Shown here piece by piece: positions 1-42,243 of a stretch of 42,243 nucleotides of DNA. The stretch's first letter is position 1. Every line of letters begins with the position of its first letter. The notes beneath the pieces were generated by a model. That model was not told the DNA's origin and made no database searches. It was given only the letters and a program-made list of their open reading frames with translations. The DNA is taken from positions 1-42,243 of the IMG/VR virus record IMGVR_UViG_3300028559_000077. One strand, given 5' to 3'. Source of the DNA: a virus. Made by a program: the position numbers and the translations under genes.

Positions 1-7
1 TATATAA

Positions 8-205
8 TGTACACAAATATTAGCATCAATCAATCGTACACTTGGTGTTGGTAAGAATATAAATAATTTTAAAACAGATTTAAGAATAGACCAATTCTTA
101 ACTCTAATAACATCAAGAATAAAAGATGATGAGTTTCTATCATCTTATCTTAAAGATAAGTTCAAAAAAGAAACAAGGGATTTTAAAATAAAACAAATAA
201 TTTAA
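8..205 (+). CDS. C-terminal fragment of an unidentified protein
   Basis: An open frame of 65 codons ends at the TAA at 203-205 and is closed upstream by an in-frame TAA at 5-7, with no ATG, GTG or TTG to start it. The peptide (contains LGVGKNINNF and ends in RDFKIKQII) is rich in Lys and Asp, like the real genes here, and it stops just before a good terminator, so it is probably the 3' end of a gene. The missing start could reflect an intron or frameshift upstream of the window, or a decayed gene. I do not recognise the family. Confidence 0.4.
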   Translation, partial: CTQILASINRTLGVGKNINNFKTDLRIDQFLTLITSRIKDDEFLSSYLKDKFKKETRDFKIKQII

Positions 206-208
206 AAT

Positions 209-241
209 AAAAAAACCTCTGATTAAATCAGAGGTTTTTTT
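209..241. terminator. Bidirectional Rho-independent terminator
   Basis: The arms CCTCTGAT and ATCAGAGG enclose a TAA loop, with an A-run on the left and a T-run on the right, so the hairpin works on both strands. It serves the gene ending at 205 (plus) and the convergent gene ending at 243 (minus). Confidence 0.9.
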
Positions 242-242
242 A

Positions 243-575
243 TTATTCACCTTGTTGTTTAGGTTTTTTTGAACGATTTGGTCTTTTCCTTTTAGGTTTA
301 GGTTTCTGCTCAGTTGAAACATCAGATACTGCTTCTACCGGCTTTTTAATCTTAGCCTTTATCTCTTTAGCTGTTTTTTTAGGTTCTTCCTTTTTTTCAA
401 CCTTAGGAGCTTCAACTTTAGGAGCTTCAACCTTAGGAGCCTCAACCTTAGGAGCCTCAACCACAGTTTTCAAAGGTTCTAAAACTTTTGTCTTAACATC
501 CTCAACAACTACGGCTTGTACCGGTTGTTCGTCGTTAAATCCGAAAAGTCCTTTAATAAATTTAAAAATTTTCAT
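243..575 (-). CDS. VEAPK-repeat protein with basic C-terminus
   Basis: This 110-residue protein has no recognised family. It begins with a short amphipathic stretch (MKIFKFIKGLFGF), followed by an acidic segment. Residues about 40-60 hold tandem VEAPK pentapeptides, visible in the DNA as a 15-base repeat at about 400-465. The last 40 residues are strongly basic (KPKPKRKRPNRSKKPK). The Lys/Pro/Ala/Glu-rich low-complexity region recalls histone-H1-like or linker proteins, but that is composition only. It could bind nucleic acid. The repeat is the kind that changes copy number by slippage. It ends in a shared terminator. Confidence 0.7.
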   Translation of the reverse strand: MKIFKFIKGLFGFNDEQPVQAVVVEDVKTKVLEPLKTVVEAPKVEAPKVEAPKVEAPKVEKKEEPKKTAKEIKAKIKKPVEAVSDVSTEQKPKPKRKRPNRSKKPKQQGE

Positions 576-590
576 AAATTTTATTTTTTT

Positions 591-600
591 TTAATATATA
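591..600 (+). promoter_or_regulatory. TTAATATATA promoter-like element
   Basis: An exact copy of the recurring 10-mer lies 72 bases before the helicase start. It is the only perfect copy with such a long leader. Assignment as a promoter rests on the repeated position of this word ahead of genes throughout the window. Confidence 0.5.
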
Positions 601-672
601 TACACACATCATGTTCCTCCTGTAAAAAAGCCTTAAAAAAAACTTAAATTACAAGATTACATATAACATATA

Positions 673-2130
673 ATGAAGTTTCGTTATGAACCAAACACAG
701 AAGAACTTGTTGTGTCAGATGCAACAAGAGTTGAATATCACCAAATGAATATATGGCTAACCCGACATGTTAAGGGTTATAGATATATGCCGGCTTTCAA
801 AATGGGTGTTTGGAATGGTCAGAATTCATATTTTAGAAATGGTAGAATAAATCTTGGTCTTTGGAAAGAATGTTTTAATGGTTGTAAAGAGATAGAAGTT
901 CCGTTTGTTATTGAGAATAAAGAAGACTTTCCTATAAATAGAGATATTAGTCTTGATAAAGTTAAAGACTTTTGTAAAGAATTTTTTAAAGATCATAAAG
1001 TTAAGAATAAACAAGGTGAGTGGATACCGTTCACACCCTATGATCACCAAGTAGATGCTGCTTATAAAATACTTAAAAATAGATTTTGTATGGCTGAGGT
1101 TGCAACTTCTGGTGGAAAATCGCTAATTATATCAATAGTTATATTTTACACTTTAAAGAATCTAAAAGAAGATTCTAAATTTTTACTTATTGTTCCATCA
1201 ATTACCTTAGTTACACAATTCTATGATAATATAATAGAGTATAATCAAGGAATAAACAGACTTTCAAATAAAGAAGTCAATGAAAATGGTTGTGATATAA
1301 GAATAGAAGAAGTTATGTCTGATAAACCACGAAAATATTCTGGAACTGAAAATCCAAATATCTACATAGGTACATATCAATCATTAGAGAAATGGCCTAA
1401 ACAATTTTTTCAACAATTTCATACAGTTGCTTGTGATGAGGCTCACGGTGCTAAAGCAAAAACTATAACTGGGATTCTACACAAAACATTTGGTTCTGCT
1501 TATTCAAGATTTGGAGTTTCTGGTACTTTTCCACCAGATGAATCTTGTGAAATATTAACAATACAATCTGTTTTAGGACCTAAAATAACCGAAGTTTCTG
1601 CAAGTGAATTAAAAGAAAAGGGTATTATCACACCAATGGAAGTTAAAGTCGTTGTTATGAACCATCAAGACTTGGATTATGGTGAAAGACTTGAGTATAT
1701 AAAGAGAAGTGGTATGGGTAAGGAAGCTTTAGAATTAGAAAAAAGCTTTATACACGAATCAGATAAAAGATTAAATTTTATTAAAAAAATTGTTGAGAAA
1801 TGTGATAAAAATACACTTATTCTTTTTCATAGTATTGAATATGGGCATAAGATTCTTAATAAATTAAAAAATGAAATCACCGATAAAGACTTTTTCTATA
1901 TTGATGGTGAAGTTAGAAATAAAGAAAGAGAAGCTATTAAGAAGTTTATGGAAGAAACTAAAATAAAAGTAGAATTCACTATTTTAAATTTTGGAGATTA
2001 TGAATTAGATTTTGAATCAGATATGAATATTTTACTGAGTAATGGTAAATTCAAAAAAGCAAAAGAAATAACACCTGAAGATGATATAGATGATAAGTTT
2101 TTAAAGAACTATAAAAAAAATAAAAAATAA
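673..2130 (+). CDS. uvsW: UvsW-type DNA helicase, 5' part of a split gene
   Basis: This is an SF2 helicase of the T4 UvsW kind, an ATP-dependent enzyme that unwinds and branch-migrates recombination and stalled-fork intermediates. Walker A (ATSGGKS) is at residues 144-150, motif II DEAH at 255-258, motif III-like SGT near 282, and the second RecA lobe begins near 370. The helicase sequence runs to about residue 431 (EETKI). The remaining 54 residues are foreign: NILLSNGKFKKAKEITPEDD resembles the strand pattern of Hint/intein or homing-endonuclease-associated domains, but lacks a catalytic Cys or His. T4 UvsW is about 500 residues, so the lobe carrying motifs V and VI is missing here. It lies at 2564-2827 in another frame. 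Whether the product is functional, trans-spliced or dead cannot be told from sequence. Confidence 0.9.
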   Translation: MKFRYEPNTEELVVSDATRVEYHQMNIWLTRHVKGYRYMPAFKMGVWNGQNSYFRNGRINLGLWKECFNGCKEIEVPFVIENKEDFPINRDISLDKVKDFCKEFFKDHKVKNKQGEWIPFTPYDHQVDAAYKILKNRFCMAEVATSGGKSLIISIVIFYTLKNLKEDSKFLLIVPSITLVTQFYDNIIEYNQGINRLSNKEVNENGCDIRIEEVMSDKPRKYSGTENPNIYIGTYQSLEKWPKQFFQQFHTVACDEAHGAKAKTITGILHKTFGSAYSRFGVSGTFPPDESCEILTIQSVLGPKITEVSASELKEKGIITPMEVKVVVMNHQDLDYGERLEYIKRSGMGKEALELEKSFIHESDKRLNFIKKIVEKCDKNTLILFHSIEYGHKILNKLKNEITDKDFFYIDGEVRNKEREAIKKFMEETKIKVEFTILNFGDYELDFESDMNILLSNGKFKKAKEITPEDDIDDKFLKNYKKNKK

Positions 2131-2182
2131 TCTACTGGGGGATAATCTCTCAAAAGAACAGAGGATTAATTTCAAAGATAAA

Positions 2183-2485
2183 ATGACTATTATAAATAAA
2201 GATAAAAACAAAAGAGAAGATGCTGGGAAAAAAATAAAAAAACTTTGGATAGATGATGAATATTTAGAAAAAATGAAAAATAGAAAACATCGAGCAGGTA
2301 AAAAAATTAAAATTATAAAACCTAACGGTGAAGAAATTATTTTCGAAACAATGTGTGAGATAGAGAGAGAATACAATTTTAGTAAACATTTTGTCAGAAA
2401 ATACAGAGATAAAAATTTACAAGTAGAAGAAAAACATTTAAATGAAAATAAACAACTCTTGGGTTGCATAATAGAAAGTATATAA
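2183..2485 (+). CDS. Homing-endonuclease C-terminal remnant (NUMOD-type)
   Basis: This 100-residue ORF lies inside the insertion that splits the helicase gene. It has a KMKNRKH segment followed by KIKIIKPNGEEIIF, then a helix-turn-helix-like stretch and a closing LLGCIIESI. That arrangement matches the DNA-binding tail (NUMOD modules) of phage GIY-YIG and HNH homing endonucleases. No nuclease motif is present, so the catalytic half has been lost or never came along. The sequence between 2131 and 2182 does not rejoin it to the upstream ORF in any frame I can see. It is probably non-functional, or a stand-alone DNA-binding relic. Confidence 0.6.
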   Translation: MTIINKDKNKREDAGKKIKKLWIDDEYLEKMKNRKHRAGKKIKIIKPNGEEIIFETMCEIEREYNFSKHFVRKYRDKNLQVEEKHLNENKQLLGCIIESI

Positions 2486-2560
2486 ATGGCTAAAATATTA
2501 GACAAAAGGAAAGAAATTAGAGAAAAGGAGGCGACTAAAATATTAGTCGCCTCCTATTAG
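2486..2560 (+). other. 24-codon mini-ORF re-encoding the helicase motif V edge
   Basis: This ORF starts right after the homing-endonuclease remnant. Its last residues, EATKILVASY, are the strand that should precede GTLSTGVS in UvsW helicases, yet it ends in TAG followed by TAA. The next codon (2564) begins GTLSTGVS in the same frame, so two stop codons sit exactly inside motif V. Its earlier part (DKRKEIREKEATKI) also looks like a diverged copy of the region ending exon 1 (NKEREAIKKFMEETKI). It may be a coconverted or duplicated exon end. Independent translation is unproven. Confidence 0.6.
2527..2554 (+). repeat. Perfect 11-bp hairpin over motif V codons
   Basis: GGAGGCGACTA and TAGTCGCCTCC flank a six-base AAATAT loop. 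It is far more GC-rich than its surroundings and ends four bases before the TAG-TAA pair. There is no T-run after it, so it is not a standard terminator. It could stall ribosomes, mask a start, or be a by-product of the ILVAS codons. Confidence 0.85.
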
Positions 2561-2563
2561 TAA

Positions 2564-2827
2564 GGAACATTATCCACAGGAGTCTCAATAAATGCTATAT
2601 TTAATGTAATATTTGCAGATTCATTTAAATCAGAACAAATTATTATCCAATCAATAGGTCGTGCATTAAGACTACACGAAGAAAAGAAGACCGCTTTAAT
2701 TTTCGACTTGGTCGATGTTTTCACACACGATAATCCTAAGAATACTCTGTTCAGACATTTCAAAGAAAGGGAAAAATTCTATATCAAAAGAAAATACCCA
2801 TACACTTTAACTAAAATCAATCTTTAG
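2564..2827 (+). pseudogene. uvsW: UvsW-type helicase, 3' part (motifs V-VI)
   Basis: The frame opens with GTLSTGVSINAIFNVIF (motif V), continues to IIIQSIGRALRLHEEKK (motif VI, with the arginine finger) and ends KYPYTLTKINL, much like the C-terminus of T4 UvsW. It has no start codon of its own and is in a different frame from the 5' part. Two stop codons precede it directly. It is clearly the missing C-terminal lobe of the helicase at 673. Expression would need splicing, bypass or initiation from an unusual codon. It converges with and overlaps the stop of the next minus-strand gene by three bases. Confidence 0.85.
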
Positions 2828-4461
2828 ACCACATCTCTTCCTTCTAGTAAAGTATAGTTAAATTTATTTCCGTGTTTTGTTATGTGATATCTAGCGTATT
2901 CGATTAATTGCTTATAATCTGCCTCTTTAGAAAAGACTTGACATCCCTCAGACCAAGTATCAACAGTTACACCACCGCCAAATCCTCTATGTATCAACAT
3001 ACCGGAAGATGTATCTAAGTTTTTTAAAGCAGTACTTTTGTTGCTAAAAGTAATAATATCAGAATTCCAATTTTGATCTCTATAGGTATATTGTCCTCCA
3101 TTAACCATAAAAAATGGACTTTCCCAAAAACCCTTTTTACCAGGAACTGCTTCTTCGAGTCTGTAGATATCTCTATATTGACCTGGAACCATAATTCCCA
3201 ATCCTTGAGCTCTTTGGGGTTTATTAGTTTTAGGGTCAATTGAAATACACCATTCTTTCATAGTTTGCTTAGGTCTAAATCCATGATATAAACCTGGAAT
3301 TGTAGAAATCGCCCAGTTCTGTGACTGCCACTTACCAGCATCGTCCTTCCAAATAGCCCACATCCTATCTTTAAATACATTACTATATTTTTCCCCCTCA
3401 TATTGATTTCTAATTCCAACTAGATTAATATAGTACGGGGTTTCAACAATTTTATAAAACTCACCTTTACTATTTTTTTTCTTTCTCATGGCTGTGAGTA
3501 TTTTCTCTACATTGGTATTTACCTCCGGAGTTGGTGGTAATGGTGTTGCTAGAGATGTTTGAGGAACACCATCCGTTGGTGATAATGAACCAGCAGTTCC
3601 ATCAGAATTTACAGCAGATGGTGTCTCTGTACCATTTCCATCTTTTGGTGTATTAATTGGATCACTCTTCGCTTCTGTTTTTAAAGTTTGTACCGTTGTT
3701 TTTATATTATCACCAACTTGTGGATCATTTATTCTCAAATTAGCATCACGAGCAGTATCATTTTTAATACTCGTAATCGCCTCATTATCATTCATGTATA
3801 TATTTTGTGATAGAAATTTAGGATTTTTTAAAACTTGATACTCTTGACATATTTTTATCAGTACGGGTGACGGTAATGTTGGTGTTGCTGGTGGTAAAGT
3901 TTGTAAATATGCTGGACCTTGTGAACCCATTAATACCTGAATAAATCTATCAAACCAATTTAAAAAATTAGTACCTAATATAGATTGTTGATCAGGATGA
4001 GCATCTCCTATATTTATTTTACCAAAATTATCTTTTAGATTTAAATTAATTTCATCCTCAGTTATATTAATATTATTAAACTTATAGTCTATTTTAAGAC
4101 CCTCTTGATCATTCACATAAATTTGAGATTTATGATCAAATAGTACAGACTTCATAGAAGTATAGTTTTTACCGGATAAAGATTTGAGTTTCTTCTCTAA
4201 ATTAACATTATAAAACTCAGAATATATATACTCTGGCTTATAAATATTACCCGAATCAAATACAACAGTGACAGCTTTACCAATTTCTGGTAAATTAAAT
4301 CCATTTCCATTTAAATCCTTCCAAGGACTTGCCCATGGAATATCAGCAACAGGCATTTCATCAAATACACCGATTACACGAACCTTGCACCTACCGTTTT
4401 TATTAGGATCTTCATTATTTTGAATAATCCCTATATATGTTTTCCCTTGTTCTACTGTCAT
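2824..4461 (-). CDS. gp5-like baseplate spike with C-terminal cell-wall domain
   Basis: This 545-residue protein belongs at the tip of the contractile tail. Residues 1-100 read as the Gp5/VgrG OB-fold (IGIIQNNEDPNKNGRCKVRV, then a PWASP segment and KAVTVVFDSG). A middle region has short beta repeats (NINITEDEINLNLKDNFGKI), followed by a Pro/Thr-rich linker to about 320. The last 200 residues form a globular domain with LIHRGFGGG (H491) and TWSEGCQVF (C507). The His plus S-x-G-C pattern is that of L,D-transpeptidase/YkuD-like domains, so peptidoglycan binding or cutting during injection is inferred. T4 gp5 carries a lysozyme domain instead. Four bases separate it from the upstream baseplate gene, so they are probably cotranscribed. 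Confidence 0.8.
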   Translation of the reverse strand: MTVEQGKTYIGIIQNNEDPNKNGRCKVRVIGVFDEMPVADIPWASPWKDLNGNGFNLPEIGKAVTVVFDSGNIYKPEYIYSEFYNVNLEKKLKSLSGKNYTSMKSVLFDHKSQIYVNDQEGLKIDYKFNNINITEDEINLNLKDNFGKINIGDAHPDQQSILGTNFLNWFDRFIQVLMGSQGPAYLQTLPPATPTLPSPVLIKICQEYQVLKNPKFLSQNIYMNDNEAITSIKNDTARDANLRINDPQVGDNIKTTVQTLKTEAKSDPINTPKDGNGTETPSAVNSDGTAGSLSPTDGVPQTSLATPLPPTPEVNTNVEKILTAMRKKKNSKGEFYKIVETPYYINLVGIRNQYEGEKYSNVFKDRMWAIWKDDAGKWQSQNWAISTIPGLYHGFRPKQTMKEWCISIDPKTNKPQRAQGLGIMVPGQYRDIYRLEEAVPGKKGFWESPFFMVNGGQYTYRDQNWNSDIITFSNKSTALKNLDTSSGMLIHRGFGGGVTVDTWSEGCQVFSKEADYKQLIEYARYHITKHGNKFNYTLLEGRDVV

Positions 4462-4465
4462 AGTA

Positions 4466-6667
4466 TCATCCTCCTAAATCTAATGCACTTCCTAATACAT
4501 CACCAGTAAAATTTCTTAAAGCATTCATGACATCATAAAATGGAGTGCTACCTGGTTTTATATTGTAAACATTTGTTGGTGCTGATATACTGCCTAATCC
4601 GTAAGATTGTTTAACCTTTTCTATTGTATTATTCAACAATCTAAATCGATCATTCAACTGTCTCTGAGCCTCATTTGTAATAGCAGTCTTGGTTGCTTTT
4701 AGAAGATCCTTACCAGCATTCTTCAAAGCTCCTTTGAATTTATCTTTTTTATCGATATCCTTTATATCACCAAGTATATCATTAGAATTTACGAGTCCAC
4801 TAATAATATCCGATATTGAAGACGTATCTTCGACTTGATTGTCAGATATTACATCGAGTCTAACAAAATCTACCTGTTTAGATAATCCTCTAATAGATGA
4901 ATTTTTACCGTCAGGTGACTCAAATACAACTCTTTGAGTATCTTTTGTCGAGACCTTATTTGGATACAAAAGACCATTATTTAATGTTAAATATTCTCCT
5001 TTTGATCCCTTTAATGTAGAATAATCAAATCTTTCGAAGCTCATATCAGAATGTTTAAAACTAATATCTATTGTATGAGTATCGGATGCTTGTAATGGAA
5101 CAGAATGATCAATGGCTCCTGGATGTGGCATTACTGGAACATGAAACTGACACTCATATAAATTATACCGATACCTAGATACATTTTCTTTTATCACTTC
5201 GAGTACTCTCGATTCATATTGTGGATCAACGCTTTCATTTACATCTTTGCTTATTGATCCAGTAGTAGGTTTGGGATATGAACTATTTGTAACAGGTTCA
5301 GTAGCAGTAAGTTGATCAAATTGTTCATCAGCTTGATCGGGTCTCAGATTTTTGAATGTTGCAGGTGCCGCTGCTGCCTTTGCTGCCTCTGCTGGTGCCG
5401 CCGCCACCGAATCAACCGGAGCAGGACCATTTAGAACACTTCTAACCCGTCCGATATTTCTGATTTCAGAAACAATTATTTCACAATCAAACCTCAATAT
5501 ATTCTCTGGTAAAACACCTTTACCCCTTTTTCTAGACCAATATAACAACTTGTACAAATTTAGTAACGTACCAGTGCTTAATGTAACATCTTCATAGAAA
5601 GATAACTTTATTAAATCTGTCTTCCATTTAACAAAAGCTGCTTGTCCACTTGCAGTGTTGGCCTCAACTAATTTTTCTAATCCTTCTATTTTCTTAATAT
5701 AATGTCTCTTTTTAAGATTACTATTATATAAATTTTTATACTTACCAGGAGGTGGTGTATAGTTTGCTTGACCATTGACATACGGACCACCTGTTATTTG
5801 ACCATTTGTTTCTACAAGATCATTAAACTTAAAGAATTTTTGAATTTCAAAGTTGAAACTTTCTAAAATTTCTCTTCTACCACCGATTTCTTCATGAGTT
5901 AGACCAATTAGATCAATAAAATCAGCAGCAACTCCGTTGAAAATTGGAGAATTCAAAGTATTGATAACAATTTCAAAACCGAAGTACACAGGATCTTCAT
6001 TTTCATACGGTGTTCCTTGTCCACCAGAATGGAATTTTGATCTAACCCATGGTTTAGGCTCGTTAGTACCTGTAAATGAACTTCGTGGATTGTTTCCTAC
6101 AAGTATCTTTGGAATACCAGGATTAAAACTTCCTGGCCAATTAGATAATGATTTATCGTCTTGTAAACTAAATTTAAAATCTGTTTGTGGATCATTCTCA
6201 CCCACTTTTCTAGTAGTTATCGCAAGATTATCATCATTAAATTTATTGAGATATTCTTTATTACTGTTTAATCTTTTCTCGGTATCCATCAATTCTTTAT
6301 TCGAAACATCTAGTGACCGACCAGAGGCCGCCGCCTCGCTATCGTTATTACCCAAGTAAAATGCTGTAAGTTTTCCTTTGAATGTTCCGTATTCACGGGT
6401 ATAATATGATATTGGAGTAAAACCAGCAGGATATCCCTCAGAACCTACAGAAACCGCAGGTGAGAGTTGTCCTTGGTCTGGATTAGGATTTTTTTCGTAT
6501 GATAGAAGTGATGTTCGAGCAACACCACTCGCATTCATAGGACCGAAAAATACACCTGAGTGACTTTTCGGCATCATAGGTGATGATTCCATACCAAGAA
6601 GTTTATTGAAACTGCCTTGAATCTTACTATTCGCTTTATCGAAAAAATTATCTAAACTACCAGCCAT
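4466..6667 (-). CDS. Baseplate protein, possibly tail-tube initiator
   Basis: This 733-residue structural protein is cotranscribed with the gp5-like spike gene. It contains LNLYKLLYWSRKR and then LPENILRFDCEIIVSE near residue 390, and YRYNLYECQF with a following IDISFKHSDMSFERF near 500-560. That pattern resembles tail-tube and tube-initiator proteins (T4 gp48/gp54 type). An Ala/Pro-rich linker at about 420-445 has higher GC than its surroundings. The C-terminal 130 residues are helical. No signal peptide or enzyme motif is seen. The assignment to tube initiator is by pattern and neighbours only. It could be another hub component. A TAATATATA-type element lies just upstream (about 6671-6680). 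Confidence 0.6.
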   Translation of the reverse strand: MAGSLDNFFDKANSKIQGSFNKLLGMESSPMMPKSHSGVFFGPMNASGVARTSLLSYEKNPNPDQGQLSPAVSVGSEGYPAGFTPISYYTREYGTFKGKLTAFYLGNNDSEAAASGRSLDVSNKELMDTEKRLNSNKEYLNKFNDDNLAITTRKVGENDPQTDFKFSLQDDKSLSNWPGSFNPGIPKILVGNNPRSSFTGTNEPKPWVRSKFHSGGQGTPYENEDPVYFGFEIVINTLNSPIFNGVAADFIDLIGLTHEEIGGRREILESFNFEIQKFFKFNDLVETNGQITGGPYVNGQANYTPPPGKYKNLYNSNLKKRHYIKKIEGLEKLVEANTASGQAAFVKWKTDLIKLSFYEDVTLSTGTLLNLYKLLYWSRKRGKGVLPENILRFDCEIIVSEIRNIGRVRSVLNGPAPVDSVAAAPAEAAKAAAAPATFKNLRPDQADEQFDQLTATEPVTNSSYPKPTTGSISKDVNESVDPQYESRVLEVIKENVSRYRYNLYECQFHVPVMPHPGAIDHSVPLQASDTHTIDISFKHSDMSFERFDYSTLKGSKGEYLTLNNGLLYPNKVSTKDTQRVVFESPDGKNSSIRGLSKQVDFVRLDVISDNQVEDTSSISDIISGLVNSNDILGDIKDIDKKDKFKGALKNAGKDLLKATKTAITNEAQRQLNDRFRLLNNTIEKVKQSYGLGSISAPTNVYNIKPGSTPFYDVMNALRNFTGDVLGSALDLGG

Positions 6668-6724
6668 ATTTTTATATATTATAAATTATCTGACATACTA
6701 AAAAATAATTTCAAATTAAATTTT

Positions 6725-6734
6725 TTAATATATA
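6725..6734 (+). promoter_or_regulatory. TTAATATATA promoter-like element
   Basis: An exact copy ends five bases before the ATG of the next gene, so transcripts starting here would have almost no leader. Confidence 0.6.
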
Positions 6735-6739
6735 GAATT

Positions 6740-8116
6740 ATGAAATTTATTAAAACCCACCACTTATTCGAATCAAACGATCAAAAGTCGAATTACTCAC
6801 CAAAAAATATAGTATCTGAGATATCTACTTGTATGGTCCTTTTAAATAATTCTTTTCTTGATAACATTCTTGATAGAGGACTTAAAGCAAGATATTCCGA
6901 GAATTCTGGAGTTTTTCTCACAGATTTAAAAAATCTACTTCTTTCTAAGAATAGATTAGAACTTGGTAAACTAGAAGGTGGTAAATTTGTGGTTGATAAT
7001 GAGTTATCCAAGATTAATGGATTCTTTGATTCAGTAGAATTTGATATAGAAAAAAATTGGGATCAATTAGTAAATTCAAGATCAACAGCTAGAAATATAA
7101 TTGATAAATTACTACCAGATGAAAAGTTAGAATCTGATTTAATTTCAAAAATATACTGGATAGGTCCTAATAAGAGTGATGATTGTAAAGAAGATATAGT
7201 GGTAGAGTTGAATAGTGGAATTCAATATTCATTTTATTTAAATAAAAATATATCTTTACAAAAAACTGCTAGTTTTAATAAATTTGCTGACGATTTACTA
7301 GGTAATGATATAGATAATTTATTTAAAGAAGATAATATTAATAAATGGGATAAATTAACTCAAGAGTGGGTAAGAATTGTATATGAAAATTCTTCTAAAA
7401 ATATACAATCACATATTGAAAAATTTATTGACACTAATAGAATTGATTCAATTGGATATTTTGAGTATTTTGATATTAGACATCGTGATCCAAAGTATAA
7501 ATTTCTAGGTGAATATATTAAAGAATTTGAAAAAAACATTTTAAAGTTCTCAGATTTACTCAATGAGATATGGAAAAATAAAGAATTATACTTTACTGAT
7601 TTGGGTCGTGTAGTTAAGGACTGGAATGAGGTTAAAATAACTATATTAAATTCAAGAATACTTGAGCACCTTTTTACAACATCTTTAAAAAAATCTAAAT
7701 TAGATGAAATTACTAAATTAGAATCTGGTATGAAAAGGGCAACTGGGACTATTAAAATGAAATTAATTAAAACACTAGTTGAAAAGATGGATTGTCTAGA
7801 AAGACCAACTTATTTTCTATCAAAATCTGGAGATAACTTTATTCAAATACCAGATAGAACATTTTTTAGAAAAAACTATGATGATTTAGAAGTACTATTT
7901 GATTATCACGTTAATTTTAAAGTGTCTAGTGAAGAAGAGGACAATCAATTTAAGTTTAAAATAAATTTAAATCTTAAAGAAGAAGAACTATTGAGTATGT
8001 ATATTATTGTTGGGTTTTCTGGTGGTGAATTTACAAGTAAATTAAATGCCAAATATAGATACGAATTGGCTTCAAATTTTAATTACATAGTTTCAAAAAA
8101 ATTCGATATTGAATAA
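6740..8116 (+). CDS. Unknown protein with capsid-targeting-like N-terminus
   Basis: This 458-residue protein is from a family I do not recognise. It opens MKFIKTHHLFESND, which fits the short MK-aromatic-x-x-F-x-E-S/A pattern shared by many genes in this window and recalls the T4 internal-protein targeting peptide that gp21 protease cuts after Glu. The rest is soluble, helix-rich and acidic, with a beta-rich stretch near 400-430 (VNFKVSSEEEDNQFKFKINL). There are no Cys clusters or P-loop. It lies between baseplate genes, so a virion role is possible but unproven. Confidence 0.75.
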   Translation: MKFIKTHHLFESNDQKSNYSPKNIVSEISTCMVLLNNSFLDNILDRGLKARYSENSGVFLTDLKNLLLSKNRLELGKLEGGKFVVDNELSKINGFFDSVEFDIEKNWDQLVNSRSTARNIIDKLLPDEKLESDLISKIYWIGPNKSDDCKEDIVVELNSGIQYSFYLNKNISLQKTASFNKFADDLLGNDIDNLFKEDNINKWDKLTQEWVRIVYENSSKNIQSHIEKFIDTNRIDSIGYFEYFDIRHRDPKYKFLGEYIKEFEKNILKFSDLLNEIWKNKELYFTDLGRVVKDWNEVKITILNSRILEHLFTTSLKKSKLDEITKLESGMKRATGTIKMKLIKTLVEKMDCLERPTYFLSKSGDNFIQIPDRTFFRKNYDDLEVLFDYHVNFKVSSEEEDNQFKFKINLNLKEEELLSMYIIVGFSGGEFTSKLNAKYRYELASNFNYIVSKKFDIE

Positions 8117-8150
8117 TTTTTGGGGAAATATAAAGTATTATATATAAACC

Positions 8151-9632
8151 ATGCCATCATTTAAAGATTTTATCGGTCACTTAGACGAATTAGAGACAAA
8201 AACTTATACTCAATTATTTGACATAACTAAGTTTTTTCTTCCTGATAAAGAAGTAATTAAAAAACTTATAAAACAAAAGAATCCATACTTCACCGAGGAG
8301 CAAATAGATGATATAGTTGACTCTGCGGAGGAAGGAAAGGCTAAACTTGAAGAGGAAGAGAAAAAATTAGAAGAAGAAGAGGAAAGACTTGAAAAAGAGC
8401 GCGAGGAAGCAGAGAACAACGCGAATGAAGTTGCTGATGATAATAGGGCAGAGGAAAGACAAAGAAAGAAAGAAGAGAGAAAGGCCAAGAGAGCAGAGAA
8501 AAGAGCTGAAGCAAAAAAGCTTAGACAAGAGCAACAGGCTGAGATGAAAAGAATCTATAAAGATGCAGTTGAACAAATAAAAAAAGAAGTTCAAGAATTA
8601 AAAAAAGAAATTAAAGAAGCTGCACATAAATTATTTAATGAGTTTATAAACCTCACTCAAAAACTAATAACTGGATTAATTAAAACAGTTAGTTCTTTAG
8701 TTGCGATAATACAAATTATTGCTTTACCACCTTGGAATATACCATTAGCTTTACTCACACTGTTAGTTGTTTTAGAGTTCTTTCTAGATCTTCTAAGACA
8801 GTTAAACTTAGTAGCTCCAATATTAAAACCATTAAAAAATCTAGAACCTTTTATGTCAAAGGAAGATTTGGCAAAAGTTGCTGGAATTTTAGATCCACCG
8901 ATAGTATTCATTTTAGGATTATATACACCATTTGAAAAGTTTAAAAAATTTATAGAAAAGATATTAAATAAGCTAAAAAGCCTGACTGGAAATAAAGATA
9001 ATCAAGTAAAAGCTTTCAGAAAAGTTACAAAGAAATTAAAAAAACTTGGATATTTTAAAGAAGGGACAGCTGATTTTAGCGATTGGGGTGGTCGGAATGA
9101 TACAGAAGTAGATGGAGATGATGATGAAGAAGTTAGAGCGATATTAGATACCTATAAAATCGGACCTACTGCGGGTACCCCCTTTAAAGGATATACCCCT
9201 TCTAATGGTCCTCAACAAGATATAGGAGTAATTGGATATAAAGAGGAAGATGAAGTTGGTGGTGATGAATCTGGTAGTGGATCTGGTAATGGATCTGGTA
9301 GTGGTGCCGGTGTAGATGCTGAACTAAAGAATACAAAAGTAGGTGTTAGTAAAAGCGGAAAGGGGCGAAGTAAAAAGTTACCACTCGATATATTAAATAG
9401 TACAGAAAATACAAGTAGTATTCTTAGTAGTTTGAATGATTTTTTACAGTCAAAATCTATCGTCGATGGTATTAGTGCAGAAGGGGTTGCAAGTGCTGAT
9501 AATTATGTATATGATGTTTTATTACCAAGTGGAGAAATATTAAACTCTTTATCTGAAGATCAGTTGGAAGAGCTAAAAAAACAATTTGATTTAGCATTTA
9601 CTAATTTTGAGGAAGATGATAATGAGAACTAA
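8151..9632 (+). CDS. Coiled-coil and membrane-segment protein, probably virion-associated
   Basis: This 493-residue protein has clear regional composition. Residues 60-165 are a long charged coiled coil (runs of Glu/Lys/Arg). Residues about 170-225 hold two hydrophobic segments (ITGLIKTVSSLVAIIQIIAL and LALLTLLVVLEFFLDLL). A helical region follows to 310. An acidic, Gly/Ser linker (ESGSGSGNGSGSGAG) lies near 375-390 before a final acidic domain. Coiled coil plus membrane helices suits a tape-measure-like or membrane-inserting injection protein, though it is short for a tape measure. The start MPSFKDFIGHL resembles the MK-x-F-x-x-F peptides elsewhere. No homologue recognised. Confidence 0.7.
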   Translation: MPSFKDFIGHLDELETKTYTQLFDITKFFLPDKEVIKKLIKQKNPYFTEEQIDDIVDSAEEGKAKLEEEEKKLEEEEERLEKEREEAENNANEVADDNRAEERQRKKEERKAKRAEKRAEAKKLRQEQQAEMKRIYKDAVEQIKKEVQELKKEIKEAAHKLFNEFINLTQKLITGLIKTVSSLVAIIQIIALPPWNIPLALLTLLVVLEFFLDLLRQLNLVAPILKPLKNLEPFMSKEDLAKVAGILDPPIVFILGLYTPFEKFKKFIEKILNKLKSLTGNKDNQVKAFRKVTKKLKKLGYFKEGTADFSDWGGRNDTEVDGDDDEEVRAILDTYKIGPTAGTPFKGYTPSNGPQQDIGVIGYKEEDEVGGDESGSGSGNGSGSGAGVDAELKNTKVGVSKSGKGRSKKLPLDILNSTENTSSILSSLNDFLQSKSIVDGISAEGVASADNYVYDVLLPSGEILNSLSEDQLEELKKQFDLAFTNFEEDDNEN

Positions 9633-9679
9633 CTTTTTCATAATCTAATCATATAATAGAAAAATTAATACTATTTAAT

Positions 9680-9904
9680 ATGCCAACTGCAAAACATAGA
9701 AAGAACCACAAACAAAAAGCACAAGCCAGAAAAATAAAAGTAGAAGAGGCTAAAAAGAAATATCAAAAAATGCAAAAAGATCTTTTAATGAAATTAATTG
9801 ATCAGGAAAAGCAATCAGGTATGTTTGATAATCTTCCATCTATAAATTTACCAAATTTGAACATTGACGGTCCTCAATTGGATATAAGTGGTCCATCTAT
9901 TTAA
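9680..9904 (+). CDS. Small basic protein with Pro/Asn-rich tail
   Basis: This is a 74-residue protein. The first 45 residues are strongly basic and helical (KHRKNHKQKAQARKIKVEEA), and the last 25 carry short repeats ending in LNIDGPQLDISGPSI. It might bind DNA or RNA through the basic half. It is preceded by an AT-rich promoter-like region and follows the coiled-coil gene by 47 bases. Function unknown. Confidence 0.65.
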   Translation: MPTAKHRKNHKQKAQARKIKVEEAKKKYQKMQKDLLMKLIDQEKQSGMFDNLPSINLPNLNIDGPQLDISGPSI

Positions 9905-10091
9905 CTAAAATAAGACCTAAAAGATAAAGAAAAATATTACTAATCCGATTATTACTTTTTTTAGTAATCTGTTTAGAAATCTTATAGGATAGATATTTTC
10001 TAGCCAAGATAGATTTATTACAATTTTCTCCTTTTAACTTACACGAAATTAAATAGTCATTTACAATTAAAATTGACTTAATATTACTCAT
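9897..10091 (-). CDS. Small hypothetical protein with C-terminal membrane helix
   Basis: This 64-residue ORF is Lys/Ser-rich with a hydrophobic end (IFLYLLGLILVK) that could be a membrane anchor. It fills an otherwise empty gap between two plus-strand genes and overlaps the previous gene by eight bases, tail to tail. Upstream on the minus strand is an AATATATAA-type element. Coding is plausible but not certain. Confidence 0.45.
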   Translation of the reverse strand: MSNIKSILIVNDYLISCKLKGENCNKSILARKYLSYKISKQITKKSNNRISNIFLYLLGLILVK

Positions 10092-10130
10092 TGTGATAAT
10101 AAAAACATTTACCTTATATATTATAAAAAA

Positions 10131-11186
10131 ATGATAAATTTACAACTAAATACCGACGATAATCAAATAGGTGATTACTTACATATCTGTGAAGTATTCA
10201 ATAAAAGACCAAATAGACTAGTAATACATGATACTTTTGAAGGTACATCATTTATTGATAAGATAAATACTATATCAAGTGAGTCTTTAGATAATGATGT
10301 ACACTTTATTGAGATGATACCATCCGATGATAAGTATGTCATAAACCAAAGAATTCTTAAAAAAATATCGGATAATATATTTATATCATTTTTAGAAATT
10401 GATAACGAGGATGAGAACTATTTAATTAGTGAAGTTTTATTTTATTACAAAGACACAGAAGATAAGTTGAAAATTGAAGAGATTATTGAAGATTTATCTA
10501 CAAGTATATTAGATTTTTCCGAATCTGTAAATCATAAAATTAACATACTATCATCAAATAATGGTATACTAGATTTAGATTCAATTATTATAGACGATAT
10601 TGAAGATATAGAATTATTCTATAACGAGGATGTAATTAAATCAGTAAATAAGACTATAAAATGCTTAAAAAAGCAGAACTCTGGTCTATCAATAATTCGT
10701 GGTGAGGTAGGGACTGGTAAGACATCACTTGCCAAGTATATAGCAAAACAATTAGATGAGATAACAATATTTATACCGATTAATTTTATTGAACAATCAA
10801 TAAATAATCCGGATTTTAGAAACTTTTTGAAAAAATATAAAAAAGTTCTGATCGTTATAGATGATTGTGATTTTTTTAGTTTCTTAGGAAAAAATAACTA
10901 TTTAGCTTCTAATATTCTACAACTAGTAGATGGTGTTTTATCTGATTTGATATCAGTACATGTTTTATTAGTATTTAATATCGATTCTAATTGTGAAATT
11001 GAAGAAATATATGAAGACTGTAATTGTTTAATAGATATTATTGAAGTTAATTATTTAGATGGTGATAAATCAACCGATTTAAGTAAACATTTAAATCATA
11101 ATAAAAAATATAAATCAGATACTAAACTGATTGATATTGTTAAGAATAAAAAATCTAAAAATAAAAACCTTTTAGGATTAAAATAA
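10131..11186 (+). CDS. AAA+ ATPase
   Basis: This 351-residue protein has a C-terminal AAA+ core. Walker A GEVGTGKT is at residues 191-198 and Walker B KVLIVIDDCD at about 238-247, with hydrophobic strands between. The N-terminal 170 residues are acidic and unassigned. The C-terminus is basic (DIVKNKKSKNKNLLGLK), perhaps for nucleic-acid or partner binding. Family members couple ATP hydrolysis to remodelling of a partner, which here is unknown. It is followed closely by a small coiled-coil gene (10 bases), suggesting cotranscription. Confidence 0.8.
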   Translation: MINLQLNTDDNQIGDYLHICEVFNKRPNRLVIHDTFEGTSFIDKINTISSESLDNDVHFIEMIPSDDKYVINQRILKKISDNIFISFLEIDNEDENYLISEVLFYYKDTEDKLKIEEIIEDLSTSILDFSESVNHKINILSSNNGILDLDSIIIDDIEDIELFYNEDVIKSVNKTIKCLKKQNSGLSIIRGEVGTGKTSLAKYIAKQLDEITIFIPINFIEQSINNPDFRNFLKKYKKVLIVIDDCDFFSFLGKNNYLASNILQLVDGVLSDLISVHVLLVFNIDSNCEIEEIYEDCNCLIDIIEVNYLDGDKSTDLSKHLNHNKKYKSDTKLIDIVKNKKSKNKNLLGLK

Positions 11187-11196
11187 AATTTAAAAA

Positions 11197-11523
11197 ATGA
11201 TATCAGAATTAACCGATGAAGAAATATTGGAGTATTTAATGACATCTGACATAATAGAAAATTTTAGACCAGATGAATATAAATATTTAATCTTTAAATT
11301 TAGAGAAATTTATAGAGTATTACACGGTAGGCATCAATTATATAAAACTGATGCAGGTAGGACTATTCAAGAATTAAAATCTTCCGAAGAGAGTTCAAAT
11401 AAGACGATATATGATTTGCAAGTTTTAAATGCAAATCTTTCAAATGAAATAAATTCTCTAAAATCACCAAGGAAACTAACTTGGAAAGAGAGACTTAGTG
11501 GTAAAACTATACACAAAAACTAA
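11197..11523 (+). CDS. Hypothetical coiled-coil protein
   Basis: This 108-residue acidic protein has a helical N-terminal half and a C-terminal segment with heptad-like spacing (IYDLQVLNANLSNEINSLKS) ending in a basic tail. The 10-base gap to the upstream AAA+ gene suggests it could be a partner or adaptor of that ATPase. No family recognised. Confidence 0.65.
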   Translation: MISELTDEEILEYLMTSDIIENFRPDEYKYLIFKFREIYRVLHGRHQLYKTDAGRTIQELKSSEESSNKTIYDLQVLNANLSNEINSLKSPRKLTWKERLSGKTIHKN

Positions 11524-11525
11524 AG

Positions 11526-11565
11526 TACATTTTTATTTTAATATATACATTAAAATAAAAATGTA
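11526..11565. repeat. Perfect 17-bp palindrome with promoter element in its centre
   Basis: Two 17-base arms (11526-11542 and 11549-11565) flank ATATAC. The TTAATATATA element spans the left arm and loop, and the right arm ends two bases before the next ATG. As DNA it is a large inverted repeat. As RNA from upstream it would be a terminator-like hairpin that could block read-through while the embedded promoter fires for the next gene. Confidence 0.85.
11538..11547 (+). promoter_or_regulatory. TTAATATATA promoter-like element inside palindrome
   Basis: An exact copy 20 bases before the ATG at 11568, centred in the palindrome. Confidence 0.6.
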
Positions 11566-11567
11566 AA

Positions 11568-11984
11568 ATGATATTTAATTTTAAATATTTTTGCTTAAAT
11601 GAGGCTAGGAAAGATAAGAAGTTTCTTACTGACACTCTCGATGATCTTTTAACAAAAAAAGTATCAGTTGAGATGAAAACCGGTTTGTCACAGAAAGACA
11701 TTTACTCAACTGCTGCTATAATCCAATATTTCAAAGATCAAGGGCTTACCTCTCAAAATGCAACAGATGCTTTAAATGCATTCCAAAATGATAAAGAACT
11801 TAAAAAAGATCTGAAATCAATAAGTATTAGAGATTCTAAATTAAAAGCAAATTACCCTTATTTTTATAAAAAATTATCAGATACAGAGGCTAACAAAATC
11901 AAGGAAAAGATAGAAAAATCTTTAAAAGAAACTCCTGAATCAGGAGTTAAAAAGACCACAAAAAGAAGCACAACAAAAAAATAA
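11568..11984 (+). CDS. Unknown protein with capsid-targeting-like N-terminus
   Basis: This 138-residue protein starts MIFNFKYFCLNEARKDKK, close to the T4 internal-protein peptide MKTYQEFIAEA. The body is helical and the last 15 residues are very basic (KKTTKRSTTKK), as expected for something that binds packaged DNA. It sits directly upstream of the Hc1-like gene (nine bases), so the two may form a DNA-binding pair. No homologue recognised. Confidence 0.7.
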   Translation: MIFNFKYFCLNEARKDKKFLTDTLDDLLTKKVSVEMKTGLSQKDIYSTAAIIQYFKDQGLTSQNATDALNAFQNDKELKKDLKSISIRDSKLKANYPYFYKKLSDTEANKIKEKIEKSLKETPESGVKKTTKRSTTKK

Positions 11985-11993
11985 AATAAAACT

Positions 11994-12209
11994 ATGGAGT
12001 ACATTGACAAATATGATCAACTTCTTAAGTTATTAACTGAGGAAATTGAAATAGACGGTAAAAAATATTTACTTAAAGATGAATTTGATAAATTTTTCGT
12101 TAAAGGAAATAAGACAGCCGCTACTAGAGTGAGAAAATTTATGCAAGAGATTAAAAAGAAATCTCAAGAAATTAGAGATGATGTTCAAGATTATAGAAAA
12201 TCAATCTAA
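11994..12209 (+). CDS. Hc1/histone H1-like DNA-binding protein
   Basis: This 71-residue protein has the hallmark of the small Bacteroidota histone H1-like (Hc1 family) proteins: a Val-x-GNK-x-A-x-TR-x-RK core, here FVKGNKTAATRVRKFMQEI at about 35-53, followed by a short basic helix. Such proteins bind DNA and help compact the nucleoid. In a phage it might coat or condense phage DNA or alter host chromatin. It has no long Lys/Ala tail. It shares a short operon with the preceding basic-tailed gene and ends at a strong terminator. The family call rests on the motif alone. Confidence 0.65.
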   Translation: MEYIDKYDQLLKLLTEEIEIDGKKYLLKDEFDKFFVKGNKTAATRVRKFMQEIKKKSQEIRDDVQDYRKSI

Positions 12210-12216
12210 TATGAAT

Positions 12217-12246
12217 AAAAAGTCAGAGTCTTCTCTGACTTTTTTG
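12217..12246 (+). terminator. Rho-independent terminator
   Basis: AAAAGTCAGAG and CTCTGACTTTT form a stem over a TCTT loop, with a T-run on the right. It ends the Hc1 operon and lies immediately before the next promoter-like element. Confidence 0.9.
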
Positions 12247-12248
12247 TT

Positions 12249-12258
12249 TTAATATATA
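12249..12258 (+). promoter_or_regulatory. TTAATATATA promoter-like element
   Basis: An exact copy four bases before an ATG and abutting the preceding terminator. The 31 bases starting here recur identically at 12688. Confidence 0.65.
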
Positions 12259-12262
12259 CACT

Positions 12263-12691
12263 ATGAAAAAATTCTCAAAAATAAACGAATCAGTATCTTT
12301 TGATAAGAATGATATAGATAAAGTCGGTGATATATTATCAGATTTTAAGGATGAATCTAAATTTAATATAGAAATAACATACATGGGATCAAATGGACTC
12401 ACATATGGTAGAGAAATACCGGAATGGATGAATAATTTTAGCTGGGTTGAAATTATTATAAATTATAAAAAAGATTCATCCGAAGTTGAATTTTTTGAAG
12501 AACTTAATTTTTTTAATCAAAATATACATAATGTAATTTCACATTTAGAATCAATGGGTGAAGTTTTCTACAAGACAAACATTGAACATGAAAGAACTAT
12601 TCGTACACGAAACAATTCTTCCAAAGATAGATTAGGTGACAAAATATCCCGTGTTAATTTACAATCAACAATAAAAGTATTCGCAAATTAA
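12263..12691 (+). CDS. Unknown protein with capsid-targeting-like N-terminus
   Basis: This 142-residue protein starts MKKFSKINESVSF, one of the shared short N-terminal peptides. The remainder is mixed alpha/beta with an aromatic-rich centre (PEWMNNFSWVEIIINY) and a basic C-terminal third. The promoter element and first codons are identical to those of the next gene, so the two share a duplicated leader, although the bodies do not look alike. Function unknown. Confidence 0.7.
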   Translation: MKKFSKINESVSFDKNDIDKVGDILSDFKDESKFNIEITYMGSNGLTYGREIPEWMNNFSWVEIIINYKKDSSEVEFFEELNFFNQNIHNVISHLESMGEVFYKTNIEHERTIRTRNNSSKDRLGDKISRVNLQSTIKVFAN

Positions 12692-12697
12692 TATATA
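12688..12697 (+). promoter_or_regulatory. TTAATATATA promoter-like element
   Basis: An exact copy overlapping the stop codon of the previous gene and four bases before the next ATG. Confidence 0.65.
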
Positions 12698-12701
12698 CAC
12701 T

Positions 12702-13271
12702 ATGAAAAAATTCTCAAATATAACAGGACAAAAAGTAGCTGAAGAGCCAAAAATCGAAATTAAAATAACAGAAGCTGATATTTTTAAATCAAAGGTTATG
12801 ACATTAATGGATGATTTTTTAAAAGTCCAAATGTATGGACCAATAACAAGATATCATGTTGCTGGAACTATGAAAGTTACTGGTAAAGAATTGTTTTTAG
12901 AAGCTCTTATGGACTTACTTGATACAAAGTCAAATGTAGATAATATTAAATTACTTGAATCATTAAAATCAAAAATATCAGATTGGCAAGTTATAGATGA
13001 AACAATAGATACAATAGCTTCTCAACCAACTGGATTATATAAACATAGATCAGTTATAAAATCACTTTATAATAAATATAAATCAGATAGTAATCTTTTA
13101 ATAGAACAAACTGAAAAATCAGCTAATAAGATTAAGTCATTAGATAATGTATTTTTGAGATATAAAGCTTGTGAATCACTACTTAATGATAGTGAATTTA
13201 ATACAGATTTAATTCAAAAAATGTCTGAAAAATATTTAAATAGATTAAATCAACTAAATGAATCTAATTAA
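12702..13271 (+). CDS. Unknown helical protein
   Basis: This 189-residue protein has the same first five residues (MKKFS) as the previous gene, but then NITGQKVAEE. It is predominantly helical, with a segment YGPITRYHVAGTMKVTGKEL near residue 45 that looks like a conserved core. There are no enzyme motifs. It overlaps the next gene by 14 bases in another frame, implying translational coupling. Confidence 0.7.
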   Translation: MKKFSNITGQKVAEEPKIEIKITEADIFKSKVMTLMDDFLKVQMYGPITRYHVAGTMKVTGKELFLEALMDLLDTKSNVDNIKLLESLKSKISDWQVIDETIDTIASQPTGLYKHRSVIKSLYNKYKSDSNLLIEQTEKSANKIKSLDNVFLRYKACESLLNDSEFNTDLIQKMSEKYLNRLNQLNESN

Positions 13272-13692
13272 ATCATATAGTCAATTTATAAATGAAGCAG
13301 TTCTTAGAACACCACCTAAAGAAGAATTAGTTGGTAAAAGAGTAATGGTGTATTACAATTTACATACTCATACATTTTCTGTTCGATTTAATGAAAGAGT
13401 TGTTCTTCACACCGATTACATTAAATTAGAAAATGTTGAATTTAGAGTTAGACCAGGTGGAAGAGAGAAAGTTAGACAACAACAATCAAAGAATGTACAT
13501 GCATTCGTTATTGGTAACATAGTAGATTATACTTTACCAGGTGAAGAAATTCCAAATCCATCCACTGATAATCAAGCAACTTATAACCCATATAAATATG
13601 ACTCCTTTGTTAAAAAGGACACCGATGAACCAATATTTAAAGCAAAAGTGGTAGAGATGATTAAGAGAAAAGTATATCTTGTCTCGGAATAA
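13258..13692 (+). CDS. Conserved-looking phage protein with capsid-targeting-like N-terminus
   Basis: This 144-residue protein opens MNLIKSYSQFINEAVLRT, the best match in the window to the T4 internal-protein targeting peptide (x-F-I-x-EA). After it comes a compact beta-rich domain with VMVYYNLHTHTFSVRF, a segment VEFRVRPGGREKVRQQQ, and a basic C-terminus. It has a 14-base overlap with the upstream gene. Function unknown. Nucleic-acid binding is possible given the Arg/Gln patches. Confidence 0.75.
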   Translation: MNLIKSYSQFINEAVLRTPPKEELVGKRVMVYYNLHTHTFSVRFNERVVLHTDYIKLENVEFRVRPGGREKVRQQQSKNVHAFVIGNIVDYTLPGEEIPNPSTDNQATYNPYKYDSFVKKDTDEPIFKAKVVEMIKRKVYLVSE

Positions 13693-13693
13693 T

Positions 13694-13963
13694 TTAAAAC
13701 CAAATTGTCCAAACTAGGTGTGGTACTTCTTTACAAGTACATATTCTTACCGAATATCTTTTACATTGATTTAACACCTCTAAAGGAGCTTCATTACAGG
13801 CTGATAACCTATCAATGTTAAAATCATATATAAACGAACCTTGAAATCGTTTTCTATCCTCTATGTTATAGGAGTCCATATGAAAAACTTTAACACTATC
13901 TGGTAAATATGCCTCAATAAATGACATATCTCCGTTTGAAACATTTTGATGTTTACTATACAT
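13694..13963 (-). CDS. Small Cys-containing protein at operon end
   Basis: This 89-residue protein has cysteines at CNEAP, NQCKR and RICTCKE and ends HLVWTIWF. It overlaps the HAD gene upstream by eight bases and is the last gene of the five-gene minus-strand operon beginning with the DHH protein. The Cys spacing is not a clear zinc finger. No family recognised. It ends two bases from the convergent plus-strand gene. Confidence 0.6.
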   Translation of the reverse strand: MYSKHQNVSNGDMSFIEAYLPDSVKVFHMDSYNIEDRKRFQGSFIYDFNIDRLSACNEAPLEVLNQCKRYSVRICTCKEVPHLVWTIWF

Positions 13964-14378
13964 ATTTATCTTTTAATAAAATTTTTTCAGCAATATCATA
14001 CTCTTCTTGTGAGAATCCAATCCATCCTCTACACTTAACAATATTTGACAACCCCTGTCTTTCTATATCTACGGTACAATCATCAAGTATAATGAAATTA
14101 TCTACTTGATTGTTTCTTAACCATTCTTCTATTTCAGAACCTCTACCATCAAACTTTATAATTGGTGTGTAGTCATAGATTTCAACCTCAATGCCATTTT
14201 GTATAAAAATATTTTGCAATTCATAAATTGAATGATTTGTTCTCCAAGTGGAACTAATCACTACTCGTAAATTAAATTCTAGACAAAGTTTATTATATAA
14301 ATTAATAGCAGTCTTATTCCACCTATTAGAAGTAGTGTTAAAAAGAACCCCGTCTATATCCGTGAATACTGCATTCAT
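13956..14378 (-). CDS. HAD-family phosphatase, RNA-repair-type
   Basis: This 140-residue haloacid dehalogenase-fold protein has motif I DIDGVL (nucleophile D7, acid D9), motif II SSTWR at about 42-46, and motif IV ILDD with D99/D100. Short, cap-less HADs with DxDGVL and SSTWR are the type fused to kinases and ligases in Swiss Army Knife RNA-repair proteins and also occur free in phages. The expected activity is removal of a phosphate, perhaps from an RNA or nucleotide end. It sits one base after the nucleotidyltransferase gene and overlaps the next gene. The substrate is inferred from family and neighbours only. Confidence 0.75.
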   Translation of the reverse strand: MNAVFTDIDGVLFNTTSNRWNKTAINLYNKLCLEFNLRVVISSTWRTNHSIYELQNIFIQNGIEVEIYDYTPIIKFDGRGSEIEEWLRNNQVDNFIILDDCTVDIERQGLSNIVKCRGWIGFSQEEYDIAEKILLKDKYV

Positions 14379-14379
14379 T

Positions 14380-14985
14380 TTACTTAGTTGTTACGTTTCT
14401 AAAATCTGTAAGAATACTATTTCTAAGAGGTCTAAATTCTGTGTCTAATTCATCCCAAGTCCATTCTTTAGAAATGATTTTATCATGAATATAATTAGCC
14501 ACTGAGAAATCGTATATACTTCCAGTTTGTGATATTTGAATGCCAAATATAGGAATTCTTAAACTATGAAACAAGGATTTAATACCGATATAATAATCTC
14601 CTTGTTCTATCTTCTTTTTTGCTTTTACCCAAGAGTTAGAAGATATATGAGAGAATGAATGTCTTAAAGATGGTATATTCGGATTCCAATCAAACTTAAC
14701 ATCTTCTTTTAATCTAAACTCTTTTGGTGTGAAGAAAGCTTCTACTGAACTTGAATGATGTTCTTTCAAGTTTTTAAGAAACTGATCCTCAGTCATAACA
14801 TGAATATTAAAGTCACCAGAATGAATCTCCTGATTAGTGTTTGGTGTATTAGCAATCATAATAAAATCCCAATCGGAATTGTGCGTAGTGGTACCATAGA
14901 CTTGGCTACCAAACACATAAATATTTTTTACACGACTTGAATGTATTTTTGATCCTTTAATTACCTCTTCTGCTGTTGGTATCAT
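14380..14985 (-). CDS. Nucleotidyltransferase-fold protein (MNT/Pol-beta type)
   Basis: This 201-residue protein has a Pol-beta superfamily motif: FGSQVYGTTTHNSDWDF, with GS at 26-27, catalytic Asp at 38 and 40, and a likely third acid at D58. A helical C-terminal part follows (residues 120-200). Members transfer a nucleotide to RNA, protein or small molecules. In minimal nucleotidyltransferases a HEPN partner is common, but none is evident here. It overlaps the upstream gene by ATGA and is followed by the HAD gene. A role in nucleic-acid end processing is a context-based guess. Confidence 0.75.
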   Translation of the reverse strand: MIPTAEEVIKGSKIHSSRVKNIYVFGSQVYGTTTHNSDWDFIMIANTPNTNQEIHSGDFNIHVMTEDQFLKNLKEHHSSSVEAFFTPKEFRLKEDVKFDWNPNIPSLRHSFSHISSNSWVKAKKKIEQGDYYIGIKSLFHSLRIPIFGIQISQTGSIYDFSVANYIHDKIISKEWTWDELDTEFRPLRNSILTDFRNVTTK

Positions 14986-15830
14986 AATCCCAATTCTTTA
15001 AATAAATCATCACGTTGTCTTGATATCTCTTCAAAATTACTATAAGGAATATAAGATGATATTTTTTTATCATCAGTTATTTTTATTTCAAGAAATCCAT
15101 AATAATTAACTCTACTATCCTCAACAAGATATTGTTTATCAATTGTTAAGAATCCATCACTTTCTTTTATACACTTTACAAATAAACCAGTTTCTATTTT
15201 CATCATAGGTCTTAATCTATGTTGTAATTCTGTGATTAATGATTTTATATTACACTTTCTTAAATCAAAATCTTGTTCTTTTGTGAATCCTATAAACATT
15301 TCAATAAAATCTTGAGTCTTTTTCAACTCTCTCGAATATAATTTAGGCTTTTCAAGTTTTTTAAAGTACATCCATGATTTAAAATATACATCTGAAAATT
15401 CTATATTATTCTGAATAAAATAATTTAAGATAATTGGTTCAGCTCTTTCTAATCCAGCACAATAGGATTGATTATTACTTTTCGTATATCTACGGTTCGT
15501 TTTAGAATCATTAAAAACTTTAATGAAATCCTCATGAGTTTTTTTCAAGAATATACTCTTGGCTTTACCACCATAAGATAGTTCAGAAACCATTTTCTTA
15601 ACATCCCTGTATGTAATCTTATCATCATATATAAGTTTTTGATTACCCACATTTGGTAAGTTCTTTATATACGATATAAGATTGACATATTGATCAAGTC
15701 CAACACCATTGAGTGTATCTCTTGTCACCTTATCGTCTTCATAATCTTGAAGAATAGGAAATTCCTGCTTAACCTCTTGAAGGAGTTGTAGATTATATTT
15801 TAGAGTATCGAGATTTAATATCATACCCAA
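14982..15830 (-). CDS. Unknown protein in the DHH-nucleotidyltransferase operon
   Basis: This 282-residue, helix-rich protein is from no family I recognise. A conserved-looking centre (NNQSYCAGLERAEPIILNYF) and a beta-rich C-terminal segment with YYGFLEIKI are the main landmarks. The gene lies 30 bases after the DHH phosphoesterase gene and overlaps the nucleotidyltransferase gene by ATGA, so it is translated with them. It may be a substrate-recognition subunit, but that is speculation. Confidence 0.7.
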   Translation of the reverse strand: MGMILNLDTLKYNLQLLQEVKQEFPILQDYEDDKVTRDTLNGVGLDQYVNLISYIKNLPNVGNQKLIYDDKITYRDVKKMVSELSYGGKAKSIFLKKTHEDFIKVFNDSKTNRRYTKSNNQSYCAGLERAEPIILNYFIQNNIEFSDVYFKSWMYFKKLEKPKLYSRELKKTQDFIEMFIGFTKEQDFDLRKCNIKSLITELQHRLRPMMKIETGLFVKCIKESDGFLTIDKQYLVEDSRVNYYGFLEIKITDDKKISSYIPYSNFEEISRQRDDLFKELGL

Positions 15831-15860
15831 ATATAATAAAATTATTTATAATAAAATAAT

Positions 15861-17600
15861 TTATCTATTCTTAAACCCATCAAATTTCAAAATTATTCTA
15901 CTTGACTTATTTATATTAGTAGATTTATTTTTAAAATTCTCATTAGTATCTTGTCCTTTGAATTCAATACCTTTAGTATCATACTCAACTGCCTTACCTT
16001 GTTCAAAAGATTCTACTTTATCTTTAAGATTATCAACAAACTCACGAGCCACTCTTTTCATAACATCTGTGTATTTATCAGTTTCATATGCAACCATCGT
16101 AGCATCTTTATTATACTTCAAGAATCCCCAACCTTGAATATTTGTAATAGAAGGGTGACCACCAGAGTTTCTAGTTATTAGTTCCCAAACTGATATTTTA
16201 TAAGATTTCAATATAGAAAATTGTTCAGTACTCAAATTATCATAAACTGTATTCATTGAATCTTTCAATTCCTGGTTATTTATATCCACAACTTTACCAT
16301 CTTTATAAGTACAATCACCGTAAAATGCCTCAAGATCTGAGTATTTAAATCCAACACCTACATAACCTGGTCCTTCTTCTTTTTGCATCTTTTTCCAGTC
16401 TTGAGATGTTTCAAACTCTTTCTTTATACAATCCAAAGAAACAAGAATCTTTGTTAATATTGGTTGATGTTTAGCAATAACCTCTTTTGCAATCTCACCT
16501 AAATTAATATCTTTAAGCTTCTTTTCTTTAAATGGATTACAACTTACTTGTATAAGGCCCATTGCCCATATTATACAAATAAAATTAGCATCTGGGAAGT
16601 TTTTAAATGGCACATATCTATCATATGAACCAGGTTGCATCATATTACCACCACCATATTGTATAATAATTTTGTGTTTATCATCATAATGAACACCTTT
16701 TCCAACCTTAGCACCTTTTACAGATGAAAGTAATTTATGCTTACTACTATTAGGATCAAATTCACTAACATCTCCTGTATCTGGATCTTCAATGAATCTA
16801 TAATTCTTCATTCTTTCAATATAATTAGTAAGGTTTTGCATAAGAACTTCTGGTTTAGCTAAAACACCAGCTCTATCCGACACACGAGCATTATTAATAT
16901 AATGTCTAATATTATTAAACATTGAATATAAAGATGGACTGCAATCTAAAACCATACATTCAAGAATATTTCTATTAATGTGATCTTTTTTACCATCCAT
17001 GCTTTTAATACTAATTCTTTTATTCTTATATGCTAATAATAATCTATTAACAACAAATCCCATCATAAATCTATTCTTCTCACCAGATAATTCTCTCTTA
17101 AATTTAAATATAGAATTTTGAACATCTTCAGGAGTTATATTATTTGCTATGAAATTAGCAGAGTCAACAGTTCTAATTAATTCAACATCACCTGGTGTAA
17201 ATACATCCGAGTAAGAAATCTCACCGGATATTATTTCAACATTTGAACGAGCTGGTTTGAAATAAGTTCCTTGTGTATCACCAGCACCTACTTGCTTATC
17301 GTGGTGGTCAGATTGTATTTTAAACATTGGTTTTCCGTGGGCAAAATCAACTAGAACTTTTAGTGTATCCGGGTTACCTTTTTTTATAGCAAATTCCATA
17401 GATCCATATTGTATAATATGAGCATCAACTGTTTCTATATCATAATAAGTCTTTAGAAATGACTTCATAGCCAAAGCCGAAGCAACTCCATCTAAATCTT
17501 TATGTAGCCATATTTCACAGGTTTTATACCCGGATATTATACTTTTTAGATTTCTCAATCCAACTTCTTCATTTAGGAAATGATTATAATTTTTTACCAT
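15861..17600 (-). CDS. DHH/DHHA1 phosphoesterase, possibly virion-packaged
   Basis: This 579-residue protein has the DHH signature set: HKDLDGVAS (D35, D37), VDFAHG (D85), SDHH (98-100) and VDSANF (D146). A C-terminal RNSGGHPSITN resembles the GGHP of DHHA1. These are the metal and substrate sites of RecJ, NrnA and related exonucleases and nanoRNases, which degrade DNA, short RNA or cyclic dinucleotides. A 300-residue insertion between the domains is unlike the roughly 320-residue NrnA. The N-terminus MVKNYNHFLNEEVG matches the shared capsid-targeting-like peptide. It heads the operon and has a TTAATATATA element upstream. Confidence 0.8.
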   Translation of the reverse strand: MVKNYNHFLNEEVGLRNLKSIISGYKTCEIWLHKDLDGVASALAMKSFLKTYYDIETVDAHIIQYGSMEFAIKKGNPDTLKVLVDFAHGKPMFKIQSDHHDKQVGAGDTQGTYFKPARSNVEIISGEISYSDVFTPGDVELIRTVDSANFIANNITPEDVQNSIFKFKRELSGEKNRFMMGFVVNRLLLAYKNKRISIKSMDGKKDHINRNILECMVLDCSPSLYSMFNNIRHYINNARVSDRAGVLAKPEVLMQNLTNYIERMKNYRFIEDPDTGDVSEFDPNSSKHKLLSSVKGAKVGKGVHYDDKHKIIIQYGGGNMMQPGSYDRYVPFKNFPDANFICIIWAMGLIQVSCNPFKEKKLKDINLGEIAKEVIAKHQPILTKILVSLDCIKKEFETSQDWKKMQKEEGPGYVGVGFKYSDLEAFYGDCTYKDGKVVDINNQELKDSMNTVYDNLSTEQFSILKSYKISVWELITRNSGGHPSITNIQGWGFLKYNKDATMVAYETDKYTDVMKRVAREFVDNLKDKVESFEQGKAVEYDTKGIEFKGQDTNENFKNKSTNINKSSRIILKFDGFKNR

Positions 17601-17652
17601 AAAGTTACATTAATTAATTTTTATCATAAAGTTATATATTAATTAATTTTTT
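17598..17652. repeat. Imperfect tandem repeat over a gene start
   Basis: Two copies of a roughly 26-base unit (CATAAAGTTA...TTAATTAATTTTT) start at 17598 and 17625. The minus-strand start codon lies in the first copy and the promoter-like element in the second. The duplication would place a second ATG in the leader, but that frame stops after five codons. Confidence 0.75.
17633..17642 (-). promoter_or_regulatory. TTAATATATA promoter-like element (minus strand)
   Basis: An exact copy 32 bases before the DHH gene start, within the tandem repeat. Confidence 0.55.
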
Positions 17653-17705
17653 TATAAATAATTAATATACCAACAGGGTCATTATGAAAATAATATATAT
17701 AGTGT

Positions 17706-18608
17706 ATGATAGTTAATATATGGAGACCAAAAACAAAATTTATAAATAATAAACAGATAGTAATATATTATTATTTGTGTAAAATAGAAGAGATATATAA
17801 AAAGGGATCAACTGGACTAAAGGTCATTTGGAAATGTGATAATTCAAAATGTAAATTTCCAAATAAATTACATTCTATATCAAGATATCATCTAAATATA
17901 AATAGATCCAAAAATATGCATGAAGATTTACAGATATGTAGATCATGTCAAACTTCAGGTGATAAAAATCCAAAATATGGAGACAATAGAACATGGTGTG
18001 AATTAATGGGATTGGAAAGATCAAAAAAAATGAAAAATATTTATAGAGAAAAATTTACAGGAAATAAAAATCCTTCAAAAAAAGATGAAGTTAAGATAAA
18101 AAAAAATCAAATAATTATAAATTTTAATAATTTATATGAATTTGCTAAAAATAAGGGGTTTAAATTAAATTTATTATTTGGAGAAAATAAAAATGCCAAA
18201 TTAAATTTGACATGTACCAATAATCACACATTTGATATTAATTATCACTCACTACATAGAGGACAAGGATGTAAGTTTTGCTATTATGAATCACTTAAAA
18301 TAGATTCTAAAGATATTGAGAAATTTGAAAAATACTCTAAAAAAATTAGATATTCGGTAAGAACTACTTTTAGAAAATATTCAGACTTAATAGATCCAGG
18401 TAATTTAAAAAATACAGATAAAGAAAACTATCATATAGATCATATATACTCTATATATGATGGATTTAAAAATAATATAGATCCAAATATTATTTCATCA
18501 TATATTAACTTAAAAGTTATTAAAAAGTCCGAAAACTTATCAAAAGGAAAAAGATCGGAAATGACTAAAGAAGAATTATTGGAAAGGTATTCAAAGATTT
18601 GTATATAA
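17706..18608 (+). CDS. HNH homing endonuclease, free-standing
   Basis: This 300-residue protein has a C-terminal HNH nuclease: YHIDHIYSIYDGF, then NLKVIKKSENLSKGK, about residues 245-285. In front are two Cys-containing treble-clef-like segments (KCDNSKC with CRSC, and CTNNHTF with CKFC) and a NUMOD3-like stretch (GDKNPKYGDNRTW, GNKNPSKKDE). It interrupts two minus-strand gene groups on the opposite strand and overlaps the end of the next minus gene by 18 bases, as expected for a mobile endonuclease gene. It is noticeably more AT-rich than its neighbours. The target is probably nearby in phages that lack it. Confidence 0.85.
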   Translation: MIVNIWRPKTKFINNKQIVIYYYLCKIEEIYKKGSTGLKVIWKCDNSKCKFPNKLHSISRYHLNINRSKNMHEDLQICRSCQTSGDKNPKYGDNRTWCELMGLERSKKMKNIYREKFTGNKNPSKKDEVKIKKNQIIINFNNLYEFAKNKGFKLNLLFGENKNAKLNLTCTNNHTFDINYHSLHRGQGCKFCYYESLKIDSKDIEKFEKYSKKIRYSVRTTFRKYSDLIDPGNLKNTDKENYHIDHIYSIYDGFKNNIDPNIISSYINLKVIKKSENLSKGKRSEMTKEELLERYSKICI

Positions 18609-18989
18609 TTTACTATTTTTTGTATATATTAAAAATATTATTGAATTAACCTCAACATAGACCTTAACCAATTCTAAATCATAATAGTCTAGTCTAGATA
18701 CTATTTCAGATTGTCTTTCTAAAAAATCATCCGAATTAATATATTGACTTAATTGATAAGGACTTGTTTTATCTAAAGATGTTAATCTAACTTGTATGTA
18801 TGGTTTGAATCCTAACTTTATATCTTGGTTAGTAACTTTAGTATCAAGTACATTAAATTGGTGTAATTTCTTACCAAATGTTACTATTATTTGAAAATCA
18901 TCAATGAAATCGCTAAATGTTTCTTTAATGTCATCTCTATTAACATTCCAAACTTCTTCCCTACCTTCAAAATATTTTAAGTAGTTCAT
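18591..18989 (-). CDS. Unknown protein paired with amidoligase
   Basis: This 132-residue protein opens MNYLKYFEGREEVW, a variant of the shared N-terminal peptide. It is alpha/beta with a beta-rich centre (PYIQVRLTSLDK) and a hydrophobic C-terminal strand. The start overlaps the amidoligase stop by ATGA, so the two are translationally coupled and their products may interact. No family recognised. Confidence 0.7.
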   Translation of the reverse strand: MNYLKYFEGREEVWNVNRDDIKETFSDFIDDFQIIVTFGKKLHQFNVLDTKVTNQDIKLGFKPYIQVRLTSLDKTSPYQLSQYINSDDFLERQSEIVSRLDYYDLELVKVYVEVNSIIFLIYTKNSKLYTNL

Positions 18990-20362
18990 TTTTTATATGT
19001 GTCTATAATTCCTTTTTTATCACCTTTACTTTCAGAATCAAATCTAGTATCAAAGAAGTTATCTTGACTATCAACAATTTTTGTTTCAGAAGAAATTGTT
19101 GCATATGGTCCTAATTCGCCACTTCTAAATACACCACCAGACATATCTCCATTTAAGAATCCACTCATAAAATAACAATCAACTAATGATGTAGTTTCTA
19201 CTCTACAGCTTAGAATCTTTGATGAACTAACATCAGAAGCTTCTATTTTAGATCTAGAAATTTGTGTCTTAGAAATCTCACATCCATAAAAATTACAATT
19301 TTCAAAAATACCATCTGATACAGTACAATTAACAAATTCGATATTTTTTATCGTCATTGTAGATTTAACTTGAGCATCAATTATCTCTAACTTTTGAGTC
19401 AAGGTGACATAATTCAAAATACAATCTTTTAAATTATCAGATGATTCAATTAGATCCCAAAGTTTTTCATAAATAGTGGTGAAGTAAGAACTAACAAGTT
19501 CATACATATTATTTTGATCTATTTGTATCTGTATAGTTGGATATTGAACAATAAAATTATCATATTTAGAAAAAGATTTAAATTTATCAATATTAGATTC
19601 TAAATATTTCTCTAAATTATTACAATCATTTTCATTAAATGAAGCATCAATTGAATTATAAGAATCTAGAATAAATCTATCGAGAAAATAAACTAAATTT
19701 CCAATAGACTTCTCATAGTCTTGACCACCAATATATCTATATTCTATTCTTTGAGTTTCTTTATTATTATTGATATTTAAAAAGTTAATACCATAGTACT
19801 TATCTTCTGGTAAGTGTAGAGAATTTCTTATAGAGTCAATTGGAATATTAAAGAAGTCATATCCTTTAAATGGTATTATACTTTTAACTGATTTGGCGTA
19901 TATGTTCCCCTTTCTTGAAGGATAAAATGAATAAATTTCTTCTTCATTTGTATTTAGAATTAATTTTAAAACATTTAGATCATTTAGATTTTTATCACCA
20001 AAAAATGATAAATTAAAATGTATTGAAGATTTCTCATTTGTATATCCATAATTTTCAATAAATTTTGAAATCTTAACTAAGAAAAACTTAGCATCATTAT
20101 ACTCCATAGGTCCAGTAACTAACTCAACCATGTTCGAACCACCTGATAAATCGGGTTCTATTTTAAAATTTTTATCATCTGGTGTAAAATCTGAATGATA
20201 ATGTCTAAACCCGTGAACTCTAACAGGTGATAATTCCTTATTTAACATCTCAAGAGTTTTATAAAATGATAGATCTTTCATATAGAATTCGAACTCAAAT
20301 CCCACTTTGGCTTGTCTCAAGACGCCATACTCATGTATAAATTTCTCTGAATATTTTCTCAT
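18986..20362 (-). CDS. Amidoligase-like enzyme fused to pentapeptide repeats
   Basis: This 458-residue protein matches the putative amidoligase family (glutamine-synthetase/COOH-NH2 ligase fold). VGFEFEFYM at about 21-29 and IEPDLSGGSNMVELVTGPM at about 68-86 provide the metal and carboxylate side chains, and SSIHFNLSF at about 115 the downstream His. Known relatives are predicted to form amide or peptide bonds. Residues about 340-430 are pentapeptide-like, with A/C/N-[FIS]-x-x-C/S-x repeats such as FENCNFYGCEISKTQISRSK, giving a beta-helix tail. The start MRKYSEKFIHEYG fits the capsid-targeting-like pattern. It is coupled to the 132-residue gene and driven by an adjacent promoter element. 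The substrate is unknown. Confidence 0.7.
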   Translation of the reverse strand: MRKYSEKFIHEYGVLRQAKVGFEFEFYMKDLSFYKTLEMLNKELSPVRVHGFRHYHSDFTPDDKNFKIEPDLSGGSNMVELVTGPMEYNDAKFFLVKISKFIENYGYTNEKSSIHFNLSFFGDKNLNDLNVLKLILNTNEEEIYSFYPSRKGNIYAKSVKSIIPFKGYDFFNIPIDSIRNSLHLPEDKYYGINFLNINNNKETQRIEYRYIGGQDYEKSIGNLVYFLDRFILDSYNSIDASFNENDCNNLEKYLESNIDKFKSFSKYDNFIVQYPTIQIQIDQNNMYELVSSYFTTIYEKLWDLIESSDNLKDCILNYVTLTQKLEIIDAQVKSTMTIKNIEFVNCTVSDGIFENCNFYGCEISKTQISRSKIEASDVSSSKILSCRVETTSLVDCYFMSGFLNGDMSGGVFRSGELGPYATISSETKIVDSQDNFFDTRFDSESKGDKKGIIDTYKK

Positions 20363-20366
20363 GTTG

Positions 20367-20376
20367 TATATATTAA
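20367..20376 (-). promoter_or_regulatory. TTAATATATA promoter-like element (minus strand)
   Basis: An exact copy four bases before the amidoligase ATG. Confidence 0.65.
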
Positions 20377-20492
20377 AATTTATGTGTTAATAATAAACCA
20401 ACACATCAAAAATACTTCTTTATTGCAATATAAATTTATTATGAAGCAATATGTGATAATATATATAACAAATATGAATTTAAAATTAATAT

Positions 20493-20909
20493 TTGTTTAT
20501 GGATATAGACATTAATAAGATGAATTTTTTTTGTGTCTATGTTCGAACTAGGAAGAAGTTTGATAAGTTTATCAAAGTGAATAAGATAAAGAACAAATAC
20601 ATAATCGATATTAAAAAGATTATCGAAGAAGAAGAAGCTAACTTCAGTATTGATAAAACGTATTTAAAAATACTTATATTCAATAAAATACAACAAGCAA
20701 TAGAAAGAAAAAAAGACATTTATTATATTCCGGATTTTGAATCCGAATTTTCTATTGAAAAATTATTAAATTTAAAAAAAATACTTGGAAGTAATAGTTT
20801 TAATGTGTTAGTATTTTATAACGAATTTAGAAAAAGCCAAGAAATTATAGATGATTTGTTTATGAATTTAAGTAAATTTAGTAATTCTCAGATAATAAGA
20901 GATTACTAA
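20493..20909 (+). CDS. Unknown small protein
   Basis: This 138-residue protein is Ile/Lys/Asn-rich, with alternating strands and helices (FFCVYVRTRKKFDKF; DIYYIPDF; FNVLVFYNEF). The layout resembles a small alpha/beta nucleotide-binding or kinase-like core, but no P-loop is present. A second in-frame ATG follows shortly (residue 3, and MNFF at residue 10). It starts downstream of AT-rich promoter-like sequence and ends 35 bases before the large baseplate gene. Function unknown. Confidence 0.65.
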   Translation: MFMDIDINKMNFFCVYVRTRKKFDKFIKVNKIKNKYIIDIKKIIEEEEANFSIDKTYLKILIFNKIQQAIERKKDIYYIPDFESEFSIEKLLNLKKILGSNSFNVLVFYNEFRKSQEIIDDLFMNLSKFSNSQIIRDY

Positions 20910-20944
20910 TAATTAAATATATAAAATAAATAAATATATTTGTA

Positions 20945-23131
20945 ATGAGTAGATATACGGCGTCACCATTCGGAATTGTTCCAGAATATACTGCAGATTT
21001 AAGGAATTTCAGATATAAACCGCCTGGCCCAGGAATGACGGGTACACAATCATCAATACCACAAGAGTCAATATTTTCATCTTCACATACTATTGATAGG
21101 GAGAATGGTAAAAATGACCAGCTTCCAATTAATTACAGTCCAAAATTACACGAAGATGAAGGATACGATTTAACTACTACTAATATTATAGAACGACTTT
21201 CAGAAAAGGGTAATGAATCGCTGAGATTAAAATATGCTGATTTTGCATATTGTAGAGACTTTGGAGTTTATCCAAACAATAGATTAGTTATATGTAGAAA
21301 ATTTGGTGGTCCAGTTAGTGATGATTTGACCGCAACTGGTGTTCCGGCCTTAGCTACAGTAGTAAGTTGGTTCGATGAGACATCACTTCCAGTTGCAATT
21401 GATTTCGGAATTGATTGGACGGATGCTGAGGGTAGTTTTAGAGGTGTTCTAAACAATATGGGTAAAGATATAGGTCTAAGTAAAATTGGTATCGAACTTG
21501 GTGATGTTGCCACTAAAGGATTTAACTTTATGCCGCTACCTGGTATTTTCGAACCATTTACTAAGAAAATTATCAATTCTATTTTTGGACCTAATACTGT
21601 AAATGAAAGAACCGTTTCCGGTGCTCCAAATCTAATTAAAGAAGCTAAACAAAGAAAATTGATTGCAGATGATCAGACTGGATCAGGTCTTATCGGTAAG
21701 ATTACCGTTAGTGTTAAGTGTTCTTGGGAACAGAAATTTATAATGGGTCAAGATCCAACTCATGTCTATTTTGATCTACTTAGAACTATACTCCACTTCG
21801 GTGGTGAAGACGGAACTTTTTATGCTGGTGGTAATACAACAGCAATTGTAAAAAGATTTTTAGATATTTTGAAAGACCCTGCTAAGTTTATACAAGATAT
21901 ATTAGCAGGGATTCAGGCGGCAATAGGAAAGCTTCTGGCTGATGTTGAAAAATTTATAACTAAATTTTTTGACGATACAAAGATAGCGGATAATACGGCT
22001 AAGGAGTACACGGATGACGAAGACGGACGAAAAGCAAAAAAGGCGGATGAAGATGCGAAAAAACTTAGAGAAACAGAAAAAAGGAATTTCGATAACGCAG
22101 GTATAGAAAACAATAAAAGAGAAGCAAAGTCTTATTTGGGTAATTTACTTAAAATCGGAACTTCCGGTATAGGAGATAAATATAAACACGTTTTATTGGG
22201 AATATCAAGTGCACTTACAGGAGCTCCATCAACACCTTGGCATGTCACAATTGGCAATCCATTGAAACCTATATTTTCTTGTGGGGATTTATGGGCCAGT
22301 AGTATAAAATTAACACTCGGACCTACTTTGGCATTCAATGATCTACCATCAACTATAGATATTGAATTCACACTTACTAGTGGTAGAACTTATGGAATCG
22401 GAGAGATATTTAGAAAACTGACAACAGGTGATGTAAGAATAACGAGTAAATCCGCACCATCTTTCTATAATGACGAGGGAGTAATTGAAGAAGTTAAACC
22501 TCAAGGTAGCGGATCTCCTACTACTGATAACAAAGATGAACAAATAACAGATGGTTCACAACCTTACGAAATTAACTCAAAATCAAAAGTCGATTCAGTT
22601 AATGCTGTTGGTCCAGTTTCAACTAATTCTGCTCAAGTTAATCCGGATACTAACTCTAGTCCTATTATTCAGACACCTATACAATCAGGTGCACAAGGAG
22701 GTGCACAATCGGGTGTACAAGGAGTTGCACAAGGAGTACAAGGAGCTGCACAAGGTACACAAGGAAGCACATTCGCAGAGCGTGTTGAAAAAACGAAAAA
22801 AGAAGAAGCTGAGGAGAATAGATTGAATGGAATAACTACACCGGTTGAGGAACCAGCACAAACATGGGTGCCTGGTAAATCACAAGGTGGCGGATCTAGA
22901 AATCAACAGAATATTCGAATTTCGTATAGTGTTGTGAATGGTACTTCTCCGGGTACTTTTATAGCAAAATGGGATCTTGCAGATACTGTATATACGGGAC
23001 TTTTCGCAAGGACAGGAGGACAGGGTGAGGCAACATTTAATACTGTATCAGAAGCTATAGAAGCAGGTACTAAAAATCGCGATTCAGAATTTCTTAAGGC
23101 CTTAGCAAATAATGGACTGACACCTATTTAA
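20945..23131 (+). CDS. Large baseplate structural protein
   Basis: This 728-residue protein opens the main baseplate cluster. Landmarks are FAYCRDFGVYPNNRLVICRK at about 100, SVKCSWEQKFIMGQDPTHVY followed by LRTILHFGG near 260-285, a charged helical stretch at 340-390, and VTIGNPLKPIF...TLGPTLAF near 430-450. The Gln/Gly/Ala repeats at about 575-610 form a flexible linker to a C-terminal small domain of about 75 residues. Size and position parallel the 733-residue protein at 4466, and both may be tube-initiator or hub components. No catalytic motif. The 3' end is partly duplicated just downstream. Confidence 0.65.
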   Translation: MSRYTASPFGIVPEYTADLRNFRYKPPGPGMTGTQSSIPQESIFSSSHTIDRENGKNDQLPINYSPKLHEDEGYDLTTTNIIERLSEKGNESLRLKYADFAYCRDFGVYPNNRLVICRKFGGPVSDDLTATGVPALATVVSWFDETSLPVAIDFGIDWTDAEGSFRGVLNNMGKDIGLSKIGIELGDVATKGFNFMPLPGIFEPFTKKIINSIFGPNTVNERTVSGAPNLIKEAKQRKLIADDQTGSGLIGKITVSVKCSWEQKFIMGQDPTHVYFDLLRTILHFGGEDGTFYAGGNTTAIVKRFLDILKDPAKFIQDILAGIQAAIGKLLADVEKFITKFFDDTKIADNTAKEYTDDEDGRKAKKADEDAKKLRETEKRNFDNAGIENNKREAKSYLGNLLKIGTSGIGDKYKHVLLGISSALTGAPSTPWHVTIGNPLKPIFSCGDLWASSIKLTLGPTLAFNDLPSTIDIEFTLTSGRTYGIGEIFRKLTTGDVRITSKSAPSFYNDEGVIEEVKPQGSGSPTTDNKDEQITDGSQPYEINSKSKVDSVNAVGPVSTNSAQVNPDTNSSPIIQTPIQSGAQGGAQSGVQGVAQGVQGAAQGTQGSTFAERVEKTKKEEAEENRLNGITTPVEEPAQTWVPGKSQGGGSRNQQNIRISYSVVNGTSPGTFIAKWDLADTVYTGLFARTGGQGEATFNTVSEAIEAGTKNRDSEFLKALANNGLTPI

Positions 23132-23190
23132 CACTAGTGGTGAGATGGGATTCAGTATTATTAGCCTAGTAAATAATGGACTGACAAAAA
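23083..23190 (+). repeat. Imperfect duplication of a gene's 3' end
   Basis: AAATAATGGACTGACA occurs at 23107-23122 inside the baseplate gene and again at 23171-23186 in the following gap, with similar flanks (GATTCAG before, ATTTAA after). The unit is about 64 bases, so the second copy is out of frame and non-coding. It is a decaying tandem duplication. Confidence 0.75.
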
Positions 23191-23203
23191 TTTAATAATA
23201 AAA

Positions 23204-23674
23204 ATGGAATTATATGATATAGATAATTTAGTAAAGAATGATGAAAGTGGTGATTTCTATGATCTTTTTCAAATTTTTTTCAAAAATAATAATGATGTTA
23301 ACTTCAAATTATATACAGTCCAGAGAGGAGAAGAAATGCGAATGGATTTAGTCTCACAATCAATATATAATGATACTAAATATGTAGATTTTTTGTGCAA
23401 TTTAAATAGAATTTTAAATCCTTTAAATATTAAAATAGGTGATATTATGCTTTATGTAGATGTGACTAATATTGAAGTGTTCCGAGTAAAACCAGTAACA
23501 AAAACCATACAACAAGCAATTGCTAAATCCAATAGAGGCACTCAACAAGATAAATCTCGTCAAGACTATATTGAAAATAATTTATCTTTACCACCAAATG
23601 TTCTCGAAAGACCATCAGAACAGGTATTGATAAAAGGATCTGTTATCAGGTTAGGAAACGGACTATTTGAATAA
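23204..23674 (+). CDS. gp53-like baseplate wedge subunit with LysM-like fold
   Basis: This 156-residue protein has the gp53/LysM-type signature: YTVQRGEEMRMDLVSQSIY, then LNRILNPLNIKIGDIMLYV. In T4, gp53 joins the wedges around the hub and carries a LysM-derived fold. The length is close to T4 gp53 (196 residues) but shorter. The C-terminus (NVLERPSEQVLIKGSVIRL) is beta-rich. It lies between the large baseplate gene and the hub gene, with 14 bases to the latter, which supports a baseplate role. Confidence 0.7.
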   Translation: MELYDIDNLVKNDESGDFYDLFQIFFKNNNDVNFKLYTVQRGEEMRMDLVSQSIYNDTKYVDFLCNLNRILNPLNIKIGDIMLYVDVTNIEVFRVKPVTKTIQQAIAKSNRGTQQDKSRQDYIENNLSLPPNVLERPSEQVLIKGSVIRLGNGLFE

Positions 23675-23688
23675 ATGTAATAAATATT

Positions 23689-26205
23689 ATGGCTAAACTT
23701 ACAGGCACTCTAAGAGAAAGTATTCTTAGTACACTCGATGGTAAAAATAGATACGGAAAAATAAAAGGTAGTACGCCTTATGATGAAGTTCTTAGTTACG
23801 TAAAAAAAGTAGAGGGAGGATATTCTCATCCAATACACTTTTATGAAACAACGGTCGTAAGAGGGGGAAAAAACACTATATCAGGTAGTAGTGGAGAAAC
23901 AATGTTTGGTGAGGATAGAGCAGCAGGACAGACAGAGAAAAATACTGATTTCGGAAAACAGATGTGGGCACTGATCGATACGTGGAGTGGTCTCGGTCCA
24001 TGGGCCGCTAAAAATAGAGATCCAATATTGGGACTTGCTAAAAATTTCCCAAAAGCGGATTTAAAATATATCTGGGATAATAGAGCACGTTTGAAGTACC
24101 CAATTCATGGTGGATATCCACCAGAGCCATTGAAGGGAAAAATAGCGGATCTCGCTAAAAAACATGTGAGACAGAGGTACGACGATTCTCTCGCAAAGTA
24201 TTTTCGTCCAGATTTAATCTCTATTATAAATAAGGATGGTAGATTAATTTATTTTTTTCTAAGACTAAGATTTAATGGTCCTGCGTACTTCCAGGCAGCC
24301 GCGCCAGTTCTTACTGATTATTATAGAAAGAATCCGAATGCGACTATGGAGGAATTGGTAGATGTTTGTTTAGAGTGGAAGTGGGCGTATGCTTCTACAT
24401 TGGACGATGGTACAACTACAGGGACCGATTCTAGATACGTAATTAAACTAGACACAATGAAAGCAGCTGAGTATTTCGGATGGCCAAGAACACCTAATCA
24501 ATCACTACCAGCGTCAACTACAACTCCAAATACTGCAGGAGCTGCAGCACCTACATCACCTGCAGCTCCTGCAGGTAATTCTCAAACTACAGATCCGATC
24601 GCTCAAGATAAGAAGTCTGGAGATACAGATGATTCGACTCCGAAAGAACCAACAGGACCTATAACCCAAATAAAAAGGTTATTTAAACCAACCATAAGAC
24701 CAATAGATGTAGAATTAGATATGGAAGCTGAGAGTTTCCAAAATAAAAAAATAATAGCCTCAACCCTTGGTTATACTCCATTAATTTTTTATAATGGTGT
24801 TGATATAAAAGCCACTGATATCAGTTCATTCAAATTATATCATGAAGGTATGTTACCAAAAGTCGAGTGTGTTATCTCAGATACATATGGTGTTTTTAAG
24901 AAAACTGGTATTCCTGGCGATGATACAAAGATATCTATTTTCATAAATTCAAAAAGTAGAATTTTAGCATCACTTAGAATGGATTTCAAAGTTCTTGAAT
25001 TTGCGGAGATATCACCAGGAAAATATAGAGTATCAGCTGTAATAGATATACCAAAGATGTATATTAGAAAATATACAAATTTTTCGGGTAAAACTTCATT
25101 CGAAGCTCTTCAAGACTTAGCAAGGGAATTAGGACTTGGATTCTGTACAAATATTACTAATACTAATGATAGGCAAAACTGGATAAATTCTGGTAATACT
25201 GCTCGAGACTTCATGTATAATATAACAAAGTACTCATATATTTCAGATACGTCATTTCAAGTTTGTTATGTTGATTATTACTATAATCTTTGTTTTGTTG
25301 ATATATCAAGAGAGTTCGAAAGAGACGTAAGTAATGATGTTGGAGTATCTTGTGTTGGTTTCGACTCAGTAACAGGTACTGATAAAAAAAATGATGACAA
25401 GATTGAATCCTTAATATTAACAAATGAGCGTAATCTAAGTCTTAGTTCGGGATATATTGATAAGTATAAAGTTACAAATAATTCTACCACAGTATCCTTG
25501 AGAAAAGCTTACAGAGATGATGTTAAGTATTTGGATATACAAAAAAAAGAAATTCTATACTTTACGGTTGATTCACAAAGTGGTGATCCGAGTAAATCAT
25601 TGATATTAAAAGCTAGCTCTGGTGATGATGAATTCTTCAAAGAAAATACTAAAAGTACGTACGGTGGCAAATTAGATGCTAATACAGATGGTAGTGGAAA
25701 TGCACACTCTAATTCATCATATACAGCAGTTAATAATCAGAGAAATATTACAGATTTTGCGAAATTAAACGCATTAATGTATTTACCAAATTGTAACTTA
25801 AACCTATATCCATATAGGAAAGTTAAGGTTCATATTATGAACCAAAAACAAACACCAGATGATGGTCTAATATCAACTAGATTGACTGGAGATTGGTTAA
25901 TTTCTGGTATTGAATTTAGTCTTAGTCAAGGTAAATTTACACAAATACTAACTTGTTTGAAAAGAGAATTGAGTTTGACAAAAGAAGAGCAAGATAGTCA
26001 ACAAGTAAATAGAAATCAAGACCAAAACAACTTTAAAACTGATCGAAATCCTGAACCAATTCTTCCTAATAGTGTATATAGAGTAGGAGAAATTTATACA
26101 GTTAAAGATGCTAAAGGACTCGAATATAAAATGACAGTTGAGGCGATTTCTACAGATGGTAAAGAAATTACAGCTTCAGTTGATACAAGAAGTACAATAA
26201 AATAA
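23689..26205 (+). CDS. Baseplate hub (gp27-like) fused to N-terminal lysozyme-like domain
   Basis: This 838-residue two-part protein has an N-terminal 235 residues that look like a peptidoglycan-cutting tail lysozyme: VKKVEGGYSHP (candidate catalytic E42), SSGETMFGEDRAAG at 68-80 and aromatic-rich helices (WSGLGPWAAKNRD). A Thr/Pro/Ala linker spans about 270-330. The rest reads as a gp27/phage late control D-type hub: PLIFYNGVDI, VECVISDTYGVFKKTGIPGD, TSFEALQDLARELGL and TGDWLISGIEFSLSQGKFTQ. The last 60 residues add a small beta domain. The hub should bind the gp5-like spike at 2824. Lysozyme activity is inferred from pattern, not proven. Confidence 0.75.
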   Translation: MAKLTGTLRESILSTLDGKNRYGKIKGSTPYDEVLSYVKKVEGGYSHPIHFYETTVVRGGKNTISGSSGETMFGEDRAAGQTEKNTDFGKQMWALIDTWSGLGPWAAKNRDPILGLAKNFPKADLKYIWDNRARLKYPIHGGYPPEPLKGKIADLAKKHVRQRYDDSLAKYFRPDLISIINKDGRLIYFFLRLRFNGPAYFQAAAPVLTDYYRKNPNATMEELVDVCLEWKWAYASTLDDGTTTGTDSRYVIKLDTMKAAEYFGWPRTPNQSLPASTTTPNTAGAAAPTSPAAPAGNSQTTDPIAQDKKSGDTDDSTPKEPTGPITQIKRLFKPTIRPIDVELDMEAESFQNKKIIASTLGYTPLIFYNGVDIKATDISSFKLYHEGMLPKVECVISDTYGVFKKTGIPGDDTKISIFINSKSRILASLRMDFKVLEFAEISPGKYRVSAVIDIPKMYIRKYTNFSGKTSFEALQDLARELGLGFCTNITNTNDRQNWINSGNTARDFMYNITKYSYISDTSFQVCYVDYYYNLCFVDISREFERDVSNDVGVSCVGFDSVTGTDKKNDDKIESLILTNERNLSLSSGYIDKYKVTNNSTTVSLRKAYRDDVKYLDIQKKEILYFTVDSQSGDPSKSLILKASSGDDEFFKENTKSTYGGKLDANTDGSGNAHSNSSYTAVNNQRNITDFAKLNALMYLPNCNLNLYPYRKVKVHIMNQKQTPDDGLISTRLTGDWLISGIEFSLSQGKFTQILTCLKRELSLTKEEQDSQQVNRNQDQNNFKTDRNPEPILPNSVYRVGEIYTVKDAKGLEYKMTVEAISTDGKEITASVDTRSTIK

Positions 26206-26216
26206 TAAAATAATAG

Positions 26217-27641
26217 ATGGCCAGACTTTATGTAATACAAATAAAACTTGAATCATATATTGGATTTAAATATGATAGTTATGAAGATAGTGATGGTAAC
26301 TATTTAAATGAAATTATACAAGGCAATATTCAGAAAGATATAACTGGACCTTTTGTTTCTGGATTTAGTAGATTTCCGACCTATAGTAGTGGAAATTCAT
26401 CAAGCTCTGAATTGGTTATAGATGTTGATAAATTATCAGAAGAAAACAAAGGATTAATCGATTCAGGATTGAGTCCTTTGACAACCCAGAATATAATTAA
26501 TCAGGTCAAAGATATAATAAAGAAGGAATTTCAAAATTTTTCAGCACCATTTAAAATCGAATCTGATGAATCGAATGCTGGTGTTAATAATTATTCTGGA
26601 GCAAATGCGGGTGGATGGAAGTTGAATGTAATTTTAGGAAATGAACCACCAGATCCTGCTCCAGTAGCACCCACAGTACAACCTGTGGCTAATCAGGTCG
26701 TGACACCGACTCCTCCTTCTGAACCGGCACCTGCACCGCCACCACCTGGTAAACTTTATAACAGTATTATTTTCAATGTAGAAAAAAATAATATTTTAGT
26801 ACCAACACAAAATACATTTGATTTAGGTGAACTTACCATAGTTAAGCGTGACTATGCACCGACTGTTCCTGTAAGTGATAATACAGCACCTACTAATATT
26901 GGTGAATTCTCAAATATGGCACCTGCTGATGTTCCACCTACCGCACCATCTGGTAAGTCATCACCAAGTGGATTCACAATAAAGGGAAGCTCTTTCAGGG
27001 TGGCTAATCGAAAACCTACACAGATAGTAATACACTACACTGCAGGTTGGCAAATAACCGATAATAATAAAGCCACTGTAGATTTTCTCCAATCGAGAGA
27101 AGGAGGAAGCGGACTTACCTACCACTTTATAATAGCAGTTGATGGTCATATAGAGAATTTGGTGGATCCTAAGAATGTGGCTTTTCATGCGAAAGGTGCT
27201 AATGCAAATAGTATCGGTATATCACTTGCTAGTTTAGGAACCACATTGCATTCTAAAAACACTATAACATCTGCTGATGAAGAGGTTAACAAGTTGAGAA
27301 GAAAAAACAACTTATATAAATTAGCTGAGAATCATGCAGAATTAGTTGATTTCAATGAGAGAAAAAGCCCTTATAAGAGTATAAAATTTGGTCAGGAAGT
27401 ATCAGATGCTCAATTAAGATCACTTTCATCACTTCTTAAAAAACTCAGACAAGATTTTCCAACAATACCCGCTTGGAATGGATTAACACAGGACAAATTT
27501 GACCTGATGTTTCCGAAAAGTGGAACCACATATCAATCTGATAAACCTGGACTTTATAGTCACTGTTCGATCACTACTCAAAAGGCAGATGCACTTCCAA
27601 CACCGAGATTGATAAAGTTTCTCAAACAAATAAGATTTTAA
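26217..27641 (+). CDS. Tail-associated N-acetylmuramoyl-L-alanine amidase
   Basis: This 474-residue protein has a C-terminal Amidase_2 domain from about 265: IVIHYTAGW with zinc ligand H273, YHFIIAVDGHI at 302-312, VAFHAKGANANSIGISLA at about 321-337, and SHCSITTQKAD with H449, K456 and D458 as the remaining zinc and catalytic residues. It cuts the amide bond between muramic acid and the stem peptide. The first 140 residues are a separate structural domain, joined by Pro/Ala-rich linkers (150-180 and 235-250). The gene follows the hub gene by 11 bases, so the enzyme is probably carried in the baseplate. Confidence 0.88.
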   Translation: MARLYVIQIKLESYIGFKYDSYEDSDGNYLNEIIQGNIQKDITGPFVSGFSRFPTYSSGNSSSSELVIDVDKLSEENKGLIDSGLSPLTTQNIINQVKDIIKKEFQNFSAPFKIESDESNAGVNNYSGANAGGWKLNVILGNEPPDPAPVAPTVQPVANQVVTPTPPSEPAPAPPPPGKLYNSIIFNVEKNNILVPTQNTFDLGELTIVKRDYAPTVPVSDNTAPTNIGEFSNMAPADVPPTAPSGKSSPSGFTIKGSSFRVANRKPTQIVIHYTAGWQITDNNKATVDFLQSREGGSGLTYHFIIAVDGHIENLVDPKNVAFHAKGANANSIGISLASLGTTLHSKNTITSADEEVNKLRRKNNLYKLAENHAELVDFNERKSPYKSIKFGQEVSDAQLRSLSSLLKKLRQDFPTIPAWNGLTQDKFDLMFPKSGTTYQSDKPGLYSHCSITTQKADALPTPRLIKFLKQIRF

Positions 27642-27655
27642 TTGATTTAATAATC

Positions 27656-27665
27656 TTAATATATA
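27656..27665 (+). promoter_or_regulatory. TTAATATATA promoter-like element
   Basis: An exact copy four bases before the ATG at 27670. Confidence 0.6.
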
Positions 27666-27669
27666 CAAT

Positions 27670-28299
27670 ATGAAATGGATTAAACAATTTAAAGAATTTA
27701 AAGAATCACTTCAAATTGACTTGACATTCAATTCAATAGATATAATGGAATCTTTGAATATCTGGCAAGATATTTTATTGAAATCAATTTCAGCTGAGCC
27801 AGTTGATATATTTGATACATTAAAGTTATCAAATGATTTAAAAAGTAAATTAGATTTGGATACTTTATCCGATTTAGTAGAATTTTTAAATTCATTATCA
27901 TCAATCGGATTGAAAAAGTCACCTCTACAAAATACAACAGACTATCAAACATTTTTGAATAAGCCGTGTAAATTTATGTTTATATATGACTTCAATGCTA
28001 ATGAATTAGAGAATCCGGAATATTTAGCTTTTCAAAGTTGGAATGATACTCTAAAAAAATGGGATGAAACTAAATTATTTAAAGTAAAAGATGATGTTAA
28101 AAAATTCTATGATAAATTAACGAGTAAAACTATTGAAATTGTGGATGGTTCGGAAAATTATATCTACTCCACTTCAAATGGTAACGATTGGGAGTTACAA
28201 AACATAGATAAAGAGAATGATATCTATACTAAAATTCTAAGAAAAGAAGAATTGCAAAAGATTCTAGATGAAAGTAAAATTACCTTAAATATTATTTAA
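27670..28299 (+). CDS. Unknown protein with capsid-targeting-like N-terminus
   Basis: This 209-residue protein starts MKWIKQFKEFKESLQ, close to the shared pattern with Glu-Ser in the cleavage position. It is helical in the first 100 residues and alpha/beta later, with KPCKFMFIYDFN and a phenylalanine/tryptophan-rich centre. There are no enzyme motifs. It has its own promoter element and overlaps the convergent J-domain gene by 15 bases. Confidence 0.7.
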   Translation: MKWIKQFKEFKESLQIDLTFNSIDIMESLNIWQDILLKSISAEPVDIFDTLKLSNDLKSKLDLDTLSDLVEFLNSLSSIGLKKSPLQNTTDYQTFLNKPCKFMFIYDFNANELENPEYLAFQSWNDTLKKWDETKLFKVKDDVKKFYDKLTSKTIEIVDGSENYIYSTSNGNDWELQNIDKENDIYTKILRKEELQKILDESKITLNII

Positions 28300-28878
28300 T
28301 TTATTCTCAATAAAACTAAGTACAATTTTTAGTTTATCGTCTTCACTACTAGATTTCAACCACTTAAAAGTATAAGTGGATTCTAAAAATGAAATTTGTG
28401 ATTTATAATTTACAATTTTATCTTTTACTTGTTCTAGAATAGATTCAGTCCACTCGAATTCAATCATTAATTCGGATGAAACTTTATATAGAGTCACTAA
28501 GTCATTTGCCTCATAGGCACTAGTTGCTTCTAAATATAACTCATTTAATTTAGGATTCTTAATTTTATCTGGATGAGTCGATTTTACAATTTTTCGATAT
28601 ATCTTCTTAACATCAGAATCAATTGTTGGCTTACTTAAAACATCGAATTCAATATCATCTATATTTGGTTCAATTTTAGAACTATTAATAAATGTATTAC
28701 TAGTTCTATCTCTATAAATACTTCTTAACTCTGGATATCTATCCAGAATAGTTTCAACAGAATCTAAAAAAACATTATTATATTCTCTGATTATTTCTGA
28801 TTGATATAAATAATCAGATTCAATAAATTGTAGTTCTTTAATTAGCCTTTGAAATTCAAGTGACTTTAGTCTAGACAT
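28285..28878 (-). CDS. J-domain protein
   Basis: This 197-residue protein has a J-domain-like segment at about 88-140: VKKIYRKIVKSTHPDKIKNP, with the diagnostic HPD tripeptide at 102-104, then a second helix LNELYLEATSAYEAND. J-domains stimulate the ATPase of DnaK-type chaperones, so this could recruit host Hsp70 for virion assembly or replication. There is no Gly/Phe or zinc region. Helical segments flank the J-domain on both sides. The promoter region is shared head to head with the next plus-strand gene. Confidence 0.8.
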   Translation of the reverse strand: MSRLKSLEFQRLIKELQFIESDYLYQSEIIREYNNVFLDSVETILDRYPELRSIYRDRTSNTFINSSKIEPNIDDIEFDVLSKPTIDSDVKKIYRKIVKSTHPDKIKNPKLNELYLEATSAYEANDLVTLYKVSSELMIEFEWTESILEQVKDKIVNYKSQISFLESTYTFKWLKSSSEDDKLKIVLSFIENKLNNI

Positions 28879-28910
28879 CTATATTGATATTAAAATAGTG
28901 TATTATTGTT

Positions 28911-28920
28911 TTAATATATA
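28911..28920 (+). promoter_or_regulatory. TTAATATATA element in a divergent promoter region
   Basis: An exact copy 19 bases before the ATG at 28940. ATATTAAAA near 28887 and TTTTAATAT at about 28909 form an inverted repeat, so similar elements face the J-domain gene and this gene. Confidence 0.6.
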
Positions 28921-28939
28921 ATGAAATAGATTTAACTAA

Positions 28940-29488
28940 ATGGAAAAAATGTCACTTTACGAACTTTATAGAATTCTTGAAAATGTTAGATCATCTGATT
29001 ATAAATTTGAAACAATAGAATATATTGAAAATATTATTTCAGAAAAGGAAAGAGTTCTTGAAGATACATCAGCAACTGGTGGTCCCGCTGGATCAGCCGG
29101 TGCGGCATCGGTTGGATATGGTGGAGGAGGAGTTTCAATGGGTAATGCGACAACTGCTGGAATGGGTGGTGTAGTGTCTTCACAACCATCAGCGTTTCCA
29201 GGTGCTCTTAATGGTGTTGCTTGGGCATCTGGTGGTGGAACAAAAGGATCTGGTGACATATCTATACCTTATAATCCTAGTGGTGCAAATAGAATGTTTC
29301 AAAAATTACCAGTTATGGGAAAGAATCATAAATCACAAACCGGTAAAAAATCTAGACAAAAACCTTTAAACATAAAATCTCTTAAAGATATTATGGCAAA
29401 TAAAGGAAAATCTTCTGGTAAAATAATGAACTTCAATGACTTTGATAAAAAAGATGTTACTACAAAAGTAACCAAGGTTAAAGAATAA
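28940..29488 (+). CDS. Glycine-rich protein of unknown function
   Basis: This 182-residue protein has a helical, acidic N-terminus (LYELYRILENVRSSDYKFET), a Gly/Ala/Ser-rich disordered middle (residues 45-110, including VGYGGGGVSMG) and a basic C-terminal third (KNHKSQTGKKSRQKPLNIKS). The end KIMNFNDFDKKD may be a short interaction peptide. Similar architecture occurs in phage scaffold or packaged proteins, but nothing specific is recognised. It precedes the endolysin gene by 17 bases. Confidence 0.65.
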   Translation: MEKMSLYELYRILENVRSSDYKFETIEYIENIISEKERVLEDTSATGGPAGSAGAASVGYGGGGVSMGNATTAGMGGVVSSQPSAFPGALNGVAWASGGGTKGSGDISIPYNPSGANRMFQKLPVMGKNHKSQTGKKSRQKPLNIKSLKDIMANKGKSSGKIMNFNDFDKKDVTTKVTKVKE

Positions 29489-29505
29489 AAATTAACTAAT
29501 CAATT

Positions 29506-29964
29506 ATGAGTAAAATAACAACTACTGGTAAAAAAGGAATAGATTTAATTAAATCATTTGAAGGTTTTTATGCTAAACCATACATGTGCCCAGCTTCTGT
29601 GCCTACAATTGGATATGGAACAACTAGATATCCTAATGGAAATAAAGTTACATTAAAAGATGTATCAATAACAGAACAACAAGGAGTTGAATACTTAATG
29701 GATGATTTGAAAACATTTGAAAAATATGTAGATTCTTATTGTAGAGATGATGTAAATCAAAATCAGTTTGATGCTTTAGTATCATTTTGTTACAATCTAG
29801 GACCAAATAATTTAAAATCATCTACTTTACTTAAAAAGGTGAATTTGAACCCTTCTGATCCAAGTATTTTAAATGAATTCCTTAAATGGAATAAAGGTGG
29901 TGGGAAAGTATTAAAAGGATTAACTAAACGTAGGCAAGCTGAATCTAACTTGTACTTCTCTTAA
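29506..29964 (+). CDS. GH24 endolysin (T4-lysozyme family)
   Basis: This 152-residue phage lysozyme hydrolyses the MurNAc-GlcNAc bond of peptidoglycan. The catalytic E19 is in KSFEGF. The spacing Glu-8-x-5-Thr is kept with C28 and T34 (PYMCPASVPTIGYGTT), where Cys replaces the Asp of T4 lysozyme, as in many GH24 endolysins. The C-terminal helix carries LTKRRQAESNLY, typical of the family. No signal peptide is present, so it would need a holin to reach the wall. None is evident nearby, although the 240-residue membrane protein at 30533 is a neighbour. Confidence 0.9.
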   Translation: MSKITTTGKKGIDLIKSFEGFYAKPYMCPASVPTIGYGTTRYPNGNKVTLKDVSITEQQGVEYLMDDLKTFEKYVDSYCRDDVNQNQFDALVSFCYNLGPNNLKSSTLLKKVNLNPSDPSILNEFLKWNKGGGKVLKGLTKRRQAESNLYFS

Positions 29965-30014
29965 TAAACATTTTATCATTTATTTAATATACCATGTAAA
30001 TAAAATTTAAATAC

Positions 30015-30536
30015 GTGTTAGATAAACAGGAAAAATTAATTATTGTTGGTTCTAGTGGATCGGGTAAAGATTACCTACTAAGAGAACTAGATAAACAAGG
30101 ATTAAAAATATCTATTAAAGTCACATCAAGGCCCCAAAGACAAAATGAAATAGATGGTGTTAATTATCATTTTAAGAAATTAGAAGATTTTAATAATTTA
30201 GATCTAATAGTCAGTCAAGACTTTTATAATGATAAGAAAGAACTTTGGAAATATGGAATCTTAAAAGAAGATTTTAATAACTCACAAGCTTTTATAATGA
30301 CACCCGGAGAAATATCACAGATAGATGAAATAACTAGAAAAGGATGTTTTGTTGTTTATCTGGATATAGATAGAAGTATTAGGGAAAAAAGAATTATTAA
30401 AAGAAATGATAATAATGATTCAGTGATGAGAAGACTAGATGCTGATGATATAGATTTTTTAGGATTTAAAGATTACGATTTAAAAATAACTGACCCCGAA
30501 TTTGACGTTGAATCGATTATAAGCCTAATGAATTAA
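30015..30536 (+). CDS. Guanylate-kinase-like nucleotide kinase
   Basis: This 173-residue P-loop kinase has VGSSGSGKD at about 11-19, followed by the guanylate-kinase substrate segment TSRPQRQNEIDGVNYHF at about 38-54, and a lid region with KRIIKRNDN. Members phosphorylate GMP or dGMP to the diphosphate, feeding phage DNA synthesis. It starts at GTG (30015). The first ATG downstream would remove the P-loop. Bacterial Gmk is about 205 residues, so it is slightly short. It converges with the membrane-protein gene, overlapping by four bases. Confidence 0.8.
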   Translation: MLDKQEKLIIVGSSGSGKDYLLRELDKQGLKISIKVTSRPQRQNEIDGVNYHFKKLEDFNNLDLIVSQDFYNDKKELWKYGILKEDFNNSQAFIMTPGEISQIDEITRKGCFVVYLDIDRSIREKRIIKRNDNNDSVMRRLDADDIDFLGFKDYDLKITDPEFDVESIISLMN

Positions 30537-31255
30537 GGTTCAGTTATCTTTTTATTACCATCCGTTATAGATAATCCTTTTAATTGACCATTTATAGAGT
30601 TACAAACATTCTCAGAACTTGAAATTAAATTTTCTAAAACAGAAAGTATAATATTCAATATTGAATACATCTTTAAAAAGTTTTTATCACTCTCATAAAA
30701 TTGTGAATTAGATATACTCTCAATTAAATCGATTGTTAGTGTAATTGTATCATTATTTTTTGCTTTCATTTTCATAATGATGATTTTAGGAATACCCATT
30801 TCCTCACATTCTCTCTCATAATCATATACTATTTTATTGATTAAATCCAATAGACTTTTCCAAAGCTGAGACTGATCCATACTTTGATATGTTTTACTTT
30901 GAACGAATTCATTTAAGTCCCTTTTATAACATTTTAAAAATGTTGCTAGGTATTTTTTAAAAACAAATGTTCTATATTCAGTGGAAAATTGAAATGTTGG
31001 TACTCTGGAATATGTCCAGAAGTCTATGTAGTTAAAAATATCGTGATTTATAATATCAGATTCGACAATTTCTTTAGAAGGTGATTCCTTCACTTTCTTT
31101 TTTAGGAAAAATTCAATAAATTTATCTGTTATTTTTGACCAAATTTCTACAAAATACTTTGACTTAAAAATACTTAGCATAGTTATAAGAATAAAGCCTA
31201 TTAAAGCTCCAACCCATCCTTTATTTTGCATCATCTCAATAATTTCTTTCTCCAT
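30533..31255 (-). CDS. Membrane-anchored hypothetical protein
   Basis: This 240-residue protein has one N-terminal membrane helix (WVGALIGFILITMLSIF, about 14-30) followed by a basic stretch (FLKKKVKES), which places the 200-residue helical domain in the cytoplasm. The rest holds two helical bundles separated by KIIIMKMKAKNNDTI. No enzyme motifs. It might be a host-membrane effector or superinfection factor. Holin function is unlikely given its size. It has its own promoter element, immediately after the terminator of a small RNA unit. Confidence 0.7.
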   Translation of the reverse strand: MEKEIIEMMQNKGWVGALIGFILITMLSIFKSKYFVEIWSKITDKFIEFFLKKKVKESPSKEIVESDIINHDIFNYIDFWTYSRVPTFQFSTEYRTFVFKKYLATFLKCYKRDLNEFVQSKTYQSMDQSQLWKSLLDLINKIVYDYERECEEMGIPKIIIMKMKAKNNDTITLTIDLIESISNSQFYESDKNFLKMYSILNIILSVLENLISSSENVCNSINGQLKGLSITDGNKKITEP

Positions 31256-31261
31256 ACAGAA

Positions 31262-31271
31262 TATATATTAA
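31262..31271 (-). promoter_or_regulatory. TTAATATATA promoter-like element (minus strand)
   Basis: An exact copy six bases before the ATG at 31255. Confidence 0.6.
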
Positions 31272-31294
31272 TTTAAAATTCTTTATTATTTATG

Positions 31295-31420
31295 AAAGAT
31301 TAAAAAACAAAGAATCCCTAGATTCACTACATCTAGGGATTTAACTTTGTGACACCTGTGGGGATAGCGATCCCACCGAGTCCATAACTTAGCGGTCCTA
31401 AGTCATATCTTAAATATTTT
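31295..31420 (-). ncRNA. Candidate structured small RNA
   Basis: This segment has no credible ORF but three strong stems on the minus strand: ACTTAG-GACCG-CTAAGT (31387-31403), GTGGGAT-CGCT-ATCCCCAC with one bulged G (31358-31376), and an 11-bp terminal stem (31313-31341). It is far more GC-rich than the surrounding AT-rich DNA. A TAATATATAC promoter-like element lies just upstream and a terminator closes it, giving a transcript of roughly 120 bases. No tRNA T-arm and no riboswitch class I recognise. The boundaries are approximate and the function is unknown. Confidence 0.65.
31300..31341 (-). terminator. Rho-independent terminator of the small RNA unit
   Basis: The arms AATCCCTAGAT and ATCTAGGGATT form an 11-bp stem over seven bases. 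On the minus strand it is followed by TTCTTTGTTTTTTAA. On the plus strand there is no T-run, which fixes the direction. Confidence 0.85.
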
Positions 31421-31427
31421 TTACTAT

Positions 31428-31437
31428 GTATATATTA
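31428..31437 (-). promoter_or_regulatory. Promoter-like element of the small RNA unit
   Basis: TAATATATAC on the minus strand, matching the core of the common element, about 25 bases before the first stem. Confidence 0.5.
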
Positions 31438-31455
31438 GTGAGTAGATATATGAAA

Positions 31456-31465
31456 TTAATATATA
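31456..31465 (+). promoter_or_regulatory. TTAATATATA promoter-like element
   Basis: An exact copy 19 bases before the ATG at 31485, divergent from the small RNA promoter. Confidence 0.6.
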
Positions 31466-31484
31466 ACAAAAATAATATTATTTT

Positions 31485-31802
31485 ATGGACATCCGTTATA
31501 ACATCAATAGAATTCATTCTGTTTTAAATGAATCATTTGCAAATGTTGAAATATCTGAAAAATCATCACTAAAGTTTGGAAAATACTTTGAAATTAGTAT
31601 TAAAGAATCAAAAGAGGTTAAAATGATAATTCCATTCAAAAATATTGATAACGTTAATAATTTCGAATTTTACTATTTATCAAATCCAATAAATGAAAAC
31701 TCAAATTTAGTAACTCGAAATAGTAATGCAGATTCGATATCCAAAATTATAGAAGATATTCTATTAAATGATAGATTTGATAAGGACTATTTAAAAAATT
31801 AA
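31485..31802 (+). CDS. Small protein upstream of baseplate gp6-like gene
   Basis: This 105-residue protein contains INRIHSVLNESFANVE near the N-terminus, which resembles the shared packaging-like peptide but sits further in. The rest is beta-rich (KFGKYFEISIKESKEVKMII) with an acidic C-terminal helix. The gene lies seven bases before the gp6-like gene, where T4 has gene 25. The length is near gp25 (132 residues), but no convincing gp25 motif is visible, so the identity stays open. Confidence 0.65.
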   Translation: MDIRYNINRIHSVLNESFANVEISEKSSLKFGKYFEISIKESKEVKMIIPFKNIDNVNNFEFYYLSNPINENSNLVTRNSNADSISKIIEDILLNDRFDKDYLKN

Positions 31803-31809
31803 TTTATAG

Positions 31810-33573
31810 ATGGCTACTTTTACTGAAATTACTTTCAAAAATATAAAAAATCAAATTGATAGATTTTTACAAGAGGAACATAATAAAGCAAGTATATTAT
31901 TTTCACCTGCATCTCCATATGGTCAAATTCTTAGTGTTATTCAGAATTTACACCAATTGTCTTTTCTATATTTGAAAAATTCAATAAATCAATTTGATTT
32001 AAGTGATCCTAACTCTAACAATCGTACAGTGATTCAAAATGCTGCTCTACTTGCTGGTCATATACCAGGTAGAGGTATTTCAGCAACTGGTAATCTAAAA
32101 TTGACTGTAAAGTCCGGAATCGATCTTGAAAAAGAACTTAAAGGTGGTAGAGTCACATTTAATAATCGAGTTTTATTAAAAAATAAAACTAATTCACTAG
32201 ATTATTCACTCTATCTAGGACAAGAAAAGGTAACTTATTTAGTAAATCCATCAACTAGAATATTTCTACCGATAATTCAAGGTAGATATAAAACTACAAA
32301 CTTTACCGGAAGTGGATCCATAAATCAAACTTACCAAGTAACACAGTCTGGTATACAAGATATTGAAAATTTTAATGTCGAAGTTTTAGTAAATGGTAAC
32401 TTCTGGTCAATCAAAAAACATTTATATGAACTATCACCAAATGAAGAAGGATGTGTTGTTAGAACTGGATTCGATGGGGGGATTGACATAATATTTGGAA
32501 ATGGAAATTTTGGAGCAATACCACAAATAGGGGCAATAATTGCAGTTACATACATTTTAACAGATGGTGATGATGGAAACATATTTAGAAGAACTTTTAA
32601 TGATTGGAAGTATGTCGATGATGCGACTGATGGATATGGTAACTCAATTGATGCTAGTAAAATTTTCGATACTGCTATCTATAATGATATAAATTTTGGA
32701 GCTAATGGTGAAAGTTATGTTTTTACTAGAAATATTCTACCAATTGCATCTAATAATTTTGTATTAGGCCTTCCACAACAATATGCATATGAGATAAAAA
32801 AACTAGGAGTATTTTCTCACGTTAATGCTTATGAAAATGATAATATGGTTTTTATAGTTGCTACTCCTAATATAAAACTATTTAAAAATCAAAATTCTGA
32901 CTATTTCTCTGTAAATATAAGAGCATTTGAACTAGATAATTATGAAAAATCCAAAATAGATAAATATCTAAAAACTAATGGAAATATACAACTTACAAGA
33001 AAATATAGAATTGACTCTCCAAAACTATCTTATTATATAATTAATGTTTTTGTAATAAGATATTCAGACTCAAATGATGATGCAATACAAAGTCAGGTAA
33101 CTGATGTGGTTTCAGAGTACTTTTTAAATTTCAGTCGTATAGATAGAATACCAAAATCCGATTTAGTTAAAGAGATAGCAATGATTAATGGTATTCATTC
33201 TGTTGATGTTCAATTTATATCCAGAAAAAATGAAGATTATCACAGAGAAGAAAATATAAGACAACAAAATAGTAAAGACGCTGCAAGTAATTTCACAACT
33301 AACTCGCTCTCTATGCCAAATACCGATATACCTAGTTCAGATATAGAACCTATAAAACAAAATGTAGATTACTCATCAAATAAATTAATTGGATTAGATC
33401 CAGTACTTGGTGATATAATATTTGAACCTAGTGAAATTCCAATAATTCGTGGAGGATGGTATGATAGAAATGGAATTTATCTCTCGGATGAAATATCTGG
33501 CTCTGGTCTTAAATCAATTAACATTATCAAAAAAGGTGTAGTTGATTCGAAATTAAGAAATAATGTTGTATAA
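31810..33573 (+). CDS. gp6-like baseplate wedge protein (baseplate J)
   Basis: This 587-residue protein has the order of a T4 gp6/baseplate-J protein. The N-terminal helical part includes SPYGQILSVIQNLHQLSFLY and DPNSNNRTVIQNAALLAGHI (about 36-90). A beta region with RTGFDGGIDIIFGNGNFG (about 219-236) follows, then an alpha/beta C-terminal part with KLGVFSHVNAYENDNMVFIV and VDVVSEYFLNF-like sequence. In T4, gp6 dimers form the ring that holds the wedges around the hub. The length is close to T4 gp6 (660 residues). The seven-base gap to the upstream gene suggests cotranscription. Confidence 0.8.
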   Translation: MATFTEITFKNIKNQIDRFLQEEHNKASILFSPASPYGQILSVIQNLHQLSFLYLKNSINQFDLSDPNSNNRTVIQNAALLAGHIPGRGISATGNLKLTVKSGIDLEKELKGGRVTFNNRVLLKNKTNSLDYSLYLGQEKVTYLVNPSTRIFLPIIQGRYKTTNFTGSGSINQTYQVTQSGIQDIENFNVEVLVNGNFWSIKKHLYELSPNEEGCVVRTGFDGGIDIIFGNGNFGAIPQIGAIIAVTYILTDGDDGNIFRRTFNDWKYVDDATDGYGNSIDASKIFDTAIYNDINFGANGESYVFTRNILPIASNNFVLGLPQQYAYEIKKLGVFSHVNAYENDNMVFIVATPNIKLFKNQNSDYFSVNIRAFELDNYEKSKIDKYLKTNGNIQLTRKYRIDSPKLSYYIINVFVIRYSDSNDDAIQSQVTDVVSEYFLNFSRIDRIPKSDLVKEIAMINGIHSVDVQFISRKNEDYHREENIRQQNSKDAASNFTTNSLSMPNTDIPSSDIEPIKQNVDYSSNKLIGLDPVLGDIIFEPSEIPIIRGGWYDRNGIYLSDEISGSGLKSINIIKKGVVDSKLRNNVV

Positions 33574-33588
33574 AATAATAAATAATAT

Positions 33589-33843
33589 ATGTTACACGAT
33601 AGACAACAACTTCCACAATTAAGATTTATGAAACATCGACATGATGATTTTAATGATTATCTAGATTATGAGAAAGTTATACTAAAACAATCATTATCAG
33701 CATACATGTTTCAAAATGATCTTATGAATACTTGGTTGCTGAACCTACAACCCCTAGTTTCATTGTTTATTGACCAAATGAATGTGATGAGAAATTTTAA
33801 AAATTATATGGTCGATAAGTACCATTATAAACATAGTAAATAA
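33589..33843 (+). CDS. Small hypothetical protein
   Basis: This 84-residue helical protein is rich in His, Met and Asp (RFMKHRHDDFNDYLDYEKVI, then an amphipathic helix ending KYHYKHSK). It lies 15 bases after the gp6-like gene and so is probably a small baseplate or assembly component. No family recognised. Confidence 0.6.
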   Translation: MLHDRQQLPQLRFMKHRHDDFNDYLDYEKVILKQSLSAYMFQNDLMNTWLLNLQPLVSLFIDQMNVMRNFKNYMVDKYHYKHSK

Positions 33844-33913
33844 CTTTGATAAATATATAATTTTCTTAAATATTAAACTTATATACGAAAAGAACTAAAA
33901 CCATTTTATACTA

Positions 33914-33923
33914 TTAATATATA
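33914..33923 (+). promoter_or_regulatory. TTAATATATA promoter-like element
   Basis: An exact copy 24 bases before the ATG at 33948. Confidence 0.6.
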
Positions 33924-33947
33924 ATAGACAAATCATAAGAGAATTAC

Positions 33948-34571
33948 ATGGCAGATAAAAATAAAATATCAGGATTTAAAAAATTTACAGAACTTAAAAG
34001 TAAAGAAGATCTAAATGAGGTTGAATTATCAGCTCAACCAAAAACAGATTCTGATATACCAGGTAATCCTAATTTACCAAATACATCAAAAAAAATCGAA
34101 AGAATGCCTTCAAGAAAAGGAATTATTCCACAAGACCAAAACGTAGATTTGAATAAACCAATCGGAGAAACAGAAACTAATGAGTCCGATAAGGTTAATT
34201 TCTATGGTAAGGTTGCTAAATTTCCAAAAAAAACTAAAGCATCTAAGGCTTATAACTTTTTAGAAAATGTTAAAATCTCTAAGAATTCAATTTGGTATAT
34301 TCTTATCGAAAAACAAGATAATGAGCTTCAAATGGTTAAGTATAATAACAAGAAAGGATTTGATATGGCTAAATTTGTTTTGGAATTAAAGACGTTCTAT
34401 ATAAAAGAATATTCTAAAAGTCCAAAAATGGTTAAACTAATCGAATCAATTGAGATTGTTGGTAAAGAAGAATTTTCAGCTATTAAAAATATACCAAATG
34501 TAGAAGTAGAAAAAGGTAAAAAACTTATTTCTAAAATCACAGAAGACTTAATTAAACTTTTAAGCAAGTAA
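33948..34571 (+). CDS. Unknown protein with disordered N-terminal half
   Basis: This 207-residue protein has a low-complexity, Pro/Lys/Asn-rich first 90 residues, opening KNKISGFKKFTELKSKEDLN. The C-terminal 110 residues form a compact alpha/beta domain (NSIWYILIEKQDNELQMVKY; FDMAKFVLELKTFYIKEYS). The layout suits a packaged or assembly protein with a tethered domain, but nothing specific is recognised. It has its own promoter element and is followed by the homing-endonuclease gene. Confidence 0.65.
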   Translation: MADKNKISGFKKFTELKSKEDLNEVELSAQPKTDSDIPGNPNLPNTSKKIERMPSRKGIIPQDQNVDLNKPIGETETNESDKVNFYGKVAKFPKKTKASKAYNFLENVKISKNSIWYILIEKQDNELQMVKYNNKKGFDMAKFVLELKTFYIKEYSKSPKMVKLIESIEIVGKEEFSAIKNIPNVEVEKGKKLISKITEDLIKLLSK

Positions 34572-34671
34572 TATACAGATATAGTTTGTTTTTAGTTTAT
34601 AATAAAAGATTATAAACAAATTAAAAAATGTTTAGTCAGGAGGGTGCATAGGTATATCAGATATATACTAA

Positions 34672-35733
34672 ATGAGATCTTGTGAAATATTAGCTATAGA
34701 AGAAAGAGAAAAAAAGATTCTTTTCTTATTGAATCTGGGTTATAGTAAAGAAGAATCAATTAGCAATTTAAAAAAACTATCATCCCCACTATCTGAAATA
34801 TATTGGATTTATAAAGGACTATCTAAATCCGAGGCACAAGATAAAATATCTAATCTACAAAAGGAGAGATCTCCTAGATGTAAAGAGTATTGGATTAAAA
34901 AAGGATTTTCTGAAATTGAATCAGAAGCTAAAGTTTCTATTTATCAAGATAATGTATCTCTGAAAGCTACTTTAAACAAAGGACAAAATATTGAAGATTA
35001 TAATAAAAAATGTAATAATCGCAAAATCAATAAAGAAAAATACATTTCTTTGTATGGTGAGGAAATTGGTACTGAAAAATGGATGGATAAAAAAGAGAAA
35101 TCTAAAATAACTCTTTCTAATCTTATAAGAGTACATGGTGAGATAGAGGGACCTAGTAGATGGGATATCTATTTAAAAAAACAAAAATATAGTAATAGTA
35201 ATGAAGGATTGATTGAAAATCATGGCCAAAAGGGGTATGATTTAATAGAATTTAGAAAAAATTTATATAGTTATAAAATAGATAAATTTATTGAAACAAA
35301 TGACTATAAATATATTAATAAATTTTATTCTAAATCTTCACAAGATTTTTTTTGGAGTATTTACAATCTATTGCCTCAAAATTTAAAAGATAAATGTTAT
35401 TTTAAAGAGTTAAATAATGAATTTGTTGTTGCTAAAAATAGACAATGTTATTTATATGATTTTGTTATATCAAATATAAATTTTTGTATAGAATTTAATG
35501 GTGATTTTTGGCACGCTAATCCAAAAAATTACATTGAAAGTGATTTAATTTTAAATAAAAAAGCATCTGATATTTGGGAACATGATTCTAAGAAAATTAA
35601 TTTTTTAAAACTAGAAAGGAATATTGATTGTTTAATTGTTTGGGAGTCTGATTGGAAAATAAATAAACATAATACAATAGAAAATATTTTAAGTATAATA
35701 AATAAAAGAATTAAATATGATAACAATAACTGA
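34672..35733 (+). CDS. Vsr/EDxHD-type homing endonuclease with YWI-repeat DNA-binding arm
   Basis: This 353-residue protein has a C-terminal nuclease resembling the very-short-patch-repair fold used by I-Bth0305I-type homing enzymes: YDFVISNINFCIEFNGDFWH, then a later WEHDSKKINFLK and DCLIVWESDW, supplying the acidic and His residues. The N-terminal 100 residues hold tandem modules of the form S-P-x(4)-YW-I-x-KG-x-S-x-x-E-A-x-x-x-I-S-x-x-Q, a known DNA-binding decoration. It is AT-rich. Its last 17 bases overlap the IscA-like gene, as if it had inserted right against that gene's start. Confidence 0.78.
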   Translation: MRSCEILAIEEREKKILFLLNLGYSKEESISNLKKLSSPLSEIYWIYKGLSKSEAQDKISNLQKERSPRCKEYWIKKGFSEIESEAKVSIYQDNVSLKATLNKGQNIEDYNKKCNNRKINKEKYISLYGEEIGTEKWMDKKEKSKITLSNLIRVHGEIEGPSRWDIYLKKQKYSNSNEGLIENHGQKGYDLIEFRKNLYSYKIDKFIETNDYKYINKFYSKSSQDFFWSIYNLLPQNLKDKCYFKELNNEFVVAKNRQCYLYDFVISNINFCIEFNGDFWHANPKNYIESDLILNKKASDIWEHDSKKINFLKLERNIDCLIVWESDWKINKHNTIENILSIINKRIKYDNNN

Positions 35734-36037
35734 AAAAGCTCTCGTTAAAATAAAGGAATTACTTGGTGAAAAGATAGAAATTACATTTCTAGAGGTCAAA
35801 ATTGAATCTTCTGGATGTGCAGGATTGTCGTATAAAATGGACTTTAAAACCACACTGAATTCCGATGATCAAGTATTTGAACATCAAGATTTAAAGGTCG
35901 TAACAAATAAAAAATCACTTTTATACCTAATAGGAACTGAATTAGACTATTCAGATGGTCTAAACGGAAAAGGATTTGAATGGAATAATCCATCAGCAAC
36001 TAGAGTATGTGGTTGTGGTGAAAGCTTTAGCGTATAA
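35717..36037 (+). CDS. IscA/HesB-family iron-sulfur carrier
   Basis: This 106-residue A-type Fe-S carrier has all three conserved cysteines: C34 in SSGCAGLSY and C98/C100 in RVCGCGESF. Members bind an iron or [2Fe-2S]/[4Fe-4S] cluster and pass it to target enzymes. The length is normal for the family. In a phage it may supply clusters to a replication or nucleotide enzyme, but no obvious Fe-S target is in this window. The start codon lies inside the end of the homing-endonuclease gene, so the endonuclease insertion may have replaced its original promoter. Confidence 0.9.
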   Translation: MITITEKALVKIKELLGEKIEITFLEVKIESSGCAGLSYKMDFKTTLNSDDQVFEHQDLKVVTNKKSLLYLIGTELDYSDGLNGKGFEWNNPSATRVCGCGESFSV

Positions 36038-36073
36038 AGCATTCCGGAATTTTAATACATAAAAATAAAAAAT

Positions 36074-36235
36074 ATGTATTCTCTAGTAAAATACATTTTA
36101 TTTATTTCACTCTCTATTATTCTTTTTAGCTGTTCTTCTTCTAAATATGAAGCTATACAAAAAGATAAACCACCAACGAAATGCATTGGGGAGATGGGAA
36201 GATATAGTGACAGACATTATAACTCCAAAAGATAA
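36074..36235 (+). CDS. Small lipoprotein
   Basis: This 53-residue protein has a clear type II signal peptide: a basic residue at K6, a hydrophobic stretch (YILFISLSIILF) and the lipobox LFSC, which makes C20 the lipidated residue. The mature part is only about 34 residues (SSSKYEAIQKDKPPTKCIGE and on), with a second Cys. It fits between the IscA-like and purA genes, a gap otherwise empty. It might be an outer spanin-like or superinfection-exclusion lipoprotein. A partner inner spanin is not seen. Confidence 0.65.
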   Translation: MYSLVKYILFISLSIILFSCSSSKYEAIQKDKPPTKCIGEMGRYSDRHYNSKR

Positions 36236-36305
36236 ACTTATTATTTTTGATTAATATAAAATAGGTGTTTAATAAAAACATATCTAAAAATCAAAATCAA
36301 AATAA

Positions 36306-37520
<1,215 letters not shown>

Positions 37521-38282
37521 ATGGAAAATATACTTTATCAGGACGATTGCTTTAACATCTTTCCTAGATTTGAAGATAAATCAATAGATTTGATATTATG
37601 TGACTTGCCTTATAATACGACAAGAGCAAAATGGGATATTCAATTAGATTTGAATTTATTATGGGAACATTATAAAAGAATAATTAAAGATAATGGAGCT
37701 ATTTTATTATTTGCGCAAACACCATTTGATAAAGTTTTAGGTTGCTCAAATTTGGAGTGGTTGAAATATGAATGGATCTGGGAAAAAACACAAGCAACTG
37801 GATGGTTAAACGCTAAGAAGATGCCTATGAAATCACATGAGAATATCTTAGTTTTTTATAAAAATCCACCAACCTATAATCCTCAAAAAACTACTGGTCA
37901 TAAACCGATGCACTCATATACAAAAAGACCAGAGGTTCAGAATAAAACTGAACTATATGGAGAGATGAATCGTGTTATATCAGGAGGTGGTGATACTGAT
38001 AGATATCCAAGATCTGTTTTGGTTTTTTCATCAGATAAACAGAAAAATAAATTAGATGGAACAATCCACCCAACCCAAAAACCATTAGCACTTTGTGAGT
38101 ATTTAATCAAAACATATACAAATGAAGGAGATTTAGTTCTAGACAACACTGCTGGTAGTGGAACTACTGGATTAGCAGCTAAAAATACGAATAGGAAATA
38201 TATTTTAATTGAAAAAGAAGAAAATTGGTGTCAAGTAATTAAAAAAAGAATTCCTGATATCTATGAGTATAAACATTTATAA
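37521..38282 (+). CDS. DNA (N6-adenine or N4-cytosine) methyltransferase, beta class
   Basis: This 253-residue amino-methyltransferase has catalytic motif IV DLPY at 28-31 and SAM-binding motif DNTAGSGTTGLAA at about 208-220, with HPTQKP just before. The IV-first, motif-I-last order marks the beta class. A central target-recognition region contains ATGWLNAKKMPMKSHENILV. No restriction endonuclease gene is adjacent, so it is an orphan enzyme that probably protects phage DNA. The start directly follows the purA stop. Confidence 0.9.
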   Translation: MENILYQDDCFNIFPRFEDKSIDLILCDLPYNTTRAKWDIQLDLNLLWEHYKRIIKDNGAILLFAQTPFDKVLGCSNLEWLKYEWIWEKTQATGWLNAKKMPMKSHENILVFYKNPPTYNPQKTTGHKPMHSYTKRPEVQNKTELYGEMNRVISGGGDTDRYPRSVLVFSSDKQKNKLDGTIHPTQKPLALCEYLIKTYTNEGDLVLDNTAGSGTTGLAAKNTNRKYILIEKEENWCQVIKKRIPDIYEYKHL

Positions 38283-38302
38283 TCTAATTCTATATAAAAC
38301 TT

Positions 38303-39040
38303 ATGACAAACCAAATTCACAATTTAGATTGTATAGATTTCATGAAAACTCTCACAAATGAGTCCATTGATTTGACAATTACTGACCCACCATACACCAT
38401 TAATTATTCTTCTTATAGAACAAAGACCAAGATTATTACAAATGATGATAATAAAGATTGGATAGAACCATTTTTTGAAGAATTATCCAGAGTGGTTAAA
38501 AAAGGATCACACCTTTATTGTTTCTGTGATTTTGAAATGTCTTCTGATTTTGTTGCTGAGATTAGAAAATATTGGAAAGTTAGAAATCTTCTATGTATTC
38601 CAAGAACTATTAAAGGAAATGGTGGAGATAGAATCTTTCAACAACAATTTGAATATGTTATCTTTGCAACTCGTGGTAATAGAACCGAAGGTAGAAAATT
38701 CAACCAAACACAAATATTAAAACCATCAGAAACTTATCTTAAAGATAAAAGATATAATGCTAAAGAATGGTTGTATAGATTACCAGATTATTGGTACTGG
38801 ACAAAAGCATCAGAATTCAATCATGATAGATTACATCCAAATCAAAAAAATGTTGATTGTTTAAAAGATATGATTGCCTTATCATCAAATCCAGGTGAGA
38901 TTGTTTTTGATCCTTTCTGTGGTAGTGGTTCAACACTCTTAGCCGCTAAACTTTTAGATAGAAAATGGATCGGATGTGAAATTGATGCTAAATATGTTGA
39001 TGTATCTAATAATAGATTAAAAGTAAAAGAAACGGTTTGA
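38303..39040 (+). CDS. Second DNA methyltransferase, beta class
   Basis: This 245-residue enzyme has motif IV DPPY at 28-31, HPNQKN near 193 and SAM motif FDPFCGSGSTLLAAK near 210. It shares the beta-class order with its upstream neighbour but has a different target-recognition middle (RNLLCIPRTIKGNGGDRIFQ), so the two probably modify different sites. The gap to the first methyltransferase is 20 bases. DPPY favours N6-adenine. The specificity cannot be read from sequence. Confidence 0.9.
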   Translation: MTNQIHNLDCIDFMKTLTNESIDLTITDPPYTINYSSYRTKTKIITNDDNKDWIEPFFEELSRVVKKGSHLYCFCDFEMSSDFVAEIRKYWKVRNLLCIPRTIKGNGGDRIFQQQFEYVIFATRGNRTEGRKFNQTQILKPSETYLKDKRYNAKEWLYRLPDYWYWTKASEFNHDRLHPNQKNVDCLKDMIALSSNPGEIVFDPFCGSGSTLLAAKLLDRKWIGCEIDAKYVDVSNNRLKVKETV

Positions 39041-39402
39041 AATATTTCCCTAACATAGACAAATTAAAAAATATTGCAGATATACTTCAATATGATACAT
39101 TAAATGCTAAGTCTAAAATAGAATATGTAATACATTCATATCTTTTAGAAGACTATAAAGTATTTGATAATAATAAAGATTATTGGATGACCTCAACAAT
39201 GATTAGTAACTCCTTATTTAATAAGGATTTTTTAAAGTTAATTAAAAAACAAAGTCCTAATTATATCTATTCTCAAATTGATCAAGTAATAGTGTCGGTT
39301 TTACTTCAAAGATCATCCGAGCAACCTAAAAAGAGAATAGCAATTGATAGTATGAATCCAGATTTAGTAGATGATGAGCCTTTTAGAGTTGTTTCTGAAT
39401 AG
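39037..39402 (+). CDS. Small protein coupled to DNA methyltransferase
   Basis: This 121-residue protein starts at TTG (39037), overlapping the methyltransferase stop as TTGA, which implies coupled translation. It is helical with an aromatic-rich centre (DYWMTSTMISNSLFNKDFLK) and an acidic C-terminus. No family recognised. The first in-frame ATG lies some 45 codons in, which would remove much of the sequence, so TTG is preferred. It may be a methyltransferase partner. Confidence 0.65.
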   Translation: MKYFPNIDKLKNIADILQYDTLNAKSKIEYVIHSYLLEDYKVFDNNKDYWMTSTMISNSLFNKDFLKLIKKQSPNYIYSQIDQVIVSVLLQRSSEQPKKRIAIDSMNPDLVDDEPFRVVSE

Positions 39403-39570
39403 TTATTTATTAGAATTCTTATACTTATCATAAAGGTGCCATATTGAAACAGCACTACATTCTAAAAGAAAAAAGAATACCTTATCAGTTGGTTCATCAT
39501 TTGTTAAAAATGTATAAAACACAAATGTAATAATTACAAGAACTTCTAATATTGATATAAATTTCTTCAT
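39403..39570 (-). CDS. Small membrane protein
   Basis: This 55-residue protein has two hydrophobic stretches (FISILEVLVIITFVFYTFL and FFFLLECSAVSIWHLY) joined by an acidic turn (TNDEPTDK), so a two-helix membrane hairpin is likely. It ends in a basic tail (DKYKNSNK). It fills the gap between convergent genes. Small holins and exclusion proteins have this form, but nothing specific supports either. Coding is supported by composition and fit only. Confidence 0.5.
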   Translation of the reverse strand: MKKFISILEVLVIITFVFYTFLTNDEPTDKVFFFLLECSAVSIWHLYDKYKNSNK

Positions 39571-39585
39571 TACGTTAAAACAAAA

Positions 39586-39606
39586 TACCCGGAGATTGTC
39601 CGGGTA
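39586..39606 (-). terminator. Rho-independent terminator
   Basis: TACCCGG and CCGGGTA form a seven-bp stem. On the minus strand it is followed by TTTTGTTTT. It ends the gene at 39639. Confidence 0.85.
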
Positions 39607-39638
39607 TAAATATACAAAAAGTTTTTAAACTTCCAAAA

Positions 39639-40052
39639 TTAATATCCGGAACCTGCTCCCCAGATAACATTATTATTTTTAGTTCCTATTCCTAATTTGG
39701 AAAAAATAGAATCTCTCATTTCGGTGTCTGTGGATCTAAAGACGATAAACTCATCCGCCAATCCAATATTTTTTTCTAACCATTTTTTCTCATCATCTGT
39801 AAGAAGACTTTGATTTTCATTGAATGAGCTGAATTCTTTAATATGTGTTAGTTTATGATCTTTTGCCAAAAACTTCTCACCATCAATATTTTTAGAATTT
39901 GGTTCTCTGTGAGATCCTTTCTTTGGTTTTTCAGCCAAATGATCTTCACTTGATAAAGTTGAATTATTTGGTTTTTTAGAAGAAACATGACTTTGCTTCT
40001 TCATATCTTTAGACAACTTCTGGTCTTTGTGGTTTACTTGTTTATGAGCCAT
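39639..40052 (-). CDS. Basic, Lys/His-rich protein of unknown function
   Basis: This 137-residue protein has a disordered, basic first 65 residues (HKQVNHKDQKLSKDMKKQSH, then KPKKGSHREPNSKN). It continues with THIKEFSSFNENQSLLTDDE, an internal copy of the packaging-like peptide, and ends in an alpha/beta domain (ADEFIVFRSTDTEMRDSIF). It could be a packaged protein whose targeting peptide is internal. There is no known family. It has its own promoter element and terminator. Confidence 0.65.
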   Translation of the reverse strand: MAHKQVNHKDQKLSKDMKKQSHVSSKKPNNSTLSSEDHLAEKPKKGSHREPNSKNIDGEKFLAKDHKLTHIKEFSSFNENQSLLTDDEKKWLEKNIGLADEFIVFRSTDTEMRDSIFSKLGIGTKNNNVIWGAGSGY

Positions 40053-40071
40053 TTTAAAAAATATATTTTCT

Positions 40072-40081
40072 TATATATTAA
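40072..40081 (-). promoter_or_regulatory. TTAATATATA promoter-like element (minus strand)
   Basis: An exact copy 19 bases before the ATG at 40052. Confidence 0.6.
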
Positions 40082-40115
40082 ATATATTTTCTCATTTAGC
40101 AGAGGAAATATCCAT

Positions 40116-40859
40116 TTAAACTATGGGACTATTATTCTCTTTTATATCAATTTTTCTTATTTTTAATTCTTTAAATATGTCTGATATTGTGCCCTTTGAG
40201 CATTTTAATTTTACAGATATCTCTTTTTGTGACATACCATTTGTGTACATATCTAATATTAATGATCTATCAATTTTTTTTCTTAATTCATAATCATTGA
40301 AAGACTTCTCAACTATTGTGTCAATATTTTCATTAAAAAATTTAACATCACAATGTTTAATTAGGTGACAATTGACACATAGTAGTTCACAATTTTTAAA
40401 TTCCTTTATAATTTTCTTTATCATATCATCTTCTATATCAAATCCATCTCTAAATTTATAAGTAATATTACCAATTGTTAATTTTTTATATCTAGTATGA
40501 TGAAAAGATAGAGATGATGCACATTTATTGTAACCACATTCGAAACAGGAATTGCTACCATATAATTCTAACAAATTTATTTTGGCCTTTCTATTCCAAC
40601 TATCTATATTAATATTATGATGTAGTTCACGATGACAATTATGACATAACAAATCACATTTTTTTATTTCCTTTTCTATCTCTGACCATCGGTACTCTTT
40701 CATTTCAGATAATTTATATTCCTTATTTGATTTATGATGGAATGTCAACTTAAAAAAATTATCCTCACCACAACTCATACACTTCCCTCCTAGATATCTT
40801 ATAGCTTTTAATTTTTTAGCATATTTATTTATTTTTGAATTTATAACTTTAAATTTCAT
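40116..40859 (-). CDS. Tandem HNH endonuclease with C-terminal HTH
   Basis: This 247-residue protein carries two HNH-type units. The first has CMSCGED, FHHKSNKEY and CHNCHRELHH. The second has CFECGYNKC, FHHTRYKKL and CVNCHLIKH. A C-terminal helix-turn-helix (NGMSQKEISVKLKCSKGTIS, about 205-225) follows. Duplicated HNH with paired CxxC motifs is typical of phage homing endonucleases. It sits beside the tRNA cluster, a frequent home for such genes. The promoter lies in a palindrome just upstream. Confidence 0.82.
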   Translation of the reverse strand: MKFKVINSKINKYAKKLKAIRYLGGKCMSCGEDNFFKLTFHHKSNKEYKLSEMKEYRWSEIEKEIKKCDLLCHNCHRELHHNINIDSWNRKAKINLLELYGSNSCFECGYNKCASSLSFHHTRYKKLTIGNITYKFRDGFDIEDDMIKKIIKEFKNCELLCVNCHLIKHCDVKFFNENIDTIVEKSFNDYELRKKIDRSLILDMYTNGMSQKEISVKLKCSKGTISDIFKELKIRKIDIKENNSPIV

Positions 40860-40863
40860 TAGC

Positions 40864-40904
40864 TCGACTTTTATTTTTAAGTATATATTAAAAATAAAAG
40901 TCGA
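40864..40904. repeat. Perfect 17-bp palindrome holding a promoter element
   Basis: TCGACTTTTATTTTTAA and its complement flank GTATATA, with the minus-strand TTAATATATA element crossing the centre. It is built exactly like the palindrome at 11526-11565, but on the opposite strand, and lies between the tRNA cluster and the HNH gene. Confidence 0.85.
40882..40891 (-). promoter_or_regulatory. TTAATATATA element inside palindrome (minus strand)
   Basis: An exact copy 22 bases before the ATG at 40859. Transcripts would carry one palindrome arm as leader. Confidence 0.55.
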
Positions 40905-40911
40905 ATTTAGC

Positions 40912-41002
40912 GGAAGCGGTGAGTGCCGACCTCACTCGCCGGTGTTTAACCGACCTATCACGTTAGCAATGTGACCCCTTTGCCATCATTGGGTACGCTT
41001 CC
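40912..41002 (-). tRNA. tRNA-Ser(GCU), divergent
   Basis: The acceptor stem is perfect, GGAAGCG with CGCTTCC. T8-A9, a CCC/GGG D-stem and anticodon loop TTGCTAA (GCU) follow, then a long variable arm as in serine tRNAs. The T-arm is GTGAG/CTCAC with loop GTCGGCA instead of the usual TTCGANN, and the last anticodon-stem pair is A-C. The discriminator G fits serine. CCA is not encoded. It is possibly functional but degenerate. Confidence 0.75.
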
Positions 41003-41009
41003 TATTGGT

Positions 41010-41097
41010 GGAGGTAGAGGGAATCCAACCCACACATCGGAATTTCACCGATCTAGGCGTTTTCAAGACGCTGTACCTCTGTCCATTGGGTACCTCC
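41010..41097 (-). tRNA. tRNA-Ser(UGA)-like, degenerate
   Basis: The acceptor GGAGGTA/TACCTCC is perfect, the loop CTTGAAA gives UGA, and the variable arm ATCGG-TGAAATT-CCGAT is strong. However, the usual two bases 8-9 seem to be missing before a short D-stem. The T-stem has a U-U mismatch, and the T-loop is TTGGATT, lacking the conserved C56. CCA is encoded after A73. It is a second UGA serine tRNA beside a canonical one and may be decaying or an altered-function tRNA. Confidence 0.65.
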
Positions 41098-41105
41098 AAA
41101 TTTGA

Positions 41106-41191
41106 GGAGAGTCAGGGATTCGAACCCTGGGATCCCGAAGGACCTCCGGTTTTCAAGACCGGTGCAATAAGCCAGACTCTGCCAACTCTCC
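41106..41191 (-). tRNA. tRNA-Ser(UGA)
   Basis: Canonical class II tRNA: acceptor GGAGAGT/ACTCTCC, D-stem GCA/TGC, anticodon arm CCGGT-CTTGAAA-ACCGG, variable arm GGTCC/GGATCC, and T-arm CAGGG-TTCGAAT-CCCTG. The discriminator base is U rather than the G usual for serine. CCA is not encoded. Confidence 0.92.
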
Positions 41192-41242
41192 ATATCTTCG
41201 GTGTCATTCGCCTATTATGATACTATGTGTAGCTATTTCACA

Positions 41243-41263
41243 CGGTGGGATTCGAACCCACAT
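41243..41263 (-). other. Orphan tRNA T-arm
   Basis: A 21-base exact copy of the T-arm of the adjacent tRNA-Arg (41281-41301) lies 38 bases further along the minus strand. No acceptor partner or anticodon arm can be placed around it. It looks like a duplication remnant or half of a dead tRNA. Confidence 0.8.
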
Positions 41264-41275
41264 CTACCGATTTGA

Positions 41276-41351
41276 CCTCTCGGTGGGATTCGAACCCACA
41301 TTTTCATCCGTTATGCGTCTCTTGTTTCGAAGACAAGGCCATTACGAGAGG
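41276..41351 (-). tRNA. tRNA-Arg(UCG)-like without a D-arm
   Basis: The acceptor CCTCTCG/CGAGAGG and T-arm GTGGG-TTCGAAT-CCCAC are perfect, and CTTGT-CTTCGAA-ACAAG is a perfect anticodon arm reading UCG. Only eight bases, TAATGGC plus a linker position, lie between acceptor and anticodon stem, so no D-arm can form. A 21-base variable region replaces the usual five. The total length is still 76. This could be a rearranged or non-canonical tRNA. Confidence 0.6.
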
Positions 41352-41363
41352 TTATAAAATAAA

Positions 41364-41395
41364 AAATCCTCGAACTTTTTCAAATTCGAGGATTT
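41364..41395 (-). terminator. Rho-independent terminator
   Basis: AAATCCTCGAA and TTCGAGGATTT form an 11-bp stem over ten bases. On the minus strand a T-rich run (TTTTTTATTTTA) follows. It closes the 22-residue peptide unit. Confidence 0.85.
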
Positions 41396-41421
41396 CGTGT
41401 ATCTTTAGTTTTAGCAATACA

Positions 41422-41490
41422 TTACCATCTTCGAATTTTATTCGAACTGCGACTTGACGACGATGATGATGTAGTGTTCATAACTTTCAT
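41422..41490 (-). CDS. 22-residue Ser-rich peptide
   Basis: The ORF encodes a peptide with TTSSSSSSRSSNKIRRW as its core and end. A TAATATATA element (41497-41505) lies seven bases upstream of the ATG and a strong terminator follows, so it is a complete small transcription unit. A second in-frame ATG is at codon 4. The Ser run followed by a basic, Trp-ending tail is not random-looking, but it could also be an RNA gene rather than a coding one. Confidence 0.5.
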   Translation of the reverse strand: MKVMNTTSSSSSSRSSNKIRRW

Positions 41491-41541
41491 ATTATTTATA
41501 TATTACAAATATAGTTCTTTGTTTTTAGATTTCCAAATTTT

Positions 41542-41820
41542 TTATTCAATTACATCACCCAATACTCTTACAAATTGAGCCATATAAGCATCAAGTAATC
41601 TAAGTTCATTATCTGGATCACCATCAGGTCGATAATGTCTGAAGTTTTTCACATCCATAAATCTCATTGTATAATGTCTGTTGTCATTATAAAAGATAGT
41701 GAATACTAATCTAGCATTTCCAGCATTAACTCCTTGTACCCATACTTTATCAATACCAGGTCGTAATCTAGAGTTAATCATATCTCTTAGTCTAATTAAC
41801 GTAGTTGAAAATGAGTCCAT
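41542..41820 (-). CDS. Small hypothetical protein within the tRNA cluster
   Basis: This 92-residue protein has a helical start (TTLIRLRDMINSRLR) and a beta-rich centre (KVWVQGVNAGNARLVFTIFY; HYTMRFMDVKNF), ending in an acidic helix. It has ordinary composition for a real gene and lies between tRNAs on the same strand. No family recognised. Confidence 0.7.
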   Translation of the reverse strand: MDSFSTTLIRLRDMINSRLRPGIDKVWVQGVNAGNARLVFTIFYNDNRHYTMRFMDVKNFRHYRPDGDPDNELRLLDAYMAQFVRVLGDVIE

Positions 41821-41843
41821 AATTTTTTATTTTTTAAAGATTG

Positions 41844-41929
41844 TAACTCAGGAGGGATTTGAACCCTCGTTGTGCTTTCGCAATCCGATTAAGAGTCGGA
41901 GCCGTTCGACCAGCTACGGGAACTGAGTT
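41844..41929 (-). tRNA. tRNA with Lys anticodon CUU and long variable arm
   Basis: Acceptor AACTCAG/CTGAGTT, anticodon arm TCCGA-CTCTTAA-TCGGA (CUU), T-arm GAGGG-TTCAAAT-CCCTC and A73. The variable region is 15 bases with a small stem (TGC-GAAA-GCA), unlike the five-base loop of normal lysine tRNAs. The feature includes the discriminator base. CCA is not encoded. Confidence 0.85.
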
Positions 41930-41934
41930 ATTGG

Positions 41935-42021
41935 TGATCCGGGTGGGACTCGAACCCACGGTTGAGAACATTATCTCTACTGGTTAAAAGCCAGTTTCTA
42001 TAGCCACTAAGAGACCGGATC
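41935..42021 (-). tRNA. tRNA with Lys anticodon UUU and long variable arm
   Basis: Acceptor GATCCGG/CCGGATC, D-stem TCT/AGA, anticodon arm ACTGG-CTTTTAA-CCAGT (UUU) and T-arm GTGGG-TTCGAGT-CCCAC. A 19-base variable region holds GAGA/TCTC. A73 is followed by an encoded CCA (41932-41934). The class II shape is unusual for lysine. Confidence 0.85.
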
Positions 42022-42033
42022 GTTTTTATTTTG

Positions 42034-42117
42034 TCCGTCCGGTAGAATTCGAATCTACGATGTCCTAATGGATCCAGTTTAAAAGACTGGCGGTTTCAGC
42101 CACTCACCCACGGACGG
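42034..42117 (-). tRNA. tRNA with Lys anticodon UUU and long variable arm (second)
   Basis: Acceptor CCGTCCG/CGGACGG, T8-G9, D-stem GGT/ACC, anticodon arm CCAGT-CTTTTAA-ACTGG (UUU), a 15-base variable region with TCC-ATTA-GGA, T-arm GTAGA-TTCGAAT-TCTAC and A73. The feature includes the discriminator base. It differs in sequence from the preceding UUU tRNA, so it is not a recent duplicate. Confidence 0.85.
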
Positions 42118-42212
42118 ATATTTTAATATGCCAATCTATGAATGAGTTGGCATTGTCATTTACATTTTCGTTTTATTGTAATAGTTCTCATTTTTTTAAT
42201 TTATTTTTTAGC

Positions 42213-42243
42213 ACGTGATGTAGGAATTGAACCCACCCATCGA
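42213..42243 (-). tRNA. tRNA, 3' half only (cut by window end)
   Basis: A T-arm-like GTGGG-TTCAATT-CCTAC is followed by ATCACGT as the acceptor 3' strand and G73. The 5' half and anticodon lie beyond the window, so the isotype is unknown. Confidence 0.7.

What the first reader, a model, noticed from the sequence alone, without database searches (positions are those of the whole stretch)
1957..2827. UvsW helicase gene split by an insertion carrying a homing-endonuclease remnant
Helicase motifs stop near residue 431 at 1965 and resume at 2564 in another frame. Between them lie a Hint-like read-through tail, a NUMOD-type remnant without a nuclease, and a mini-ORF. A nine-base direct repeat ACTAAAATA occurs at 1957-1965 and 2534-2542, 577 bases apart, so precise loss between repeats would nearly restore the gene. 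The arrangement could be an intron, a broken intein, or an allele replaced during homing.
Basis: partly seen in the sequence, partly recalled or inferred. Interest (0 to 1): 0.75.

Follow-up and report, generated by a model that had tools for sequence, protein, structure and literature searches.

The report
Split helicase gene with ribosome-hop signal
A phage DNA-repair helicase gene has been cut in two by a mobile endonuclease gene, and its second half holds a short stop-containing gap that ribosomes very probably jump over, as in the one classic case in phage T4; the same design recurs in at least 15 phage lineages.

Summary
At 673-2827 a UvsW helicase gene is split. The N-half (673-1965) runs into a conserved tail and stops at 2130. 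A homing-endonuclease remnant follows (2183-2485). The "mini-ORF" (2486-2557) is the start of the C-half gene: MAKILDKRKEIREKEATKILVASY, then TAG TAA, then in the same frame GTLSTGVSIN... to 2827. A 13-bp hairpin (2526-2555) ends at the last Tyr codon. Neither intron nor intein was found. The same layout occurs in 15 lineages. All have hairpin, TAY, stop, and a gap of 4, 6, 7 or 17 nt, then intact helicase under purifying selection. Gap lengths fall in all three frames, so no single frameshift explains them. The hairpin covaries and exceeds synonymous-codon expectation where a gap exists (15/15), but not in gapless homologues (0/6). I infer a two-piece helicase whose C-piece is made by translational bypass, working like T4 gene 60 (mobA split plus bypass), with a far shorter gap. 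Uninterrupted sister genes and a scattered distribution show repeated gain or loss. Split UvsW was known in LIMEstone phages as a "putative intron"; I found no report of the bypass. No protein or RNA data exist.

The parts
673..1965 (+). UvsW helicase N-half (431 codons; DEAD/ResIII domain)
   Evidence: Pfam DEAD 1.2e-14; 87% identity to uninterrupted L002
1957..1965 (+). First copy of ACTAAAATA (residues T-K-I), last helicase codons before the insertion; second copy at 2534-2542
1966..2130 (+). In-frame tail added to the N-half (KVEFTILNFGDYELDFESDMNILLSNGKFKKAKEITPEDDIDDKFLKNYKKNKK) and stop
   Evidence: 18 invariant columns in nine lineages; pn/ps median 0.31 in 11 lineages
2147..2485 (+). 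Homing-endonuclease remnant (ORF 2183-2485): C-terminal part only, HNH nuclease half missing
   Evidence: 55% identity to residues 223-322 of the intact HNH ORF of L051; intact versions match PHROG 12434 and 655
2486..2557 (+). Head of the C-half gene, MAKILDKRKEIREKEATKILVASY; its ATG abuts the TAA of the endonuclease remnant
   Evidence: Homologous to the start of the uninterrupted C-half ORF in L010/L014; head pn/ps median 0.22
2526..2555 (+). 13-bp hairpin AGGAGGCGACTAA-AATA-TTAGTCGCCTCCT; its 3' arm is the helicase codons L-V-A-S
2555..2557 (+). Proposed take-off codon TAT (Tyr)
   Evidence: TAY in 15 of 15 gapped lineages
2558..2563 (+). Coding gap TAG TAA (two stops); TAA 2561-2563 is the proposed landing triplet
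   Evidence: Identical gap in distant phage L129; other lineages have 4, 7 or 17 nt
2564..2827 (+). UvsW C-half (87 codons plus TAG), resuming at GGA; no ATG/GTG/TTG before codon 49
   Evidence: pn 0.06, ps 0.71 against L002

Best explanation
A Mob-type HNH homing-endonuclease gene inserted into uvsW in the stretch that encodes the conserved ...TKVLVASYGTLSTG... segment, and made two genes: an N-half with an added tail, and a C-half with its own ATG and a short head. In the window the endonuclease has since decayed. In most lineages the C-half gene also carries a short gap right after the Tyr codon of VLVASY, and the gap starts with a stop codon. The C-half is most likely made by translational bypassing. 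[quoted passage not shown] The hairpin just behind refolds and pulls the mRNA forward. The Tyr-tRNA re-pairs loosely with the triplet before GGN, and decoding resumes in frame, giving ...LVASY-GTLSTG.... The two pieces then assemble into one helicase. The gap and the recoded exon probably protect the element-bearing allele from its own endonuclease, as proposed for T4 mobA and gene 60. Shown by sequence: the split, the conserved tail and head, hairpin conservation with covariation, the link of hairpin to gap, purifying selection on the C-half, and repeated gain or loss. Inferred: the bypass itself, the landing triplet, assembly of the two halves, and the protective role.
For: 15 lineages share hairpin + TAY + stop + gap of 4/6/7/17 nt + GGN. 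Gap lengths fall in all three frames; window and L129 share TAGTAA, with two 0-frame stops. C-half pn/ps is 0.15-0.30 between nine lineages, one of them gapless, and is not relaxed in the window relative to the N-half. Hairpin: 96.5% of cells paired, 5 pairs changed on both sides, 0/500 shuffles as high; 0-12 of 1000 synonymous recodings as stable in gapped lineages, against 177-920 of 1000 in five gapless ones, with the sixth, L031, at -3.9 kcal/mol. Gapless C-half ORFs with their own head ATG: L010/L014, L164, L166, Vibrio phage D506, LIMEstone1. 14 of 15 landing triplets make at least 2 of 3 pairs with tRNA-Tyr. T4 precedent: same gene order; stop after take-off, 5' stem loop as motor (PMC5009743, PMC11194080). 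Tree: 11 changes for 12 split rows, at least 10 forced.
Against: No RNA, ribosome-profiling or protein data. Take-off and landing codons pair fully only in L076 and L097; in the window it is TAT against TAA (two of three pairs), and in L126 one of three. The hairpin touches the take-off codon rather than lying about 13 nt upstream as the 5' stem loop does in T4. 12 of 15 gaps are 1 mod 3, and 11 of those are open in the +1 frame. No stem loop in the gap and no T4 KKYK motif. The window's insertion may be recent, so its own C-half could be newly dead. Lineages are not fully independent.
Confidence: 0.7

Rival explanations
1. Programmed +1 frameshifting at TAY-TGA (as in prfB) rather than a hop: the ribosome skips the T of the stop and reads GAG NNC, or GAC in the 4-nt gaps, before GGN, adding one or two residues.
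For: 11 of 15 gaps are open in the +1 frame and 12 of 15 start with TGA; 5' stem loops can stimulate +1 shifts (PMC5009743).
Against: Impossible in the window and L129 (6 nt, TAG TAA in frame), in L056 (17 nt, wrong frame) and in L065 (TAG in the +1 frame). tRNA-Tyr makes one of three pairs at the +1 codon. It would insert residues into a strongly conserved helicase segment.
Confidence: 0.12
2. The C-half is dead or dying in gapped phages: stops and frameshifts are decay after homing, and the window's helicase is a pseudogene.
For: The endonuclease is degenerate in the window; TAG TAA blocks simple reading.
Against: Purifying selection on C-halves; the stop sits at the same codon in 15 of 15; gap types recur in distant phages; the hairpin is maintained with covariation.
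Confidence: 0.1
3. An RNA-level solution: an undescribed intron or RNA processing removes the insertion and/or the gap.
For: LIMEstone authors named the uvsW case a putative intron (PMC3296691); the sequence shows a gap and a hairpin.
Against: No Rfam intron. Removing the insertion leaves the gap. The missing residues VLVASY are encoded only in the C-half gene, behind its own ATG. Several homologues have two complete ORFs.
Confidence: 0.05
4. The hairpin is a transcription terminator or a DNA-level element, and the C-half is started at a non-standard codon.
For: The hairpin scores as a minus-strand terminator beside a convergent gene.
Against: No T run on the plus strand. The position is fixed to the Tyr-stop codon in phages with different neighbours, and it is absent where the gap is absent. 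No ATG/GTG/TTG before C-half codon 35 in the window, L058, L064 and L076.
Confidence: 0.03

Closest known systems
Phage T4 gene 39 / mobA / gene 60 with the 50-nt bypass
   Same: Mob-type HNH homing-endonuclease remnant between the two parts of a split enzyme gene; the C-part gene is interrupted early by a gap that starts with a stop right after the take-off codon; a stem loop 5' of take-off
   Different: Helicase instead of topoisomerase; gap of 4-17 nt instead of 50; take-off TAY with loosely matching landing triplet instead of GGA/GGA; the hairpin is stronger and adjacent to take-off; no stem loop in the gap; 24-residue instead of 46-residue leader; found in many lineages
LIMEstone1 (Dickeya phage) UvsW split by I-LimI
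   Same: Same gene, same site, same kind of tail, HNH endonuclease and C-half with a short ATG head
   Different: No gap and no hairpin; described as a putative intron in 2012 (PMC3296691)
Aeh1 nrdA split by mobE
   Same: Homing endonuclease splits an essential gene into two pieces that reassemble (PMC2988022)
   Different: No bypass gap reported there; different gene
Magnusiomyces capitatus mitochondrial bypass elements
   Same: Many short gaps bypassed, some with two-of-three take-off/landing pairing (PMC5009743)
   Different: Mitochondrial; reported to seem independent of mRNA context, no obligate hairpin

Membership tests
T4 gene 60-type programmed bypass | Conserved downstream coding sequence separated by a gap that no single frameshift explains | tested here: met
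   Gaps of 4, 6, 7, 17 nt; C-half pn/ps 0.15-0.30
T4 gene 60-type programmed bypass | Stop codon directly after the take-off codon | tested here: met
   15 of 15 lineages
[quoted passage not shown]
   Full pairing only in L076 and L097; window TAT/TAA, two of three pairs
T4 gene 60-type programmed bypass | Stem loop 5' of take-off | tested here: met
   nearer to take-off and stronger than in T4
T4 gene 60-type programmed bypass | Stem loop within the gap at take-off | tested here: not met
   Gap of 4-7 nt is too short in 14 of 15 lineages
T4 gene 60-type programmed bypass | Nascent-peptide signal | not testable with these tools
   Head is conserved and rich in charged residues; effect unknown
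T4 gene 60-type programmed bypass | Fused product made without the gap residues | not testable with these tools
   Needs mass spectrometry or reporters
Homing-endonuclease-split gene (genes in pieces) | Endonuclease ORF between two halves of a gene that is whole in relatives | tested here: met
   Intact HNH ORFs in L051, L057, L121, L124-L126, L129; uninterrupted sisters
Homing-endonuclease-split gene (genes in pieces) | The two halves function together | not testable with these tools
   Selection on both halves only
Group I or II intron | Catalytic RNA core | tested here: not met
   No Rfam intron match in the window or six loci
Intein | Splicing blocks with nucleophile and terminal Asn | tested here: not met
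   Tail begins K-V-E, C-half junction lacks His-Asn; no Pfam Hint hit on the tail, while a real intein in L056 is detected
Hint fold (tail only) | Sequence similarity to Hint domains | tested here: inconclusive
   hhalign to the L056 intein: probability 52%, 31 columns

The most novel reading that the evidence does not exclude
A widespread mobile 'stop-hop' cassette: natural ribosomal bypassing of only 4-17 nt, driven by an adjacent 5' hairpin and a Tyr take-off codon, spread with a homing endonuclease through the uvsW genes of many phage groups, giving a large comparative set for a process known in phages mainly from T4 gene 60.
Probability: 0.62. Interest if true: 0.9.

Novelty: new variant of a known kind. 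Interest (0 to 1): 0.83.

Why it matters
Efficient ribosome bypassing in phages has rested mainly on T4 gene 60 (Streptomyces phage Hau3 is listed as a likely further case in PMC5009743), and natural in-frame stop-hops were described there as unknown. A family of some 15 lineages with different hairpins, gap lengths and landing triplets would show by comparison what bypassing needs. It would also make testable the idea that bypass gaps evolve as self-protection of homing-endonuclease alleles: gaps occur with hairpins, and gapless relatives lack both. It also warns annotators that such helicase genes would be called truncated or pseudogenes.

Tried and rejected
Intron: Rfam scans of the window and six loci gave only tRNAs in the window. 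Intein: no splicing residues; tail has no meaningful Pfam or PDB match. Precise excision between the 9-base repeats: it would leave TAG TAA, and the repeat is not rarer than chance. Stop-codon reassignment: C-halves end with TAG, TGA or TAA in different lineages, so all three still terminate. Independent start of the C-half: no ATG/GTG/TTG before codon 49 in the window. Second uvsW copy: none in 15 records or in the window's record; records are fragments. Same element in other genes: a head-pattern scan found only chance hits outside uvsW, and the full-length endonuclease relatives examined lie in uvsW. Structure prediction of the fused L031 protein gave low confidence in the insert and was not used. 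Searches for cultured phages with a gap found only gapless ones.

Full report
What is in the window. The window is a 42-kb virus record; its best matches among GenBank phages are 634-642-kb uncultured phages. The uvsW ORF 673-2130 encodes a UvsW-type helicase to residues T-K-I at 1965 (Pfam DEAD), then a tail and a stop. At 2486 an ATG starts MAKILDKRKEIREKEATKILVASY, which ends at 2557 with TAG TAA; from 2564 the same frame reads GTLSTGVSINAIFNVIFADSFKSEQIIIQSIGRALRL... to a TAG at 2825-2827. Uninterrupted relatives read ...KVLVASYGTLSTG... straight through, so the mini-ORF carries the missing helicase residues. A perfect 13-bp hairpin occupies 2526-2555 and ends in the Tyr codon. Between tail and head lies the C-terminal part of a homing endonuclease.

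The family. Scans of viral contigs with the N-half, C-half, tail, a hairpin pattern, a head pattern and the endonuclease, and one scan of genome contigs, found the same insertion at the same site. Gapped lineages and their gap sequences (take-off codon, gap, resume codon): window TAT TAGTAA GGA; L058 and L051 TAC TGAGGAC GGT; L056 TAC TGAGCCCCAGGGAGTAA GGT; L057 TAT TGAC GGT; L064 TAC TGAGAAC GGT; L076 TAT TGAGTAC GGG; L065 TAC TGAGTAG GGT; L097 TAC TGAGTAC GGC; L121 TAT TGAGGAC GGA; L124 TAT TAGGTGC GGT; L125 TAT TGAC GGA; L126 TAT TGAGGTC GGA; L129 TAT TAGTAA GGA; L163 TAT TGAGGAC GGC. Three gap types (TGAGGAC, TGAC, TAGTAA) recur in very different phages. L076 is represented by five contigs, L065 by two and L126 by three. 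Gapless forms: L010/L014, L164 and L166 (C-half with its own ATG), L031 (everything fused into one 606-residue ORF), and in cultured phages Vibrio phage D506 (no endonuclease) and Dickeya phage LIMEstone1 (endonuclease I-LimI between the halves). Minimal forms without endonuclease but with tail, head and gap exist (L058, L056, L097).

Mobility. In a tree of 51 N-halves the split state needs 11 changes for 12 split rows, at least 10 forced by well-supported branches; the window's sister L002 (87%) is uninterrupted. This shows repeated gain, loss or both. The intact endonucleases (L051, L057, L121) match PHROG 12434 (HNH endonuclease) and PHROG 655 (homing endonuclease), and their GenBank relatives include MobD- and MobE-like proteins.

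The hairpin. On 11 sequences (ten gapped, one gapless) 96.5% of cells pair and five pairs changed on both sides; no shuffle of 500 reached this, and sliding the partner by 1-3 columns drops pairing to 36-56%. Against 1000 random synonymous recodings of the same peptide, gapped lineages had 0-12 as stable; gapless L014, L164, L166, D506 and LIMEstone1 had 177, 516, 920, 647 and 855; L031 folds at only -3.9 kcal/mol. Uninterrupted genes average -4.3 kcal/mol. Hairpin and gap go together 15 of 15 against 0 of 6 (Fisher 1.8e-5; lineages are related, so this is a guide only).

Is the C-half made? Between nine lineages (eight gapped, one gapless) C-half pn/ps is 0.15-0.30 (synonymous sites are near saturation). 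Window against L002: C-half pn 0.06, ps 0.71; N-half pn 0.076, ps 0.64. The stop is real, since TAG, TGA and TAA all end C-halves. No second uvsW was found in the records.

How it probably works. Gap lengths cover all three frames. In the window and L129 the gap is two in-frame stops; in L056 it is 17 nt; in L065 the +1 frame meets TAG. One mechanism fits all: P-site Tyr-tRNA with a stop in the A site lets go, the mRNA moves forward, and decoding resumes at GGN. The triplet before GGN makes at least two of three pairs with tRNA-Tyr in 14 of 15 (8 of 9 distinct gaps; 0.33 expected per gap; binomial 1e-3, a test chosen after seeing the data). In T4 gene 60 a stop follows the take-off codon and a 5' stem loop is thought to pull the mRNA as it refolds (PMC5009743; PMC11194080). 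Here each nucleotide of forward slide could release one base of the 3' arm for pairing; this is inference. In several lineages the endonuclease stop abuts or overlaps the head ATG (window TAA|ATG; L057; LIMEstone1), so coupled initiation is plausible.

Comparison with the known. T4 has the same order, gene 39, mobA remnant, gene 60.1, gene 60 with a 50-nt gap; I verified GGA-TAG...GGA in its sequence. The present system works like it but fails two of its marks in the window, exactly matched codons and a stem loop in the gap, so I call it a new variant, not a member. The split of uvsW itself is known from LIMEstone1, where it was called a putative intron (PMC3296691); the gapless two-ORF form argues for a split gene instead. 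My paper searches found no report of the gapped form; only open-licence papers were searched.

Limits. No reads, RNA or protein data were available. Lineage counts depend on what IMG/VR and GTDB hold. The function of tail and head (docking of the halves, nascent-peptide signal) is unknown.

Noticed in passing
L056:1252-3194; L124:835-2946; L125:1328-2966: A second mobile element, an intein at the Walker B region of the same uvsW gene (Intein_splicing/Hint about 1e-8 and a TnsA-like endonuclease in L056); L124 and L125 appear to have one too by their sequence.
   Followed up: partly
L007:5482-6279 and L010:5466-5520: In L007 the insertion carries an ADP-ribosyltransferase-like ORF ending in NGTLTTGVSVNFIYRI*, a decayed copy of the C-half start, just before the HNH ORF; L010 holds a similar decayed copy before its HNH fragment.
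   Followed up: partly
L164 and L166, around 3850-3900: Split uvsW with endonuclease ORF but no gap and no hairpin; the target codons read ASSNC or ASSGC instead of ASYGT, possibly another way to escape the endonuclease.
   Followed up: partly
window 2526-2555, minus strand: The hairpin also scores as a minus-strand terminator, beside the convergent gene 2824-4461.
   Followed up: partly
window 41843-42117: Three tRNA-Lys calls of 85-90 nt, unusually long for Lys tRNA; anticodon or type assignment may be odd.
   Followed up: no
L182 (Vibrio phage D506, OZ195882.1 14129-15891): Cultured phage with two annotated DNA helicase genes that are the two halves of uvsW, overlapping by ATGA; a tractable gapless comparison.
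   Followed up: yes
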